Source: Sphingobacterium endophyticum
GTDB lineage: Bacteria; Bacteroidota; Bacteroidia; Sphingobacteriales; Sphingobacteriaceae
Assembly: GCF_009733535.1 (NCBI RefSeq)
Contig: NZ_SMMI01000004.1
Span: 62,001-126,000 of the forward strand
Length of the DNA stretch: 64,000 nucleotides
Direction: 5' to 3'
The notes beneath the pieces were generated by a model. That model was given only the letters and a program-made list of their open reading frames with translations, had not been told where the DNA came from and ran no database searches. Shown here piece by piece: positions 1 to 64,000 of this stretch (its first letter is position 1; the number at the start of each line of letters is the position of its first letter). The position numbers were made by a program, and so were the translations under genes.

Positions 1-1227
1 GAAAATGATTCAACCTATATTGTTCCTCTGGATGGAAATGCATTCGTAACAACCATCGCAAATGATTCAAGAGAAACCATCTCGAAAAATGGTCTCGTAA
101 ATTGGACCTCCGAAAAAAGTATGATCAGTACTTATGTAAGAATTAATAAAGCGGGAACCTTAAAATTGACATTGAATACCAATAAGGCAAACAATGAAAC
201 TACAAGCAAAATAAAAGTCTCCGTCAATGATAAACAGAAAACAATAACATTAAAGTCTAATCAAGGTCCAAATCACATTGTTGGAGATTTCAAAGTCGAT
301 ACCGGATATGTAAAAATTGATTTGCAAGGTTTAACAAAAACTGGCCAATCCTTCGCCGAGGTTGAAAGCTTCTCTATTTCTGGAAATGCAACTAGCATGG
401 GAGTAATTTATAGCAATGATCCTGAATACTATTATTGGGCAAGAAGAGGTCCTTCATGTCACTTATCATATACTATTCCAACTACAGAAAATATAAACTA
501 CTATTACTCTGAAATCGAAGTTCCTCAAGGTTCTGACCCTATTGGTTCATATTTTATGGCCAATGGATTCAGTGAAGGTTATTTCGGATTCCAGGTAAAC
601 TCCCAAAATGAACGAAGAATATTATTCTCAGTATGGAGCCCTTTTTCCACCGATGACCCGAACGCAATTCCTGATGATCAAAAAATTATCCTTAATAAAA
701 AAGGAAATGACGTACATACTGGAGAATTTGGAAATGAAGGATCTGGTGGACAAAGTTTTCTCAAATACAACTGGAAAGCCGGAACTAACTACAAATTCTT
801 GCTCAAAGCTGAACCTGATGGAAATGGAAAAACAGATTATACCGCTTGGTTTTTTGCTCCAGAAATTAACCAATGGAAATTGATTGCAAGTTTTAAAAGA
901 CCTAAAACCAATAAATATCTCACTGGATTCCATAGTTTTTTGGAAAATTTTTATCCTAACAATGGATATCTTGAACGAACTGCGAATTATAAAAATCAAT
1001 GGGTAAAAACTGTTTCCGGAAATTGGAAAAAGGTGGATCAAGCTAAATTTACCGTCGACAATACTTACAAAGCCAAGCAACGTATAGACGCAATTGGTGG
1101 TAAAAATCAAAATGGATTTTTTCTTAAAAATGGAGGATTCTTTAATGAATTAGTGACACCGAACTCAAAATTCATTTTCGAAAACTCGAATCAAAATCCA
1201 CAAATCGACTTTAATAAATTACCGTAA
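1..1227 (+). CDS. DUF5077/DUF3472 domain protein, 5' end cut by window
   Basis: The frame is open from base 1, so the start lies outside the window; 408 residues are visible. The first part (to about residue 125) resembles the DUF5077 domain, a carbohydrate-binding-like beta domain. The rest resembles DUF3472, with aromatic-rich stretches such as NDPEYYYWARRGPSCHLSY and a Trp-rich core. Proteins of this make-up in Bacteroidota are usually exported and found near polysaccharide-use genes, which is family knowledge; no signal peptide can be seen because the N-terminus is missing. It ends about 90 bases before the NUDIX gene on the same strand. The exact function is unknown. An ATG at 121 is internal, because the upstream codons continue the domain. 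Confidence 0.85.
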   Translation, partial: ENDSTYIVPLDGNAFVTTIANDSRETISKNGLVNWTSEKSMISTYVRINKAGTLKLTLNTNKANNETTSKIKVSVNDKQKTITLKSNQGPNHIVGDFKVDTGYVKIDLQGLTKTGQSFAEVESFSISGNATSMGVIYSNDPEYYYWARRGPSCHLSYTIPTTENINYYYSEIEVPQGSDPIGSYFMANGFSEGYFGFQVNSQNERRILFSVWSPFSTDDPNAIPDDQKIILNKKGNDVHTGEFGNEGSGGQSFLKYNWKAGTNYKFLLKAEPDGNGKTDYTAWFFAPEINQWKLIASFKRPKTNKYLTGFHSFLENFYPNNGYLERTANYKNQWVKTVSGNWKKVDQAKFTVDNTYKAKQRIDAIGGKNQNGFFLKNGGFFNELVTPNSKFIFENSNQNPQIDFNKLP

Positions 1228-1315
1228 AAGCCTTATTTTTAATACTTAATATTTTTAACCATACTTTATTTAAAATTTTAAAGCTTTCCACCCTCAATTT
1301 AGTATATTTACTTTG

Positions 1316-1711
1316 ATGATACATGTTGCTTGTGCCTTAATAGAAAAAGATCAACAATTATTAATTTGTCAAAGATCTGCCGAAATGAAACTTCCTCTAA
1401 AATGGGAGTTTCCAGGAGGAAAATTGGAAGAGGGAGAAACCTTGCAAGAATGTTTGCTAAGAGAGGTCCTTGAAGAAATCAATATAAATGTCGAAATCCT
1501 CGAAGAGCTTACTAAAGTGGAATATCATTATCCTGATTTCTCTTTAACACTCTACCCTTTTGTCTGTACAATTAAAAATGGAGAGCTGAAAGCTAATGAA
1601 CATGAACAGGTCCTATGGGTAGACAGAACCGAATTATTTAGATTTGATTGGGCTAACGCTGATCTCCCAATAGTAGAAGAATATATTAGAACAAGAAGAG
1701 AAGAAGTATAA
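1316..1711 (+). CDS. mutT: NUDIX hydrolase, MutT-like (8-oxo-dGTP diphosphatase type)
   Basis: A protein of about 131 residues with a complete Nudix box: GGKLEEGETLQECLLREVLEEI fits GX5EX7REUXEEXGU in all the metal-binding acidic positions (REVLEE). The short length, the opening VACALIEKDQQLLICQR and the FPGGK motif match MutT, which hydrolyses oxidised dGTP to keep it out of DNA. The ATG at 1316 directly follows a TTG codon; I prefer the ATG. A terminator hairpin follows the stop codon. It stands alone on its strand, with the amino acid dehydrogenase facing it. Assignment to MutT rather than another small Nudix enzyme is likely but not certain. Confidence 0.88.
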   Translation: MIHVACALIEKDQQLLICQRSAEMKLPLKWEFPGGKLEEGETLQECLLREVLEEININVEILEELTKVEYHYPDFSLTLYPFVCTIKNGELKANEHEQVLWVDRTELFRFDWANADLPIVEEYIRTRREEV

Positions 1712-1728
1712 TATCCAAAAATATTTGT

Positions 1729-1769
1729 AAAGCATGGTGGTATTCTAACCCCCATGCTTTTTTCTTTTT
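1729..1769 (+). terminator. Rho-independent terminator after the NUDIX gene
   Basis: The stem AAAGCATGG (1729-1737) pairs with CCATGCTTT (1752-1760), with an inner GGT/ACC extension. A T-rich tail follows. It lies between two convergent genes. Confidence 0.85.
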
Positions 1770-3012
1770 ATAACAACTGCCTTAGTGCTAATTCATACGC
1801 TCTAGAAGAAAAATTTGTCCTTGAATCAGGTAAATAAGAATAAATCTTCTCTATTGCATCCCGAATAACGGCTGAAACATCATTGAAAATACATTCATCG
1901 CTGATTTCAATATTTGGCTGCATCAGATAGGCAAATACTCTTGCCATCCCACAGTTTGCAACAAAATCAGGAATTACCGCAACATGATGATCTGCATATT
2001 CCATTACGGGTCCATAAAATATTTCACGATCTGCAAATGGAACATTCGCCCCAGATGCAATTACCTCTAACCCATGACCTATCATTTGCTGAACTTGTTC
2101 TTTAGAAACTAATCGAGAAGCTGCCGCTGGAATGAATATCTCTGCCCCCAAATCCCAAATTCTCGAATTTACCTCCTCAAATGATACCATAAAATCTGAA
2201 CTTAAGCTGTTACCCTTTCTACTTAAAAATAAGGTTTGTATCTCCTCTCTAGAAAATCCATCCGGATTAATTAAACCTCCCATCCTATCAATTATCCCAA
2301 CCACTTGAACGCCAACTTTACTCAAATAAAAAGCTGCTGATGCCGCTACATTTCCCCAACCCTGAATGATTGCCCGCTTCTTCGAAATATCTCCTCCAAA
2401 TAAACTGTAATAATGCCTTACTGATTCAGATACTCCGTAACCCGTAATCATATCCGCAACTTTAAATTTCCTTTTTAAATCAGGACTATATTGCGGATCT
2501 TCCAATACCTTGGAAACTCCATACCTTAACTGACCTATCTGATGAATTCTTCCATTTTCTCGGATATCAAAATGACCATTTAACACACCTTCCTGTGGAT
2601 GCCATAATCCAAATTGTTCAGTCAATGGAATAACATCGTAAATCTCATCTACATTTAAGTCTCCACCAGTACCATAATAATTCTTTAGTAATGGGGTTAC
2701 TACTTTAAACCAACGCTCCAAAACTCCATGTTTGCGAGGATCTGAAGGATCAAAATTAATTCCTGATTTCGCACCTCCTATACTTGGACCTGAAACCGTA
2801 AATTTTACCTCCATCGTCTTGGCAAGTGATTCAACTTCATTACGGTCAAGACCTAAACGCATACGTGTTCCTCCTCCAGCTGCACCACCACGTAATGAAT
2901 TAATAACTATCCAGCCCTCTGCTTCTGTCTCCGTATCTTTCCATTCAAATACTATTTCTGGCTGTTTCTTCTCAAAAGCTTGCAGTAATTCTTTCATAAC
3001 AATCAAGTTCAT
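1768..3012 (-). CDS. Glu/Leu/Phe/Val dehydrogenase family protein
   Basis: NAD(P)-dependent oxidative deamination of an amino acid to its 2-oxo acid. The family signature GPSIGGAKSGI carries the catalytic lysine (about residue 82), a second conserved Lys is at about 70 and an Asp at about 118. The Rossmann domain shows IQGWGNVAASAAFYLS. At 414 residues it is nearer glutamate dehydrogenases than typical leucine dehydrogenases (about 365). It is last in an operon with hppD and hmgA (8-base gap to hppD). This suggests an aromatic amino acid substrate, so that it would make 4-hydroxyphenylpyruvate in place of an aminotransferase; that is inference from context. The ATG at 3012 is used; an in-frame ATG at 2997 (MKELLQAFEK) is an equally good start. 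Confidence 0.88.
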   Translation of the reverse strand: MNLIVMKELLQAFEKKQPEIVFEWKDTETEAEGWIVINSLRGGAAGGGTRMRLGLDRNEVESLAKTMEVKFTVSGPSIGGAKSGINFDPSDPRKHGVLERWFKVVTPLLKNYYGTGGDLNVDEIYDVIPLTEQFGLWHPQEGVLNGHFDIRENGRIHQIGQLRYGVSKVLEDPQYSPDLKRKFKVADMITGYGVSESVRHYYSLFGGDISKKRAIIQGWGNVAASAAFYLSKVGVQVVGIIDRMGGLINPDGFSREEIQTLFLSRKGNSLSSDFMVSFEEVNSRIWDLGAEIFIPAAASRLVSKEQVQQMIGHGLEVIASGANVPFADREIFYGPVMEYADHHVAVIPDFVANCGMARVFAYLMQPNIEISDECIFNDVSAVIRDAIEKIYSYLPDSRTNFSSRAYELALRQLL

Positions 3013-3020
3013 CTCATCAA

Positions 3021-4148
3021 TTATAAATTTCCTCGCTTCTCTTGTTCTCGCTCAATGGCCTCAAATAATGCCTTGAAATTTCCTGCTCCAAAACTTTGTG
3101 CCCCCTTACGTTGAATAATCTCAAAAAATAATGTCGGCCTATCCTCTACTGGCTTCGTGAAAATTTGTAATAAATAGCCCTCCTCATCCCTATCAACCAA
3201 AATTCCTAAGTCTTGAATAGCTTTTATCTCTTCATCTATCTCCCCAATTCGGTCTGGTAACATATCATAATACGCTTCTGGTGGAGCCCCTAAAAATTCA
3301 ACTCCCCGTGATTTTAAAGCTTTTACAGTCCCCAATATATCGTTGGTCGCTAATGCTGCATGTTGAACTCCCTCCCCTTCGTAAAACTCCAAATATTCCT
3401 CTATCTGAGATTTCTTCTTGCCCTCTGCTGGTTCATTAATCGGAAATTTGACATATCCATTCCCATTACTCATAACCTTACTCATCAAAGCTGAATATTC
3501 CGTATTTATCTGCTTATCATCAAATGATAATATGTTAACAAATCCTAAGACATCCTGGTACCACTGAACCGTCTCATTCATCCTGTCCCATCCAACATTG
3601 CCAACACAATGATCTATATACAATAGACCTGTCTCCTCAGGTTGATAATCACTCTGCCACGATTTATAGCCAGGCATAAATGGACCTGAATAATTCTTTC
3701 GCTCAATAAACATATGAACGGTCTCTCCATAGGTATAAATCCCTGCTGTCCTCACTTCACCATATTCGTCATGCTTAATTTCCAATTCCTGATATACCTT
3801 TGCACCCCGATTCACCGTTTCATTCAAAGACTTCTCTGCATCGTCAACCCATAAAGCAAGAATTTTAACCCCATCTCCATGCGCTTTTACATGTTCTGAA
3901 ATCACACTGTCTGACCGTAATGCTGTTGTAAGGACGATCCTGATTTTCTGCTGCCGAAGTACATAGGATGCTCGATCTCGAATCCCTGTCTCTGGGCCAG
4001 CATATGCCTCAGATTGAAATCCAAACGCTGTTTTATAGTAATGCACCGCTTGTTTGGCATTCCCTACATAAAATTCTATATAATCTGTCCCGTTGATCGG
4101 TAAAAAATCTTGGGCTTTTGCAATTTTCTCCGCAAATGTTGCTGTCAT
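3021..4148 (-). CDS. hppD: 4-hydroxyphenylpyruvate dioxygenase
   Basis: Converts 4-hydroxyphenylpyruvate to homogentisate in tyrosine degradation, using non-haem Fe(II) and O2. The length of 375 residues is normal. The two-part vicinal-oxygen-chelate fold is visible, and the iron ligands fit His180 (YIDHCVGNV), His263 (VQHAALAT) and Glu343 (TLFFEIIQRKG). The C-terminal GAGNFKALFEAIE helix is typical of the family and closes the active site. It lies between hmgA (17-base gap) and the amino acid dehydrogenase (8-base gap), all on the minus strand, so the three are probably one transcript. This is one of the firmest calls in the window. Confidence 0.97.
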   Translation of the reverse strand: MTATFAEKIAKAQDFLPINGTDYIEFYVGNAKQAVHYYKTAFGFQSEAYAGPETGIRDRASYVLRQQKIRIVLTTALRSDSVISEHVKAHGDGVKILALWVDDAEKSLNETVNRGAKVYQELEIKHDEYGEVRTAGIYTYGETVHMFIERKNYSGPFMPGYKSWQSDYQPEETGLLYIDHCVGNVGWDRMNETVQWYQDVLGFVNILSFDDKQINTEYSALMSKVMSNGNGYVKFPINEPAEGKKKSQIEEYLEFYEGEGVQHAALATNDILGTVKALKSRGVEFLGAPPEAYYDMLPDRIGEIDEEIKAIQDLGILVDRDEEGYLLQIFTKPVEDRPTLFFEIIQRKGAQSFGAGNFKALFEAIEREQEKRGNL

Positions 4149-4165
4149 ATCTTATTATTTTTGAT

Positions 4166-5323
4166 TTAATCTAACCATGATTTATAATAATCCTTGTCTT
4201 CAATTCCTAAAGCCTCCTCCGTTAACATCAAAGGCCTGAATGGATCAATCATAACAGCTAATTCATCTGTTTTAGTTTGTCCAATGCTCTTTTCAACAGT
4301 ACCAGGATGTGGACCATGAGGAATACCGCCAGGATGCAAGGTAATCTGTCCTCGCTCAACTGACTTCCGACTCATAAAATCCCCTTCCACATAATATAAA
4401 ACTTCATCAGAATCTACATTACTGTGGTTATAAGGCGCCGGAATGGACTGTGGATGATAATCGTACATTCTTGGACAAAAACTGCACAGTACAAATGAAT
4501 TGGTCTCAAAAGTTTGATGAACCGGTGGGGGTTGATGCAACATACCGGTGATTGGCATAAAATCATGAATGGAAAATGCCCATGGATAATGATATCCATC
4601 CCAGCCTATAAAATCAAATGGATGGCTTCCATAGATATATGGATAAATTAAGCCTTCCTTCTTAATTTTAACCTCAAAATCCCCCTTTTCATCGTAGGTC
4701 TGAAGGTTTTCCGGCCTCCTGATGTCACGCTCACAAAATGGAGAATGTTCCATCAGTTGACCAAATTCATTCCGATATCGCTTTGGTGTTCGAATAGGAT
4801 CAAACGATTCTACAATAAATAATCTATTCTTTTCAGTATCAAAATCAATCTGATAAATTACACCTCTCGGAATAACCAAATAATCCCCATAATGAAATTC
4901 TATCGAACCGTATCCCGTTTTCAATCTACCTGATCCTTCATGTATAAAAATAACTTCATCCGCTTGGCTATTTTTATAAAAATAATCCCCCATGGAACTT
5001 TGTGGTGCAGCCAAGGATATATGTAGATCAGAGTTTACTAAAACCGGAACTCGGCTCTCTAAATAATCTGCTTTTGGAACTATCTGAAATCCCTTTAGAC
5101 TCGTATGTTTTAAGTGCTTTGACCTTCCAACCCGAGGGGAAACATCGTAAGGATCCCTGATTTCTTTTACAATCGTAGGCGGTTGACAATGATATACCAA
5201 AGAATATACACTTGAAAATCCATGCGTAGAAACTAGCTCCTCTGAATATAGCTCCCCATTGTCCTTTCTGAAAACGGTATGCCGTTTGGATGGGACTTTT
5301 CCCATATGATGATAAATTGGCAT
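4166..5323 (-). CDS. hmgA: Homogentisate 1,2-dioxygenase
   Basis: Opens the aromatic ring of homogentisate to give maleylacetoacetate. The 385-residue protein is a cupin-fold enzyme; the likely Fe ligands are His300, Glu307 (NHSNVDSDEVLYYVEG) and His336 (GIPHGPHPG), matched by analogy with the human enzyme. The N-terminal MPIYHHMGKVPSKRHTVFRK and the motif PSKRHT are characteristic of the bacterial form, which is shorter than the human protein (about 445). It is the first large gene of the minus-strand operon hmgA-hppD-dehydrogenase and is divergent from the fumarylacetoacetase gene. A possible small ORF precedes it in the same transcript. Confidence 0.96.
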   Translation of the reverse strand: MPIYHHMGKVPSKRHTVFRKDNGELYSEELVSTHGFSSVYSLVYHCQPPTIVKEIRDPYDVSPRVGRSKHLKHTSLKGFQIVPKADYLESRVPVLVNSDLHISLAAPQSSMGDYFYKNSQADEVIFIHEGSGRLKTGYGSIEFHYGDYLVIPRGVIYQIDFDTEKNRLFIVESFDPIRTPKRYRNEFGQLMEHSPFCERDIRRPENLQTYDEKGDFEVKIKKEGLIYPYIYGSHPFDFIGWDGYHYPWAFSIHDFMPITGMLHQPPPVHQTFETNSFVLCSFCPRMYDYHPQSIPAPYNHSNVDSDEVLYYVEGDFMSRKSVERGQITLHPGGIPHGPHPGTVEKSIGQTKTDELAVMIDPFRPLMLTEEALGIEDKDYYKSWLD

Positions 5324-5409
5324 AATATTAAGTTTATAATATGAAAAATTGATTAAGGCACTAATTAGATTTCTACTAATTAGCGAATAGGATAAGAATA
5401 TTATAAATA

Positions 5410-5505
5410 TTAGTATTGGGCAAAAACAACTTCGGCTATCAATGCCTTTATATAAGGCATTAAACCTTGTGGAAGGTTATCTCGCTTCATGTTGCTTAAG
5501 TTCAT
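5410..5505 (-). CDS. Possible 31-residue leader ORF upstream of hmgA
   Basis: ATG at 5505 to TAA at 5410; the peptide starts MNLSNMKRDNLPQGLMPYI and ends AEVVFAQY. It begins about 14-20 bases after a promoter-like TATCTTTG box on the same strand and would be the first ORF of the hmgA transcript. Local base composition is less AT-rich than the flanks. It includes the AATGCCTT/AAGGCATT hairpin. I recognise no family, and a chance ORF of this size is possible. It has only two Tyr and one Phe, so it is not an obvious aromatic-sensing attenuator. Confidence 0.3.
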   Translation of the reverse strand: MNLSNMKRDNLPQGLMPYIKALIAEVVFAQY

Positions 5506-5523
5506 ATTGGGTATCAATTATTT

Positions 5524-5531
5524 CAAAGATA
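5524..5531 (-). promoter_or_regulatory. Candidate -7 box for the hmgA operon
   Basis: The minus strand reads TATCTTTG, which matches the Bacteroidota -7 form TAnnTTTG. No clear TTTG lies at the expected -33 spacing, so this is a partial match. It would start a transcript near 5519. Confidence 0.4.
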
Positions 5532-5656
5532 AAATTTATAACTCTATATTTACATAGATATTCCGAAAATTAATATGGTATTATGATATTAATTTTCTTA
5601 TATCCATAATATTATAACCATTGTAAATTTTAAAGCAAAGTTTTCAAAAATTCATT

Positions 5657-6640
5657 ATGAAAATTGTAACATATCTTGAAAATGGAAATCAACAATTAGG
5701 ATTTGTAGTAGACCAAAAAGTTTTTCCTAGTCATATGATCTCTAATAAATTCCCTAATACCGCATTAGAATGGATTAAACTCGGCCCCGAAGGATTAAAA
5801 TTAACTAAAAAAGAACTTGATCATTTCATTAAAATTGATGGCTTTCAAAATGAAGGCCTAGATTTTTCGGAAATTACACTCAACGCCCCATTACCAAACC
5901 CAACTTCTTTTAGAGATGCTTATGCTTTTAGACAACATGTAGAAACCTCTAGATTAAATAGAGGCCTTGAAATGATTCCTGAATTCGACCAATTCCCAGT
6001 CTTTTATTTCTCAAACCATCAAGCGATCCAAGGTCCTGGACCTATTTATTGTATGCCAAAACACTTTGAAAAAATGGACTTCGAATTAGAGGTCGCTATC
6101 GTAATTAATAAACAAGGAAGAAATATTAAAGCAATTGACGCCGATAATTACATTGCTGGAATTATGATTTTGAATGATTTAAGTGCTAGAAACTTACAAT
6201 TGCAGGAAATGAAATTAAATCTCGGCCCTGCTAAAGGAAAAGATTTTGCCAGTATGTTCGGACCTTATTTGGTCACAATGGATGAATTAGAAAAATATAA
6301 ATCTAAAACCCCTATTGACCATATTGGTAATGCCTATAACCTAACCATGAAATGCTGGATTAATGATGAACTGGTCTCCAATGGAAATCTGGATTCTATG
6401 CATTGGACATTCGCAGAAATAATTGAACGTGCCTCATATGGCGTAAATCTATTCCCAGGTGATATAATTGGATCTGGTACTGTTGGAACTGGTTGCCTCC
6501 TCGAAATTAACGGGACCGGTAAAAGAATTAATCCTAATTTTCAGGAACGTTGGATAAAACCTAATGATGTAATAAAAATGGAAGTTACGGAATTAGGAAC
6601 TCTTGAAAATAAAATCTTCCTGGAAGAAATAACTGAATAA
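5657..6640 (+). CDS. Fumarylacetoacetate hydrolase family protein
   Basis: The likely last step of tyrosine degradation: hydrolysis of fumarylacetoacetate to fumarate and acetoacetate. The 327-residue protein shows the FAH fold with the acidic metal site in KMDFELEVAIVINKQGR, then IMILNDLSARNLQ and the glycine-rich FPGDIIGSGTVGTGCL. It is divergent from hmgA and followed 21 bases later by a flavin-reductase-like gene, so the two plus-strand genes are probably one operon. The length is shorter than animal FAH (about 420) but usual for bacterial homologues in such clusters. Other FAH-family activities are possible, but the neighbours support this one. Confidence 0.9.
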   Translation: MKIVTYLENGNQQLGFVVDQKVFPSHMISNKFPNTALEWIKLGPEGLKLTKKELDHFIKIDGFQNEGLDFSEITLNAPLPNPTSFRDAYAFRQHVETSRLNRGLEMIPEFDQFPVFYFSNHQAIQGPGPIYCMPKHFEKMDFELEVAIVINKQGRNIKAIDADNYIAGIMILNDLSARNLQLQEMKLNLGPAKGKDFASMFGPYLVTMDELEKYKSKTPIDHIGNAYNLTMKCWINDELVSNGNLDSMHWTFAEIIERASYGVNLFPGDIIGSGTVGTGCLLEINGTGKRINPNFQERWIKPNDVIKMEVTELGTLENKIFLEEITE

Positions 6641-6661
6641 TAAACCCTTTATATTCTTAAT

Positions 6662-7558
6662 ATGCAGTTCAACGAAATAAAAACATTTGACCAAGAAACT
6701 AATGGAACCCTTTTCGATAATCTTATAAAATATGGAGTTGCTCCTAGGCCAATCTGTTTTGCATCAACGGTCGATAAAAATGGAAATGTGAACCTAAGCC
6801 CTTTTAGTTATTTCAATTTTATGTCGACTAATCCACCTGTATGTGTTTTCTCTCCCTTAACTAGAATGAGAGACGGTCAAGACAAACATACTTTAGCTAA
6901 TATCAGGGAAGTAAATGAGGTTGTCATTAATATAGTGAATTTTGATATGGTTCAACAAACCTCACTCGCAAGTACTGAATATCCGAAGGAAGTGGATGAG
7001 TTTAAAAAATCCGGACTCACTCCTCTTAAATCAAAATTCATTCGTCCCCCAAGGGTCGCTGAATCACCTATACAATTAGAATGTAAGGTGAGGGATATTA
7101 TAACCATTCAAGAAGGCGCAGGAACTGGTAACCTCGTATTAGCCGAAATTATTTGTATGCATATCCAAAGCCAATATTTGGATGAGAACAACAATATGGA
7201 CCAAGCTGCCCTTGATTTGGTCGCTCGACTTGGTGGAAATTGGTACTGCAGAATTACAAAGGAAAATTTGTTTGAAGTCCCAAAACCTCTTAGAAAATTA
7301 GGAATTGGTGTTGACCAATTACCTGAATCAATTAGAAATTCATCAATCCTTACCGGAAATCAATTGGGATTGCTAGCTAATGTCCAAGAAATTCCTCAAA
7401 AAGACAATTCAATGCTAAACGATGAGCATATTAATAGCCTCCTATCAATGTGGAAAGAGGATAAAATTCAATTGCAAAATGAAATCCAACGATATGCAGC
7501 TAAATTGTTGGACGATGGTTTTATCGACCAAGCATGGCAAGTATTACTTATTAACTAA
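6662..7558 (+). CDS. Flavin reductase-like (FMN-binding split barrel) protein
   Basis: The first 200 or so residues fit the DIM6/NTAB flavin reductase-like family: VAPRPICFASTVDKNGNVNLSPFSYFN and NPPVCVFSP are the conserved N-terminal motifs around the flavin, followed by DTHANI-type and SPIQLECKV segments. Such proteins bind FMN and either reduce it or act as oxidoreductases. The 298-residue length leaves a tail of about 85 residues (from LGIGVDQLPES) with no domain I know. It follows the fumarylacetoacetase gene by 21 bases, so a role in aromatic degradation is likely but undefined. Its 3' end overlaps the phhA 3' end by 15 bases, tail to tail. Confidence 0.82.
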   Translation: MQFNEIKTFDQETNGTLFDNLIKYGVAPRPICFASTVDKNGNVNLSPFSYFNFMSTNPPVCVFSPLTRMRDGQDKHTLANIREVNEVVINIVNFDMVQQTSLASTEYPKEVDEFKKSGLTPLKSKFIRPPRVAESPIQLECKVRDIITIQEGAGTGNLVLAEIICMHIQSQYLDENNNMDQAALDLVARLGGNWYCRITKENLFEVPKPLRKLGIGVDQLPESIRNSSILTGNQLGLLANVQEIPQKDNSMLNDEHINSLLSMWKEDKIQLQNEIQRYAAKLLDDGFIDQAWQVLLIN

Positions 7559-9319
7559 TTCCAAGTTTATGGGCTGGGTCTTTGCAAGAAGCATCCCATC
7601 AGAAATTAATTTTGAAAGGTCAGGGTTCTCCTTGGCCTTAATTAACAAATCTTCCTCTAACCTATCTGCCATTTCTCCATCTCCTTTATAAATAGCAAGT
7701 TCATAAAGTTCTATAACTGCTAACCAATCTTTCGTATAGCTTTCCCTTAAATTGTCGTAAATCTCTGGCAATTGATTATTGGTAAACCCATTTTCCCTAG
7801 CAGATCTAATCGAAGCATAAAACCCATGTAATTCCTGCTGATCTGATGAAATAACCTGTTTTTCTGTACGAATCGAAGAAAGATTTATGTCTGGATCAAA
7901 TGCAAATTTATCCGCAGCTCCAGAATATACCGAAACGATTGAATGGCCAACTGCCATATCGTATATCCCCCACTCACTTTTAAATAGAAACTCCCCCGAA
8001 GCTTCGTGAATAACATTGCATCCTGAAAAACTAATCAACAGTAACTGTCCACTATCCGAAAATAATATAGATTCCACTTTTCCAGATACCAATATTCCTG
8101 AATCAAAATATAAGCTCTTTAAATTCCCAATCCTTATTCCCATCAAATCCAGATCTTGAAAACTGCACTCTTCAAGCTTTTTATTTACTCCTAACAAACT
8201 CCCAATTGGCGAACTAAATCCTTCAACATGGTAGGATTTCCCATGTCCTTCTAATTCTTTATTTCCAAAGGCCAATGCCGTTGCTCCAACTGTTTTAACT
8301 CCAAGCAAATCCTCACCTAAACCTTGAAATACAAATTTTCCAGAAATTTGCAATCCCGAACTAAGTTCAACAGTACATATGTTATTGCTAGCAACAGCTC
8401 GTTCCATTCCTAATTTTCCTCCTACCCGAAATGACATTCCTTCTGCAAATTCATCCAATATCCGATATGCATATGCAAAATCTGGAGTTACAAATAATTG
8501 CGGTTGTGGCCTAGTTATATCATATGAATAGTTTAACGTATCTAAACTATAAATTAGCTTACTCACATTTGAATTCATGCATGTGGCACTTTCACCTATT
8601 GAGGATAATAACCCCGCACCATAAATCTTAAAATCTTCAACCGTCCCAATCAACCCATATTCTACTGTCCACCAATGCAATCTGCTGAGTAACGCCATTT
8701 CTGAAGGCTCCCCCATATTCGAGGAAATTTCATTAAACCTATCTGTTGCCAACTGTATCTCCTCCTCCCTGGCATTATCCTTCTCTTTGATAATGGACAG
8801 CGCACGTATAGCTTCATACAATTCGAAATCTTTTGCCGAACTCATCGCCTTCGAACCTACTTCACCAAAATATTGTAAATACTTGGCATACTCAGGCTCC
8901 CCTATGATTGGAGCGTGACCAGAGGATTCATGAATGATATCAGGAGCTGGTGTATAGGTAATATGCTCTATCTGACGAATATCAGCAGCAATTACTAATA
9001 CGCAATGTGCCTGAAACTCCATAAAGGCCGCTGGTGGAATAAATCCATCTACAGTCACTGCCCCCCATCCAATCTCTGATAATCTATCATTCATCGATTG
9101 TAAACTTGGAATTCGTTCAATCGTCAATCCCGCTTTACTTAATCCTGGAATGTAGGGATAAAATGCAATGTCTTTTAGATATGCATAATTCTGCCGCATA
9201 ACATAACGCCATATTGCCTGGTCAATTGCACTATAGCGATCGTAATTCTGCTCAACAACATACCTCCGCAAATGCTTAGGAAGATTCTCCAACACAGGAT
9301 TATTATAGGTATTCATCAT
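7544..9319 (-). CDS. phhA: Aromatic amino acid hydroxylase (phenylalanine 4-monooxygenase)
   Basis: Converts phenylalanine to tyrosine with a pterin cofactor and Fe(II). The catalytic domain is within the first 270 or so residues; the iron ligands fit His130 and His135 (PDIIHESSGHAP) and Glu220 (HWWTVEYGL). At 591 residues it is about twice the length of the Pseudomonas enzyme (about 260). The C-terminal 300 residues look beta-rich and then helical, and I cannot assign them a function. Long forms are known in Bacteroidota. It supplies tyrosine to the hppD/hmgA/fumarylacetoacetase steps next to it. A near-perfect promoter lies just upstream. ATG at 9319; ATG at 9316 is equivalent. Confidence 0.93.
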   Translation of the reverse strand: MMNTYNNPVLENLPKHLRRYVVEQNYDRYSAIDQAIWRYVMRQNYAYLKDIAFYPYIPGLSKAGLTIERIPSLQSMNDRLSEIGWGAVTVDGFIPPAAFMEFQAHCVLVIAADIRQIEHITYTPAPDIIHESSGHAPIIGEPEYAKYLQYFGEVGSKAMSSAKDFELYEAIRALSIIKEKDNAREEEIQLATDRFNEISSNMGEPSEMALLSRLHWWTVEYGLIGTVEDFKIYGAGLLSSIGESATCMNSNVSKLIYSLDTLNYSYDITRPQPQLFVTPDFAYAYRILDEFAEGMSFRVGGKLGMERAVASNNICTVELSSGLQISGKFVFQGLGEDLLGVKTVGATALAFGNKELEGHGKSYHVEGFSSPIGSLLGVNKKLEECSFQDLDLMGIRIGNLKSLYFDSGILVSGKVESILFSDSGQLLLISFSGCNVIHEASGEFLFKSEWGIYDMAVGHSIVSVYSGAADKFAFDPDINLSSIRTEKQVISSDQQELHGFYASIRSARENGFTNNQLPEIYDNLRESYTKDWLAVIELYELAIYKGDGEMADRLEEDLLIKAKENPDLSKLISDGMLLAKTQPINLELVNK

Positions 9320-9332
9320 AATTAAATTTATA

Positions 9333-9363
9333 CAAACTTAAAACTTTTAACTAAATCAACAAA
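9333..9363 (-). promoter_or_regulatory. Promoter of phhA, Bacteroidota consensus
   Basis: On the minus strand, TTTG (9363-9360), a 19-base spacer and TAAGTTTG (9340-9333) match TTTG-N19-TAnnTTTG exactly. Transcription would begin near 9328, giving a leader of only about 10 bases before the ATG at 9319. Confidence 0.75.
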
Positions 9364-9475
9364 ATAACACAATCTCAATAAAATCTAAATCTTCTTAAAA
9401 AAGAAGAGAATTTAGCCTTGGATAAGGCTTTTAAGGCAAAAAATAAATTATTTAATTCTTCGCTTAACATTTTCC

Positions 9476-9483
9476 TACTTTTG
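9476..9483 (+). promoter_or_regulatory. Candidate -7 box for the acyl-CoA synthetase gene
   Basis: TACTTTTG matches the -7 form, but no clear -33 box is seen. It lies 79 bases before the chosen ATG. It argues against an in-frame TTG start at 9418, which would lie upstream of the transcript. The same spacer holds two small hairpins (9385-9415 and 9414-9429). Confidence 0.5.
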
Positions 9484-9561
9484 CAAAACTTCTTTGCTAA
9501 CAATCCTGTTATGCATGTTGGAGTCTCCTGTTTAAAAACTGAAGGCAGGATTATTTTTGTT

Positions 9562-11337
9562 ATGGACGAAAACCTTAGACTTTTTGACCTTGCCCTTAGG
9601 CAGGTGGATTTATTTCCAAATTTAAATATGTTCGCGCACAAATTAGATGGCGAATGGAAAACATTGACTTCTGTCGAATACTTAAATCAAGTAAATGCAG
9701 TCTCCAAAGGATTAATAGAATTAGGAGTAAAACCAAATGATAAAGTTGGATTAATCGCCGATAGTAGCATTGAATGGCATATTGTAGATTTCGCAATCCA
9801 ACAAATTGGCGCTGTTGTAGTCGCTATTTATCCCAATATAAGTGATACCGATTATCAATTTATATTCAATGATGCAGAAATCAAACTCTGTATCGTGAGT
9901 ACTAAAAGTCTATTTAATAGACTAACAAAACTTACTGAATCAATCTATACCCTAAAGTATATTTTTTGCATGGAAAATCATGAAGGTATACGTAATTGGG
10001 ATGAATTAAAAACCGTCGGAGCTTATATCCCTGAGTCAACAATAATTGAATCTAGAGCAAAAATTAAAAACTCAGACCTGGCCACCCTGATTTATACCTC
10101 TGGTACTACTGGGAAACCTAAAGGTGTAATGCTAACCCATCATAACATTATTTCTAATGTTCTGGCAGCTAGAGAAATCACTCCTTGTCAAGCCTATGAC
10201 AGAGCCTTAACTTTTTTACCTCCTTGCCATGCTTATGAAAGAATGGTCATTTATACATACATGTATATTGGTATAACAATTCATATCGCAGAATCACTAG
10301 ATAAAATTGGCCAAAATATTGGGGAAGTAAAACCGCATATAATGACCGCTGTTCCAAGAATCTTGGAAAAAGTTTATGAAAAAATAATGAAAACTGGCCT
10401 CGAATTAACCGGTATAAAACGTAAAATATTTGATTGGGCCGTAGATGTAGCCGAACAATTCGATCCTAACCCTGAGAAACGATCTCTTGCCTATAATATC
10501 AAACTTAAAATCGCTAAAAGCCTGGTCCTGGATAAATGGTATCAAGCCTTGGGCGGTCATTTAAAAACTGTTGCTTCTGGGAGTGCTTCCCTGCAAGCAA
10601 AACTTGCGAGAGTATTCTTGGCAGCAGGAATTCCCCTATATGAAGGATATGGTATGACCGAAGCATCACCTCTAATTTCTGTCAATCATTACCTGAAAGG
10701 AATTCGCATAGGAACAGTAGGATTAGCCGTTAAATATGTGGAAATTAAATTAGCAGATGACGGTGAAATTCTTGTAAAAGGTCCTAACGTAATGCAGGGA
10801 TATTACAAAAACAAAGAAGAAACCGATAAAACAATCATTAATGGCTGGCTCCATACCGGAGATATCGGAATTTGGGAAGATGAAGTCTTTTTGAAAATTA
10901 TCGACCGTAAAAAAGAAATGTTTAAAATTTCAGGTGGAAAATACGTTATCCCTCAACCTATCGAAAAGAAACTGCTAGAATCAAATTATATTGAACAGGC
11001 AATGGTGATTGGCGATGGTCAAAAATTCGCTTCCGCATTTATTGTCCCTAATTATGCACACCTACAAGATTGGTCTAAAACTGAAGCTCCAGAACTTAAA
11101 GGAATGCCTAAGGATAAATTCTTGACAGAAGCAAAAATCGTCCGTAAAATTAACAAAGAAGTGCAGATAGCTAATCAACATTTTGGAAATTGGGAACAAA
11201 TCAAAAAACCAATTATTCTGCCTGATGAATTTACTATAGAAAGCGGAGAGTTGACCCCAACCTTAAAAATGAAAAGAAAAGTAATCCTAGAAAAATATAA
11301 AAAAGAGTTTGAAGAACTTTATCATATAGATGACTAA
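9562..11337 (+). CDS. Long-chain acyl-CoA synthetase (AMP-forming)
   Basis: Activates fatty acids to acyl-CoA through an acyl-adenylate. The 591-residue protein has the AMP-binding motifs in order: TLIYTSGTTGKPKGVMLTH (phosphate loop), YGMTEASP, GWLHTGDIG and a C-terminal lysine region (GELTPTLKMKRK). The fold and length match bacterial FadD/FAA1-type enzymes attached to the inner membrane face. I chose the ATG at 9562 (MDENLRLFDLAL) because the family begins there and because a TTG start at 9418 would add 48 unrelated residues upstream of the apparent promoter. It is divergent from phhA. The exact chain length of the substrate cannot be read from the sequence. Confidence 0.93.
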   Translation: MDENLRLFDLALRQVDLFPNLNMFAHKLDGEWKTLTSVEYLNQVNAVSKGLIELGVKPNDKVGLIADSSIEWHIVDFAIQQIGAVVVAIYPNISDTDYQFIFNDAEIKLCIVSTKSLFNRLTKLTESIYTLKYIFCMENHEGIRNWDELKTVGAYIPESTIIESRAKIKNSDLATLIYTSGTTGKPKGVMLTHHNIISNVLAAREITPCQAYDRALTFLPPCHAYERMVIYTYMYIGITIHIAESLDKIGQNIGEVKPHIMTAVPRILEKVYEKIMKTGLELTGIKRKIFDWAVDVAEQFDPNPEKRSLAYNIKLKIAKSLVLDKWYQALGGHLKTVASGSASLQAKLARVFLAAGIPLYEGYGMTEASPLISVNHYLKGIRIGTVGLAVKYVEIKLADDGEILVKGPNVMQGYYKNKEETDKTIINGWLHTGDIGIWEDEVFLKIIDRKKEMFKISGGKYVIPQPIEKKLLESNYIEQAMVIGDGQKFASAFIVPNYAHLQDWSKTEAPELKGMPKDKFLTEAKIVRKINKEVQIANQHFGNWEQIKKPIILPDEFTIESGELTPTLKMKRKVILEKYKKEFEELYHIDD

Positions 11338-11497
11338 AGCTCACAGAATAGAAATTAAAAATTCTTTTCTTTATTTCTGATGAATTGGTTGATAAATTCA
11401 ACCAATTCTTATCATACATCAATTTTAGTTCGCTTTGTTCCCCCTATCTTTATAGAATTATTTAAAACTTCTACATTAATTATTTTGTTAATTTGAT

Positions 11498-11815
11498 ATG
11501 AAAGATAAATTTATCAACCTACCTCTAACGAAGAACGAAGAAAAAAGTCGATTTGAATTGAATGTTGATGGACACATCGCATTTATTGACTTCAAGGAAA
11601 CGAATAGCACAATCGCATTAATACATACCGAAGCACCTTCTGAACTAGCCGGTAGTGGAACCGCAGCTGCATTGGTAGAAAAAACCTTGAACTTTATAAA
11701 GGAATCCGGAAAAACAGTATCTCCATATTGTCCTTATGTTTTCGCATTTATTAAGAAAAATCCACAGTGGAAGGAACTTGTCTCAACAAGATTCCCAAAA
11801 TATGATGAACTTTAA
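11498..11815 (+). CDS. Small GNAT-like acetyltransferase (YidJ/Gcn5-like CG family)
   Basis: A 105-residue protein of the short GNAT-like family (Acetyltransf_CG type), which keeps only the core acetyl-CoA-binding part. Recognisable parts are FELNVDGHIAFIDF, the loop EAPSELAGSGTAAALVEKTL, which replaces the usual RGxGxG motif, and the conserved SPYCPYVFAFIKKNPQW near the C-terminus. The length is normal for the family. The substrate is unknown. It stands alone between the acyl-CoA synthetase gene and a strong terminator. Confidence 0.85.
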   Translation: MKDKFINLPLTKNEEKSRFELNVDGHIAFIDFKETNSTIALIHTEAPSELAGSGTAAALVEKTLNFIKESGKTVSPYCPYVFAFIKKNPQWKELVSTRFPKYDEL

Positions 11816-11832
11816 AAACTCTTAAAAAACAT

Positions 11833-11866
11833 AATGCCCTCTAAATTCATTAGAGGGCATTTTCAT
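11833..11866 (+). terminator. Rho-independent terminator after the GNAT-like gene
   Basis: A perfect 12-bp stem, AATGCCCTCTAA (11833-11844) with TTAGAGGGCATT (11850-11861), has a 5-base loop and a short T-rich 3' side. It starts 17 bases after the stop codon. Confidence 0.85.
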
Positions 11867-11994
11867 AAAAACTGCATAAATCGACATCTGATTTTTTCCA
11901 AAATAATCTGATCAGATTTTTAGTTTTTCTATACTACCTGTTTCCAATTATTTCCTCCTTCTGCACAAACAAGCATTAATGGGCTCCATTACTG

Positions 11995-12170
11995 GTTTCA
12001 CTTTGGTTTTGCTCGTGTTTTGCTCGTGAATGGTCCGCACATTGGTTGGACATTGTCTACAGCTCGTCCGCTCATGAGCGGACGAGGTCCTTACTAGGCC
12101 ATAACAAGGTGCGGATGAATATCGACCATGAGTAGACCAAGAGTAGACCTAGAGTATACCAAGAGTAGAA
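11995..12170. repeat. Degenerate 11-nt tandem array with central 24-bp palindrome
   Basis: Cut into 11-mers from 11995, the stretch gives 16 units that share partial motifs. Adjacent identical or near-identical units are GTTTTGCTCGT twice (12006-12027), ACATTG-starting units (12039 and 12050), and CATGAGTAGAC, CAAGAGTAGAC, CTAGAGTATAC and CAAGAGTAGAA (12127-12170). A perfect 24-bp palindrome (CTCGTCCGCTCA and its reverse complement) spans 12063-12086. Bases outside it also mirror around the same centre, for example TCCGCAC at 12034-12040 with GTGCGGA at 12109-12115. Function unknown; a transcribed copy could fold into a long imperfect hairpin. Confidence 0.75.
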
Positions 12171-12302
12171 TTAATCAGGTTGGATAATTTTCAAAAAAAC
12201 TTATGAATAACAATGTGGGGAAATACCTCGTTTTCCAATTTAATAAACTGATTTACAATAATTTATAATGAATTTGATTCAGAATTACAGTAGAAAAAGA
12301 AA

Positions 12303-12328
12303 GGGAAGCAATCTGGCAATTGCTCCCC
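12303..12328 (-). terminator. Likely terminator downstream of nuoD
   Basis: Read on the minus strand, GGGAGCAAT pairs with ATTGCTTCCC (one bulged base) around a TGCCAG loop and is followed by TTTCTTTTTCT. It lies about 100 bases past the nuoD stop, which suggests that the operon ends here. Confidence 0.6.
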
Positions 12329-12427
12329 TAACTATTAACCAATTATAAACTTAAATTATGAGATAGCAAATATAAGTATTTAATCGATTATTCCTAATTT
12401 TTTTTTGCGTTTTTATGCATGTTTATT

Positions 12428-13621
12428 TTAACGGTCGACTTCACCAAGCACGATATCAATCGAACCCAATATTGCAATCAGATCCGCAATCAATACCCCT
12501 TTCCCCAATTCAGGTAATACGGACAAATTATTGAAACTTGGTCCCCTTGCCTTAATCCTTTTTGGAATATCAGTCTTCTCTTGGGTTACAAAATAAAAAC
12601 CTAATTCACCTTTAGGATTTTCTGCCCTAACATAATATTCCTGTGCTTTAAGATTAACCTTTTTAGGTACAAGACCCCGAGGATCAAAATCTGGAGTCCT
12701 TTTGAAGTCCTGCATTAATCTTGGTAAACACTGCTCAATTATTCTTACGGATTCCTTAACCTCGTCCACCCTGACTTTATAGCGATCCCAACAATCGCCA
12801 ATGGATCCCATTATACCTTGGCCAACTGGAATATCGAACTCCAATTCGGGATAAACCGAATAGCCATCCACACGCCTTAAATCCCATTTTATTCCTGATC
12901 CTCTTAACATTGGTCCGGAACAACCATAATTTATCGCTACATCTGCTGGAAGAACTCCAATATTCGCCGTTCTTTGTATAAAAATCTGATTGTTTGACAA
13001 TAACTCATCTAGTTCCACCAATTTCGGCTTGAAGTAAGCAATAAATTCCTGACAACGTTCTTCAAAATTCACAGGTATATCATAAAACAAGCCTCCAACC
13101 CAAATATAATTGTAAAGCATCCGGGATCCAGATGCCCATTCCAACATATTCATAATATGTTCGCGATCTCTAAAGCACCACATAAAAGGCGTAAATGCTC
13201 CAATATCTATTCCATATGTTCCAATAGCAATTAAGTGTGATGCAATCCTGTTCAATTCCGTAACCAACACTCGAATATATTCAACCCTTTTAGGAAGCTT
13301 GTCTTGAATACCGAGCATTCTTTCCACTCCCATCACAAACCCATGCGCATTATTCATTGACGCTAAATAATCTAATCGATCCGTAAAGGGTATTGTCTTT
13401 CCGTAATTCATGGATTCCGCATGCTTATCAAAGCATCGATGCAGATATCCTACATGGGGAATAATATCTTTTACGATTTCACCATCCGTAATTAGTTCCA
13501 GCCGAAGAACACCATGCGTGGATGGATGTTGAGGACCCATATTGATTACCATTTCTTGTGAAGAAACAGTGGATATCTTATTCTGATAATTTTTATATGC
13601 TTGTTGGTAGAGTTCGTTCAT
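12428..13621 (-). CDS. nuoD: NADH-quinone oxidoreductase subunit D
   Basis: The 49-kDa subunit of complex I, forming part of the quinone site in the peripheral arm on the cytoplasmic side. The 397-residue length is normal. Clear family motifs are [34 protein letters not shown] and the C-terminal [18 protein letters not shown]. It starts 5 bases after nuoC, and pdxH is the first gene of the group. The usual nuoE, F and G genes do not follow: a terminator-like hairpin and a repeat array are found instead. Confidence 0.97.
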
Positions 13622-13626
13622 GATGC

Positions 13627-14118
13627 CTATTTCACAGGGATATTATGATATGTTTCTGGATCTTGATAATCTTTTCTCAATGGAAATCCAACCCAATCCT
13701 CGGGCATGAGAATTCTTCGTAAATCGGGATGATCTGTAAAGAATATTCCCATAAGATCATAGGCTTCTCTTTCATGCCAGTCTGCGGTACGCCAAACCTC
13801 CGACACCGAAGGTACTTCAGGTAAATCTTTTAAATCCCTAATAGCATTCACTTTAACTTTCAAGGTCAATTGCTTTTGGAAAGGAATCGATGTCAAATTG
13901 TAGACTACCTCAAAATAGTCCTCAGGAAAATAATCGACTGCCGTAAGGTTAGCTAGAAAATCAAAATAATAATTTTTATGATCACGCAGAAACAAGCAAA
14001 CAGACTTCAAATATTCTTTTGAAATATATAATGCGGATTGAAGGCCAGTTTCTTGCAAATCTACAATCGCATCGGGATGAATATTCTTTTCTATATGGTT
14101 CTTTATTTCTAAAAGCAT
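13627..14118 (-). CDS. nuoC: NADH-quinone oxidoreductase subunit C
   Basis: The 30-kDa subunit of complex I, which binds NuoD in the peripheral arm. The 163-residue protein carries the family signature in [18 protein letters not shown] and [25 protein letters not shown]. It is a separate protein here, not fused to NuoD as in Escherichia coli. The start is 2 bases after the pdxH stop and the stop 5 bases before nuoD, so the three genes are co-transcribed. nuoA and nuoB, which usually come before it, are not in the window. Confidence 0.96.
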
Positions 14119-14120
14119 GT

Positions 14121-14771
14121 TTAAGGGGCTAAACGATTAATAGTCCAAATGTCATTTTCAAGGATGTAAACAATTCTATCATGTAATCTACTGCTCCTAC
14201 CTTGCCAGAATTCAACACGTACCGGCTTGATCAGAAAACCACCCCAAAACTCCGGTCTTGGAATAGCTAAATCACCCATTTCAAGCTCTACCTCAGCAAC
14301 GCGCTTTTCAAGAGACTCACGATTTGGTATAATAACACTTTGTGGAGAAGCTATAGCACCAATTTGACTTCCTCGTGGTCTCGATGCGAAATACTCATCA
14401 GAATCTTCTTTTGAAAGCTTCTCAACGTTCGCCTCAAATCGAACCTGACGTTGCAACTCCGGCCAAAAGAATAATATGGATACATGTGGATTTTGAAGAA
14501 TCTCCTGACCTTTACGGCTATTATAATTTGTAAAGAAACTCAATCCTTCTGATTTTATATCTTTTAAAAGAACAACCCGCGAAGATGGAAATCCCTTTTC
14601 ATTTACGGTAGAAAGAACCATCGCTGTAGGCTCTGTGACCTGAGAAGATATAGCTTCGTCAAACCACTTTTTGAATTGTTGAATGGGATCATGCAATACA
14701 TCCGATTCGATTAAACTGCTTTTAGCATAGTCTTCACGAATGGCAGCAATTTCTTTGTGTTCAATGGACAT
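14121..14771 (-). CDS. pdxH: Pyridoxamine 5'-phosphate oxidase
   Basis: An FMN enzyme that oxidises pyridoxine or pyridoxamine 5'-phosphate to pyridoxal phosphate. The 216-residue protein matches the family throughout: SSRVVLLKDIKSEGLSFFTN, SRKGQEILQNPHVSILFFWP, the segment FASRPRGSQIGAIASPQS and the C-terminal FWQGRSSRLHDR with RLAP at the very end. It is the first gene of the pdxH-nuoC-nuoD group. A -7-like box (minus strand TAAGTTTG, 14797-14790) lies about 20 bases before the ATG, without a clear -33 box. The link between a vitamin B6 gene and complex I genes is unusual. Confidence 0.96.
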   Translation of the reverse strand: MSIEHKEIAAIREDYAKSSLIESDVLHDPIQQFKKWFDEAISSQVTEPTAMVLSTVNEKGFPSSRVVLLKDIKSEGLSFFTNYNSRKGQEILQNPHVSILFFWPELQRQVRFEANVEKLSKEDSDEYFASRPRGSQIGAIASPQSVIIPNRESLEKRVAEVELEMGDLAIPRPEFWGGFLIKPVRVEFWQGRSSRLHDRIVYILENDIWTINRLAP

Positions 14772-14873
14772 GGCTAAGGATATTTCCTACAAACTTAACA
14801 TAATATACATTTTTAATAGTATCTGAAATGAAAAATTATTGCTATTTTACAATAGAATAATCAGGATATTCTA

Positions 14874-14881
14874 TAAATTTG
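14874..14881 (+). promoter_or_regulatory. Candidate -7 box for the YqgE gene
   Basis: TAAATTTG fits TAnnTTTG and ends 23 bases before the ATG. No TTTG is seen at -33, so confidence is limited in this AT-rich sequence. Confidence 0.4.
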
Positions 14882-14904
14882 ATAATTAACACATCTATCC
14901 TCTT

Positions 14905-15471
14905 ATGTTCAATGAATATATTCCAAAACGAGGCAGTTTAATTTTGTCCGAGCCTTTTATGCTTGATCAGAATTTTGAACGTTCCGTTATTCTATTGTGC
15001 GAGCATGATGAAAACGACGGTACAGTGGGACTCATATTGAATCATCGTTCTATGTTACTATTATCCGATGTACTTGATGAAATCGATAATACCGAAATGC
15101 CACTCTATTTTGGAGGTCCGGTTGAAGGAAATGCATTATTCTTTTTGCACAAAGCCTTTGATAAATTACAGAGTGGAACACATATAGTCGATGACTTATA
15201 TTGGGGTGGTGATTTTGAACGATTAAAATATTTAATCAATGAAAAACTGATTAGTAGCGAAGAAGTGAAAATCTTCCTAGGATATTCAGGTTGGAGTCCA
15301 GGCCAATTGGATGGAGAGATCAAACAAAATTCATGGGCAGTCCATAATTCATTCAACATCGATTTAGCATTTATTACCGACGGCGAAAACTTATGGAAGG
15401 AAGCCATCATCAGTATGGGGCCAAAATATGCCCATGTTGCAAACTTCCCAAAGCGACCGGAGTTCAATTAA
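14905..15471 (+). CDS. YqgE/AlgH family protein
   Basis: A 188-residue cytoplasmic protein of the conserved YqgE/AlgH family (formerly DUF179). Typical motifs are RGSLILSEPFMLDQNFERSV near the N-terminus, GTVGLILNHRS, LYFGGPVEGNALFFLHK and FLGYSGWSPGQLDGEI. The family is widespread, has known structures and no settled biochemical role. It is divergent from pdxH and is followed 34 bases later by the sugar dehydrogenase gene on the same strand. The family call is firm; the function is not known. Confidence 0.93.
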   Translation: MFNEYIPKRGSLILSEPFMLDQNFERSVILLCEHDENDGTVGLILNHRSMLLLSDVLDEIDNTEMPLYFGGPVEGNALFFLHKAFDKLQSGTHIVDDLYWGGDFERLKYLINEKLISSEEVKIFLGYSGWSPGQLDGEIKQNSWAVHNSFNIDLAFITDGENLWKEAIISMGPKYAHVANFPKRPEFN

Positions 15472-15505
15472 TTAGAAGAATAAACTTAAACATAAACCAA
15501 CAAAC

Positions 15506-16765
15506 ATGAAGAAACACTTCTCAAATGTATTGTTTTTCGCAGCTGCGACAGCTTTCATTTCATGTTCTGGGGCAAATTCAAATGGTCATGAGCCTTCGGA
15601 TTCTACCGCATCCAGTCAAGACACCACAAAATACCCTCCTGTTGAAACTAAACCAGGGAATGCAGACTATAAACCCGCATTTGAAGGCCAAACACGAATT
15701 GCAGGAGTAAAAACAACAACCCCTTTTGAAGGTACTGTAGTTGTTGAGGGACTTAAATCACCTTGGGGAATCGCAGAACTCCCTGACGGTAAACTTTTAG
15801 TAACCGAAAAAGAAGGTACTATGCGTATTGTTGACCCAACAGCAAAAACAATAAGCGAGGCAATTACTGGAATTCCTAAAGTCGATACACAAGGTCAAGG
15901 TGGTCTATTAGGGATAACTTTAGACCCTGATTTTGCAAGTAACCGAATGGTTTATTGGACTTTCGCGGAACCTGTATCTGGAGGGAATCACACCGCTGTA
16001 GCAAAAGGTAAACTTTCTGCAGATGAAAAAACAATTGAAGGTGCTACGGTTATCTATCAAGCATTGCCAACTTACAATGGTAAATTACATTATGGTGGCC
16101 GTATTTTATTTGATAAGGATGGTAATTTATTCGTTTCAACCGGAGAACGTTCTGATTTAGAAACTCGACCTCAAGCACAACAATTAAATTCTGCTTTAGG
16201 AAAAATCCTTAGAATCACTAAAGAAGGTAAACCAGCAGCAGGAAATCCTTTTGCTGGAAAAGCCGATGCTAAACCTGAAATCTATAGCTATGGCCATAGA
16301 AATGTTCAAGGATTAGCCATTGATCCAACAACCGGAGAATTATGGGATTCAGAATTCGGCCCACGTGGAGGAGATGAAATTAACTTGGTAAAACCTGGAA
16401 ACAATTACGGTTGGCCAACAATTACTTATGGTATCGAATATAAAGGAGATGCTATTGGCAATCCTCCAATCCAACAAAAAGAAGGATTAGAACAACCCGT
16501 ATATTATTGGGACCCTGTTTTATCTCCTAGTGGGATGACTTTCTATAAAGGTTCAAATGTTCCAGAATGGCAAAACAATCTTTTCATTGGTGGATTAAGC
16601 AGTACACATATTGCCAGAATTGTCATCAAGGACAACAAAGTCATTGGTGAAGAAAGAATTCTTGCTGATAAAGGTGAACGTTTTAGAGATGTTATTCAAG
16701 GTAAAAACGGAGCTCTCTATTCAGTTACCGATGGTGGAAAATTGTATAAAGTGGATAAAAAGTAA
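15506..16765 (+). CDS. PQQ-dependent sugar dehydrogenase-like lipoprotein
   Basis: A 419-residue beta-propeller of the soluble glucose/aldose sugar dehydrogenase family (GSDH, YliI-like). An export signal with a lipobox-like AFISC puts Cys20 at the mature N-terminus, so it is probably an exported lipoprotein. A Ser/Thr-rich linker follows, then the propeller with LKSPWGIAELPDGKLLVTEK, the QGGLLGITLDPDF motif and YGHRNVQGLAIDP, which are the usual signposts of the family. Members oxidise sugars with PQQ, but some lack clear activity. A terminator follows. The substrate is unknown. Confidence 0.9.
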   Translation: MKKHFSNVLFFAAATAFISCSGANSNGHEPSDSTASSQDTTKYPPVETKPGNADYKPAFEGQTRIAGVKTTTPFEGTVVVEGLKSPWGIAELPDGKLLVTEKEGTMRIVDPTAKTISEAITGIPKVDTQGQGGLLGITLDPDFASNRMVYWTFAEPVSGGNHTAVAKGKLSADEKTIEGATVIYQALPTYNGKLHYGGRILFDKDGNLFVSTGERSDLETRPQAQQLNSALGKILRITKEGKPAAGNPFAGKADAKPEIYSYGHRNVQGLAIDPTTGELWDSEFGPRGGDEINLVKPGNNYGWPTITYGIEYKGDAIGNPPIQQKEGLEQPVYYWDPVLSPSGMTFYKGSNVPEWQNNLFIGGLSSTHIARIVIKDNKVIGEERILADKGERFRDVIQGKNGALYSVTDGGKLYKVDKK

Positions 16766-16788
16766 TAAAATATATCCCGCAACATAAA

Positions 16789-16826
16789 GAAGTCGCATCA
16801 TTAATTTGATGCGACTTCATTTTTTA
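16789..16826 (+). terminator. Rho-independent terminator after sugar dehydrogenase gene
   Basis: A perfect 12-bp stem, GAAGTCGCATCA (16789-16800) with TGATGCGACTTC (16807-16818), has a 6-base loop and is followed by ATTTTTTAT. Confidence 0.9.
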
Positions 16827-17141
16827 TATCTTTTACCTTCGCCCCAAATCTGAATCTCAATTTTTACTAATTAATTGGGCATTATCCACCAGCAAGCGAA
16901 CGGATTATCACCCACACTATCCTGTTAATATTTTTGTCCCACAAACAACTTCTTTAAATCAAATCAATATTAAGGTCTGAATTGTAGCTTTTTTTAATTT
17001 TAATATAATTTATTTTATTTATTTTAGATAAATTTTTAAATAATTATTCATTTGTTTAATTTTATAGAATTGATTCTAACAAAACCAAGCCAGAATCTAG
17101 TATTAAAAATTTACCATAATTTGTTTAAAACGCAGACGAGC
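16827..17141. other. AT-rich spacer before the ROK regulator
   Basis: About 315 bases become very AT-rich from 16990 on. No clear promoter match or RNA gene was seen. An in-frame TTG at 17052 opens onto the ROK frame and encodes FIELILTKPSQN, which resembles the true N-terminus FIEKLLINPSEL (6 of 12 identical by hand). It may be a degenerate duplication. Confidence 0.45.
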
Positions 17142-18377
17142 ATGAAATTTATAGAAAAGCTTCTTATCAATCCATCGGAATTATCCAAAAAGACCGCAAA
17201 ATCAGCAAGGAAAAAATTCTTCTTATTAAAGGCTGTGTACGATTTGGACAAAGCTTCTGTAAATGATTTAATGAAACGCTTAGCACTAAGTTTTCCGACA
17301 TTAAACAACCTTATGGTCGAATTGGTGGATAAGAAGTATTTAACCCAACATGAACGCGGTGAATCATTAGGTGGAAGAAAACCCAATCTTTACCAATTGA
17401 GTGACAAACTTTTTAAAGTCCTTACTGTTGAACTTAATCGAAAATCCGCACGTATCTCATTAGTGGACAACAACAGCAATATTATAATTGACTCAAATTA
17501 TTATCCATTCGAATTATCAACCGATCTTCGGGAACTGCCCGCATTTTTAATGCTCATTCGAAAATTTCTCAAAGACCATAAATTGCTGATGGAGCAAATT
17601 TCAGGTTTATCGATTTCCATGCCCGGTTTAGTCGATCGCTATACTGGAGAAAACTTCACCTATTTTTATGAACCAGGATTTAATCTTGAAAAGCACCTTA
17701 CCCGGGAGTTCAACATCAATACCAAAATAATAAATGATGCAAAAGTTGCTACCCTGGCCGAGCAGTTCTATGGAAAATTAAAATTCAAAAAGGACGCTTT
17801 AGTAATCCGTTTAGACTGGGGCATATCCTTAGGAATAATATCAAATGGATCTATATATTATGGCAAAAATGGTTTTTCAGGGGAAATGGGGCATATCAGC
17901 TTTGCAGATGATGGAGAATTATGTTACTGTGGTAAAAGAGGATGTTTGGAAACTTTAGTTTCTGGAAATGCCCTAGTAAACAAAGCAACTAAAGATATTG
18001 ATCTGGGAATTCCTACGCTTATCGTTTCAAAGTACGAGAACAAACAGCTGACTCCTGATCATATTATTCAATCTGCCCTTGATGGGGATCAATATGCCAT
18101 TCAATTAATTTCTGAACTAGGCAGTAAATTAGGACGTGCAATCGCTCATTTTATGCAGGTCTTCAACCCAGAAACAATTGTCCTATCTGGTAGTTTTGCA
18201 AGAACATCCATGCTTATGATTACTCCAATACAACAACAGATTCAAACCTATTCAATGAGCAAGATAGCATCAGGATGTAGCCTACAGGTATCGACTTTAG
18301 GAGATAATGGACAAGCCTTTGCCCTAGCTAGGCATTTTGTAAATTGTTATTTTGAAGATCGCCTGGGAATGAACTAA
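17142..18377 (+). CDS. ROK family transcriptional regulator (NagC/XylR type)
   Basis: A 411-residue protein. Residues of about 20-90 form a winged helix-turn-helix (SVNDLMKRLALSFPTLNNLM, then a wing with GGRKPN). The rest is a ROK sugar-binding domain, with GEMGHISF and the zinc motif CYCGKRGCLE. Such proteins repress sugar or amino-sugar genes and release DNA on binding the sugar or its phosphate. No matching sugar operon is next to it; the 5'-nucleotidase pair follows after 100 bases with its own promoter. I chose the ATG at 17142 (MKFIEKLL) over a TTG at 17052. Confidence 0.9.
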   Translation: MKFIEKLLINPSELSKKTAKSARKKFFLLKAVYDLDKASVNDLMKRLALSFPTLNNLMVELVDKKYLTQHERGESLGGRKPNLYQLSDKLFKVLTVELNRKSARISLVDNNSNIIIDSNYYPFELSTDLRELPAFLMLIRKFLKDHKLLMEQISGLSISMPGLVDRYTGENFTYFYEPGFNLEKHLTREFNINTKIINDAKVATLAEQFYGKLKFKKDALVIRLDWGISLGIISNGSIYYGKNGFSGEMGHISFADDGELCYCGKRGCLETLVSGNALVNKATKDIDLGIPTLIVSKYENKQLTPDHIIQSALDGDQYAIQLISELGSKLGRAIAHFMQVFNPETIVLSGSFARTSMLMITPIQQQIQTYSMSKIASGCSLQVSTLGDNGQAFALARHFVNCYFEDRLGMN

Positions 18378-18431
18378 GTAAATACTATCTCAATTATCCA
18401 TTTATTATTCCAATTTTTAAATTTTATTCTC

Positions 18432-18461
18432 TTTGGATTCAAGCCAATCTTAATACCTTTG
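18432..18461 (+). promoter_or_regulatory. Promoter of the 5'-nucleotidase pair
   Basis: TTTG (18432-18435), an 18-base spacer and TACCTTTG (18454-18461) give a near-consensus Bacteroidota promoter. The ATG is 17 bases downstream. Confidence 0.7.
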
Positions 18462-18477
18462 CGTATAATTTTATATC

Positions 18478-19242
18478 ATGAGTTCACAGCTATCAAAGTA
18501 TAACCTCCTACCCTGGATGGTTTTACTTTTGGTCTTCAGTTCCTGTAAGACTACTTATTATCAGTCTACTGTGACCAACAAACAAATGTTGGCAATCAAT
18601 AATCAGATTCCTGAAGACAGCATCATAAGTAATTATATCCTTCCCTACAAAAATCAACTGGAAGATAAGATGAATGAAGTTTTGGGACATGCTCCTGAGG
18701 CTTTAATCAAGAACCGGAATATTCCTGAATCCAAACTTAGTAATTTCTTTGTTGATGCCTTATTATCAATAGGTCGGAAAGTAGATCCAGATGTTCAGTT
18801 CTCACTGGCTACCAAAGATGGAATTCGTGCAGGAATAAAACAGGGAGATGTCACGGTAGGATCTATTTTTGAAGTCATGCCTTTCGAAAATTACATCACC
18901 ATTCTCGAACTTAAAGGATCAGATGTAAAGGTACTGGCAGACTTTATTGCTGAAACAAATGGTCAACCGGTTGGAAATGTTGAAATGTTAATCAAGGATA
19001 AAAAAGTTCAAAGCTTTAAGATTGCTGGTCAGGAAATAGATCCAAATAAGACCTATAAACTTGTCACTTATGACTTCATTGCAAATGGAGGGGACTTAGT
19101 AAGAGGTATCAATTCTCCAACCTACAGGTTGACGACCTCTGAAAGGGTTAGGGAAGGTTTGATTGATTATGTCAAGGAATTAACAAAAGCAGGTAAGCAG
19201 GTAGAATCAAAATTAGATGGAAGAGTTAAAATCATTGAGTAG
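18478..19242 (+). CDS. 5'-nucleotidase C-terminal domain lipoprotein
   Basis: A 254-residue exported lipoprotein: a hydrophobic leader ends in the lipobox-like VFSSC (Cys23). The rest matches the 5'-nucleotidase C-terminal (substrate-binding) domain, with GDVTVGSIFEVMPFENYI and KTYKLVTYDFIANGGD. In most bacteria this domain is fused behind the metallophosphatase domain in one periplasmic enzyme of the UshA type. Here the catalytic half is a separate gene immediately downstream, overlapping by 26 bases, so the two products probably form one enzyme. The gene order (C-terminal half first) is the reverse of the fused protein. Confidence 0.9.
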   Translation: MSSQLSKYNLLPWMVLLLVFSSCKTTYYQSTVTNKQMLAINNQIPEDSIISNYILPYKNQLEDKMNEVLGHAPEALIKNRNIPESKLSNFFVDALLSIGRKVDPDVQFSLATKDGIRAGIKQGDVTVGSIFEVMPFENYITILELKGSDVKVLADFIAETNGQPVGNVEMLIKDKKVQSFKIAGQEIDPNKTYKLVTYDFIANGGDLVRGINSPTYRLTTSERVREGLIDYVKELTKAGKQVESKLDGRVKIIE

Positions 19243-20182
19243 AAGGAACTTTATTAAAGCTGTGGTAAGCCTTGGTGCTGCTACAACATTAAGCTCCATT
19301 CCATTTTTTGGATACAGTAAATCAAAAGAAGTTAAGATTACTTTTCTTCATACAAATGATGTGCATAGCCGAATAGAACCATATCCGATGGATGGATCAA
19401 GATTACAAGGACTTGGTGGAGTAGCACGTCGAAGCACCTTAATCAACAAAATACGATCTGAAGAAAAGAATGTCCTGTTATTTGACGCTGGGGATATGTT
19501 TCAAGGGACCCCCTATTTCAATGTTTTTGACGGACAAGTGGAATTAGAATTAATGTCGAAATTAGGATACGATGCTGGAACATTTGGAAATCACGAGTTC
19601 GATAATGGATTAGAAGGATTATTAAAGCATTTTGATAAGGCAAATTTTCCATTTGTTACTTCCAATTATGATTTTACCGGCACCATCATGGAAGGAAAAA
19701 CCAAAGATTACCTCATATTCCAACGTGATGCTGTTAAGATTGGCGTTTTTGCCGTAGGGGTAGATCTAAACGGAATGGTTGATCCAAGGAGTTACCAAGG
19801 TGTCAAAATTTCAGACCCTATTGAAGTTGCTGCTAAATACACGCATAAACTAAAGCATGATTTAAAATGTGATTTAATCATTTGCTTATCACATATCGGA
19901 TATAGTTACGAAACAGAAAAAGTATCGGATTTAATGTTAGCCAAAAACTCAAGACATATTGATTTAATCATTGGTGGACATACCCATACTTTCCTTGACA
20001 AACCTACAGAGGTTAAAAACCTAGACAATGAGATTACCCTGGTTAATCAGACAGGATTTTCCGGTGTCAATCTAGGAAGAATTGATTTTATTTTAGACAA
20101 GAAGAGGGGAACTAAGAGAAGTATTGCAACTACTTATAGTATCGATAAAAGTTTAGATAGCAACAATGTAAAAATAGCATAA
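19217..20182 (+). CDS. Metallophosphatase, 5'-nucleotidase N-terminal domain
   Basis: A 321-residue calcineurin-like enzyme with a twin-arginine-like leader (SRRNFIKAVVSLGAATTLS). The metal-binding motifs are all present: FLHTNDVHSR, FDAGDMFQG, GNHEFDNG, CLSHIGY and GGHTHTF. It lacks the 5'-nucleotidase C-terminal domain, which the gene before it supplies. Together they should hydrolyse nucleotides or related phosphate esters in the periplasm. The ATG at 19217 lies inside the upstream gene, an overlap of 26 bases that suggests translational coupling. The substrate is inferred from the family only. Confidence 0.92.
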   Translation: MEELKSLSRRNFIKAVVSLGAATTLSSIPFFGYSKSKEVKITFLHTNDVHSRIEPYPMDGSRLQGLGGVARRSTLINKIRSEEKNVLLFDAGDMFQGTPYFNVFDGQVELELMSKLGYDAGTFGNHEFDNGLEGLLKHFDKANFPFVTSNYDFTGTIMEGKTKDYLIFQRDAVKIGVFAVGVDLNGMVDPRSYQGVKISDPIEVAAKYTHKLKHDLKCDLIICLSHIGYSYETEKVSDLMLAKNSRHIDLIIGGHTHTFLDKPTEVKNLDNEITLVNQTGFSGVNLGRIDFILDKKRGTKRSIATTYSIDKSLDSNNVKIA

Positions 20183-20200
20183 CCCTTTTTCCATTATATT

Positions 20201-21412
20201 TTGAAAGCACTTTTCCGCCTATATATCAATTCCTATAAAGGATTATCGCCTGCAGCGTGGTTATTAGCCTTAGTTATGCTAATCAACCGTGCTGGGTCAA
20301 TGGTAATACCATTCCTGGGGATTTATATGTCATCGGAATTGGGATTCAGCAAGACCCAAATTGGCTTGGTACTTGGATGTTTTGGATTAGGTTCAGTTTG
20401 TGGTTCTTGGCTGGGTGGTTGGCTTACAGATAAATTTGGAAACTTCAAAGTTCAAACTTGGAGCCTAATTTTAGTAATTCCACTTTTTTTAATCCTTCCC
20501 CATTTCAGAACCTTTGAAGGTTTAGCAATGATGATATTCATACTGACCTTAGTGGCAGATACCTTTAGACCGGCCAACTCGGTGTCAGTTGCACGATATG
20601 CAAAACCCGAAAACATCACTAGAGCTTATTCATTAAACCGGATGGCGGTAAATTTAGGATTTTCAATCGGTCCTGCACTGGGAGGTTTTTTGGCAAAATT
20701 TTCCTACAACTGGATATTTTATGGAAATGCTATCGCTGCAGCTTGTGCAGCCATTGTTTTTATTTATTTTTTTAGAAACCGAAAAGCTAGAACCGAAGTT
20801 AACCAACACAAAACAATAGCGGAAGAAGCAGACAAACCAGTAAGGAATGCCTATAAAGATGGATTATTTATCATTTTTAACGTGCTTTGTTGTCTCTTTT
20901 CAATGGCCTTTTTCCAATTATTAAGCACATTACCCCTATACTATAAAGAGGTTCACAATCTGCATTCAGACCAAATCGGCCTTTTGCTGGGATTCAGCGG
21001 TTTGGTTATCGTCCTGTTCGAAATGGTATTGGTTCATGTGGTAGAACATAGATTTTCTGTTAGGCAAATTATGCTTTGGGGAACTACCATCTCAGGAATG
21101 TCCTATCTAATGTTGACGGGCAATTTTGGAATGGCCTGGCTATATCTAGCCATGTTCTTCCTTTCAACAGGAGAAATGCTTACCCTACCATTTACAGCAA
21201 CTGTAGCGATCAATAGAGCGAGCCGCAGTAACCAAGGTGCATACATGGGATTTAATTCCTTATCATTTGCAGCGGCTAATATTTTCTCTCCTTTTTTAGG
21301 AACTTTTACAGCCGAACATTTCGGCTATAATACCTTATGGACTGCAGCTGGATTAGTCTTGATTTTCTGTGGAATAGGATTTTACTGGATTATCAGCAAA
21401 ATGAAAGCTTAA
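20201..21412 (+). CDS. MFS transporter
   Basis: A 403-residue inner-membrane protein with about 12 predicted membrane helices. The MFS loop motif between helices 2 and 3 reads GGWLTDKFG. It resembles drug-efflux-type members such as MdtH, but the substrate is unknown. The start is a TTG at 20201: the in-frame codons upstream reach a stop without any ATG, and the next ATG would remove the first helix. It follows the nucleotidase gene by 18 bases, so it probably shares its transcript. The 3' end meets recR tail to tail with 1 base between. Confidence 0.88.
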   Translation: MKALFRLYINSYKGLSPAAWLLALVMLINRAGSMVIPFLGIYMSSELGFSKTQIGLVLGCFGLGSVCGSWLGGWLTDKFGNFKVQTWSLILVIPLFLILPHFRTFEGLAMMIFILTLVADTFRPANSVSVARYAKPENITRAYSLNRMAVNLGFSIGPALGGFLAKFSYNWIFYGNAIAAACAAIVFIYFFRNRKARTEVNQHKTIAEEADKPVRNAYKDGLFIIFNVLCCLFSMAFFQLLSTLPLYYKEVHNLHSDQIGLLLGFSGLVIVLFEMVLVHVVEHRFSVRQIMLWGTTISGMSYLMLTGNFGMAWLYLAMFFLSTGEMLTLPFTATVAINRASRSNQGAYMGFNSLSFAAANIFSPFLGTFTAEHFGYNTLWTAAGLVLIFCGIGFYWIISKMKA

Positions 21413-21413
21413 A

Positions 21414-22028
21414 TTATCCAACATTCCTTTCATAAGGTACACGTGTTGCAATAGATCGCCCCAACGTAATTTCATCTACATATTCCAATTCTCCACCGAA
21501 TGCAATCCCTCTAGCAATCGTACTAATTTGCAAGTTGAATTCTTTCAATTTTCGGTAGAGATAAAATATAGTCGTATCCCCTTCCATCGTCGCACTTAGT
21601 GCTAAAATCACTTCTTTAATCTCTCCTGTTCGTACACGATCAATTAAACCTTCAATTTTTAAATCTGCAGGCCCAACACCTTCCATGGGTGAAATTAATC
21701 CACCTAAAACATGATATACCCCACTATATTGATTTGTATTCTCAATAGCCATTACATCCCTTGTATCTTCAACAACACAAATTAATCCTTTATCTCTTTT
21801 CACTGAAGTACATATTTCGCATTGCTCTAAATCTGAAATATTGAAACAGGTTCTACAATATTTGATATCGCGCTTAAGCTTATCCAGAGATTCCGTAAAT
21901 TGAGAAACTTCGGCATCTGACTGCTTTAATAAATGGAGAACCAGACGTAATGCAGTCTTCTTTCCAACACCGGGAAGCTTTCCAAATTCCTCAACAGCTT
22001 GCTCTAATAATTTTGACGAGAAGTTCAT
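21414..22028 (-). CDS. recR: Recombination protein RecR
   Basis: Acts with RecO and RecF to load RecA at single-strand gaps. The 204-residue length is normal. It shows the N-terminal helix-hairpin-helix region (LPGVGKKTALRL), the four-cysteine zinc motif (CRTCFNISDLEQCEIC) and the Toprim domain (LICVVEDTRDVMAIE). It sits alone on the minus strand, after a hairpin that separates it from the Gfo/Idh gene. A -7-like box (minus TAATTTTG, 22041-22034) ends only 5 bases before the ATG, so the transcript could have almost no leader. That is weak evidence. Confidence 0.97.
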   Translation of the reverse strand: MNFSSKLLEQAVEEFGKLPGVGKKTALRLVLHLLKQSDAEVSQFTESLDKLKRDIKYCRTCFNISDLEQCEICTSVKRDKGLICVVEDTRDVMAIENTNQYSGVYHVLGGLISPMEGVGPADLKIEGLIDRVRTGEIKEVILALSATMEGDTTIFYLYRKLKEFNLQISTIARGIAFGGELEYVDEITLGRSIATRVPYERNVG

Positions 22029-22064
22029 AGCTCAAAATTACGAAAATATTGACCAAAATAATAC

Positions 22065-22091
22065 GCCAGAATTCTTTCGAATATCTGGCGC
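22065..22091 (-). terminator. Hairpin terminator between Gfo/Idh gene and recR
   Basis: CGCCAGA-ATTC (22065-22075) pairs with GAAT-A-TCTGGCG (to 22091) with one bulge. On the minus strand it is followed by TATTATTTTGG. It lies 36 bases past the Gfo/Idh stop. Confidence 0.6.
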
Positions 22092-22126
22092 ATCGGTTTA
22101 TGAAACAAATCTATGTGTGCTCTAAA

Positions 22127-23404
22127 TTAAAAATCCAAATAATCCCATTTTCCTCGATATGGTCTACCCTTCAGTTTGTTTGCAAAAGGATTATCAAAAA
22201 TTTCTTTTCTTGGATCCCATTTTATAGGTTTCTGAAGTTGATAGGCAATATTGGCAGCATTACAAACAGTTGCTGTTCGGTGACCTATCTCGACATCACA
22301 AATCGGCTTTTTGCGACTCTTTATCGAATCGACAAAGTCCTTATAATGATTATCAGAATAATAAACCTTACGGTCCTTTTCTGCAATTTCTAGCTTAGGT
22401 AAATTTTGTTTATCGGACCTTAAAAATTCCCTGGAGACTTCAATCTTTCCTTCAGTACCCAAGAATTGTATGGCATTGAAATTACCCCAAGATTTATGAT
22501 GGACTTTAACCCCATTTTTATAGGTAAAGTACAAACCTTCTTTTGCTTGAGGAATATCCGGAGGTGTAAATGATACAGGCCCAGAACTATCCATTCCTAA
22601 TGCCCACTGCACAATATCAAACATATGTGCACCCCAATCCGTAATATAACCACCACCAAAACCGTGATATAACCTCCAGTTCGACCATTCTGGTGCACCC
22701 AACAAGGGACTTAGAATCGGATTATATCCTCTATACAAGGAAGGACCTACCCAAAAATCCCAATCCAAATGTTCAGGAGCGGTTAAAGAAGGCAAGTCAC
22801 ACTCCTTAACGGGTTCACCTACCGATACATTAACTTCTGTTATTTCACCAATATATCCATTTCGAATTAAGTCAGCAGCCTGTCTAAAGTTATATTGAGA
22901 TCGTTGCATACTACCCGTCTGCAGAACTCTCTTATGCTTACGGACTGCATTTACCATCGCTCTACCTTCATCGATTGTCAAGGCCAATGGCTTCTCACAA
23001 TAAATATCTTTTCCAGCTTTGGCAGCGTCAATCACATGCATAGCATGCCAATGATCAGGCGATGCAATAACAACCGCATCAATATCTTTACGGGCTAACA
23101 AATCCCTATAATTTCCATATCCTTCTACTTGATGTCCTGATTTAGCAGCATTTAACTTATTGGCTTCCAGTAAAAAATGATCAAGTTTTGTACGGTCAAC
23201 ATCTGCAGCAGCGATCACCATCGTTTCTGGCAGCTTCATTAATCCATGCAATAATGTAGGAACTTGCTTTCCAACACCTATATAACCTAAATTAATCTTA
23301 TCACTAGGTGCTAAAAAACCATTTCCTCCAAGTACATGACGAGGTAGAATAGTAATTGCAGCTGCACCTACTGCGGTTTTGCCAATAAAGTCTCTTCTAT
23401 TCAT
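22127..23404 (-). CDS. Exported Gfo/Idh/MocA family oxidoreductase
   Basis: A 425-residue NAD(P)-dependent sugar oxidoreductase with a twin-arginine-like leader (MNRRDFIGKTAVGAAAITIL) followed by PRHVLGG, a stretch shared with the gene at 41690. The Rossmann motif is LGYIGVGKQ, the catalytic lysine is in CEKPLA and the C-terminal half has the usual GGYITDWGAHMFDI sequence. Secreted members act on sugars or glycosides outside the cytoplasm; some work by 3-oxidation of glycosides. It is a single gene, bounded by a terminator and divergent from the LOG gene. The substrate cannot be told. Confidence 0.92.
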   Translation of the reverse strand: MNRRDFIGKTAVGAAAITILPRHVLGGNGFLAPSDKINLGYIGVGKQVPTLLHGLMKLPETMVIAAADVDRTKLDHFLLEANKLNAAKSGHQVEGYGNYRDLLARKDIDAVVIASPDHWHAMHVIDAAKAGKDIYCEKPLALTIDEGRAMVNAVRKHKRVLQTGSMQRSQYNFRQAADLIRNGYIGEITEVNVSVGEPVKECDLPSLTAPEHLDWDFWVGPSLYRGYNPILSPLLGAPEWSNWRLYHGFGGGYITDWGAHMFDIVQWALGMDSSGPVSFTPPDIPQAKEGLYFTYKNGVKVHHKSWGNFNAIQFLGTEGKIEVSREFLRSDKQNLPKLEIAEKDRKVYYSDNHYKDFVDSIKSRKKPICDVEIGHRTATVCNAANIAYQLQKPIKWDPRKEIFDNPFANKLKGRPYRGKWDYLDF

Positions 23405-23537
23405 TAGAGGTTTATGAAATTAATAGATGTACACAGGTTTACGTGACATAAATTTATAAAAAGAGTTTAATAATTCAAAATTTCATTGAATTATTTATAA
23501 AAAACTATAAAAATAATAACAATATTACTGCTTTAGA

Positions 23538-23545
23538 TAATTTTG
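23538..23545 (+). promoter_or_regulatory. Candidate -7 box for the LOG-family gene
   Basis: TAATTTTG fits TAnnTTTG about 73 bases before the ATG. There is no good -33 box. Confidence 0.35.
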
Positions 23546-23617
23546 ATTTAAAATCTTATATTACATCGAAAACGGTGAGCAAACCGCTTTCCTACACTAA
23601 AAATAAATGAAGACCAC

Positions 23618-24322
23618 ATGGTTAAAGATGATAAAATAAGAAATTCATTTGCCAACAAAACATGGCAAGAAATAAAGGTAAAGGACTCATGGCAAATCTT
23701 TAAAATTATGTCTGAGTTTGTGGATGGATTTGAGAAACTGGCTAAAATTGGCCCTTGTGTTTCGATTTTCGGATCCGCTAGAACACCGGATGAGCATAAA
23801 TACTATCAGATGACTGTGGAAATTGCAAGGTTGCTGGCAGACCGCGGGTACGGTGTGATTTCAGGTGGTGGTCCAGGAATCATGGAAGCAGCCAATAAAG
23901 GCGCTTATACTGCCGGAGGAAAATCCGTAGGTCTAAATATCGAACTTCCCCATGAACAATTCCATAATAAATACATTGACCGCGACAAATTATTAGAGTT
24001 TAATTACTTCTTTGTCCGTAAAGTCATGTTCATGAAATACTCCCAAGGATATATCGTTCTTCCGGGCGGATTCGGAACGATGGATGAATTATTTGAAGCA
24101 GTAACCTTAATCCAAACCGGAAAAATCGCAAGGTTTCCAATCGTTTTGGTAGGATCAGAATATTGGAACGGACTATTTGATTGGATAAAAAACACCATGC
24201 TTGGTAATAAATATATTAGCGAGGAAGACCTTAATCTCTATAGAATGGTTGACACCGCTGAAGAAGCAACTGAACATATCTTTAGATTCTATGATAAGTA
24301 TCTGTTGAAACCTAACTTTTAA
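23618..24322 (+). CDS. LOG family protein (TIGR00730 Rossmann fold)
   Basis: A 234-residue protein of the lysine-decarboxylase-like / LOG family. The two signature motifs are present: SGGGPGIMEAANKGA and PGGFGTMDELFEA, whose Arg/Glu pattern fits a nucleoside monophosphate phosphoribohydrolase. Family members release the base from cytokinin ribotides or from AMP; in ordinary bacteria the physiological role is unclear. The extra N-terminal 30 residues and the length fit the longer (type II-like) group. It is a single gene with a strong terminator. An annotation as lysine decarboxylase would be misleading. Confidence 0.9.
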   Translation: MVKDDKIRNSFANKTWQEIKVKDSWQIFKIMSEFVDGFEKLAKIGPCVSIFGSARTPDEHKYYQMTVEIARLLADRGYGVISGGGPGIMEAANKGAYTAGGKSVGLNIELPHEQFHNKYIDRDKLLEFNYFFVRKVMFMKYSQGYIVLPGGFGTMDELFEAVTLIQTGKIARFPIVLVGSEYWNGLFDWIKNTMLGNKYISEEDLNLYRMVDTAEEATEHIFRFYDKYLLKPNF

Positions 24323-24332
24323 TTAATTTCAT

Positions 24333-24378
24333 AGTTTCCATGATCTATCATTTTGGATACATGGAAACTCTTTTTATT
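24333..24378 (+). terminator. Rho-independent terminator after LOG gene
   Basis: The stem AGTTTCCATG (24333-24342) pairs with CATGGAAACT (24360-24369), followed by CTTTTTATTT. Confidence 0.85.
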
Positions 24379-24414
24379 TAACCACTTACTTTGCTGGCGC
24401 AAGAAAGTGGTTAA
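24378..24414. other. Second hairpin between convergent genes
   Basis: TTAACCACTT (24378-24387) pairs perfectly with AAGTGGTTAA (24405-24414) around a 17-base loop. It has no T-run on either side, so its role is unclear; it may help end the SDR transcript. Confidence 0.45.
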
Positions 24415-24427
24415 TAAATATATTTCA

Positions 24428-25450
24428 TTAAACTATCTTAAGATCAAATAAGTTATTAGCTGTTGCTAATACGGCTTCTTCTGCTGATCGAGGTTTCCAT
24501 CCAAGCATTTTAATAGCTTTCTCATTACTTGCTTTCTTGACCATCCCTAAATAAGGAGCGACAGCCTTTAGTTTTGGATTGAAGTTTCCAAGTAATTTGA
24601 TAAGCCAATTCGGTAATTCCTTGGTTGGAACCTTTGCTGCTCGTTCTCCTAAATTATTATGGAGAACTTTAGCCGTTTCCAATAGAGATAGGTCTCCAGC
24701 GGTGGCAATAAATCGTTGACCTTTCGCCTGAGGTAGGGTCATTGCTTTATAATGAAGGTCCGCAACATCCCGTACATCTACATATCCTGAAATAATTTTT
24801 GGACAGGCTTTCATTCCGCCGTTTAACATGGTCTTAATATTTTGTATTGAATGGGAAAAATCTTCTGCCAAAATTGGCCCTAAAACACCTGTAGGATTAA
24901 CAACTGCTAACTCCATCCCATCCCCTTCATTTTCTATAAAATCCCAAGCGGCCTTTTCAGAAAGTGTTTTTGATTTTTGATAAGGAAAAACCGTTTCATT
25001 CAAAACGGTCCAATCTTCCTCAGTGTAGGGAGTTGTCTTTACTGTTCCATAACCAATAGCTCCAAATGCAGAAGTTAGTACCACCCTTTTTACTCCAGCC
25101 TTCTTTGCAGCCCTAAGAACATATAATACCCCATTTCTTGCAGGAATAACAAAATCATCCTCTGATGTTGCATTGGTAAAAGGGGTTGGAGACGCAACAT
25201 GAATTACATATTGGCATCCTTCAGCAGCAGGAATCCAACTTGATTCATTATCCAAATCAGCCTCAACAAAGGATAAATCATCAAATGAATCCACATCACC
25301 CTGCCTTAACATATTCTTTACTAATTCAGCTTTAGCCAAGGACCGTAACGAAGCCTTAACCTTATAGCCATTTTTTAATAAACTGATTATACAATAGGAT
25401 GCAATGAAACCGGACCCCCCAGTTACCAATACTGTTTCTTTCTCATTCAT
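24428..25450 (-). CDS. Extended SDR / NAD-dependent epimerase-dehydratase family reductase
   Basis: A 340-residue protein of the dihydroflavonol 4-reductase-like (aldehyde reductase) group. The nucleotide-binding motif is VTGGSGFIASYC near the N-terminus, then YVIHVASPTPF and the active-site YQKSK around residue 155. Basic residues after the second strand (SLRSLAKAE) suggest NADPH use. The C-terminus shows the MLGWKPRSAEEAV segment common to the group. The physiological carbonyl substrate is unknown. It is a single gene facing the LOG gene; the TonB receptor operon ends upstream of it. Confidence 0.88.
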   Translation of the reverse strand: MNEKETVLVTGGSGFIASYCIISLLKNGYKVKASLRSLAKAELVKNMLRQGDVDSFDDLSFVEADLDNESSWIPAAEGCQYVIHVASPTPFTNATSEDDFVIPARNGVLYVLRAAKKAGVKRVVLTSAFGAIGYGTVKTTPYTEEDWTVLNETVFPYQKSKTLSEKAAWDFIENEGDGMELAVVNPTGVLGPILAEDFSHSIQNIKTMLNGGMKACPKIISGYVDVRDVADLHYKAMTLPQAKGQRFIATAGDLSLLETAKVLHNNLGERAAKVPTKELPNWLIKLLGNFNPKLKAVAPYLGMVKKASNEKAIKMLGWKPRSAEEAVLATANNLFDLKIV

Positions 25451-25511
25451 TATTTTGAATTTATTAATAGTTCTTTCGACAACATTTAAAATTTAAAATT
25501 GTTTTAGGCAC

Positions 25512-25545
25512 AAAAAAAATCCCTTAGTAAATTACTAAGGGATTT
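25512..25545 (-). terminator. Rho-independent terminator after the TonB-dependent receptor
   Basis: On the minus strand the stem AAATCCCTTAG/CTAAGGGATTT (25545-25517) with a 7-base loop is followed by a run of T (the A-run at 25512-25519 on the plus strand). Confidence 0.88.
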
Positions 25546-25566
25546 ATATCTAAGGTTAGTTAAATC

Positions 25567-28500
25567 TTAGTTGAAGATATAACGGATACCAATTTGTCCT
25601 TGCCATCTAGATGCTAAGTCAGAAACAGAATATGGTTGGTTGTCTGTAGGAGCTTTGAAAGTAAATCCTTCTTGAGTAACCGCACCAGAACTATTTGTTC
25701 TTCTTACATAATTCACAAGAGTTAATGCTTGATTACTTACGTAATAGTTTCTACCCCACTCTTTGTTCAACAAGTTACCAACGTTGAATACGTCAAATGT
25801 AATTTGTAATCTGTTTTTGTTTCCTTTGATAAGTGCACCGATGTCCTGAGTGATTCTTAAGTCAAATTGATGTTGCCATGGCATAAATGAACCATTTCTT
25901 TCAACATATTGACCTCTTCTTGAAGAAAGGTATTTATCAGAATTGATGTACTCATCAAGCGCTTTCCATTGATCTTCCGGAGAAGTAGTTGTACCACCCG
26001 AAGTTAACGGAATTAATTTGATGTCAGCAGCAGTTCTTGGTACGTACAATAAGTCGTTTGAGAAAGCATTGTCACCATTCAAATCACCATTGTATAGGTA
26101 TGTGAAAGGTTGTCCTGAATTTCCTGCATAGAATAAGTTAATTCCAGTTGCGAACATATTGTCACGACCATAGTTGATGGTATATCCAACATTACCAATC
26201 ACACGGTGCTTAATATTGAAGATTGAATTTGTTAAATCTGGACTGTTCGGATTGTTAACAATTTGTACAAATTCCCAGTTAGATAATGCTGTACTACTTG
26301 CACCATCATTTACAGATTTTGAACCTCCATTTGTATAGGCTACCATTGCGCTAAAACCATTATTAAACGATTTCGACAATTGAGCAGTTAGGCTATACGT
26401 ATAACCTTTATTTGAGTTATCCATTAAGATAACATTGGTAAAGTCACCACTATTAACTCTGCTTCCTCTGTAAGAAGGACGTAAGTCAGCTCCATTCGAT
26501 AACTCAGTAGGAACAGTTCCGTTCTCACCTTTAATATTAATATCCGAATAAACGATGTTGTTAATAGTTTTAGAATAGATACCTTCTAAGGTTGCCGTAA
26601 TACCATAAGGTAATTTGAAATCACCTGCTAAGTTAAAACGAGCGACTTGAGGGATTTTGAAATCTTCGTTTACTAAGTTAACCTCAGCGCGAGTTGATCC
26701 AGAACCCATATTCTTTTGATTCTCAATATTTGGATCAAAACCATTTCCAGCATTAATTTTATCACCTGAAGCGTCAACAGTTCCAAATAACATTCCGCTG
26801 TTTGTAAATTGATTTGATAACCAAACAAAAGGAACACGACCTGTAAAGATACCAGCACCACCACGGATAATGATAGAACGGTCACCTTGAACATCATAGT
26901 TGAATCCTAGACGAGGAGCCCACAATAATTTTCCACTCGGTGTATTGTCAGTTCTGTATCCTGGAAATGAAGCTTCAATTTTTTCATTTCTTAAAGGTTT
27001 GTCACCAATGATAGGAACATCAACACGAATACCGTAAGTTAACTTTAAATTATCGATGAATTCAGATTCCCCTTGAGCATAGAACCCAAGCTGTGCTGCC
27101 GAGAATTCAGCAGATGGTCTGTCATTTCCAGCGATTAATGAATAGGTTGCTCTAACTCTATCTGGTTTGTTGTTGATATAATCTTCAACACTCTTGAAGT
27201 CCCAACGGCCATTTAAGTTATTAATGAATAAGTTCTTGAAACTGAAAAATTCATTGTGAGTACCAAAAGTGAAGGTATGTTTACCTTTGTACCATTTGAA
27301 ATTATTGGTAAACTCAAAAATATTTTGATCTAATGAGTTAGCAACTGAAGATCTTTGAGAACCGAATTCTGCAGAGTTCGATGATTTACCATCCAAATTA
27401 GAAATGGTAATCTGAGGGAATAAGCCACCTGCAATTTCTCTACTGTCTCTAATCGCTGAATACCCAACGATTAAGTTGTTCGAGAATTGGTTATTGAAAT
27501 TACTTCTTAATTCCGCAACCGTTACATGCTGTTTGTTAGCAAATTGGTACGCATTATTTCCAAATCTGAAGAAAGAACCTGAACGGCTAATATTGTCATC
27601 AAAAGCATCAATAAAGTTATAACGAACAGATAATGAATGTTTTTCATTAATGTTCCAATCAACTTTAGTAAAGATCTTGTTGTTTTGAGTTCTTACATCT
27701 GTAGGACCGTATGAACCTACATCATATCCATAAGTATCTAAAGTGTGTTTAGCGATTAAAGCAGCAGTTGCATCAGAGATTGCAGATCCTGGTTCACCAG
27801 CATTATTTGCTAATGGTGCAGATCTTCTTCCCATTTCACCATTCACAAAGAAGAATAATTTGTCTTTAATGATAGGACCACCAATTCTGAAACCATATTG
27901 ATTGTCAGAGAATTTAGTGGATTTTTCATCAGTAAACACGTTTTTACCGATTGTATTCTGATTTCTGAAGAAGGTATAAACAGATCCTTCAACTGTGTTT
28001 GTTCCTGATCGCGTTACTGCGTTAACACCACCACCAGTGAAGTTACCTTGGGTAACGTCATAAGGAGCAAGAACAACTTGAATTTGTTGAATCGCATCCA
28101 AAGATATAGGTTGAGTACTAGCTTGTCCACCCGGTGTACCAGATCCAGCTAAACCAAACACATCATTATTAACAGCACCATCAATGGTAATGTTATTATA
28201 ACGATTGTTCGCTCCTCCAAATGAATTACTTCCTGTAGCTTGTGGAGTTAGACGAGTAAAATCCTGTAAACTTCTACTTAAAGTCGGAAGTGATTCTAAT
28301 TGTTGTTTACTGATTACAGTCGATGCACCAGTTTTTTCTTCTCCGGCTCTTTTACCAACTACTGTAATTTCATCGATTTCTGTACCCACAGATTCACCGA
28401 AAACTGGGTTTAAAACAAATGGTTGACCTAATTGTAAGTACACGTCTTCGTAAACGATAGGGTTTTGACCGATATATGTAATTTCAATACGGTAAGGACC

Positions 28501-28719
28501 GCCAACACGCATATTGGCTAGATTAAAACGTCCAGCCTCATTTGCAGAACCCGTGTAGGTTGTTCCAGATGGTGTGTGGACTGCTTTGATTGTAGCTCCT
28601 GAAGTTGTCGTTCCATTTGTTTGGGTCACAACACCAGTCATACTACTTGTGGTAACCTGAGCTTGGATGGTTCCATAACTTGCAAGTACCAGAGCAAAGA
28701 AAAGTAAAGATTTCTTCAT
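25567..28719 (-). CDS. TonB-dependent receptor, Oar-like
   Basis: A 1050-residue outer-membrane protein. A signal peptide (MKKSLLFFALVLASYGTIQA) is followed by a carboxypeptidase-regulatory-like beta domain (about 25-105), a plug domain and a large beta-barrel ending in GQIGIRYIFN, with an aromatic residue near the C-terminus as expected for barrel insertion. The sequence TQGNFTGGGVNAVTRSGTN and the PTLSRSLQDFTRLTPQA segment are typical of Oar-like receptors. No SusD gene is next to it, so it is not a standard SusC/SusD pair. The ligand is unknown; Oar proteins export or import larger substrates. The start at 28719 is fixed by the promoter, whose -33 box overlaps an in-frame TTG at 28770. Confidence 0.92.
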   Translation of the reverse strand: MKKSLLFFALVLASYGTIQAQVTTSSMTGVVTQTNGTTTSGATIKAVHTPSGTTYTGSANEAGRFNLANMRVGGPYRIEITYIGQNPIVYEDVYLQLGQPFVLNPVFGESVGTEIDEITVVGKRAGEEKTGASTVISKQQLESLPTLSRSLQDFTRLTPQATGSNSFGGANNRYNNITIDGAVNNDVFGLAGSGTPGGQASTQPISLDAIQQIQVVLAPYDVTQGNFTGGGVNAVTRSGTNTVEGSVYTFFRNQNTIGKNVFTDEKSTKFSDNQYGFRIGGPIIKDKLFFFVNGEMGRRSAPLANNAGEPGSAISDATAALIAKHTLDTYGYDVGSYGPTDVRTQNNKIFTKVDWNINEKHSLSVRYNFIDAFDDNISRSGSFFRFGNNAYQFANKQHVTVAELRSNFNNQFSNNLIVGYSAIRDSREIAGGLFPQITISNLDGKSSNSAEFGSQRSSVANSLDQNIFEFTNNFKWYKGKHTFTFGTHNEFFSFKNLFINNLNGRWDFKSVEDYINNKPDRVRATYSLIAGNDRPSAEFSAAQLGFYAQGESEFIDNLKLTYGIRVDVPIIGDKPLRNEKIEASFPGYRTDNTPSGKLLWAPRLGFNYDVQGDRSIIIRGGAGIFTGRVPFVWLSNQFTNSGMLFGTVDASGDKINAGNGFDPNIENQKNMGSGSTRAEVNLVNEDFKIPQVARFNLAGDFKLPYGITATLEGIYSKTINNIVYSDINIKGENGTVPTELSNGADLRPSYRGSRVNSGDFTNVILMDNSNKGYTYSLTAQLSKSFNNGFSAMVAYTNGGSKSVNDGASSTALSNWEFVQIVNNPNSPDLTNSIFNIKHRVIGNVGYTINYGRDNMFATGINLFYAGNSGQPFTYLYNGDLNGDNAFSNDLLYVPRTAADIKLIPLTSGGTTTSPEDQWKALDEYINSDKYLSSRRGQYVERNGSFMPWQHQFDLRITQDIGALIKGNKNRLQITFDVFNVGNLLNKEWGRNYYVSNQALTLVNYVRRTNSSGAVTQEGFTFKAPTDNQPYSVSDLASRWQGQIGIRYIFN

Positions 28720-28741
28720 ACGGTTTGTTATTAATTCTGCA

Positions 28742-28770
28742 CAAAAGTAAAAAGTCAGAATGACTTTCAA
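28742..28770 (-). promoter_or_regulatory. Promoter of the TonB-dependent receptor gene
   Basis: On the minus strand, TTG (28770-28768), an 18-base spacer and TACTTTTG (28749-28742) match the Bacteroidota promoter form. The ATG is 23 bases downstream of the box. Confidence 0.75.
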
Positions 28771-29120
28771 TGTTTGTTAACATAAACTTAATATTCTCAC
28801 AACCACCTTTTTGCATTTATTTGGCTTATTCGAGTAAACAAAAATTGAAATACTAAATAGTTTTCTAAACAACTACCTGTATTAATTGAAAATTTTATAA
28901 CGAAACCGATTGTAAATTGATATTTTAACAAAATTTAACACTCTCAAAAATGTGGAAAAGTTTTTTCCTTTTTCTATTTTTTTAACAGTTTCCGCAACAA
29001 CTAAATGGAAATTTCAGCGAATTCCTTGAACTTTTAATCATCTTTTAATATTTAATAGCTGTTTAAACATACAGCCCCAAATCACCCTGAACCACAGAAA
29101 AATAAATTGAAAAACCTTAA
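28771..29120. other. Gene-free AT-rich spacer
   Basis: About 350 bases between the receptor promoter and the mutS2 terminator. Only very short chance ORFs are present (for example an 11-codon Phe-rich one from the ATG near 28950). I see no RNA gene, repeat or operator. Confidence 0.5.
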
Positions 29121-29148
29121 ACAAAAAAGGAGCCTTAAAAGCTCCTTT
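29121..29148 (-). terminator. Rho-independent terminator after mutS2
   Basis: On the minus strand AAAGGAGC (29148-29141) pairs with GCTCCTTT (29133-29126) around a 7-base loop; the T-run continues to 29123. It starts 20 bases past the mutS2 stop. Confidence 0.85.
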
Positions 29149-29167
29149 AATCTATGACAATTCCTGA

Positions 29168-31546
29168 TTAATCTATATATGCATAGGTGATTCCATCTCC
29201 TCCTCTATCCGCATGCTCATCTTCAAACCTACTTACTTGATTATATTTCCTTAAATAGTCGCGAATAAATTTACGAAGAATTCCATCTCCTTTCCCATGA
29301 ACAATTTTTAAGGACGGATAACCAATCATAACAGCCCTATCTAAAACCTTTTCAATCTTACCTAAAGCATCTTCAGTACGCATTCCTCGAACATCAACTT
29401 CAGGACTAAAATCCGCCACACTATCAGAAGTCACAGACTTAAATCGTTTCGCGGCATTCGATTTTTCCTTACCCCTTAACTTTTCAACCTTATTTTTTTT
29501 AACCACCGTCCTTAAATCACCGAGCGCCAGGATCAAATTATTTTTTGCAATTTCAATGACTTGAGCTTCATTCCCGCTGTCAATAATTTTGACCCAATCC
29601 CCCACCTCAACTTCAACGATTTCTTGGGATAATACATGCGGCTTCTTAACCTCTTTATGGGATTTCTCTCTTAAGCTTTCATTCGCTTGATGAAGACCTG
29701 CACGAAGTTTTTTAGTTTCTTCCTTATCAGCCTGTTTATTTTTAATCTCAGCTATCGTATGCTCAACCAACTTATTGGCATTTTTGATGATTTGTCTAGC
29801 TTCTTCTTTGGCATCCTTAAGCAATTGCTTTTTATTTTCCTCTAAATAACTTTGCAACTCATTCAACTCAGTCTGTTTCCCTAAAATTTCCCGTTCCCGA
29901 AGATTTATAGCCACTTTTGTATCATAAACTTCCTTCTTTTCACGCTCAAGATCCACCAATAGAGTATCCACTTTCTTTTGTTGCACACCAACCTTTTGTT
30001 TAGCAAGATGTATAACCTCTTTAGACAATCCGATGTTTTGAGCAATTTCAAAGGCATAAGAACTTCCAGGTTTCCCAGTTTGAAGTATATACAAAGGCTT
30101 CATAGCTTCATTGTCAAATAACATAGAAGCATTTTCAATACCTTCAGAATTACTGGCAAACACCTTTAAGTTAGAATAGTGCGTTGTAATAACGCCACGA
30201 ATTTTCTTTTTATTTAGTACCTCCAAAACAGCCTCAGCTATAGGCCCCCCAAATAATGGATCGGTCCCAGTTCCAAACTCATCAATTAGTACCAATGTTC
30301 GGGCATTCGCAAATTCTGTAAAATGCTTCATCTTCGATAAGTGTGAACTATAGGTACTGAGGTCACTATCTATAGATTGGTCATCACCAATATCGGCAAA
30401 AAACTGCTTGAAAACTCCCAATTTCGAAGTTGTCTCACAAGGTATCAACAGACCAGATTGAAACATTAACTGTAGCAATCCTACAGTCTTCATGCATACA
30501 GATTTTCCTCCTGCATTTGGGCCTGACACCAATAATACACGATCTATGGCATCAATCCTAAGATTTAGAGGAACTACTGAATGATGTCCTTCAACCTTTG
30601 AAGACAGATATAATAAAGGATGCTTTGCATTGACTAAAAAAACTTCAGCTTCCTTGGACAGCTCTGGCATCTCAGCATCAATATCCAAAGCAAACAAAGC
30701 CTTGGCTCTTACAAAGTCGAGCTTAGTTAGCAAACTATGATAAGCAAATAACAAGGGAACATGAGGTCTAATCTCAGTCGTTAAAGCGGTCAAAATTCTT
30801 ACAATTTCTCGTCTTCTTTCAAACTCTAAATCACGAACCTTATTATTTAAATGAAATACTTCTTCCGGTTCAATATATGCTGTTTGTCCAGTAGCAGATT
30901 CATCATGAATTAAGCCTTTAACCTTTCTCTTATTTTCAGCAAGAATTGGAATACATAACCTACCATCACGAATAGTCAGGCTACCGTCTGCTGTCCAGCC
31001 ATTTTGTTGAGCCTGTTTATAAACAGAATCTAACCTTTTGCGAGCCTCTTGTTCAGCTTTTGATATTTGAGATGTAATCTCTAACAATAGCTTAGAGGCA
31101 TTGTCTTTAATTTTCCCTCTTTCATCAATGATCTGTTCGATGCTTCGAAGGATATTCTTTTCAATAGGTAAATGTTCAAAAAGCAATTCTAAATTAGGAT
31201 ATTGCTGAGCACGGTCATTAAAATACCTGATTACAGCATAAACTGTCCGCAGAGATAATAGTACGCGATGGAATTCTTCTTCCAATAGGAAAGACCCTTC
31301 AACTTTTGCTTTTTCAATAATTGCTTTTATAGGATAGAAATGATCCACCGGAAGGGGTGCATCATGTACCAACAAATCTTTAAATTCATTAGCCTGCCTC
31401 AAGAACCGATCAATTAAATCCAATTTTACCTGAGGTTGGATTTTATCGACCATTTCTTTTCCGGCCTCACTCAAGCATTTAGCCTTAATGAGTTCTTTTA
31501 TTTCTGTAAAGCCTAGCTTTTCTACTGCGTTTTGTGGATAAATCAT
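29168..31546 (-). CDS. mutS2: Endonuclease MutS2
   Basis: A 792-residue MutS-like ATPase. It has the Walker A GPNAGGKS and Walker B LVLIDEFGTGTDP, then a long charged coiled coil (about 510-640) and a C-terminal Smr nuclease domain (VDVRGMRTEDALGKIEKVLD, then KIVHGKGDGILRKFIRDYL). It has no MutS mismatch-binding domain, so it is not part of mismatch repair; MutS2 limits recombination and, in some bacteria, splits collided ribosomes. The length is normal. It follows the DUF4296 lipoprotein gene by 3 bases and is co-transcribed with it. ATG at 31546. Confidence 0.96.
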   Translation of the reverse strand: MIYPQNAVEKLGFTEIKELIKAKCLSEAGKEMVDKIQPQVKLDLIDRFLRQANEFKDLLVHDAPLPVDHFYPIKAIIEKAKVEGSFLLEEEFHRVLLSLRTVYAVIRYFNDRAQQYPNLELLFEHLPIEKNILRSIEQIIDERGKIKDNASKLLLEITSQISKAEQEARKRLDSVYKQAQQNGWTADGSLTIRDGRLCIPILAENKRKVKGLIHDESATGQTAYIEPEEVFHLNNKVRDLEFERRREIVRILTALTTEIRPHVPLLFAYHSLLTKLDFVRAKALFALDIDAEMPELSKEAEVFLVNAKHPLLYLSSKVEGHHSVVPLNLRIDAIDRVLLVSGPNAGGKSVCMKTVGLLQLMFQSGLLIPCETTSKLGVFKQFFADIGDDQSIDSDLSTYSSHLSKMKHFTEFANARTLVLIDEFGTGTDPLFGGPIAEAVLEVLNKKKIRGVITTHYSNLKVFASNSEGIENASMLFDNEAMKPLYILQTGKPGSSYAFEIAQNIGLSKEVIHLAKQKVGVQQKKVDTLLVDLEREKKEVYDTKVAINLREREILGKQTELNELQSYLEENKKQLLKDAKEEARQIIKNANKLVEHTIAEIKNKQADKEETKKLRAGLHQANESLREKSHKEVKKPHVLSQEIVEVEVGDWVKIIDSGNEAQVIEIAKNNLILALGDLRTVVKKNKVEKLRGKEKSNAAKRFKSVTSDSVADFSPEVDVRGMRTEDALGKIEKVLDRAVMIGYPSLKIVHGKGDGILRKFIRDYLRKYNQVSRFEDEHADRGGDGITYAYID

Positions 31547-31549
31547 TTT

Positions 31550-32278
31550 TTATTGAACTACCGTAGGTCTTTCCCTTGGCCTTTTGACCGGTTTCAACCT
31601 CTCATTTCTACGATTGAATGGTATTGAATCAACTTGTTCAACTGGTTTTATTTCTTCACCTTGATTATCTACTGGTAAGATTACTTGTGTAGAATCTGAA
31701 GATTTTGGAGGAGACGAAAGGTCAGGTGCAGGTTGCTGAACAGGCACCTTTTTTTCGAACAAATTCTTTTCCCAATAATACATTAAACCAACTGGTTCAT
31801 AGAATCTCCTTGTCCTCTCTGCAATTGTAAGCTCTGTAGAATCTGCAAGTGCATTCATAATCATATTACTCACAGTAGCCAATTTATTTTGAAGGCGAGT
31901 TACTTTATTAACACTGTCTTGAGTATGGATATTAATTAATGAATCTCGGCTATAAAATCCTCTTTCTTTTTGTTCCAATCGCTTAACGACCTGATCGTAA
32001 GTTTTAGACGTTAAAGCAGGGTTGCCGAAATAATAATTTACATTTTTATTAAATGTCGTTGAATCAATTCCAAATTTATCAAAAATTTGCTCATAGAGCG
32101 GATCAATAACCTTTTTAGCACTATCAACGGGGATATTTGAAATATACCCATCAAGAATATGTACTTCGGTCATAAGCTCAACCATGTCTTCTTGAGATAA
32201 TATACCTTCAGGAACATTCTTTTTGCAAGAAATGCTTATAAAAAACAACGGAAGTAAACCAAGTATTAATCGATGCAT
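31550..32278 (-). CDS. DUF4296 domain lipoprotein
   Basis: A 242-residue exported lipoprotein. The leader ends in the lipobox-like FFISISC (Cys18). The DUF4296 domain follows (LSQEDMVELMTEVHILDGYI, about 25-115), with the C-terminal part rich in Pro, Ser and charged residues (PAPDLSSPPKSSDSTQVI), likely a flexible linker. DUF4296 is a Bacteroidota-specific domain of unknown role. It is upstream of mutS2 by 3 bases, an odd partner for a DNA or ribosome enzyme. It is divergent from the YggS gene. Confidence 0.88.
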   Translation of the reverse strand: MHRLILGLLPLFFISISCKKNVPEGILSQEDMVELMTEVHILDGYISNIPVDSAKKVIDPLYEQIFDKFGIDSTTFNKNVNYYFGNPALTSKTYDQVVKRLEQKERGFYSRDSLINIHTQDSVNKVTRLQNKLATVSNMIMNALADSTELTIAERTRRFYEPVGLMYYWEKNLFEKKVPVQQPAPDLSSPPKSSDSTQVILPVDNQGEEIKPVEQVDSIPFNRRNERLKPVKRPRERPTVVQ

Positions 32279-32292
32279 TTTGTAAATTTGTA

Positions 32293-32324
32293 CAAAAATA
32301 CGTAAAAGCTTGCATATAGCTTTG
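32293..32324. promoter_or_regulatory. Divergent -7-like boxes between DUF4296 and YggS genes
   Basis: Minus strand TATTTTTG (32300-32293) ends 15 bases before the DUF4296 ATG. Plus strand TAGCTTTG (32317-32324) lies 32 bases before the YggS ATG. Neither has a convincing -33 box. Confidence 0.4.
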
Positions 32325-32355
32325 TTAATTTCATCAATGCGAATCCTTTTTCATC

Positions 32356-33045
32356 ATGAGTATATCAAAGAATATTACAGAATTACAAAAAGAATTACAA
32401 CCTATCGGGGTTACTTTAGTGGCTATTTCAAAGACCAAACCTAATGAAGATATATTAGAAGCTTACGGAGCTGGTCAAAGGATTTTTGGGGAGAATCAGG
32501 TACAAGATCTTGTTGAAAAATATGAATCCCTTCCTAAAGATATTGAATGGCACCTAGTTGGACACTTACAAACAAATAAGGTTAAATATATTGCTCCTTT
32601 CATCAGTTTAATACATTCAGTAGATTCATTAAAGGTGCTTGCTGAAATCAACAAACATGCACTTAAAAACAACCGGATAATCGACTGCCTATTACAGATA
32701 TACATTGCAGATGAAGACACAAAATTTGGACTTGACTTTGCCGAAGCGGTTGAATTACTAAGAAGTGAAGAGTATCAAGGATTAAAAAATGTTCGAATCA
32801 GGGGTTTAATGGGTATAGCCAGCAACACTGAAAATGAAAAGATCATTAAAGAAGAATTTTATGAGCTAAAGATGTTATTTGATGGTATAAAAACTACTTA
32901 TTTCCGAAAAGAAGAAAGTTTTGATATCTTATCAATGGGAATGTCTTCGGACTATAAGATCGCCATCGAACAAGGCAGCAATATGGTTAGGTTGGGAAGT
33001 ACGATTTTTGGTCAACGAATCATCAAACATTACAAAGCGAAATAA
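32356..33045 (+). CDS. YggS family pyridoxal phosphate-binding protein
   Basis: A 229-residue PLP-homeostasis protein (PLPBP family). The PLP lysine is Lys26 in VTLVAISKTKPNEDI. The conserved FGENQVQDLVEKY, WHLVGHLQTNKVKYI and LSMGMSSDYKIAIEQGSNMVRLG segments, the last of which binds the phosphate, are all present. It has no catalytic activity in the family; it keeps free PLP and amino acid pools balanced. It begins a tight plus-strand operon of five genes. Its stop overlaps the next start as TAATG. Confidence 0.95.
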   Translation: MSISKNITELQKELQPIGVTLVAISKTKPNEDILEAYGAGQRIFGENQVQDLVEKYESLPKDIEWHLVGHLQTNKVKYIAPFISLIHSVDSLKVLAEINKHALKNNRIIDCLLQIYIADEDTKFGLDFAEAVELLRSEEYQGLKNVRIRGLMGIASNTENEKIIKEEFYELKMLFDGIKTTYFRKEESFDILSMGMSSDYKIAIEQGSNMVRLGSTIFGQRIIKHYKAK

Positions 33046-33494
33046 TGGGATTAGTCATTAGAAATGCAGTCAAAGAAGATTGCAGCAAGCTATTAGAGCT
33101 AATCAAGGAATTAGCACTCTATGAAAAGGCTCCTGAACAAGTTACCGTTAGTATGGAAGAATTTGTTGATTCAGGATTTGGCAAAAATCCAGTTTGGTGG
33201 GCTTTTGTGGGTGAATTTAATGGAGAAATCATCGGCATGTCCTTATTTTACATCCGTTATTCTACTTGGAAGGGACGTCGTTTATATCTAGAAGATATTA
33301 TTGTCACAGAAAAGATGAGAGGAAAAGGTATTGGAAAAGAATTGTTAGACCACACAATTTCTTATGCTAAGGAGAATGGATTCTCAGGTATGATGTGGCA
33401 GGTATTGGATTGGAATACTCCAGCTATTGATTTTTACAAAAAGTATGACACAAATTTTGATGGAGGATGGATAAATGTTAATATCAATTTTTAA
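33045..33494 (+). CDS. GNAT family N-acetyltransferase (diamine acetyltransferase-like)
   Basis: A 149-residue GNAT enzyme. The acetyl-CoA loop is RGKGIGKELL, preceded by the LYLEDIIVTEK strand, with WQVLDWNTPAIDFYKKYD after it. The NSPEQVTVSMEEF-like region (APEQVTVSMEEFVDSGFG) and overall pattern resemble spermidine/spermine N1-acetyltransferases and thialysine acetyltransferases, but the substrate is not certain. It overlaps YggS by 1 base and the next gene by 20 bases, so translation is coupled. Confidence 0.9.
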   Translation: MGLVIRNAVKEDCSKLLELIKELALYEKAPEQVTVSMEEFVDSGFGKNPVWWAFVGEFNGEIIGMSLFYIRYSTWKGRRLYLEDIIVTEKMRGKGIGKELLDHTISYAKENGFSGMMWQVLDWNTPAIDFYKKYDTNFDGGWINVNINF

Positions 33495-34326
33495 GACAAA
33501 GATTAATACAATTATATTTTCAACCCTGTTGATTGCGCTGTTTCTTTCATGTCAAAGCAACAAAACAGATGGTGCAAACTCGCATAGACAAAATATTTCT
33601 TCAAGAACAGACTCCCTTATTTACAGAGATACAGTAATCAGGGAAATCAGCAAATATTTTCCAGAACGAGATGGAGAAATTGACACAAGTTTTGTCAAGG
33701 TCTCCTACCCTATATTCCAAGACAGTGCGATGAATAAACACGTATTTGAAAATATTCTATTGGAAGGAGAAACAACTATAGATCAGTATATTGACAATTT
33801 TTTGGAAGGATATGGAAATTTTGTTGAAGAAAACAATGTAAAATATCCAATTGCATGGGAAAAGTCTACTGATGTATTTGTTGAAATGAACAATCCCTAC
33901 CTAATCATGTTAAGTAATATCACGTATGAATATTCAGGAGGGGCTCATGGAAATAGTTTTACACTTTGGAATGTATACGATGCTCATAATTATAAGAAAT
34001 TAGCATTGAATACATTTATTTCTGAAAATAAGATGAAAGAATTTACTAAAATTGCAGAGAGATTCTTTCGTCAGGAGGAAGGCCTAACAGACACAACCAG
34101 CCTTGAGAGTGATTATTTCTTTGAGAATGACACTTTTGCTTTAGCAGCTAACTATGGTATTTCAAAAGAAGGTATTATGTTTTATTATAATCAATACGAA
34201 ATAAAGCCATACTCTGAAGGACCTACCCTATTAACCATACCATTTGAAAATATTCAGGATTGTATGACTGAAACAGGGAAGAATTACATTAAAAACGTAA
34301 AAGAGTATTATAATTCAATTCAGTAG
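33475..34326 (+). CDS. DUF3298/DUF4163 domain lipoprotein (RsiV-like)
   Basis: A 283-residue exported lipoprotein: a hydrophobic leader ends with ALFLSC (lipobox, about Cys26). The body has a DUF4163-type N-terminal part and a DUF3298 C-terminal part; the GGAHGNSFTLWNVYD motif is typical of the pair, also found in the Bacillus RsiV anti-sigma factor and PdaC. A role in binding peptidoglycan or lysozyme is known for RsiV; for this protein it is only a possibility. The start lies within the GNAT gene (20-base overlap). Aspartate kinase follows after 5 bases. Confidence 0.85.
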   Translation: MLISIFKTKINTIIFSTLLIALFLSCQSNKTDGANSHRQNISSRTDSLIYRDTVIREISKYFPERDGEIDTSFVKVSYPIFQDSAMNKHVFENILLEGETTIDQYIDNFLEGYGNFVEENNVKYPIAWEKSTDVFVEMNNPYLIMLSNITYEYSGGAHGNSFTLWNVYDAHNYKKLALNTFISENKMKEFTKIAERFFRQEEGLTDTTSLESDYFFENDTFALAANYGISKEGIMFYYNQYEIKPYSEGPTLLTIPFENIQDCMTETGKNYIKNVKEYYNSIQ

Positions 34327-34331
34327 CATAC

Positions 34332-35600
34332 ATGCAGGTATTTAAATTTGGTGGAGCCTCCGTTAAAAGTTCAGATAATATTAGGAATGTAGTTTCCATT
34401 GTAGAAAAATATAAAGATTCCTCTTTATTGATTGTTGTTTCGGCTATAGGTAAGACTACGGATAAACTTGTACAAATAACAGAGAGCTATATCAAAAGGG
34501 ATGGTGAATGCTTTAATCATTTGGAGAATTTAAAGCAGGAACATTTTAACATATTGCATGAACTTTTTCCAGATCATAACCATCCGGTATATGATGATAT
34601 AGCAAATACCTTCGTTGAAATTGAATGGATATTGGAGGAAGAACCACAAGATGAATATGATTATTTATATGATCAAATCGTTTCCGTGGGTGAGCTATTA
34701 TCCACTAAAATTGTGGCGGCTTATTCAGCTTACCAAGGTTTGCCTACGCAATGGGTAGATGCTAGAAATTATATTTTAACAGATAATACCTACCGGGAAG
34801 GAAAAGTTGATTGGGAAAAAACAGAAGATAAAATACGGAAGGAACTTCCTAGCATTTTAGATGATCAAATCATCGTAACACAGGGTTTTATAGGTTCAAC
34901 ATCGGAAAACTTCACCACTACTTTAGGTCGAGAAGGGTCTGATTATTCTGCCGCAATTTTTGCAGCTAGCTTAAATGCAGAAAATATTACAATATGGAAA
35001 GATGTACCTGGGGTATTGAATGCTGACCCAAAATGGTTTGATCAAACAGAACTAATTCCCGAATTATCCTATACGGATGCCATCGAACTTACGTATTATG
35101 GTGCGACAGTTATACATCCAAAAACAATTAAGCCCCTCCAAAACAAAAAGATAACGCTTAATGTTCGCTCATTTATTAATCCTGAAGAACCAGGAACTCA
35201 GATAAAAACAACAAACCAGACTTTACCTGTTCCTTCATTTATTTTTAAAGTCAACCAGGTTTTTATTAATATACAACCAAGAGACTTTTCATTTATCGTA
35301 GAGGACAATTTGAGCCATATATTTGATTCTTTTCATCAAAACAGAATTAAGATTAATATGATGCATAACTCCGCGATTAGTTTTTCTGTAGCTGTGGATG
35401 ATACAGGTGAAAATGTGCTGAATTTATTAGAACAGTTAAAGAAAAGATATAAGGTTTCAGTAGCTGCTGGACTAGAATTAATCACAATTCGCTACTACAA
35501 TCAACAAACAATAGATCGGGTATTGGTAAATAAGGAAATTATTCGCGAACTTAAGGATAGTTACACTTGCCAAATGCTTGTGAAAAATAAAGATGAATAA
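34332..35600 (+). CDS. Aspartate kinase
   Basis: Phosphorylates aspartate, the first step of lysine, methionine and threonine synthesis. The 422-residue protein starts with the kinase motif VFKFGGASVKSSDNI, has FTTTLGREGSDYSAAIFAAS and ends with two ACT-like regulatory domains (about 300-420), the usual site of feedback control. It is a separate enzyme, not fused to homoserine dehydrogenase. It lies in an operon of unrelated genes, 5 bases after the DUF3298 gene and overlapping the methyltransferase gene by 8 bases. Confidence 0.95.
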   Translation: MQVFKFGGASVKSSDNIRNVVSIVEKYKDSSLLIVVSAIGKTTDKLVQITESYIKRDGECFNHLENLKQEHFNILHELFPDHNHPVYDDIANTFVEIEWILEEEPQDEYDYLYDQIVSVGELLSTKIVAAYSAYQGLPTQWVDARNYILTDNTYREGKVDWEKTEDKIRKELPSILDDQIIVTQGFIGSTSENFTTTLGREGSDYSAAIFAASLNAENITIWKDVPGVLNADPKWFDQTELIPELSYTDAIELTYYGATVIHPKTIKPLQNKKITLNVRSFINPEEPGTQIKTTNQTLPVPSFIFKVNQVFINIQPRDFSFIVEDNLSHIFDSFHQNRIKINMMHNSAISFSVAVDDTGENVLNLLEQLKKRYKVSVAAGLELITIRYYNQQTIDRVLVNKEIIRELKDSYTCQMLVKNKDE

Positions 35601-36777
35601 ACACATTTTAGAGAAGGATGTTCAACTGTACATTAAAGCTAATCGGGAAAAATCACCCGCAGAAATAGCTTTAAAGAAAAGTCCTTTTACGCATGTGAGT
35701 TCAGCTGAATTAGCTTCCCAGATCGATGGTTGGCAACGTAGTGTAAAGAAATTACCTACCTGGGCAAATAGCGATGGTATTTATTATCCTGATAAAATCA
35801 ATCTAGAGCAATGTTCTTCAGAACACACGGCCTTAATTAAACAAACTTTTATCGCAAAAGGTAGTCGAGTTATAGATTTAACTGGAGGATTCAGTGTGGA
35901 TAGTTGTTACCTGGCTCAAGAGGCAAAAGAGGTTATACATTGTGAAATCAACGAAAAATTATCAGAAATTGTATCCTATAATGCCTCAATTCTTCGTGTC
36001 CCCAACCTTGTTTGTAAAGCCTGTGATGGTATCGAATTATTAAAAAATTGTCCCGACAACTCATATGACTACATTTATGTGGATCCATCTAGACGAGTAA
36101 GCCTTACTAAGGTATTTTTGTTAGAGGATTGTGAACCTAATATTGTCGCTAATCAAGATTTATTTTTCAGGAAAAGTAAATTCATCATCAGTAAATTATC
36201 TCCGCTATTGGATATTAGTACTGCAATTTCAAGTTTGAACCATGTACGCTATGTATATGTTATTAGCTTGGACAATGATTGCAAAGAGCTGTTATTTATA
36301 CAGGAAAGAGGATACATTGGTGAAACGAAGATCAGAGCAATTCGCTTATTTGCTGATCAATTACAAAGTTTTGAATTTACCTATAGTGAGGAGCGTGCAA
36401 CATTAAGTAGGTTCCTTATGCCTCAATATTATCTATATGATCCAGATGTGGCAATAACCAAAGCTGGTGCCTTTAAATCCATCGGGAAGGCCTATGGATT
36501 AGGCAAAATCCATCAACATGCACATCTGTATACCTCCGAACTGCTGCAGCCCGATTTCCCAGGAAGGATATTTAAAATTGAACAGATCCTTCCCTATTCA
36601 GCTTTGAAAAAAAATAACCCTTATAAACAAGCGAATATATCCATACGTAATTTTCCAGAAAAAGTAGAGGTAATTCGAAAAAAGCATAAAATAAAAGACG
36701 GTGGCAAAATTTACTTATTTTTTACCACCGACATCAATAATAATCTTATCATCATTGAATCCTCAAGGATTCAGTAA
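35593..36777 (+). CDS. Class I SAM-dependent methyltransferase with THUMP-like domain
   Basis: A 394-residue protein. The middle has a Rossmann methyltransferase core: VIDLTGGFSVDSCYLAQEA (motif I), HCEINEKLSEI (acidic strand 2) and YIYVDPSRRV, an NPPY-like catalytic loop of nucleic-acid methyltransferases. The C-terminal domain resembles the THUMP-like domain of such proteins. The target, an RNA or DNA base, is unknown. It is the last gene of the operon, overlapping aspartate kinase by 8 bases, and faces the exported protein at 36783 with only 5 bases between. Confidence 0.85.
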   Translation: MNKHILEKDVQLYIKANREKSPAEIALKKSPFTHVSSAELASQIDGWQRSVKKLPTWANSDGIYYPDKINLEQCSSEHTALIKQTFIAKGSRVIDLTGGFSVDSCYLAQEAKEVIHCEINEKLSEIVSYNASILRVPNLVCKACDGIELLKNCPDNSYDYIYVDPSRRVSLTKVFLLEDCEPNIVANQDLFFRKSKFIISKLSPLLDISTAISSLNHVRYVYVISLDNDCKELLFIQERGYIGETKIRAIRLFADQLQSFEFTYSEERATLSRFLMPQYYLYDPDVAITKAGAFKSIGKAYGLGKIHQHAHLYTSELLQPDFPGRIFKIEQILPYSALKKNNPYKQANISIRNFPEKVEVIRKKHKIKDGGKIYLFFTTDINNNLIIIESSRIQ

Positions 36778-36782
36778 TTCTA

Positions 36783-38255
36783 TTATTTTTTATACTCGCT
36801 TAATCCAAGTCTTTGTGCGCTTGTATTTCCTGGTTGAGCAATATAATCCGGAAGTTTTGGATTTTTAGGATCATTATCTGGTCTACAATCGTCGCCTCTC
36901 AATTTACAGATTGAATAAAAAAAGAAATCACTAACCATCTTAAAATGATTCTTCAACCATTCACTTTGCCCTTTTTTATTAATTGGATTTGTGGCCACTT
37001 CTAAACCTTTATTGATTCTTTCATTAATAGCAGCCTCATTAATGTACTTATCTAAATCCTGAGGAGGATTTTTATCCAAGTTAAAATCATCATTAATTTT
37101 CTTTAGATCATCATACCTGCCTTCCCATTTTTTGATATCCTTATAAGCATTTTGTAATTCATCTAAAGAAAGTGTTGTTTTATCTTTTAGCATTTGATCT
37201 AAGTTGAACTCCTTAGCCCCTTTTAAAACATCATTAACGAATTCCATACCCAAATCCACATATTTACCATCCCAAGGATAGGTTTGTTTTTCCATTCCTG
37301 GACCTTCCAAAGTATAGCTTTCAATTTTTTGAACATTGGCAGTATATTCCCCTAACTGTACTGGAGTACCATTATCTTTATAATTGACCTGAACCCGATA
37401 TCCATCATTCTCATAGGATGAAATCCTGTTCTGTGCATCATACGAAACATCGGCATATCCTGGCCTATATAGGCTGACATCTGATGTCGAATAGGATTGG
37501 GGATCAACTTTAATATAATAACCGGAATTAAGATATGACCACTTACCCTCATCAATGCTAATGCTACCCACTCCTAGTGGTGGAGCACCAACCTTCACCG
37601 CTAAATCCTCTAATTTATCAAAACTCATCTGAGCAGATTGCATTTCTTGCCTTAATGAAGCATAGGTATTCATTAAACTCTGCACTTCAGAAGGAAGGTT
37701 GCTTTCTACGATATCCTTTACATTGATTTCCATTAAAGCAATATCCTTTAATGATAACAGAGGTTTTACCCGAGCTTGGAAGTCTGCAGGATAAGAGGTG
37801 AATTTGTTGCCAGCCTCAATTCCCCAAATTAAGGTCTGAACATCAGATTGACTGATTTTTGGATTTTCTGCAGATTTTTCGAGAATGGAAATGATCAATT
37901 TCTTTTGTGTTCCTTCAAAATTAGCTAACTGATATCCTGATCCTATTGAAGGACCATAGGTTCCAGCGTGCAAGCAATAAGATCTTAATGTAGTTTTATA
38001 ATATCCGGGTTTCAAGGAGAAACTCGAAATTGTATCAGGGGTCCGTCCAATAAGCTGGTCATTCATCCAATAAAAACCAGTTAATGTATCTTTCAGCGAA
38101 GTAGAAACAGCTTTTCCAGGTTCCCAGGTTAGCGATTTTGAGATGCTCTTAGCTCCTTTTTTAACTTTATTAAATAAACCATCAAGGTCTTGAGCCACAG
38201 CAAAATTTGATAAAAATAAACTCGTAAGTAGAATTATTCTTAGTCTTTTTAACAT
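36783..38255 (-). CDS. Exported protein with thioester-domain-like motifs
   Basis: A 490-residue protein with a Sec signal (MLKRLRIILLTSLFLSNFAVAQ). I recognise no established family with certainty. After a 40-residue linker comes LKPGYYKTTLRSYCLHAG, with Cys94, and then SQSDVQTLIWGIEAG, with Gln140. A Cys in an aromatic-Cys motif plus a Gln before x-x-IW is what Gram-positive thioester domains show (TQxAIW). The rest is helical and linker-like, with a Tyr/Asp-rich part around 250-310. A TTG at 38288 could extend it by 11 residues, but the ATG at 38255 gives the clean signal peptide. Function unknown. Confidence 0.75.
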   Translation of the reverse strand: MLKRLRIILLTSLFLSNFAVAQDLDGLFNKVKKGAKSISKSLTWEPGKAVSTSLKDTLTGFYWMNDQLIGRTPDTISSFSLKPGYYKTTLRSYCLHAGTYGPSIGSGYQLANFEGTQKKLIISILEKSAENPKISQSDVQTLIWGIEAGNKFTSYPADFQARVKPLLSLKDIALMEINVKDIVESNLPSEVQSLMNTYASLRQEMQSAQMSFDKLEDLAVKVGAPPLGVGSISIDEGKWSYLNSGYYIKVDPQSYSTSDVSLYRPGYADVSYDAQNRISSYENDGYRVQVNYKDNGTPVQLGEYTANVQKIESYTLEGPGMEKQTYPWDGKYVDLGMEFVNDVLKGAKEFNLDQMLKDKTTLSLDELQNAYKDIKKWEGRYDDLKKINDDFNLDKNPPQDLDKYINEAAINERINKGLEVATNPINKKGQSEWLKNHFKMVSDFFFYSICKLRGDDCRPDNDPKNPKLPDYIAQPGNTSAQRLGLSEYKK

Positions 38256-38275
38256 TGTTAGTATGATTTTGTAAA

Positions 38276-38563
38276 CTAAGGTAAACAATTTAACCAGGTT
38301 ATTATTGGCATAACTTTTAAATTTTTATCCCTCTCTTTTTGAAATTTTAGAAATACCGAATTAGTTAACAACAGATTCTGAATTTCATCATCTTGATACT
38401 CAGATAAATGAATAAATGTATGACTTTCCTTATCCTGAAACACCGAGTATCTAAATCTGTTCTGGTCAAAATTTTTAAATTCTGCTAGGAACACCGAAAT
38501 TCTCCTTTTATTCTCGATTTCATAATCCTCGTTTACCTGGTATTCTACTTTAACAGCGAACAT
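38276..38563 (-). CDS. Small conserved-looking protein, dimeric alpha/beta-barrel type
   Basis: A 95-residue protein with no signal peptide. The pattern MFAVKVEYQVNEDYEIENK, then FRYSVFQDKESHTFIHLSEYQDDE, suits an antibiotic-biosynthesis-monooxygenase-like (ABM) fold, in which small proteins bind hydrophobic or haem-like ligands; this is a fold guess from sequence. It starts at ATG 38563; a TTG at 38653 would add 30 hydrophobic residues and is less likely. It lies 20 bases upstream of the exported protein at 38255 and could be co-transcribed with it. Function unknown. Confidence 0.65.
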   Translation of the reverse strand: MFAVKVEYQVNEDYEIENKRRISVFLAEFKNFDQNRFRYSVFQDKESHTFIHLSEYQDDEIQNLLLTNSVFLKFQKERDKNLKVMPIITWLNCLP

Positions 38564-38768
38564 AATTCTTTTTTTAAATTTATATAAAACCAAACCTGAC
38601 TGATTATATAAGATGAGTTTGAACTGGTTCAAAAATATAACCAAAAATGACAAGGGTTTGTCAGGAGCTGCTTTTTAACATATGTAAAAAATTATTCTAT
38701 CAAAATTGCGGATTTTTGCAATGTCAAAAATAATTTTCAAAGAGTTACACATTTGGTTAAGGAAATTG

Positions 38769-39917
38769 ATGGAAAACATTTTAACAAAAAATACAATTAT
38801 TCGATTAGGACTAGTTTGGTTAATCGTGCTTCTGTTTATGTTTTTTGGAAACCGTATCGAAACATTTTATAACCATAATTTAGTGGCTGCAGTAATATTT
38901 ATTTTGGTACTCATAACGATTATTGTTGCTGCATTTGGAGTAGTTAAGGAAGCGGACATACTTGCCCATAAACTTGGAGAACCTTATGGTACATTAATAC
39001 TAACGTTATCAATTGTCTCAATAGAAGTTATTTTGATAACGGCAATGATGTTCGGGCCAGATGAAAACCCCACTATAGGAAAAGATTCCATATTTTCTGT
39101 CATGATGATCATTATGAACCTGGTGCTTGGTTTATGTATTCTTGTCGGTGGTATAAAAAATCGTGAACAGGAGTATAATGCACAGGGAACTTTGACCTAC
39201 CTTTCGATGATTATAATGCTAGGAGGTTTGTCGATGTTGTTACCAAATTTTATCGAAGGAAAAGGTAATGGTGAATTCAGCCCTACTCAAGCGGTCATTA
39301 TTTCAGGATTAATTATCGTGTTATATGCTGTTTTCTTGTTATTCCAGGTGAAAACTTATAGGCATCTCTATATTCAGCCTGAAATCGGTAAAATGGAAAT
39401 TAAATTCGAAAGAGCGCTAGAGTTAATTAATTCCGATCATCATAAAAAACCTCAAATAAAAAGTAAAGAGATAATTTTACGTAGCATTGTTTTGTTAGCA
39501 ACGATACTACCCATTGTACTTTTATCACATAATTTGGCGGTCCTTGTAGACTTAGGAATTAAAGAAATGAGCTTGCCACCATTTTTAGGGGGAGTACTTA
39601 TTGCAATAATTGTATTTACTCCGGAATCTATGACTGCAATTAAAGCTGCTATTAACAACGAATTTCAGCGAACTATTAACTTATGCCATAGTGCTTTTGT
39701 GTCGACTGTAGGGTTAACAGTACCCGCAGTCTTGATTATTGGTTTAGTAGCAAATAAAACCGTATTATTTGGATTAACCCCTACGGAAACAATCCTATTT
39801 ATAATTACATTGATTTTGAGTATGCTGTCTTTTTCGGGAAAAAGAACAATCCCCATAGTTGGGATTATGCATTTAATATTGTTCGCAGTTTTTTTGATGT
39901 TGATCTTTTATCCCTAA
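38769..39917 (+). CDS. chaA: Calcium:proton antiporter, ChaA-like
   Basis: An inner-membrane cation exchanger of the CaCA superfamily, about 382 residues and about 11 helices. The first alpha-repeat motif GEPYGTLILTLSIVSIEVIL and the second FTPESMTAIKAAINNEFQRTINLCHSAF carry the conserved acidic residues. ChaA moves Ca2+ (and Na+/K+ in E. coli) out of the cell. Possible starts are 38721 and 38769; I chose 38769 because AAGGA precedes it at ribosome-binding distance and the N-terminus then fits the family. A hairpin terminator follows. Confidence 0.88.
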   Translation: MENILTKNTIIRLGLVWLIVLLFMFFGNRIETFYNHNLVAAVIFILVLITIIVAAFGVVKEADILAHKLGEPYGTLILTLSIVSIEVILITAMMFGPDENPTIGKDSIFSVMMIIMNLVLGLCILVGGIKNREQEYNAQGTLTYLSMIIMLGGLSMLLPNFIEGKGNGEFSPTQAVIISGLIIVLYAVFLLFQVKTYRHLYIQPEIGKMEIKFERALELINSDHHKKPQIKSKEIILRSIVLLATILPIVLLSHNLAVLVDLGIKEMSLPPFLGGVLIAIIVFTPESMTAIKAAINNEFQRTINLCHSAFVSTVGLTVPAVLIIGLVANKTVLFGLTPTETILFIITLILSMLSFSGKRTIPIVGIMHLILFAVFLMLIFYP

Positions 39918-39940
39918 TTAAAACGCAAGATAAAAATCAT

Positions 39941-39960
39941 TCCAGCGCAAAAGCGCTGGA
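39941..39960. terminator. Bidirectional hairpin between chaA and a convergent small gene
   Basis: TCCAGCGC (39941-39948) pairs with GCGCTGGA (39953-39960) around AAAA. The T-run is weak in both directions (ATTTTAAT on plus, ATGATTTTTA on minus). Confidence 0.6.
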
Positions 39961-39967
39961 AACTATT

Positions 39968-40234
39968 TTAATATTCTATTTCTATTAATGATTTTAAAGG
40001 AATTAAAATTCCGTGTTTAATCTGAATATACTTATCCGTTAGGGACCATACCGTCGTTTCGATACGTTTTGGTCCATCCTCCGTATTGAAAACGATAGTA
40101 GTCTTCGATTTAAACTCATTACCTAAACGCACTGCACCTTGTAGTTTGTTAGAAAATTGGGAGGTTTTGTCAATTTCGGCGGGGATAAATCTGAATTTAT
40201 CTACGTCTTCTTTTTCAATTAATGTTCCTGTCAT
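39968..40234 (-). CDS. Hypothetical protein, 88 residues
   Basis: A complete small ORF with an ATG at 40234 and a strand-rich pattern: TTIVFNTEDGPKRIETTVWSLTDKYIQIKHGILIPLKSLIEI, with an N-terminal acidic IEKEDVDKFRF. No signal peptide, Cys or metal motif is visible. I do not recognise the family. It is divergent from the acyl-ACP thioesterase gene and faces the chaA terminator. Coding character looks real: it fills its spacer and has its own start. Confidence 0.65.
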   Translation of the reverse strand: MTGTLIEKEDVDKFRFIPAEIDKTSQFSNKLQGAVRLGNEFKSKTTIVFNTEDGPKRIETTVWSLTDKYIQIKHGILIPLKSLIEIEY

Positions 40235-40326
40235 TCGTCAATCAATTAAGAGGTTTATAAGGTTAACGTCAATTTAGACATTAATATATATTTCAGCAAG
40301 ATTTTAAGGCAGAATATTAAATTAGT

Positions 40327-40334
40327 TACATTTG
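40327..40334 (+). promoter_or_regulatory. Candidate -7 box for the acyl-ACP thioesterase gene
   Basis: TACATTTG matches TAnnTTTG, 23 bases before the ATG. The expected -33 position reads TTTT instead of TTTG. Confidence 0.5.
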
Positions 40335-40356
40335 CGTTATATTCAGAACAACATAA

Positions 40357-41064
40357 ATGGGCATATACGAAAAGGAATGGACATTGAATTTCACGCAATG
40401 TTATCCGAATGGACAATTGAAATATAGTGAACTAAATAATATTCTTCAAATTACAGCGAGCGAACATGCAGAAATCTTAGGCTTTGGTTATCAAGCTATG
40501 TTTGACGTAAGGCAATCATGGGTTCTAAGCCGAATGCTGATGGAGATTGATCAGTTACCCAAATATACTTCAACCATCAAGGTTAAAACCTGGATACAAG
40601 ATTTCACAGGAAGTAGATCCATCCGTAATTTCGAGGTGATTTATAAGGATGAGGTTATTATTTCCGCAAGTAGCCTATGGGTTGTATTCAATATTAAAAC
40701 TCGAAGAGCAGATATATTTGCATTAAGGACCGATCATATGGAGTTTTACAGGGATAAAGTATCTACGAAACATTCTGTTGAGAAGGTCGAGGGAAATGTT
40801 GATTTCAACTTGTTAAGCAATTATAAAGTTAAATTGTCTGATTTAGACATTGTTAACCATGCTAACAATGTCAAATATATGGAATGGTGTTTTGATGCAA
40901 TGGATCCAAAATCAATTTTGAAAGGTTCTATTAAAATGCTAGAAATGAATTTTTTAAAGGAACTAAATTATGGCGATGAAATTTCAATCCTAGAATTTGA
41001 GGATAGAACATTTTGTATTCAAAAAGATGGTAGAATACATTTTCTAATGCGAGTCTCGAAATAA
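40357..41064 (+). CDS. Acyl-ACP thioesterase
   Basis: A 235-residue double-hotdog protein of the FatA/FatB-like family, which releases fatty acids from acyl carrier protein. The first hotdog has the LGFGYQAMFDVRQSWVLSRM helix and the second has SDLDIVNHANNVKYMEW, the family's Asn/His motif. The length suits bacterial members. It stands alone with its own promoter-like box and a strong terminator that overlaps its stop codon. Chain-length preference cannot be read. Confidence 0.9.
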   Translation: MGIYEKEWTLNFTQCYPNGQLKYSELNNILQITASEHAEILGFGYQAMFDVRQSWVLSRMLMEIDQLPKYTSTIKVKTWIQDFTGSRSIRNFEVIYKDEVIISASSLWVVFNIKTRRADIFALRTDHMEFYRDKVSTKHSVEKVEGNVDFNLLSNYKVKLSDLDIVNHANNVKYMEWCFDAMDPKSILKGSIKMLEMNFLKELNYGDEISILEFEDRTFCIQKDGRIHFLMRVSK

Positions 41065-41094
41065 AAAAATCCCCAATGTTTTGGGGATTTTTTT
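41063..41094. terminator. Bidirectional terminator between convergent genes
   Basis: A perfect 14-bp stem, AAAAAAATCCCCAA (41063-41076) with TTGGGGATTTTTTT (41081-41094), has a 4-base loop. It gives a U-run in both directions. It overlaps the thioesterase stop codon and lies 16 bases from the next stop. Confidence 0.92.
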
Positions 41095-41109
41095 ATTTTA
41101 CTGGCAGGC

Positions 41110-41679
41110 CTAAATTGCCCAAGCTTTTTCTCCTTTTTTGTAAGGATAATTACCATCGAATTTCCCTGGAATCTTCACATAGCGAAGCGCCTGTTTCATT
41201 CCAACTTCAGAAGTAAAGAAGCCAGTTAATGTTAACTGTTTAAGCATCGTAAAGAAGTGATTTGAATCTTCTTCTTTTTTATTGCTTTGGTATTCTTTAG
41301 CTTCTTTATCGTAATTATTCACAAATTGCAACTTCTCTTCTGCAGAAAGTTCAGCGAATCCTTTTTTGAATTCTTTTTTAGCACGATCATCTACACCGTT
41401 AAGACCTTCCAAGAAAGCTTTTTGGTCTTTTTCCTCATAACAATCACGGATCATCACAGGGATAAATTGACCAACTCCAGCTTCTTTGGCACCTGGTGTT
41501 TCAGTTTTCGGAAGAATAGCTTCGGCCAACTCCCCTAAGAAATCAGGAGTATCGCCTTCGAATAAAGATGCAACTTCTTTTGAAGCAGGTCTAGTACAGC
41601 CTTGTAAAAACAAGTTCGCGCCGATTACCGTACCTCCTACAATGAATGCAACGTTTTTTAATGCCTCTCTTCTATTCAT
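41110..41679 (-). CDS. Gluconate 2-dehydrogenase subunit 3-like protein
   Basis: A 189-residue exported protein of the gluconate 2-dehydrogenase subunit 3 family. The leader MNRREALKNVAFIVGGTVIGANLFLQGC has twin-arginine character and a lipobox-like Cys. The body starts with FLGELAEAILPKTETPGAKEAGVGQFIPVM, the family motif. The partner is the GMC flavoprotein of this cluster; the subunit helps its export and assembly. The start is the ATG at 41679, not the in-frame ATG at 41757 that overlaps the upstream gene. It is last in the minus-strand operon. Confidence 0.9.
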   Translation of the reverse strand: MNRREALKNVAFIVGGTVIGANLFLQGCTRPASKEVASLFEGDTPDFLGELAEAILPKTETPGAKEAGVGQFIPVMIRDCYEEKDQKAFLEGLNGVDDRAKKEFKKGFAELSAEEKLQFVNNYDKEAKEYQSNKKEEDSNHFFTMLKQLTLTGFFTSEVGMKQALRYVKIPGKFDGNYPYKKGEKAWAI

Positions 41680-41689
41680 TGTCTTAAAA

Positions 41690-43114
41690 TTAGATTGTGT
41701 ATTTAATATCCCAACCTTGACGATAATTACGTTTAACGAATTGATTAACGATATCAAAGTTAGTAACCTTCATATTTTCGTTATCCCATAGTAACTTTAG
41801 GTTACGTCCAGGATATCCTCCGTCAACGCGCAAATCTGCACCACGGATTGCTAAGTTCGCCATTAAAAGAGCTTCAGTTAAAGGTCCTGAAATCTCAAAT
41901 GGTGCACTTACTTCTTTTTTACCATATCCAGCAATACAAGCTTCAACCCATTGTGCATAGTGACCACCTGCACCACCCTTAACGCGCTCATATTTCAAAG
42001 CTACATTTTCTTTCCTTGAAGTAGGAAGTAAACGAGCATTTTCACCATAGGTATCAGCAAGAATTTTACCTTTATCACCGATTAATAGAATACCATTACC
42101 ACCATCACCAAATACTTCATTAGGACCTAATTCTTCAGGACGTGCTGGTTGAATACCACCATCCATCCAGTGAAGGGTAACAGGACCTGTTGTTCTCTTT
42201 GCTTTTGGAAATGTCATCGTAGCATGACTTGATGGAGGACAACTTTCTGGGAAATACCCGCGTTTGAACTCATCAACATATACTGAACCTACAGATGCTT
42301 GAACATCTTGAACATAGGATAAGCCTAATACCGAGAATGGTACCTCTAATAAGTGACAGCCCATATCGCCAAGTGCGCCTGTTCCATAATCCCACCAACC
42401 TCTCCAGTTAAATGGTACTAACTTATCTACAAAATCCTTTTGAGGTGCAGTTCCTAACCAAAGATCCCAGTTTAATTCTGCTGGAACATTTGCTTTCTGA
42501 GTTGGCCAAGAAATACCTTGTGGCCACACTGGACGGTCTGTCCAACAGTAAACCGTATGGACATTTCCGATTAAGCCAGCTTCGTACCATTCACGTGCCT
42601 GTCTTGGACCATCATTAGATGCACCCTGGTTACCCATTTGAGTAACAACTTTATATTTTTTCGCCGCATCTGTCAAAACCCTAGCTTCCCAAACATCGTG
42701 AGCTAATGGTTTTTGAACATATACGTGTTTTCCTAACTGCATGGCAGCCAAAGCCTGAATCGCGTGATTGTGGTCAGGTGTAGAAACAGAAACAGCATCA
42801 ATATTTTTATGCTCTTTGTCTAACATCTCACGGTAATCTTTGTAAAATTTCGCTTTAGGGAAACGCTTTACTGAGCTCGCCGCTCTACGCTCGTCAACAT
42901 CACATAAGAACGCAATATCCGCTTTGCCACTATCGTGAAATGATTTAATATCACTTTCACCTTTACCGCCGGCTCCAATACCAGCAACTACTAATTTATC
43001 ACTAGGAGCAGTAAAACCAGTTCCTCCTAAGACGTGTCTCGGAACAATGCTAATTCCAGCTGCTGCTATTGTAGAATTTTTAATGAAATCTCTTCTTGAA
43101 TTATTCTTACTCAT
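41690..43114 (-). CDS. Exported Gfo/Idh/MocA family oxidoreductase
   Basis: A 474-residue protein with a twin-arginine-like leader (NSRRDFIKNSTIAAAGISIV) and the PRHVLGG stretch also found in the gene at 22127. The Rossmann motif is VVAGIGAGGKGESD. The conserved EKP catalytic motif reads QKP here (VYVQKPLAHD); other secreted members share this variant. It lies 18 bases after the GMC gene and 10 bases before the subunit-3 gene, so all three act together, probably on oxidised sugars. A TTG at 43132 is ignored in favour of the ATG. Confidence 0.92.
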   Translation of the reverse strand: MSKNNSRRDFIKNSTIAAAGISIVPRHVLGGTGFTAPSDKLVVAGIGAGGKGESDIKSFHDSGKADIAFLCDVDERRAASSVKRFPKAKFYKDYREMLDKEHKNIDAVSVSTPDHNHAIQALAAMQLGKHVYVQKPLAHDVWEARVLTDAAKKYKVVTQMGNQGASNDGPRQAREWYEAGLIGNVHTVYCWTDRPVWPQGISWPTQKANVPAELNWDLWLGTAPQKDFVDKLVPFNWRGWWDYGTGALGDMGCHLLEVPFSVLGLSYVQDVQASVGSVYVDEFKRGYFPESCPPSSHATMTFPKAKRTTGPVTLHWMDGGIQPARPEELGPNEVFGDGGNGILLIGDKGKILADTYGENARLLPTSRKENVALKYERVKGGAGGHYAQWVEACIAGYGKKEVSAPFEISGPLTEALLMANLAIRGADLRVDGGYPGRNLKLLWDNENMKVTNFDIVNQFVKRNYRQGWDIKYTI

Positions 43115-43132
43115 AATATTGGGTTTAGTCAA

Positions 43133-44818
43133 TTATAAATTTCCTTTTTTAAGTTCACTTACTGCATAATCAACAGCTCTTGCTGTCAAAGCCATATAGG
43201 TTAATGATGGATTTACACATCCAGCAGATGTCATCGCCGCTCCGTCCGTTACGAATACGTTTAATGCATCCCAAACCTGGTTGTTGCCATTTAATACTGA
43301 AGTCTTAGGATCCCTACCCATTCTAGCAGTTCCCATTTCGTGGATACCCATACCGAAATTATAACCACTATCATACGTATTTACATCCTTAACACCGATT
43401 TTTTCAAGCATTTCCTTCATCTCCTCAGTCATATCCTTACGCATTTTTTGCTCGTTATCCTTAATTTCCATGTCCATATCCAAAACAGGAAGTCCCCATT
43501 TATCTTTAACATTTTTATTTAAGGAGATTTTATTTTCATGGTATGGAAGGATTTCACCAAATGCCGTAAAGCCTACACCCCAATTACCCGGTTCGCACAT
43601 CGCATCTTTCCAAGCACCACCTACCTGCATTTCTGCAATCTCACCAGACCAACGTCCACGGCTTCCAGAACCTTGGTAACCAAATCCACGTACATAATCA
43701 CGTTTCTTCGTATCACTTGCGATGTTTACAAAACGAGGTACGTATAAACCTGTAGGTCGTCTTCCAAAGAAATACTTATCTTCGTAGCCTTCTACTCGAC
43801 CTCCAGCACCCAAACGAAAATGGTGATCCATAGCATTGTGACCTAATTCACCACTACTACTTCCCAATCCACCTTCCCAAACATCAGTAGCTGAATTCAT
43901 TAATACCCAAGTAGAATTAAATGCAGATGCACATACGAAAATTACTTTGGCAAAGAATTCATATGTTTTGTTAGTTTCAGCATCTACAATTTCAACACCT
44001 TTAGCTTTTTTAGTGTCCTTATCATAAATAATTTTGGTTACTATCGAAAAAGGTCTTAATGTTAAATTACCTGTTTTCATAGCTGGAGGTAAAGTTGATG
44101 ATTGGGTGCTAAAGTACCCCCCAAAATTACATCCTAACCAACATTGGTTCTGATACTGACAGTTAATCCGTCCCGTGTGGGGTTGGGTAATATTTGCAGT
44201 ACGACCCATAATAAAATGACGGTTTCCACCATACTCCTTTTTTAAGCGCTCAGCTAGGTCCTTTTCAACGATATTGAAATCCATAGCTGGCATGAAATCA
44301 CCATCAGGAAGAACATCTAGTCCATCACGATTTCCAGAAATACCAGCCCATTTTTCAGCATAGCTGTACCATGGAGCAATATCTTTATAACGAATTGGCC
44401 AATCTACCCCATGACCATCTTTTAAGTTAGCCTCGAAGTCAAGGTCTCCTAAGCGGTAACTTTGACGTCCCCACATTAATGAACGACCTCCTACATGATA
44501 GCCTCTAAACCAGTCAAAACGCTTTGTTTCTGTATAAGGGCTTTCTTTTTCATTAACCCAGAAATCAAGGTTCTTCTCATTTAACGGGTAATCACGTTTT
44601 AATACCGGGTAATCCTTCTCCATCTGAACAGTTCTACCTCCTCTATGTTCGTATTCCCAAGTGTCTTTGTTGGCATGATAATCTTTGACGTGCTCCACAT
44701 TGCGACCACGCTCCAACATGATTGTTTTCAAACCCTTCTCAGTTAGTTCTTTGGCGGCCCAACCACCACTGATTCCAGATCCGATAACAATTGCATCATA
44801 TACATTATTGTCTACCAT
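43133..44818 (-). CDS. GMC family oxidoreductase
   Basis: A 561-residue FAD-dependent glucose-methanol-choline oxidoreductase. The FAD-binding motif VIGSGISGGWAAKEL is at the N-terminus. The conserved HEMGTARMG (active-site His) and the C-terminal VTDGAAMTSAGCVNPSLTYMALTARAV follow. It is the type that pairs with the gluconate 2-dehydrogenase subunit 3, whose gene is two genes downstream, and it would be exported with it (it has no leader of its own). The sugar oxidised is unknown; no cytochrome c acceptor gene is in the window. Confidence 0.93.
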   Translation of the reverse strand: MVDNNVYDAIVIGSGISGGWAAKELTEKGLKTIMLERGRNVEHVKDYHANKDTWEYEHRGGRTVQMEKDYPVLKRDYPLNEKNLDFWVNEKESPYTETKRFDWFRGYHVGGRSLMWGRQSYRLGDLDFEANLKDGHGVDWPIRYKDIAPWYSYAEKWAGISGNRDGLDVLPDGDFMPAMDFNIVEKDLAERLKKEYGGNRHFIMGRTANITQPHTGRINCQYQNQCWLGCNFGGYFSTQSSTLPPAMKTGNLTLRPFSIVTKIIYDKDTKKAKGVEIVDAETNKTYEFFAKVIFVCASAFNSTWVLMNSATDVWEGGLGSSSGELGHNAMDHHFRLGAGGRVEGYEDKYFFGRRPTGLYVPRFVNIASDTKKRDYVRGFGYQGSGSRGRWSGEIAEMQVGGAWKDAMCEPGNWGVGFTAFGEILPYHENKISLNKNVKDKWGLPVLDMDMEIKDNEQKMRKDMTEEMKEMLEKIGVKDVNTYDSGYNFGMGIHEMGTARMGRDPKTSVLNGNNQVWDALNVFVTDGAAMTSAGCVNPSLTYMALTARAVDYAVSELKKGNL

Positions 44819-44835
44819 TATCTTTTAAATTTTAA

Positions 44836-46086
44836 TTAGTTTTCAGTTTGAGTTTGAATAGTTTCTTTCTTAAAGAACAATGCAAAAATAATCATTACTA
44901 CAAAGGCAATGCCTGCAGGAACAATCCATAACTTGTTCCAGAATAATGACAAGTCGGTATCCTTAATACTTACGTACATATCACTTACATAACCAGCCAC
45001 CCAGAATCCAATTAACTGTCCTACACCATAGGTAGCCAATGTAATTAACCCTTGAGCTGCACTTTTATTATCCTTTCCTGCTTTTGAATCCGTATAAATC
45101 TGACCAGATACAAAAAAGAAATCATAACAAATACCATGTAAAGCGATACCAATTAATAACATAAATGTTTGTTCTCCAGCATTCCCGTAAGCAAATAAAG
45201 CATAACGGATTACCCAAGCCAACATTCCAATAAGGATGGTATTTTTGAATCCAAACCTTGTGAAAAACACTGGCAATAACAATAAACATAATGCCTCTGA
45301 AATTTGTCCTATGGTCATTTTACCTGTTGCATTCGCTAATCCGATTTCAGTTAAGAATGGATTGGCGTATTGATAATAAAATGCCAATGGAATACAGATT
45401 AGGATAGAACAGATAAAAAAGACCAGAAAGTTACGGTCCTTTAATAATTTAACTGCATCTAATCCTAATATTTTCGAGATACTTTCTTTTTCTCCGGTAT
45501 TGCCAGCCTTCACAGGAGGGGTTTTAGGAAGAACAAAAGAGAATAATCCCATAATTAAAGATGCTATTGAGGCCATCATAAAGGTATTTCTCAATAAACC
45601 ATCTTGTAGTCCTTGCGCATTGTCCCACTTAAATAAATAACTGATTGACAATCCAGCAACAATCCAACCTATAGTACCCCATATACGAATAAATGAAAAC
45701 TCCTTTTCAGGGTTTTTCATTTGTCTAAACGAAACGGAATTAACTAATGATAAGGTTGGCATATACAGGATCATATAGCCAAGAACATATGGAAAGAAAC
45801 TTGAAATCGTATCACTTTGGTATAATTGATACATTAAAAATGCACCTACCAAGTGAAGGATACCTAGGATCCTTTCAGCATTGAAATATCGGTCTGCAAT
45901 CATACCGATAATAAATGGGGCTACAATTGCACCCCATGATTGGGTAGAGAATACGTTAGAAATCTCTAAGCCAGACGCTTTTAAGTTGTTTCCTAAAAAT
46001 GTTCCGAGCGTCACGAACCAAGCTCCCCAAATAAAGAATTCGAGGAACATCATAAAAGATAGTTTAAATTTAATAGATGAAGACAT
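44836..46086 (-). CDS. Nucleoside/sugar permease (Nuc_H_symport, MFS)
   Basis: A 416-residue inner-membrane transporter with about 12 helices. The opening KLSFMMFLEFFIWGAWFVTLGTFL, the FSTQSWGAIVAPFIIGMIADRYF loop and RIWGTIGWIVAGL are the motifs of the NupG-like nucleoside:H+ symporter family. Members in Bacteroidota clusters with Gfo/Idh and TIM-barrel enzymes carry sugars more often than nucleosides; that is context inference. It lies 17 bases upstream of the GMC gene. A GTG two codons upstream is possible; I use the ATG at 46086. Confidence 0.9.
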   Translation of the reverse strand: MSSSIKFKLSFMMFLEFFIWGAWFVTLGTFLGNNLKASGLEISNVFSTQSWGAIVAPFIIGMIADRYFNAERILGILHLVGAFLMYQLYQSDTISSFFPYVLGYMILYMPTLSLVNSVSFRQMKNPEKEFSFIRIWGTIGWIVAGLSISYLFKWDNAQGLQDGLLRNTFMMASIASLIMGLFSFVLPKTPPVKAGNTGEKESISKILGLDAVKLLKDRNFLVFFICSILICIPLAFYYQYANPFLTEIGLANATGKMTIGQISEALCLLLLPVFFTRFGFKNTILIGMLAWVIRYALFAYGNAGEQTFMLLIGIALHGICYDFFFVSGQIYTDSKAGKDNKSAAQGLITLATYGVGQLIGFWVAGYVSDMYVSIKDTDLSLFWNKLWIVPAGIAFVVMIIFALFFKKETIQTQTEN

Positions 46087-46188
46087 TCTCACAGGTTTTA
46101 TAAAAATCTTGTCATTTTAAAGATAGAGATAATATGCTAATATCAAAATTTAATAACGAATTTGTTTCATTACTAAATCCCTTTAGCA

Positions 46189-47115
46189 TTAGAATGAATC
46201 CACCTCCCTGTAAGCTTTAACCAAGGTTTCTTCTCCCTCTTTTCCAGATTTTGACATCCCGTGTTCCATACCAACTATGCCTTTATATCCCTTCTCATAC
46301 AACCACTTAAATAGGTTTTTATAATTTATCTCTCCAGTTGTTGGTTCCTTTCTTCCAGGGTTATCTCCAACTTGGATATAGCCGATTTCACTCCAACACA
46401 TATCCATTAGAGGAATTAAATTTCCTTCATTTTTTTGTTGATGGTAAACATCATAAAGAATTTTACATGATGGACTATTAACTGCCTTACAAATTTCATA
46501 GGTTTGGTCTGTAAATCTCAAGAATAGATCAGGAGTATCACTTAGTGGTTCCAGGACCATTGTGATTCCATGGGGTTCAAAGATTTCAGCACCTCTCCTC
46601 AATCCTTCTACAACATTTGCTGTTTGTACACCAATAGGTAAGTTCCTAACATAATCACCAGGCACAACGGTCACATTTTTTGCATGACAACGCTTAGCAA
46701 TTTCAACAGATTCTTTACATCCTTTAAGGAATACATCCACAAATTCTTGTTTACCTGCTGCTAAAGAATTTGCACCGTTTCCACCCTTAGGAACTACAAA
46801 AACTCCCATGGTCATACCAAGCTTAGCTAATAAATCGCCAATTTTCTTTTGTTCTTCTGCAGAACGTCCCGGCATTCCATTATCTTCAATCCCTCTGAAG
46901 CCAAGGTCATACATGTATTGAATTTCATCTAAAAAATTCTTTCCAGCAGAAGCGCTGAACATCCCTTGATGCGGGGCATAGTTTAATTTAAAAGGCTGAT
47001 TAGCTGATTTTGTATCCATAAGGTTTGATGATTGATCTTTGGCAGAGAGTCCATTTGAAAATAATGAAGCTCCAACCAATAAGGAACTATTTTTTAAAAA
47101 ATCTGAACGTTTCAT
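46189..47115 (-). CDS. Exported sugar phosphate isomerase/epimerase-like TIM barrel
   Basis: A 308-residue protein of the xylose-isomerase-like (AP endonuclease 2-type) barrel family, close to hydroxypyruvate isomerases. It has an export leader (MKRSDFLKNSSLLVGASLFSNGLSA). Catalytic metal residues are visible in VLEPLSDTPDLF, LYDVYHQQ, IGYIQVGDNPGR and IVGMEHGMS. It lies 27 bases after apbE and 102 bases before the permease gene. It should act on a sugar or keto-sugar made by the oxidoreductases of the cluster. Confidence 0.88.
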   Translation of the reverse strand: MKRSDFLKNSSLLVGASLFSNGLSAKDQSSNLMDTKSANQPFKLNYAPHQGMFSASAGKNFLDEIQYMYDLGFRGIEDNGMPGRSAEEQKKIGDLLAKLGMTMGVFVVPKGGNGANSLAAGKQEFVDVFLKGCKESVEIAKRCHAKNVTVVPGDYVRNLPIGVQTANVVEGLRRGAEIFEPHGITMVLEPLSDTPDLFLRFTDQTYEICKAVNSPSCKILYDVYHQQKNEGNLIPLMDMCWSEIGYIQVGDNPGRKEPTTGEINYKNLFKWLYEKGYKGIVGMEHGMSKSGKEGEETLVKAYREVDSF

Positions 47116-47142
47116 TTAGGAATAAGTTTTAAAATTAAGTAT

Positions 47143-48150
47143 TTAATCGGTTAGCAAATACTTTTGAAATCCAGAAGAATAGGCTTCTTTTACCTCACCA
47201 TCTTCCAAATACATCAAATAAATATCAACTATATTTTTTGCATTCGCAAATGAAATTGCATCATCAGGCCTCATTGCCATAAATACATTGTCATATGCAT
47301 CAGCTTCCATAGCTGAATTTGCTAAAACAGTAACCGAAATAGTTTGTGATTTTAAAGGGTAACCCGTTTTGGGATCTATATGATGTGAAAACTTGTAATT
47401 TTTTACTTCACGATACTTCTCGTAACTACCTGATGTTGTGATAGATTTATTTTCTAATTTCAAGACATAACTCTTGCCTTCTCCTGCCATCTCAGGTCTC
47501 TGTACTAAAACTTTAAAAGGTATCTTGCCAGGTTTTAGCCCATGTGATCGTATCTCTCCCCCCACCTCTACAATAAAATCATTGATATTATTCTCAATCA
47601 AAAAATCATATAATGCATCTACTGTATAGCCCTGAGCAATTCCATTTAAATCAATCTGAACTCCTTCAACTTTTTTAATAAGAGTATTCCCTTTAAGTTT
47701 TAATTTGTCCATACCAACAATTTTCAGCGTTTCCAAGATTCTAGCCGAATCAGGAATATCCGTTACTTTTTGTGGGCCAAATCCCCAGATTGATACTAAT
47801 GGCATAACAGTAATATCAAACAAACCTTTTGATGCCCTATAAACCCGAAAAGATTCTTTCACAACTTTCAACATATGAGGATCCAACTTTTGTTTAACAG
47901 TTTTGGAATCGTTGAAAATAGAAATATTAGAATCCTTTTTATATAAGGACATGGATTGATCAATAATATTAAAAATGCTATCGATGGATGATTGTGAAAT
48001 GCTTTGAACTGTGGAGTAATACGTAATAGTATAGGTTGTTCCTTGGGCTCTCCCGAATAGTTCGTGTTTCTGTAAAGAAGAAATTGGTTGCTGTGCATAA
48101 ACACCGCAACCAATTAACATCATTGTAATAAAATTACAGAATTTTATCAC
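47143..48150 (-). CDS. apbE: FAD:protein FMN transferase
   Basis: A 335-residue protein that attaches FMN covalently to a Thr of periplasmic proteins, using FAD and Mg2+. The motifs are the RAQGTTYTITYY opening, FDITVMPLVSIWGFGP, DLNGIAQGYTVDALYDF and HHIDPKTGYPL. The N-terminal leader (IKFCNFITMMLIGCGVYA) fits export. It begins with GTG directly after the stop codon of the Gfo/Idh gene upstream (TAA then GTG), so translation is probably coupled. No FMN-acceptor protein of the Nqr/Rnf type is in the window. Confidence 0.92.
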   Translation of the reverse strand: MIKFCNFITMMLIGCGVYAQQPISSLQKHELFGRAQGTTYTITYYSTVQSISQSSIDSIFNIIDQSMSLYKKDSNISIFNDSKTVKQKLDPHMLKVVKESFRVYRASKGLFDITVMPLVSIWGFGPQKVTDIPDSARILETLKIVGMDKLKLKGNTLIKKVEGVQIDLNGIAQGYTVDALYDFLIENNINDFIVEVGGEIRSHGLKPGKIPFKVLVQRPEMAGEGKSYVLKLENKSITTSGSYEKYREVKNYKFSHHIDPKTGYPLKSQTISVTVLANSAMEADAYDNVFMAMRPDDAISFANAKNIVDIYLMYLEDGEVKEAYSSGFQKYLLTD

Positions 48151-49464
48151 TTAGATATATTTTTCAACATTGATACCTGGTACAGCAACAGGATAGAAAC
48201 CTTCAGCATTTGGTAAAACTTTCGGTTTTGCATCCCATGAATAAGTAGTAGGCATGATATCGATATTCGATTGAATAGCTTCATCCCATTTAATAACTTT
48301 ACCTGTATAACAAGCAATTCGACCAATGATACCTGTCAATGTACTATGTGCACCATATTCAGCATTGTCAAATTTATATTCACCTTTTGCGATGGCTTCA
48401 AATAATTCCTTATGCTCTTGTTGATATGCATTAGGATTTCCTTTAGGATCATGTCGATAGATTTCTTTCCCATCTGGACCCCACAAAACAGCCTGATTTC
48501 CAGCAGATAGATACACTCTACCTTTAGTAGCCTGGAATGTTTCATCAACTCGGTTTGAAATACCTTCAAAGTGACGACATTGGCTGTAAACAACAGCACC
48601 GTCATCATAAGTTAGTTCTATCGCAAAATTGTCATAGATCTCCCCATATTCCTTTCCAGTTCTTTGAGCACGACTTCCTGTCCCTTGGATTGAAACTGGA
48701 GTTTTACCTTTCACCCAGTTAGCAATATCGATATTATGGACGTGTTGTTCTACAATATGATCCCCACATAACCAATTGAAATAGTACCAATTTCTCATTT
48801 GATAATCCATTTCTGTTTGGTTAGGTTTACGAGGTCTAACCCATACGCCACCACTATTCCAATATACTTGACCAGAAACCACATCGCCTATAGCTCCGTC
48901 TTGAATACGTTTAATTGCCTCTCTATAGTTGGTTTGATAACGTCTTTGTAGACCAACAACAACATTTAATTTCTTAGCTTTTGCTTCCTTAGCAGCTGCC
49001 AATACCCTTCTTATCCCTGGAATATCTGTAGCTACAGGTTTTTCCATAAAAATATGCTTACCTGCTTTTACTGCCTCCTCAAAATGTATAGGTCTGAAGC
49101 CTGGAGGAGTACATAATAATACAACATCCGCATCTTTGATAGCTGCTTTGTAGCCATCAAAACCAACATACTTCCGGCTATCTGGTACATCAATCTTATC
49201 ACCAAATTTTTCTTTTAGTGTTGAATAAGTTGAATCAAGATTATCTTTAAATGCATCAGCCATCGCGACCAATTTGATGTTTTGACCAGATGCAAAAGCG
49301 TCAAATGTAGCTCCGGTACCACGACCACCACAACCAATTAAGGCAATTTTTATAACGTCAGAACCCGCAGCAAATACGCTGCTTACTGAACTGCTAGTTA
49401 ATGCAGCAGCGCCTACTAAGGCTGAAGAAGATTTTATGAAATCCCTGCGTTTTAAACTTTCCAT
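48151..49464 (-). CDS. Exported Gfo/Idh/MocA family oxidoreductase
   Basis: A 437-residue protein with a twin-arginine-like leader (KRRDFIKSSSALVGAAALTS) and a Rossmann motif IALIGCGGRGTGATFD. The catalytic lysine is in FMEKPVATDIPG. The C-terminal half includes GDHIVEQHVHNIDIANWV and a Trp-rich region. It lies between the SUMF1-fold gene (40-base gap) and apbE (abutting). The N-terminus is set by the ATG at 49464, where the leader begins; an ATG at 49554 would overlap the upstream gene by 50 bases. Confidence 0.92.
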   Translation of the reverse strand: MESLKRRDFIKSSSALVGAAALTSSSVSSVFAAGSDVIKIALIGCGGRGTGATFDAFASGQNIKLVAMADAFKDNLDSTYSTLKEKFGDKIDVPDSRKYVGFDGYKAAIKDADVVLLCTPPGFRPIHFEEAVKAGKHIFMEKPVATDIPGIRRVLAAAKEAKAKKLNVVVGLQRRYQTNYREAIKRIQDGAIGDVVSGQVYWNSGGVWVRPRKPNQTEMDYQMRNWYYFNWLCGDHIVEQHVHNIDIANWVKGKTPVSIQGTGSRAQRTGKEYGEIYDNFAIELTYDDGAVVYSQCRHFEGISNRVDETFQATKGRVYLSAGNQAVLWGPDGKEIYRHDPKGNPNAYQQEHKELFEAIAKGEYKFDNAEYGAHSTLTGIIGRIACYTGKVIKWDEAIQSNIDIMPTTYSWDAKPKVLPNAEGFYPVAVPGINVEKYI

Positions 49465-49504
49465 GAAAATAGATTTAAATTGAGTATTATACGGTTTTAT
49501 TTGA

Positions 49505-50470
49505 TTAAAAATCTTTAATTGGAGCTTTGTCATAATACTCCATAATTTGATCATGCGACGGTTGATTTACCGGCCTAACTAATCTCATCCCAACAAATGG
49601 TGCTTCAGGAAACCACCAATTAGATTTTGGAATCTGAGGATCCAATTGTTTCCAGAATGGGTCAGATGCAATTCTTGAAGCTGAACGTAAATCTTTCGCC
49701 TCACTTTCAAATGATCCTCCGCGAACAACATGCGGATATAATTTTGTCGGAATATTTACCGGATTTGAAGCAACCTTTCCTTCAGATGCTTTGTAAAAGT
49801 CGGCATCATATTGATCATAAGTCCATTCCGAAACATTACCATAGATATCATATAATCCCCAAGGATTAGCCTTTTTTGTCCCAACTTTAGCAGTTTTACC
49901 CGCTGAATTATCTTTAAATACAGCAAAATCAGCCAATTGTGCAGCATCGTCTCCAAAGAAATATTCAGTTTCTGCACCTGCCCTACTTGCATATTCCCAT
50001 TCTGCTTCTGTCGGTAATCTATAGAATACACCTGTTCTTACATATAACCACTTACAAAATTGAATAGCATTATAATGTGTCATTGCTAAAGCAGGTTGTC
50101 CATCTTTGCCAAATCCAAAAGTCATATCAAGATATGGCTTAGTAGGTCTTGTTACAGCATCAACATCAGCCGGAACTTTTCCATCATTAGATTTTGTAAT
50201 TTCGTAATCCTTATATAAAAAAGGTTCAAAAATATTCCATGTTACCTCATAAGTACCCATCCAGAATGGGTCTAATTTTACTTTATGAACTGGTTTTTCA
50301 TCTGCATTGGGAGATTTTGAACTTCCCATATTAAATTCACCTCCAGGAATCGCTTCCATTGTGAATTCCAAACTCGTCCCCTCAATCTTCTGCGTATAAC
50401 GCTCATGTTTATCCTGAGCATTAGACATTTGTATCCCTGCTAATAATGCAAAGAATAAAACTCTTTTCAT
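49505..50470 (-). CDS. SUMF1-fold (formylglycine-enzyme-like) exported protein
   Basis: A 321-residue protein with a signal peptide (MKRVLFFALLAGIQMSNA). It carries the SUMF1/FGE-sulfatase fold: IPGGEFNMGSS, DPFWMGTYEVTW, YRLPTEAEWEYASRAG, YDIYGNVSEWTYD and HVVRGGSFESEAKDLRSASR. The two cysteines that make formylglycine in true FGE enzymes are missing from the C-terminal active-site region. No sulfatase gene is nearby. It is therefore a binding or structural member, as in GldJ/GldK-like proteins. It is the first gene of the minus-strand sugar cluster. Confidence 0.88.
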   Translation of the reverse strand: MKRVLFFALLAGIQMSNAQDKHERYTQKIEGTSLEFTMEAIPGGEFNMGSSKSPNADEKPVHKVKLDPFWMGTYEVTWNIFEPFLYKDYEITKSNDGKVPADVDAVTRPTKPYLDMTFGFGKDGQPALAMTHYNAIQFCKWLYVRTGVFYRLPTEAEWEYASRAGAETEYFFGDDAAQLADFAVFKDNSAGKTAKVGTKKANPWGLYDIYGNVSEWTYDQYDADFYKASEGKVASNPVNIPTKLYPHVVRGGSFESEAKDLRSASRIASDPFWKQLDPQIPKSNWWFPEAPFVGMRLVRPVNQPSHDQIMEYYDKAPIKDF

Positions 50471-50570
50471 AAACTACTATAGTATGTTAAAACTTAAATA
50501 AAACTAGTATTTCGTTAAATTAATAGCAATAAAGATAAGCAATTCTAGAAATATTTCGATAACATTTAGG

Positions 50571-51485
50571 TTACATAAAGAAAGTAATCAATAGCTGATA
50601 CCATATGAAAGTGGTCAATAAACCTATAGGAATACTAAGTCCAATCACACTATTGCCCACTTTTGTATTTAATTTAAATTGATTTAATATGATACTGGTT
50701 GCCACTAAACTAGGCATTGCCATTTCAAACATAGATACCTGAATTATTTCACCTTTCAATCCTAAACTTAAGGCAATTAGAACAACTAGTGCTGGAGCTA
50801 AAATAAGTTTATAGATCAAGGCATAGGAAATATTAGGAATCTCACTTTTTACAATTCCAAAATTCAATTGAAGTCCAATTGAAAATAAAGCTATTGGAGA
50901 TACTGTTGATCCTAAAATTTTAAAAAAATCATCAAGACTACTTATATCGATGAATTTAGGAATAATAAGAGCTAACAAACATCCAATTAAAGGAGGAAAT
51001 GTAAATACTCGTTTTAGAATGAATTTATAATCTACTTGTTTATTTTTTTTCAGACTTCCTTTCATCGCAATGATAACCCCTACACTTGATAATAAGAAAA
51101 AGGTCATTTGATCGCTTACAATACCAATTGGAAGTGCATCGACTCCAAAATATGCTGTAATTAATGGAAATCCAACAAATGAGGTATTACTTAAACCGGC
51201 AATTAACATTAATGTATGGGACGTTCTCTTTGAAATACGGGTAACTTTCTCAACAATATAGAAAAACAAGACTGACCCCGATAAAACAAGGATCGGCCCA
51301 AGCATCGTAAATATTAAGCTATTATTCCAGGAAAGTTTTGGAAGAAAATTGAAGGAAATTGCAGGAAGTCCAAAGTATAAAACCCAAGCGTTTAGCGCTT
51401 TAAAACCATCTTTGGCGACCCAATTGAATTTCCTACTGATTATTCCGGCGGCAAGGCAAAAAATAATAAGGATAAAGTTTGACAC
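50571..51485 (-). CDS. AEC family transporter
   Basis: A 304-residue inner-membrane protein with about 10 helices, in the auxin efflux carrier / malate permease family. The WVLYFGLPAISFNF and AGLSNTSFVGFPLITAYFG segments and the C-terminal MAMPSLVATSIILNQF are typical. The substrate is probably an organic acid or similar anion. The start is a GTG at 51485: a stop codon lies two codons upstream and no ATG lies between. It is divergent from the PagL-like gene. Confidence 0.87.
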   Translation of the reverse strand: MSNFILIIFCLAAGIISRKFNWVAKDGFKALNAWVLYFGLPAISFNFLPKLSWNNSLIFTMLGPILVLSGSVLFFYIVEKVTRISKRTSHTLMLIAGLSNTSFVGFPLITAYFGVDALPIGIVSDQMTFFLLSSVGVIIAMKGSLKKNKQVDYKFILKRVFTFPPLIGCLLALIIPKFIDISSLDDFFKILGSTVSPIALFSIGLQLNFGIVKSEIPNISYALIYKLILAPALVVLIALSLGLKGEIIQVSMFEMAMPSLVATSIILNQFKLNTKVGNSVIGLSIPIGLLTTFIWYQLLITFFM

Positions 51486-51565
51486 GATTTAAAATTTATT
51501 AAAGAATTAACTATCATTTGAAACAAAAATGACATAGCCTGCGTTCTATGCCCCAAAGTTATTAC

Positions 51566-51573
51566 TATTTTTG
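51566..51573 (+). promoter_or_regulatory. Candidate -7 box for the PagL-like gene
   Basis: TATTTTTG fits TAnnTTTG. Its last three bases are an in-frame TTG that could be taken for the start codon. A GTG start 34 bases downstream fits the promoter better. No good -33 box was seen. Confidence 0.45.
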
Positions 51574-51606
51574 TCCTCTGATCGTAAATTCCATAAATAT
51601 TATTCT

Positions 51607-52740
51607 GTGACTCGCTTATTCATATTTTTTACCTTCCTAATCTTTCCTTTTATAGGGTATAGTCAACTTTCAGAACTTACGAAAGAAATAAAATCCAGCC
51701 CCTTAATATTAGAACTTGAGACAGAAAATGGAGGAATCTTAGCTCAGAAAGGATTAAAATCAAGCACCTATGAAGGCGCATATTACAATGGATTAAATTT
51801 TAAAATTGGCTGGAAACAAAGAGCGAAAAAAGATCAATATTATCAAATTTACAATTACCCCATATACGGTATCGGATTGTATTCGAGCACCTTCAATACA
51901 GATATCTTAGGTAGTCCTTTCGCCATATACGGTTTTGTACAAACTCCAATTGCGCCTAAAGAAGATAGTAGATGGAGTTATGATTATAGAATTGGGTTAG
52001 GATTGTCAGGAAACTTTAAACCCTATAATGAAAATGAAAATCCACTTAACCTCGTAATTGGCTCTAAAAACAATGTCTTTATTGATTTGGGGATTAGGAC
52101 ACAATACAAAATTAACCCGCATTGGAAAGCAGGTGTTGGATTAGCATTTCATCACTTTTCAAATGGAGCATTAAGACTTCCCAATAAGGGTGTTAATCTA
52201 GTGCCATTAACGTTATCAGTAAATTATCAATTGAACCCAGAATTAGATATAAGAAGAGATTCAATATTAAAACCCTATTCAAAGAAAATCCTTTATCATA
52301 TAAACTATGGGGTTGGGTTTAAGCAATTAAAAGATGATTCAGACGAAAGATTCTTTAAAACAACTTTAAGTGCATATGCCAGCAGACATGTTTCCTATAA
52401 ATGGAGATTAGGAGGTGGTTTTGATTTATTCTATTCATCCTCTGGAAATGATGCTGAAATTGCAGGAGATAAATCCGGAAAAATTGGCTCCAAACTTTCT
52501 GGCGGTCCTTCATTATATGTTGCTCATATCTTAAATGAAAGATTGGTATTAAATGGTAATGTCGGCTATTATTTGCATAACCAAAGATTTAATGGAGAAA
52601 TAAGACGAGTCTTCCTCCGTGCAGGTGCCAGATATTATGTTTATAAAAACATAAATGCCGGAGTTTCGATCAAGGCACATATGGGAAAAGCTGATTTCAT
52701 CGAATGGACCGTTGGTTATACATTTAATAGAAATAAATAG
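51607..52740 (+). CDS. Acyloxyacyl hydrolase / lipid A deacylase PagL-like
   Basis: A 377-residue protein with a signal peptide (TRLFIFFTFLIFPFIGYSQ). The PagL family signature is clear in FHHFSNGALRLPNKGVNLV, which carries the catalytic His and Ser; the family removes the 3-O-acyl chain from lipid A in the outer membrane. The length is well over the Pseudomonas enzyme (about 170), with a second beta-rich part after it, so it may be a larger beta-barrel. I use the GTG at 51607, because a TTG start at 51571 lies in the apparent -7 promoter box. Confidence 0.8.
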   Translation: MTRLFIFFTFLIFPFIGYSQLSELTKEIKSSPLILELETENGGILAQKGLKSSTYEGAYYNGLNFKIGWKQRAKKDQYYQIYNYPIYGIGLYSSTFNTDILGSPFAIYGFVQTPIAPKEDSRWSYDYRIGLGLSGNFKPYNENENPLNLVIGSKNNVFIDLGIRTQYKINPHWKAGVGLAFHHFSNGALRLPNKGVNLVPLTLSVNYQLNPELDIRRDSILKPYSKKILYHINYGVGFKQLKDDSDERFFKTTLSAYASRHVSYKWRLGGGFDLFYSSSGNDAEIAGDKSGKIGSKLSGGPSLYVAHILNERLVLNGNVGYYLHNQRFNGEIRRVFLRAGARYYVYKNINAGVSIKAHMGKADFIEWTVGYTFNRNK

Positions 52741-52778
52741 AAACTTTTAAAGGATAGTTTTGTTCCCCTTAAAAGTTT
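52741..52778 (+). other. Hairpin in the spacer after the PagL-like gene
   Basis: AAACTTTTAA (52741-52750) pairs with TTAAAAGTTT (52769-52778) directly after the stop codon, but no T-run follows. A -7-like TAGTTTTG (52755-52762) lies in its loop, 21 bases before the next ATG. It may be part of the next gene's leader. Confidence 0.45.
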
Positions 52779-52782
52779 AACT

Positions 52783-53478
52783 ATGCTAAGAAAATTTGCT
52801 GAAAGGGTCATTCAGTTCAATAAAAACCTTCAATATCCAGGACAATTGCCTAGGGGATATTATGTTATGAATCCCTTCAACGACAATCCAGAAACCATGG
52901 ATGTTATGCAGCAATTTTATAATAAATATTATTCTGATAATAATTCTCGAAAGTTTATAGTTGGTATAAATCCTAGTCGACATGGAGCAGGTGTTACCGG
53001 TGTACCCTTTACTGACACTAAAAGGTTGGAGAGTATCTGCGGAATCAAGATGATTAGTGCTAAAACTCATGAAATATCATCCGTATATCTGTATGATGTA
53101 ATTCAAGCATTGGGAGGAGCAAAATCTTTTTATGCTGATTTTTATATAAACTCTCCGTTTCCATTAGCCATAATCAAGGAAGTAAAACCTGGACAATTTA
53201 TAAATGCTAATTATTATGATGATGCTCAATTATTTCTAATGGTTAAAGATTATATGATTGAGACTTTACGTAAACATTTTGAGTTGGGTTTGGATCGGAA
53301 TGAAGTCTTTGTGTTAGGAAAAAGAAACGCCATTTTTATTGATAAATTAAATAGAGAAGCAGAATTATTTGACAAACTCACAATTTTGGAGCACCCAAGA
53401 TTTATTCAACAATATAAGTCCAAAGATAAGGATCTCTATATTGACAAATATTTAAATGCATTTTCCAAAGAGGACTAA
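52783..53478 (+). CDS. SMUG2-like DNA glycosylase (DUF4918)
   Basis: A 231-residue protein of the DUF4918 / SMUG2 uracil-DNA glycosylase family. The conserved GINPSRHGAGVTGVPFTDT is the active-site region, and EHPRFIQQY is the DNA-minor-groove loop motif near the C-terminus. The family is found mainly in Bacteroidota and should excise uracil or damaged bases. It begins a small plus-strand group with DUF488 (2-base gap) and DUF2945 genes, pointing to DNA repair or stress protection. Confidence 0.9.
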   Translation: MLRKFAERVIQFNKNLQYPGQLPRGYYVMNPFNDNPETMDVMQQFYNKYYSDNNSRKFIVGINPSRHGAGVTGVPFTDTKRLESICGIKMISAKTHEISSVYLYDVIQALGGAKSFYADFYINSPFPLAIIKEVKPGQFINANYYDDAQLFLMVKDYMIETLRKHFELGLDRNEVFVLGKRNAIFIDKLNREAELFDKLTILEHPRFIQQYKSKDKDLYIDKYLNAFSKED

Positions 53479-53480
53479 AA

Positions 53481-54002
53481 ATGAATGTAATTTACAGCAT
53501 AGGACATTCAACTTATCCAATCCATGACTTCTTGGAGATCTTGGATTCCTTTAATATCCAACTATTGGCGGATATAAGGCGATATCCAGGCTCAAGGAAA
53601 TATCCTCAGTATAATCAAGATGCATTAAGAAAATCTCTGGAAGAACATGGAATTCAATACCAGTATATTGATGAGCTAGGCGGGAGAAGAAAACCAAAAA
53701 ATGACAGTCATAATACAGGCTGGAAAAACCTCTCATTTAGGGGCTATGCCGATTACATGGAAACGGACAACTTTCTAAGTGGCATAAACGAACTTGAACA
53801 GTTTGGAACTAATTTTAAAACTGTCTTCATGTGCTCCGAATCACTTTGGTGGCGATGCCATCGATCATTGGTATCCGATTACCTAAAATTAGAGGGTTGG
53901 AAAGTTTGGCATATCATGGGAAAAGAGAAAGAAATTGAACATCCATACAGCTCTGTTGCTCAAATAATTAATGGTCAATTAAGTTATTCTTTGTTTAAAT
54001 AA
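53481..54002 (+). CDS. DUF488 family protein
   Basis: A 173-residue cytoplasmic protein of the DUF488 family. Typical motifs are YSIGHSTYPIHDFLEIL, LADIRRYPGSRKYPQYN, YIDELGGRRKP and FMCSESLWWRCHRSLVSDYL. The Cys/His pair in CSESLWWRCHR is conserved in the family and may bind a metal or be an active site; the biochemical role is unknown. It is 2 bases after the SMUG2-like gene and 9 bases before the DUF2945 gene, so all three are one transcript. Confidence 0.9.
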   Translation: MNVIYSIGHSTYPIHDFLEILDSFNIQLLADIRRYPGSRKYPQYNQDALRKSLEEHGIQYQYIDELGGRRKPKNDSHNTGWKNLSFRGYADYMETDNFLSGINELEQFGTNFKTVFMCSESLWWRCHRSLVSDYLKLEGWKVWHIMGKEKEIEHPYSSVAQIINGQLSYSLFK

Positions 54003-54011
54003 ATAATAATT

Positions 54012-54221
54012 ATGGAACGCTTTAACATTGGTGACAAAGTAACTTGGAATTCTGAAGCCGGAAAAGTCACTGGAACAATAATTAAAATACATACTAGCAA
54101 TTTCAATTACAAAGGTTATACTCATCATGCCTCGGAGGAAGATCCACAATATGAAATTAAAAGTGATAAATCTGATCATATTGCAGCTCATAAAGGCAAA
54201 GCACTAACCCTAATTAAATAA
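54012..54221 (+). CDS. DUF2945 / hypervirulence-associated TUDOR-domain protein
   Basis: A 69-residue protein with the family pattern MERFNIGDKVTWNSEAGKV, TGTIIKIHTSNF, YTHHASEEDPQYEIKS and a C-terminal HKGKALTLI. The SH3/Tudor-like fold is short and beta-rich. The Pfam family (HVA1) occurs in bacteria near stress and DNA-repair genes. It is the last gene of the SMUG2-DUF488 group. Its function is unknown. Confidence 0.85.
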   Translation: MERFNIGDKVTWNSEAGKVTGTIIKIHTSNFNYKGYTHHASEEDPQYEIKSDKSDHIAAHKGKALTLIK

Positions 54222-54274
54222 AATTTCCTGTAACATTTCACCTGACAAATCATTAGACTTCATGCTATAATATG

Positions 54275-54282
54275 TAAATTTG
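54275..54282 (+). promoter_or_regulatory. Candidate -7 box for the ClC gene
   Basis: TAAATTTG fits TAnnTTTG about 75 bases before the ATG. There is no clear -33 box. Confidence 0.35.
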
Positions 54283-54357
54283 AGACGATCGAATCAAGAT
54301 TTATCAAATAAATCAATTCCTCACTAAACTCAATCTCATATTGGAATAAGATCTAAA

Positions 54358-55629
54358 ATGAATAGGAAAAAAGTTATTCAACAGAACTATTTTAAGCTAT
54401 TTGGAATCTCCTTAATTGTAGGATTATTAAGCTCTCTTCTAGCCCTTGCACTACGATACATTACAGAAAAAACTGAACATCATGTTTTTAGCTTTATCAG
54501 TAATACAAACCCATTATTGTTTATTATTTTTCCAACTATAGGAATTACCATCATATATTTTCTTAGAAAATTTGTTTTTAAAGGCCGTAAAAACAAGGGA
54601 ATCACTGAAATATACAAAACATTAGATCTCCGTAAAGATCATCTCCCCTTGTTTAAAATTCCTTCACACTTTATAAATGGTTTTTTAACGGTGATATTTG
54701 GGGGATCATCTGGAATCGAAGTTTCAACAGTGGTTTCGACAGCAACCATAGGAAATGAAATCTATAAGAAAAATTATTCCGCAAAACTTTATAAAAGAGA
54801 ACTAATCTGTGCAGCCTCTGCCGCAGGAGTCGCTATTCTATTTTCAAGTCCATTAGCCGGACTATTGTTTGGCATAGAAGTAATAAGCAGAAAATTTAAA
54901 AAAACTATCTTAATTAGTTGTATGGGTTCTACTCTGGTGGCAGCTTTCTTTCTGTATATTTTAGGAAATGAACCCATAATCCCTCAGGAACTAACTGATT
55001 GGCAATGGAAATCAGTACCCTTCTTTATATTATTAAGTTTTTTTGCAGGATTATTTGCTGTTGGATTTACTTTACTAGTAATCCATACCAAATCATTTTT
55101 CGGGAATATTAACAATAATTTTATTCGGGTCAATTTAGGTGCTATTTCAGTTGGACTACTTATTTATTATTTCCCGGTTTTATTTGGGGATAGTTATCAT
55201 GGATTAAATGAGATATTGTCATCGGAATCGAATTCAATTTGGTACCTTCTTTTATTAATATTTTTAAAACCATTGGCGTCATCCTTAACATTGGGTGCAG
55301 GCGGAGATGGAGGAGTTTTTGCCCCTAGTATTATTGCTGGAGCATTTATGGGATTGACAATGGCCATATTTTGTAAAACGGTTTTACACATGGATATTAA
55401 TCCAATAAATTTTGCATTAATCGGCGCCGGATCTGCCCTTTCAGCAGCAATCTACGCTCCTCTTACCAGCATCATTCTGATATGTAATATTGCTCCAAAT
55501 GGATATATCCTCATAATACCACTTTTAGTTTGTTGCTTTATTTCAAAATTCTTTGCCAATAAATTATTACCTTATAATGTTTATACTTATGATATGTATA
55601 AAGACAATCTAAACAAATCCTCCATTTAA
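54358..55629 (+). CDS. ClC family chloride channel/transporter
   Basis: A 423-residue membrane protein of the ClC family, with about 11 helices and the C-terminal part without CBS domains. The gate glutamate is retained in FGGSSGIEVSTVV, where GIEVS replaces the usual GREGP, and the third motif reads GGDGGVFAPSI. The overall design fits bacterial Cl-/H+ exchangers. The altered residues around the gate make ion choice uncertain. Its stop overlaps an ATG of the next frame as TAATG; the phosphoesterase signal peptide starts 30 bases later. Confidence 0.88.
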   Translation: MNRKKVIQQNYFKLFGISLIVGLLSSLLALALRYITEKTEHHVFSFISNTNPLLFIIFPTIGITIIYFLRKFVFKGRKNKGITEIYKTLDLRKDHLPLFKIPSHFINGFLTVIFGGSSGIEVSTVVSTATIGNEIYKKNYSAKLYKRELICAASAAGVAILFSSPLAGLLFGIEVISRKFKKTILISCMGSTLVAAFFLYILGNEPIIPQELTDWQWKSVPFFILLSFFAGLFAVGFTLLVIHTKSFFGNINNNFIRVNLGAISVGLLIYYFPVLFGDSYHGLNEILSSESNSIWYLLLLIFLKPLASSLTLGAGGDGGVFAPSIIAGAFMGLTMAIFCKTVLHMDINPINFALIGAGSALSAAIYAPLTSIILICNIAPNGYILIIPLLVCCFISKFFANKLLPYNVYTYDMYKDNLNKSSI

Positions 55630-55658
55630 TGGATTCATTCAACTTAAAACCAAAACCT

Positions 55659-56819
55659 ATGAATAAGTCTACTTTCATCCTTTTAATTTCCTTATTTCTA
55701 CTATGCAAGGGGCTGTTTGCACAAGAAAAAATTAAGATCAGCCACCTCCCCTATATTCAGGCTCTGACCGATTCCACTGTTTCAATCCTCTGGACGACAA
55801 ATAAAGATGCCATCGGATGGGTCGAAATTGCACCGGATGATCAAACACATTTTTATCAACAAGAAAGACCTAAAATATTTGCCGGGAAATATGGCTTTAA
55901 AAATGTAGGAACTGTCCATCAGGTAGATTTAAAGGATTTAAAACCCGGAACAAAATATAGATATAGAGTGTACAATCAGGAGGTTCTTAAACATGAAGGG
56001 ACCAAGGTTCAATATGGTGATTATACCGCAACAAATGTTTACAGTGAAAAACCATTAACTTTTTCAACAGTAGGTACTAAAAAACAAGTATCATTCGCTG
56101 TAATCAATGATATTCATGGCAAAAATGAGGTAATGAGCAACTTGTTAAATCAAGTGGATCTTAATAACACAGATTTCGTGGTTTTTAATGGAGATATGGT
56201 TGATAACCTATTGAGCGAGGAACAAATGTTTAGTGGCTTTATGGATAATGCCATTAAGACCTTCGCAAGTGAAAAGCCTATGTACTATTCAAGAGGGAAT
56301 CATGAAACAAGAGGACCATTTGCAGTAGCCTATCCTAAATATTTCCCAACGAGTTCGGGAGAATTATACTACATGTTCAATCAAGGGGATGCATGTTTCA
56401 TTGTACTTGATTGTGGAGAAGACAAACCCGACAGTGACATCGAATATAGTGGAATAGTGGACATGGATGCCTATCGTACTGAACAGGCAAAATGGTTAGA
56501 AAAAGCTGTTGAAAACCCTATCTATAAAAATGCCAAATATAAAATCATTATTTGCCATATCCCTCCTGTTTTAGGTTGGCATGGAATGGAGGACCTTCGA
56601 AATAAATTTGTACCAATCTTAAACAAATCTGGTGCTCAGATTATGTTGAGCGGTCATATGCACAAACATGAAATCCTTAAATCAGACAACACAGTCAATT
56701 TCCCAATAATTATAAACTCAAATGTAAATTTGATAAAAGCAACCCTTGATGATAAACAAGGATCATTCAAGATCTATAATCAAGAGGGAAAATTAGTTGA
56801 AGAATTGCTGATTAAGTAG
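55659..56819 (+). CDS. Exported metallophosphoesterase, purple acid phosphatase-like
   Basis: A 386-residue exported enzyme. A signal peptide (MNKSTFILLISLFLLCKGLFA) is followed by a fibronectin-like N-terminal domain (LPYIQALTDSTVSILWTT, about 25-130) as in purple acid phosphatases, and a calcineurin-like catalytic domain with AVINDIHGK, NGDMVDN, RGNHETRG, IICHIPPV and LSGHMHKHE. It should hydrolyse phosphate esters in the periplasm or at the surface. I chose the ATG at 55659, at the signal peptide, over the ATG at 55629 that overlaps the ClC stop. Confidence 0.9.
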   Translation: MNKSTFILLISLFLLCKGLFAQEKIKISHLPYIQALTDSTVSILWTTNKDAIGWVEIAPDDQTHFYQQERPKIFAGKYGFKNVGTVHQVDLKDLKPGTKYRYRVYNQEVLKHEGTKVQYGDYTATNVYSEKPLTFSTVGTKKQVSFAVINDIHGKNEVMSNLLNQVDLNNTDFVVFNGDMVDNLLSEEQMFSGFMDNAIKTFASEKPMYYSRGNHETRGPFAVAYPKYFPTSSGELYYMFNQGDACFIVLDCGEDKPDSDIEYSGIVDMDAYRTEQAKWLEKAVENPIYKNAKYKIIICHIPPVLGWHGMEDLRNKFVPILNKSGAQIMLSGHMHKHEILKSDNTVNFPIIINSNVNLIKATLDDKQGSFKIYNQEGKLVEELLIK

Positions 56820-56860
56820 AAAGGAAAAAATGTCTGTCTTTAACCTTCAGGCTTTTCTTT

Positions 56861-57460
56861 CTATTTGAACAATTTAAAAATCTTACTACCAAAATTCTTG
56901 TCTACTGTAATGTAGGAAGGGTAATAGATATTCTGTCCTGCAATTTTAATTGAAGGTTTTATTTTCAAAACCATAAAGCCTTCTGATTTCTTGTTTAATA
57001 ATTCATCGAAGAATTTGTCAAAACCGTTTTCCTTGGCCTTATTAAAAATATTTGCTTTAAAAGTCATAGGTACAATAGTACTCTCTCCCTTTTGAAGGTT
57101 TACATTTTGATCTACCGTACCCTCGAATAAAGGAGAATTTTGAATTTCAATCACGTATTTGAAAGAATTGAATGCTGCCTTTTGAACTTCAGGATTCGTA
57201 ATTTTCAGATTTACCTTCCCTTCTAATGGAAGTTCTTTGCTAAATAAAGCAACTGCCAATCCTGCAATAGATGACATATTATAATTACCGTCCGAACCTT
57301 TAAATGATTCGAGTGACTTTCCATTAAACTTCACTTGGTCGACAGATTCTACATCATATTCACAATCAGCTAATGCTTTAATCTGTGCCTTCTTGTTAAC
57401 TTGACAGCTTGATAAAATAAACACCGTACAAACGGCCAATATTCCAATAATCTTTTTCAT
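56861..57460 (-). CDS. Hypothetical lipoprotein
   Basis: A 199-residue exported lipoprotein: the leader ends with VFILSSC (Cys19). The body is beta-strand-rich with a repeated hydrophobic/charged pattern (GKVNLKITNPEVQKAAFNSF, then VIEIQNSPLFEGTVDQN), which recalls LEA14-like / WHy-domain proteins; I cannot confirm it. It is 6 bases after the next gene on the same strand, so the two exported proteins are likely one operon. Function unknown. Confidence 0.7.
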   Translation of the reverse strand: MKKIIGILAVCTVFILSSCQVNKKAQIKALADCEYDVESVDQVKFNGKSLESFKGSDGNYNMSSIAGLAVALFSKELPLEGKVNLKITNPEVQKAAFNSFKYVIEIQNSPLFEGTVDQNVNLQKGESTIVPMTFKANIFNKAKENGFDKFFDELLNKKSEGFMVLKIKPSIKIAGQNIYYPSYITVDKNFGSKIFKLFK

Positions 57461-57466
57461 ATTCTT

Positions 57467-58222
57467 TTACTTTCTTCCAAAATTATAAATCAATCCGAGT
57501 ATAAATACTGCATTTCCAGGTTTCAAATATTGATTGTCCATTAGTCCAATATTCCATCCATTTGTATATTGTATTTGAAATCCTTTATTTAATTCAAGCC
57601 TTGTAAAGAAAACAGGTTCAATATAAATATTCTCTTCTAATGGACTTGAAACGCCATTTAATTCAAAGCGATCCATCTTAATTCGACTTAAGCGAATGGC
57701 AGTACCGTAGTTTAGAGTTCTTTTCTTACCAAAAAGATTAATCTTGTTTTTTTTTGTGGAAGAAAAATTCGCCTGAATAAAGATTTTATTAAAGTCAAGG
57801 TCCCTTGTTTCAACCGGGTCTGAACCCGTAGTACTCGCTCTCTTATCAACATCGGTGGTTGCACCCACACCATATCCCCCATAGAACTCAAGTACACTTC
57901 TTTTAGATTTTCCTACTAAAGTATAGTAGCCAAGCCCCCCTTCATAGAGGTATTGTTTAAAATCATTATTGGTGGAAGTATAATTTAGATAGGAACCATT
58001 TCCAATTACTGCTAAATGGTCTGTGAAAGCAACTCCAAGATTGCCACTTAAATTCCCTTTTGGATTAACATGTGCGGCAATATAACCCTCGCCCTTGTTG
58101 TTAAACATCGGAGTGGCTGGAACATTTGGAAGATAAACGGAACTACAGCTGCTCAACCAAGTTATACCGCTGAACAACAAGAAAATTAATAGTGAAGACC
58201 TTACTTTATTCATAAAACTCAT
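57467..58222 (-). CDS. Hypothetical exported protein, likely outer-membrane beta-barrel lipoprotein
   Basis: A 251-residue protein with a lipoprotein-type leader (FSGITWLSSC, about Cys26). The rest is alternating-residue beta-strand sequence with aromatic girdles and a C-terminal VFILGLIYNFGRK, like a small outer-membrane barrel. I recognise no named family. It is 6 bases upstream of the lipoprotein gene at 57460. Both ATG at 58222 and at 58213 (MNKVRSSLLIFLLF) are possible starts. Confidence 0.65.
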   Translation of the reverse strand: MSFMNKVRSSLLIFLLFSGITWLSSCSSVYLPNVPATPMFNNKGEGYIAAHVNPKGNLSGNLGVAFTDHLAVIGNGSYLNYTSTNNDFKQYLYEGGLGYYTLVGKSKRSVLEFYGGYGVGATTDVDKRASTTGSDPVETRDLDFNKIFIQANFSSTKKNKINLFGKKRTLNYGTAIRLSRIKMDRFELNGVSSPLEENIYIEPVFFTRLELNKGFQIQYTNGWNIGLMDNQYLKPGNAVFILGLIYNFGRK

Positions 58223-58297
58223 TAACCCTGCATCTCCACAAATTATTATGCCAAAGATGCAGAATTTAACAAAAAGTAAGACTTTTATTTAGTTAAT

Positions 58298-59131
58298 TTA
58301 GATAATACCATGGATTTCAAGCTGCTGCTGCATTTCTTTCTGCAGAAGAATTGCTTCTTCACGAGCTCTTTCTGCAAAATCCTTACCTTTTGAAGCGTAA
58401 ATAATTCCTCGTGTACTATTTACTAATAATCCACAGTCTTTATTCATTCCATATTCGCAGACATCAGATAGGGAGCCTCCCTGTGCTCCTACGCCAGGAA
58501 CCAACAGGAAATGATCCGGAGCATGCTCCCGAATCTTGGTAAAAGCTTCACCACGGGTCGCCCCAACAACGTACATGATATTCTCCGAAGTGCCCCAAGT
58601 ATTCACCTTGTCGATAACTTCTTCAAAAAGCTGTTTGCCTTCAAAATTCTTAAAATTTTGAAAGTCTAAGCTACCTTGATTGGATGTTAAAGCCAAAACA
58701 ATCGCCCATTTCCCTTTAAACTCTAAAAATGGTGTCACTGAATCTTCGCCCATATAAGGAGCGATCGTTATAGAATCAAAGCTCAATCCTGAAGACTCAG
58801 GGTTAAAAAATGCCTGTGCATACATTTTTGATGTATTTCCTATATCTCCCCTCTTCGCATCAGCAATGCTAAAACAATCTTTAGGTAAGACTTCACAAGT
58901 TTTCCTTAAAGATTCCCAGCCCTTTACTCCATAACTCTCATAAAATGCAATGTTTGGTTTATAAGCAACACATAAATCCGAGGTTGCTTCAATGATTGCT
59001 TTATTAAAGGAAAAAATCGGATCTTCCTCTTCTAGAAGATGTTCAGGTATTTTGCTGATATCCGTATCTAGCCCTACGCATAAAAAACTCTTTTTCGTTT
59101 TTATGTTCTCGATTAGCTCTTGCTTAGTCAT
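58298..59131 (-). CDS. pyrF: Orotidine 5'-phosphate decarboxylase (type 2)
   Basis: Last step of UMP synthesis: decarboxylation of OMP. The 277-residue length and sequence match the longer type 2 enzyme: [14 protein letters not shown] at the N-terminus, the catalytic [15 protein letters not shown] and the [10 protein letters not shown] and [10 protein letters not shown] phosphate-binding segments. It follows tlpA by 2 bases and rluA before that, so the three genes are one minus-strand operon. Confidence 0.96.
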
Positions 59132-59133
59132 TA

Positions 59134-59733
59134 TTATTGATTGATTTGGGAAATTAAGAAATCTTCAAATTCTTTGGTCGAATAATCAGCCATTCCGGCG
59201 TGATCAAATACGAGCATACCTTGCTTATTCAGGACAATTGTTGATGGAATAGAATTTCCCAACCAAGTTGATGGTATATCGCTTTCTGGAAAGTAAATTG
59301 GCATATCTAATTTCTCCTTCGCCAAAAATTCTTTTGCTCCATCCAAATTATGCTCAATTTCAACTAGCATAAAAACAACATTTTCATTGTCTTTATATTT
59401 ATTATATAATTTTTGGATAGACGGCATCTCAGCACGGCATGGACCACACCAGGTAGCCCAAAAGTTAATGAATACAACTTTGCCCTGTAGGTCATGAGTA
59501 CTCACAATCTTCCCTGCTTCATCCGATAATTTAGCAGATTCTGTCATAACCATTGGTGTTGCTGATGGCTGTGAATTTGTGGTCTGAGCTGGAACATCGG
59601 GTTTAAAAAGTCCTATTTTCATTAAGCCCCGTTGAATAGCAACCCTTGTTGTTGGGGTAATTACTAATATCGCCAAAATGATAATGAGTACCCAAGAAAG
59701 TATGTTCTTGGTATTATTTTTCTTTTCTGCCAT
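59134..59733 (-). CDS. TlpA-like thioredoxin-family protein
   Basis: A 199-residue thiol:disulfide protein anchored in the inner membrane by one helix (about 11-28). The thioredoxin domain, facing the periplasm, has the redox motif [13 protein letters not shown] (Cys96 and Cys99). The [13 protein letters not shown] strand and the cis-Pro loop ([12 protein letters not shown]) are present. It should reduce disulfides in exported proteins, such as cytochrome c apoproteins. It lies 2 bases from both rluA and pyrF. Confidence 0.92.
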
Positions 59734-59735
59734 AA

Positions 59736-60479
59736 TTAGGAATCAAATTTCTCTAGCTGTTTTAACAAAGTAGCAAAATCTTTCGGGTATTCTGCTTCAA
59801 AAGCATATTCTTTACCATCCATTGTAAATTTTACGGCTTTTGAATGAAGAGCAAAACGCTTCATAATAGGAAGTTCTTCCTGATCCTTTGAAAGTGTAAA
59901 TCCTCTTTTTTTAATCTGAGAAAGATAGACAGGTTTTCCACGATACATTGCATCCCCAACGATAGCTGCGTGTTGGGTAGCTAAATGAATACGAATTTGG
60001 TGCATCCTACCAGTGATAGGCTTACACTCTACCAAAGTATAATTCTTGAAATATTTAATGCTATTGAATATTGTTTCTGCAGGTTTACCATTATAACGAT
60101 CTATCGTTACATTTTTATTCCCTTGATTTAAGATAGGTAAGTCGACGCTTAAATTCTCAAAAATATGGGTCCCCCCTATTATCGCATGATAGGTTTTGTC
60201 TACACGACGTTTTTCAAATTCTATTGACATCAACCGATAAGTTTCTGGATTCTTTGCAATAAGCAAAACTCCCGAAGTGTCTTTATCCAGGCGATGGCAA
60301 ACTTGAGCATCTGGGTAATAGCTTTTCGCTAATCGTAGGATATTTACCTCATCACCCCCACGAGCATCTAAGGACGCTACAAAAGGAGGTTTATTAATAA
60401 CTATTAGGTTATCATCCTCATGTATGATAAGTTCTTTGAATTTCGGAAATTTAAATAGATTTTTCTCTTGTTGAGCCAT
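59736..60479 (-). CDS. RluA-family pseudouridine synthase
   Basis: A 247-residue enzyme that turns uridine to pseudouridine in RNA. The catalytic Asp65 lies in the family motif CHRLDKDTSGVLLIAKNPE, preceded by VINKPPFVAS and followed by GRMHQIRIHLATQHAAIVGD. There is no S4 domain at the N-terminus. The RNA target cannot be told. It leads the rluA-tlpA-pyrF operon (2-base gap) and is divergent from panB. A -7-like TATTTTTG lies directly before the ATG, so the leader might be absent; no -33 box supports it. Confidence 0.9.
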   Translation of the reverse strand: MAQQEKNLFKFPKFKELIIHEDDNLIVINKPPFVASLDARGGDEVNILRLAKSYYPDAQVCHRLDKDTSGVLLIAKNPETYRLMSIEFEKRRVDKTYHAIIGGTHIFENLSVDLPILNQGNKNVTIDRYNGKPAETIFNSIKYFKNYTLVECKPITGRMHQIRIHLATQHAAIVGDAMYRGKPVYLSQIKKRGFTLSKDQEELPIMKRFALHSKAVKFTMDGKEYAFEAEYPKDFATLLKQLEKFDS

Positions 60480-60549
60480 TTTGCAAAAATAAGAAATATT
60501 GCTAATTTTCTATAATTCAGCGTAGTTTAACCAATAGGTTAACATTCAG

Positions 60550-60580
60550 GTTGATACTCCTATAAAAATGTCTACTTTTG
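60550..60580 (+). promoter_or_regulatory. Promoter of panB
   Basis: GTTG (60550-60553), a 19-base spacer and TACTTTTG (60573-60580) match the Bacteroidota promoter (TTTG-N19-TAnnTTTG) but for one base. The ATG is 19 bases downstream. An in-frame TTG that could be read as a start is the last three bases of the -7 box. Confidence 0.75.
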
Positions 60581-60598
60581 CAATATAAGCAATCTAAC

Positions 60599-61414
60599 AT
60601 GTCAGTAAATAAAGTTATAAAGCGTATTACAACGTCTATCCTTCGTGATATGAAAACAAGAGGTGAGAAAATAACCATGCTTACTTCTTACGATTACTCA
60701 ACTGCAAAAATCCTTGATGACGCTGGAATAGATGTATTATTGGTTGGCGATTCAGCAGCAAATGTTTTTGCTGGATATGAAACCACCTTACCTATTACGT
60801 TGGATCATATGATTTATCATGCCTCAGCTGTTGCTCGAGCTGCCAAAAGATCCATGGTCATAGCCGATTTACCTTTCGGGGAATATCAAGGTGCTACAGA
60901 AGACGCCTATAAATCCGCTGTTAGAATGATGAAAGAATCTGGTGTACATGCTCTAAAATTAGAAGGTGGAACTGAAATCATCGAGAATATTAAAAAAATT
61001 GTCCAATCTGGAATTCCAGTTTGTGGTCATTTAGGCCTTACGCCGCAATCCATCTATAAATTTGGAGATTTTGGAGTTCGTGCAAAAGAAGATGCAGAAG
61101 CCGCAAAATTAAAGGAAGATGCAATTGCCCTTCAAGAAGCAGGTTGTTTCGCCATTGTATTAGAAAAAATTCCAGCTAAATTAGCTGAGGAAGTTTCAAA
61201 AATGCTGGACATCCCAACAATAGGTATTGGCGCAGGAAATCAAACCGACGGTCAAGTTCTTGTAGTCAATGATATGCTTGGAATCACACAAGAATTTAAA
61301 CCTAAATTCTTGAGACAGTATCTTAATTTAAACCAAGAAATTAATAAAGCTGTTAAAAATTATATTGAAGACGTAAAATCACAGGACTACCCTAACCAAA
61401 CTGAACAATACTAA
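60599..61414 (+). CDS. panB: 3-methyl-2-oxobutanoate hydroxymethyltransferase
   Basis: First committed step of pantothenate (and so CoA) synthesis: transfers a hydroxymethyl group from methylene-tetrahydrofolate to 2-oxoisovalerate. The 271-residue length is normal. Family motifs include LTSYDYSTAKILDDAGIDVL, VGDSAANVFAGYETTLP, CGHLGLTPQSIYKFGDF and IGIGAGNQTDGQVLV. I use the ATG at 60599; a TTG at 60578 lies in the promoter. It is followed 2 bases later by a membrane protein gene. No panC or panD gene is in the window. Confidence 0.97.
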   Translation: MSVNKVIKRITTSILRDMKTRGEKITMLTSYDYSTAKILDDAGIDVLLVGDSAANVFAGYETTLPITLDHMIYHASAVARAAKRSMVIADLPFGEYQGATEDAYKSAVRMMKESGVHALKLEGGTEIIENIKKIVQSGIPVCGHLGLTPQSIYKFGDFGVRAKEDAEAAKLKEDAIALQEAGCFAIVLEKIPAKLAEEVSKMLDIPTIGIGAGNQTDGQVLVVNDMLGITQEFKPKFLRQYLNLNQEINKAVKNYIEDVKSQDYPNQTEQY

Positions 61415-61416
61415 CG

Positions 61417-62019
61417 ATGAATAAAATTCTCCTGATTGTAATTCTTGTATCAGTATTGATTTATTTTCTTTCTCGACGAGTCGTGATGAAAGGAAAATCA
61501 AGCGCTATTCAACGAAGCAATAATCAAGGGTTTTATTTAATAGAAAGTGGTACTCCAATTATTCAGAGAACAATCAAAAACACATTATTCAGTGTAGGAA
61601 TAGGTGTTGTTTTATTCGTAATAACTATACTCTTGGCCTTGAAAGTTAAAATCATCCTCTTTATGCTGCCGATTAGCATTTACCTGATGAGCCAATTGTT
61701 ACTTTTAAATAATCAACTCAAATATGCAAAGGATCAAAGGATTTGGTTTAACCCAAATACCAATGATGTCATCATTGAATGGTTAAGTGGAAATCGAGTG
61801 AATTTTAATTTACAAAAAGATATACAACAGGTAAAAGCAATAAAATCTGTTCAAAAGAACAATCAGATTCTATTTGGTTATTATGAACTTATCGTTCATA
61901 ATAACCAAGTATTTTTACCATTTATTTTGGAAGATAACCAATTAAATAGTCGATTTTTCAAAGTTTTGAAAGAAAATCATCCTGTTAAATCTAAATCATC
62001 CCTCTTTCCTATTATTTAG
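61417..62019 (+). CDS. Hypothetical membrane protein
   Basis: A 200-residue protein with one N-terminal hydrophobic segment (about 4-20) and two more helices near 58-96, then a cytoplasmic C-terminal half that looks like a small beta-rich (PH-like) domain (FGYYELIVHNNQVFLPFILED). I recognise no family. It follows panB by 2 bases, so it is co-transcribed, but nothing in it relates to pantothenate synthesis. Its last 4 bases overlap the convergent Gfo/Idh gene. Confidence 0.75.
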   Translation: MNKILLIVILVSVLIYFLSRRVVMKGKSSAIQRSNNQGFYLIESGTPIIQRTIKNTLFSVGIGVVLFVITILLALKVKIILFMLPISIYLMSQLLLLNNQLKYAKDQRIWFNPNTNDVIIEWLSGNRVNFNLQKDIQQVKAIKSVQKNNQILFGYYELIVHNNQVFLPFILEDNQLNSRFFKVLKENHPVKSKSSLFPII

Positions 62020-63305
62020 ATATTTGGAATTTTATATCCATTATGGTATCCTGCTGCTAATAATTTATTGGCTTCGCTTTCTTTAAATTTCTGTTTCTCC
62101 TTTTCCCAATAAATTTTCTTACCAGTGCGATAAGCTATATTTCCCATTTGAGAAAATTTGGCAATGTGACTACCTACCTCTAAAGGTGCATTTAGAATAT
62201 TTGGATTCTTCGTCCTAATTGCTTCCACAAAATTCTGCATATGAAGGTCTAATCCATTATCAACTTTCTTTTGATAGGGAACAGCTTTCATACGATCCAT
62301 TTCAGGAATGACTTCCCATCCATTTCGATCTAAAACTAAGGTTCCATTGTTACCAATAAAGGCAATGCCATGTTCACGGCTATAAGGTCCTCCTGAAATA
62401 CTGGTCGCATGTTCCCATTGAATATTGAAATCATCAAATTCATAAACTGTTGTCAGGGTATCCGGTGTATCACCAGCATCATCAGGATAGGCAAACTTCC
62501 CCCCTGCTGCCATGATCGATTTTGGATCCGAAACTTTCATTCCTAATAATGCATAATCCAAAAGATGTACACCCCAATCTGTCATCAAACCACCAGCATA
62601 ATCCCAATACCATCTAAAATTATAGTGAAAACGATTTGGATTGAAAGGTCTTGTTTTTGCAGGACCTAGCCATCCTTTATAATCAACACCTGCTGGAACT
62701 GGGCCATCAGCCTCTACAGGTACACGTTTTTTCCATCCAAGGTATGCCCAAGCCTTAACCAAGCGAATCTTACCCAATTGTCCTGAATGAACAAAATCTA
62801 TAGCATCCTTAAAATGTTTTTGAGAACGTTGCCATTGGCCAACTTGAACAATACTTTTGTATTTATCTTTGGCATCTAACATCGTATTACATTCGACAAT
62901 AGAATTTCCAATCGGCTTTTCAACATATACAGCTTTCCCAGCTTTGCAGGCATCCACCAACATTAAACAATGCCAATGGTCCGGTGTACCAATAATTACA
63001 GCATCTACTTCTGTATCTTTTAGAAGTTCCTTATAATCCTTATATACCTTTGGCTTCTGACCTAATTTATTTAAATCCTTTAAACGGTCACTTATTACAG
63101 AATCATCAATATCACAGATAGCAGTACAACTAACATTGGAAACTTTAAGTATAGAACTTAGATCTGACCAACCCATACCCTTGATGCCTATTGCACCAAT
63201 TTTCAAGGTCGACTGTTGATTTGTTCTCCCATATAAGGAGGATAAATGTAACGCCGGAAATAAAAGAGCCGACTTATAAATAAAATCTCTTCTGGAAATA
63301 CTCAT
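62016..63305 (-). CDS. Exported Gfo/Idh/MocA family oxidoreductase
   Basis: A 429-residue protein with a twin-arginine-like leader (SISRRDFIYKSALLFPALHLS). The Rossmann motif IGAIGIKGMGWSDLS and the catalytic lysine in VYVEKPIGNS are present; the core shows PDHWHCLMLVDA and GGLMTDWGVHLLDYALLG, shared with the other exported members in this window. It stands alone, its 3' end overlapping a convergent gene by 4 bases. The substrate is unknown. Confidence 0.92.
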   Translation of the reverse strand: MSISRRDFIYKSALLFPALHLSSLYGRTNQQSTLKIGAIGIKGMGWSDLSSILKVSNVSCTAICDIDDSVISDRLKDLNKLGQKPKVYKDYKELLKDTEVDAVIIGTPDHWHCLMLVDACKAGKAVYVEKPIGNSIVECNTMLDAKDKYKSIVQVGQWQRSQKHFKDAIDFVHSGQLGKIRLVKAWAYLGWKKRVPVEADGPVPAGVDYKGWLGPAKTRPFNPNRFHYNFRWYWDYAGGLMTDWGVHLLDYALLGMKVSDPKSIMAAGGKFAYPDDAGDTPDTLTTVYEFDDFNIQWEHATSISGGPYSREHGIAFIGNNGTLVLDRNGWEVIPEMDRMKAVPYQKKVDNGLDLHMQNFVEAIRTKNPNILNAPLEVGSHIAKFSQMGNIAYRTGKKIYWEKEKQKFKESEANKLLAAGYHNGYKIPNI

Positions 63306-63436
63306 TCGTTTTAGGTTTCTTTAAATGTACGATGTTATGCAAATTGATCATAATTTTATAACAATTTATGGAAATTATGTAACAATTCTGCACCGTTTTC
63401 TTATGAAATTTGTTTTAACTATTATAAGAAATTCAA

Positions 63437-64000
63437 ATGAAAGAAAATCATATATACAAAGTCTCTGGAATGACCTGCAACGGTTGCAGAGGAAATGTTG
63501 AGAAAAAATTAAATGAAATTCCTGGAGTAATTGCTCGTGTAAATCTAGAAAATGAAGAAGCAAAAGTTCAATCTGATCATTCGATTTCTACTAATGATTT
63601 ACAAGCCAAATTAGATGAACTTGGAGGTCATTATAAGATTTCAGAGCCGAAAGATATTTCGAGTTCAGAAAAAACATTTTCAGTTTCGGGAATGACTTGT
63701 AACGGCTGCAGGACTAATGTAGAAAAGAAGTTGAATGAAGTACAGGGGATTTCAGCAACTGTAAATTTGGAAAAAGGGGAAGCCAAGATTAAATCTGAAA
63801 ATAAAATTGACTTGCAAGAATTACAAACAAGTTTAAATGATCTTGGAGGTCATTATAAAATTTATGATCAGGATTTAAAAAACGTAGAACACATTCCTCA
63901 CAAAGATTCCACTGAACAAAGTGAAAGTAGTCAATATATATGTCCAATGTTTTGTGAAGGAAAAGATAAAATCTATCATGAACCTGGAAGATGCCCTGTA
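63437..64000 (+). CDS. Copper-type P-ATPase, N-terminal part, cut by window end
   Basis: The frame is open from an ATG at 63437 to the end of the window (188 residues), so the protein continues beyond. It begins with two heavy-metal-associated (HMA) domains, each with GMTCNGCR (about residues 11-18 and 84-91), which bind Cu(I) or similar soft metals through the Cys pair. A linker follows, then YICPMFCEGKDKIYHEPGRCPV, a heavy-metal-binding motif that typically precedes the ATPase body. The domain order fits copper-exporting CopA-type pumps, but the pump itself is not seen. The two HMA domains are close copies and share a 17-base identical run. Confidence 0.85.
   Translation, partial: MKENHIYKVSGMTCNGCRGNVEKKLNEIPGVIARVNLENEEAKVQSDHSISTNDLQAKLDELGGHYKISEPKDISSSEKTFSVSGMTCNGCRTNVEKKLNEVQGISATVNLEKGEAKIKSENKIDLQELQTSLNDLGGHYKIYDQDLKNVEHIPHKDSTEQSESSQYICPMFCEGKDKIYHEPGRCPV

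Follow-up and report, generated by a model that had tools for sequence, protein, structure and literature searches.

Mirror-symmetric arrays of 11-nt units dispersed over Sphingobacterium chromosomes and their association with the DUF6266 family

An inverted array beside a complex I gene

The window analysed here, a stretch of 64,000 nt from the draft genome of Sphingobacterium endophyticum (4.72 Mb in 48 contigs), contains an inverted array of 11-nt units in the spacer between an acetyltransferase gene and a complex I gene (Table 1). The same pair of neighbours flanks the orthologous site in the sister species G053 and in two further species of the genus, G066 and G082.

Table 1. Features of the array and its surroundings in the window
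Feature	Position	Strand	Description
Left neighbour gene	11498..11815	+	GCN5-related acetyltransferase, PF14542, 105 aa
Terminator-like hairpin	11833..11861	none	3' of the acetyltransferase gene, beyond the element; inverted repeat with 12-nt arms
Whole element	11993..12170	none	Inverted array of ~7 + 8 units of 11 nt, dyad centre between 12074 and 12075; delimited by conserved block, unit layout, and lag-11 and dyad tests
Left arm	11993..12062	none	Units such as GTTTTGCTCGT, GAATGGTCCGC and ACATTGGTTGG; usual type of this genome
Central palindrome	12063..12086	none	Perfect over 24 bp; inner stem retained in nearly all copies
Inner right arm	12087..12123	none	Diverges from most copies in this genome
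Outer right arm	12124..12170	none	Four GACCAAGAGTA-type units; like the outer units of sister species G053
Right neighbour gene	12428..13621	-	Complex I subunit, nuoD-like (named from its sequence and an earlier note); converges on the element

A sequence-only reading of this DNA had described a row of 11-mers around a perfect 24-bp palindrome, whose flanking units were able to mirror each other at about 40 of 66 positions by hand count. Our measurements bear out the period, the palindrome and the dyad. Autocorrelation over 11995-12170 peaks at lag 11 (0.558) and lag 22 (0.461), with every other lag from 5 to 24 at 0.18-0.31; the lag-11 value lies far above 2000 dinucleotide shuffles of the same piece (0.248 ± 0.034, maximum 0.376; z 9.2). 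Around the palindrome centre 43 of 69 positions form mirror pairs, and outside the palindrome 31 of 57 do so versus 15.6 ± 3.1 in shuffled arms, a count reached by none of 2000 shuffles. Tandem Repeats Finder (TRF) detects only the ends of the array, at 12006-12028 and 12124-12169, again with period 11. The earlier reading had staked the array on its periodicity and on the existence of other copies, and both were found: period and dyad exceed shuffled sequence, and copies occur in the same genome and, by profile search, in related species.

That reading had also placed the element where the complex I operon is interrupted. The complex I context looks incidental, because other copies sit beside other genes. 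Within the same spacer, on the side of the complex I gene, a block of about 85 nt (12295-12380; GGGAAGCAATCTGGCAATTGCTCCCC followed by a hairpin and a tail) is nearly identical in G053, G066 and G082, a conservation far above that of the rest of the spacer; a terminator with a conserved 3' element or a small RNA is possible.

Copies, spacing and spelling in the genus

The earlier reading had suggested a BLASTN search of the own genome; run with 11900-12200, it returned 59 matches, many of them doubled over the two strands owing to the palindromic form of the element. We extracted 30 further loci and aligned 31 copies, two of which are cut by contig ends; the alignment comprises 153 columns without an internal gap. 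A sequence model built from these 31 copies recovers the same 31 and two weaker matches at C3:202.7 kb and C5:103.2 kb, which brings the genome to 31 clear copies, one mosaic and one weak. Across the 31, the conserved block starts at about -82 and ends at about +88 relative to the centre, corresponding to window positions ~11993 to 12162. The arms are rows of 11-mers, most of which carry a near-invariant dinucleotide in a fixed position, TC on the left and GA on the right, and unit conservation is highest near the centre and fades outward. Subfamilies share their ends, L016 and L017 having an end shifted by exactly one unit. A rough gene call over the copies yielded no convincing gene (short open frames span 12 of 31), and the adjacent genes are convergent, divergent or tandem.

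Two observations on these copies may be added. At the centre of the palindrome (window 12073-12076 in the present copy) the middle four nucleotides are mostly TGTG or CACA across copies, as if the centre flips. A GC-rich subfamily (L033, L034 and L035) lies at the contig ends of C25, C1 and C13, and the assembly may break at longer or near-identical copies.

Among related species the outcome of the search depended on its method. Plain BLASTN gave matches in 2 of 40 and 2 of 93 genomes, the own genome included, and none that is credible among the 92 other species of the genus; the matches L040 and L070 are apparent chance hits in coding sequence. Diverged families were instead detected by profile models: the model of the own copies (R1) matches 12 other species at E 0.01, and a model of 19 G053 copies matches 53 of 93 Sphingobacterium genomes, the own one included, at E 0.001. 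We inspected 26 of the relatives' loci and all fetched G053 and G088 arrays as sequence, the other profile matches resting on their score. The complete 4.73-Mb genome of G053 carries 36 full arrays and one half array, and G088 carries 18. Each lineage has its own unit spelling, with GTTCGGACCTC inside and GTTCCACTCTC outside in G053, TTCGTACCTCG in G088 and TTCGGTGCTTC in the S. multivorum group. The exact core palindrome had 0 matches in a genome contig collection (the own genome possibly lying outside the search).

A wider pattern scan for arrays returned 107 stretches (L140-L246), of which 80 were examined. Eight Oscillospiraceae matches from metagenome-assembled genomes (L142, L144, L147, L172, L177, L190, L197 and L210) share a block that recurs, mostly behind what resembles the end of a tRNA gene, and looks like a terminator, and several Gram-positive matches look like chance. 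About 17 Bacteroidales matches are alike by flank; the three that were translated are Fic-type genes with a coding 11-nt repeat and do not represent this element. In these loci (L161, L162, L213 and about 14 similar ones, named from sequence) the tandem 11-mer CAAGTACCGAA encodes a repeated linker of 11 residues, QVPNKYRTSTE; this 11-mer also occurs in intergenic arrays, possibly by chance, since the same pattern retrieved both.

For a comparison of flanks we assembled 139 loci: 39 of the 80, chosen as intergenic Bacteroidota, together with 33 own, 37 from G053, 18 from G088 and 12 others. Both neighbours were called at 130 of them, at least two loci being counted twice. Every arrangement of neighbouring genes occurs, and by this rough gene call the neighbours are divergent at 27 of the 130 loci. 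Seven of the 18 G088 arrays (L332, L336, L338 and L340-L343) adjoin an IS3-like transposase gene, named from sequence; an insertion sequence may prefer array sites in this species.

The arrays are widely spaced. The minimum gap between the 36 sites of G053 is 41.5 kb, a value reached in 0 of 200,000 simulations; random placement gives a mean of 3.7 kb. The 33 own sites, distributed over 19 contigs, have a minimum within-contig gap of 44.9 kb (P 2e-5), and the 18 sites of G088 one of 52.3 kb (P 0.014). The own and G053 spacings are not independent, because sites are shared. Gap lengths vary little in G053 (P 0.002) and not significantly less than expected in G088 (P 0.11).

Ten of the 33 own loci, including the window site (L261), match one of the 37 G053 loci on both flanks and in the same orientation, as judged on 4- to 5-kb loci by proteins of at least 55% identity on each side, not always from the nearest gene; well under one such match is expected by chance if about 3000 spacers are assumed. 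Six more match on one side at above 80% identity, and between own and G088 loci there were 0 matches on both sides. Yet the arrays at these shared sites resemble each other no more than other cross-species pairs do. Mean local scores are 87.9 within the own genome and 95.6 within G053, as opposed to 21.4 between the two species and 20.7 for orthologous pairs (permutation P 0.28), and aligned identity is 0.65 for orthologous and other cross-species pairs alike, compared with 0.81 within the own genome and 0.85 within G053. An earlier comparison of ungapped, dyad-centred windows, some with wrong centres, had given 0.58 within G053 and 0.36 for orthologs; the gapped local alignment agrees with it. 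Since the flanks are shared with G053 while orthologous arrays are no more alike than any other cross-species pair, we read the sites as old and their letters as young, which would mean that the arrays evolve in concert without leaving their sites, either through gene conversion or by tracking a binding protein that itself changes.

At the L013 site the lag-11 score is 0.61 in the own genome, 0.63 in G082 and 0.59 in G048, each array being spelled differently; G066 has a weak array (lag 11 0.49 versus 0.47 at lag 12, otherwise judged by eye), and G053 has none at the site (lag 11 0.44) but one about 4.3 kb away. The window site carries a clear array in G053 and, by eye, a short degenerate one in G066 and G082, where the lag-11 score of 0.41-0.43 is not above other lags. 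The window copy is also a partial exception to the lack of resemblance between orthologs, its G053 ortholog ranking second among 36 G053 copies. Its outer right units (12124-12170) are not of the usual own-genome type: their mean local score is 15.0 to G053 versus 9.2 to other own copies, a shuffled piece scoring 8.1-8.3, with L308 (local score 27) as the exception among own copies. Because the outer right arm is of G053 type while the core is of own type, the window copy and L308 look like mosaics, and we read the outer right arm of the window copy as an older, unconverted part.

The DUF6266 gene family

Among the 139 loci, the DUF6266 family (PF19781) recurs as a flanking gene in eight species, which belong to seven genera; three of the eight proteins were run through Pfam, with E values of 6e-23 to 2e-35. 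In each of the eight species the array is found upstream of the gene, within 330 bp in seven and at about 520 bp in L200. Within the genus, an 11-nt periodic stretch lies at most 420 bp upstream in 36 of 50 DUF6266 loci, as opposed to 1/50 downstream and 1/50 after shuffling. The 50 combine 30 loci from a database search (27 with an upstream array) with 20 chosen by hand (nine with one), among the latter L387 and L388, which were picked because an array match adjoined the gene. When similar upstream regions were collapsed, the count was 16/28 versus 1/28. The upstream lag profile peaks at 11 and 22, with smaller peaks at 10 and 20 (10 loci each) and four loci or fewer at other lags, and a dyad z of at least 4 was obtained for 19/37 loci with a periodic stretch in a 520-bp window and 1/13 loci without. 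Period-10 direct repeats of the TCCCATATCG type occur upstream of a DUF6266 subgroup (L386, L389, L391, L392, L355, L362, L365, L366 and L369), beside the 11-nt array or replacing it; their carriers include some DUF6266 genes of the own clade, and others.

Unit spelling differs between DUF6266 paralogues. Compared with 22 upstream regions, each of the other 17 G088 arrays was closest to the region upstream of the G088 gene L345, at 77-89% identity; the 22 left out the second DUF6266 gene of this species, L415 (G088:C1:4245354-4245944), which has an upstream array of another type with TAGGGGTTTAA units. In G016, G074 and S. multivorum, too, solo arrays have a counterpart of their own type upstream of a DUF6266 gene, but the best match comes from another species, which weakens the link. 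Over 93 species, 49 have both arrays and DUF6266, four arrays only, 15 DUF6266 only and 25 neither (Fisher P 1.3e-8, calculated without correction for phylogeny or genome size). DUF6266 is thus present in 49/53 array species versus 15/40 others; the array-matching species in which it was not found are G040, G045, G050 and G007.

The own clade runs counter to this association. Two DUF6266 genes of the own genome exceed the Pfam cut-off (C15:64407-64994 and C25:28163-28765), and no such array lies upstream of either, nor upstream of the DUF6266 genes found in G053, G048, G066 and G082. Own and G053 arrays have no good match to any of the 22 upstream regions, and the window copy has its acetyltransferase and complex I neighbours in place of a DUF6266 gene.

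An AlphaFold2 model of DUF6266 built from seven sequences (mean pLDDT 76) leaves residues 1-36 unresolved, continues with two helices and predicts a fibronectin-III-like sandwich for residues 111-213 (Foldseek E 2.8e-5; VIA Z up to 9.4). The structure lists, which covered mainly residues 111-213, contain no DNA-binding fold, and the predicted fold gives no indication of function. Nothing convincing was found for DUF6266 in PHROGs, PADLOC or PDB sequences. Plasmids had neither array nor DUF6266, and viral data yielded a single weak phage record and a single viral contig, in which no array was visible upstream of the gene; the family therefore looks mainly chromosomal.

Proposed role and competing explanations

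The sequence-only reading had considered a repeated protein-binding site or a structured RNA; of these, the protein-binding (DNA) branch is favoured and the RNA branch appears weak. From the observed period, dyad, copies, spacing, conserved positions, species-specific letters and array-DUF6266 association in other species, we infer, at a little short of an even chance, that the element belongs to a set of dispersed, helically phased, mirror-symmetric protein-binding arrays of a chromosome-scale system, with DUF6266 as a candidate partner. A protein would bind the 11-bp units turn after turn, outward from the central dyad, and the bound array would bend or wrap about 100 to 180 bp; the sites, whose gaps in G053 range from about 40 to 500 kb, would help to organise the chromosome. 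The letters of all sites in one genome could change together by following the specificity of a single binding protein or, alternatively, by homogenisation through gene conversion starting at the palindrome. That the protein is a member of the DUF6266 family is suggested by the upstream arrays in other species, as would suit an autoregulator or a cognate binder; against this partner stand the array-less DUF6266 genes of the own clade (own genome, G053, G048, G066 and G082), the poor match of own and G053 arrays to the upstream ones, the four species with array matches in which no DUF6266 was found, and a predicted fold that is not typically DNA-binding. A point against the proposal as a whole is that the G088 arms do not differ from their surroundings in GC oscillation.

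A broader version of this proposal, which we regard as possible although doubtful, is a chromosome-organising system across the whole phylum Bacteroidota. DUF6266 proteins would bind phased, mirrored arrays, each paralogue with its own spelling, and in each genome one paralogue would have spread over the chromosome to some 18 to 36 widely spaced sites; these would have stayed in place for a long time while their letters were rewritten in concert as specificity drifted. Dispersed bacterial palindromes are common, and Bacteroidota lack many enterobacterial nucleoid systems. We know of no sites that stay at their chromosomal position across species, hold to a strict helical design at distances above 40 kb and nevertheless change all their letters together. 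If the proposal is true, two questions would become testable: the way in which Bacteroidota chromosomes are organised, and the function of the unstudied DUF6266 family. The arrays would then also show that dispersed sites can evolve in concert in bacteria, in a manner comparable to the turnover of centromeres or PRDM9 sites.

By anatomy, the arrays are kin of the broad class of dispersed intergenic palindromes, but their combination of features fits no family tested. The parS, matS and KOPS sites are likewise dispersed over the chromosome and read by one protein, but they are short single sites with biased positions, whereas the arrays are long and far apart; in G053 the strand of the better match varies along the chromosome without visible pattern (origin and terminus not located). 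The parC locus of plasmid R1 consists of 11-bp partition iterons for an oligomerising DNA-binding protein; it resembles the arrays in its tandem 11-bp sites but is a single plasmid locus with direct repeats, while the arrays are inverted and dispersed. In the open-licence papers searched we recognised no description of these arrays, and four unit strings and DUF6266 were absent from them. The repeat and gyrase papers compared also included those on P. gingivalis repeats (PMC5771137), TAACTGA repeats (PMC4679880) and gyrase deformability (preprint; PMC12393610).

The main rival, which we judge unlikely, is that the arrays are mobile: a MITE- or REP-like element, itself non-autonomous, would be spread by a transposition machinery that a DUF6266 cassette may supply, and target immunity would keep its copies more than 40 kb apart. 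The observed spacing could indeed have this origin. Such an element would explain why so many similar copies are dispersed, why a DUF6266 family has the array upstream while other arrays are solo, why subfamilies share ends and why an array can be missing from a site and present nearby, as in G053 at L013; in G088 the outer flanks look repeated too. The age of the sites argues against it, the ten held in common with G053 on both flanks having old positions and young letters. By eye we noticed neither terminal inverted repeats nor target duplications in the own copies, whose ends differ between subfamilies and fade gradually. DUF6266 has no transposase-like match in Pfam, PHROGs, PADLOC, PDB sequences or the fold lists, and in the searches made it occurred in one phage record, one viral contig and no plasmid, a further point against a mobile cassette.

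Two specific families of this kind were compared. REP, BIME and REPIN elements with their RAYT (Y1) proteins share with the arrays dispersed intergenic palindromes, solo copies alongside a gene family with an adjoining repeat, and species-specific sequence. The own arrays differ from them in length (about 100-180 bp), 11-nt units, mirrored arms, minimum spacing above 40 kb, DUF6266 link and lack of a Y1 transposase match, PF01797 having 0 matches in the own genome at E <= 0.001, which also counts against the mobile element in general. Tagged REPs are described as 20-40-bp hairpins tagged GTAG or CGTC (PMC3733652); no constant tag of either kind was seen at the ends of the aligned own copies, the element being an array of 150-180 bp. 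The BrickBuilt MITE of Porphyromonas gingivalis is, like the arrays, an intergenic, dispersed element of Bacteroidota with internal tandem repeats, present at 19 places in one strain (PMC4596501). It is built of 23-nt direct repeats with a leader and a tail, and no match outside the species is reported for it there (PMC4596501); identity with it fails on the period of 11 and the inverted arms.

An improbable alternative holds that the arrays are strong DNA gyrase sites, in which phased GC- and AT-rich half-turns flanking a dyad would wrap DNA around the enzyme, as BIME-2 does in E. coli. Strong gyrase sites (Mu SGS, BIME-2) resemble the arrays in phasing two arms at about one helical turn and in including intergenic palindromes. 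The E. coli gyrase motif covers ~130 bp and has two arms of 47 bp in which GC content is periodic; gyrase also acts at BIME-2 palindromes (PMC6379681). In two of three species the GC content of both arms was found to follow the helical turn: amplitudes at 11 bp are 0.19 and 0.16 inside the own arms versus 0.01-0.03 outside, and 0.12 and 0.12 versus 0.01-0.04 in G053, with no such contrast in G088 (0.07 and 0.12 inside, 0.12 and 0.05 outside). Gyrase sites have no letter-specific conservation, no period in their central 36 bp and no linked gene family, and the arrays differ on all three counts. Since the gyrase study proposes indirect readout (PMC6379681), letters that are strict within a genome and different between genomes would not be expected; in addition, the unit period reaches almost to the dyad, which leaves no 36-bp centre, and the DUF6266 link would go unexplained.

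Just as improbable is a structured RNA or transcription terminator formed by a long hairpin of either strand. Folded as single strands, both strands do better than shuffles (z -4.5 and -3.1), but the same is expected of any inverted repeat, and the arms do not covary. In an arm-swap permutation the own copies gave 1433 pairs versus 1448 ± 10 (P 0.93), those of G053 1628 versus 1616 ± 13 (P 0.19) and those of G088 551 versus 548 ± 5 (P 0.31), that is, no covariation over whole arms in the three species. A weak covariation excess in the inner 13 bp of the own copies (P 0.014, few compensated pairs) would suit a hairpin; positions 90-120, outside the element, show an excess too (P 0.004), which we read as shared base composition of the flanks. 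Conserved mismatches interrupt the stem of the folded element, the divergent neighbours at 27 of 130 loci do not fit a terminator, and a separate, ordinary hairpin adjoins the window copy. Rfam 15 returned four weak matches for window 11400-12700, none above its gathering threshold and none covering the element. In named Bacteroidota loci the innermost inverted TTCG and CGAA are, by a count made by eye, mostly separated by 8 or 18 nt, two values that differ by about one helical turn. On balance we favour a DNA site, probably helically phased, over an RNA hairpin, given the exact phasing without indels, the GC oscillation in the own genome and G053, the occurrence of every neighbour-gene arrangement and the lack of arm covariation.

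Slippage can produce a single period-11 tandem repeat, but chance tandem duplication without function is contradicted by the copy counts and is extremely improbable in view of the 31 clear own copies, the 53 of 93 genomes that match the profile, the conservation of sites and the spacing.
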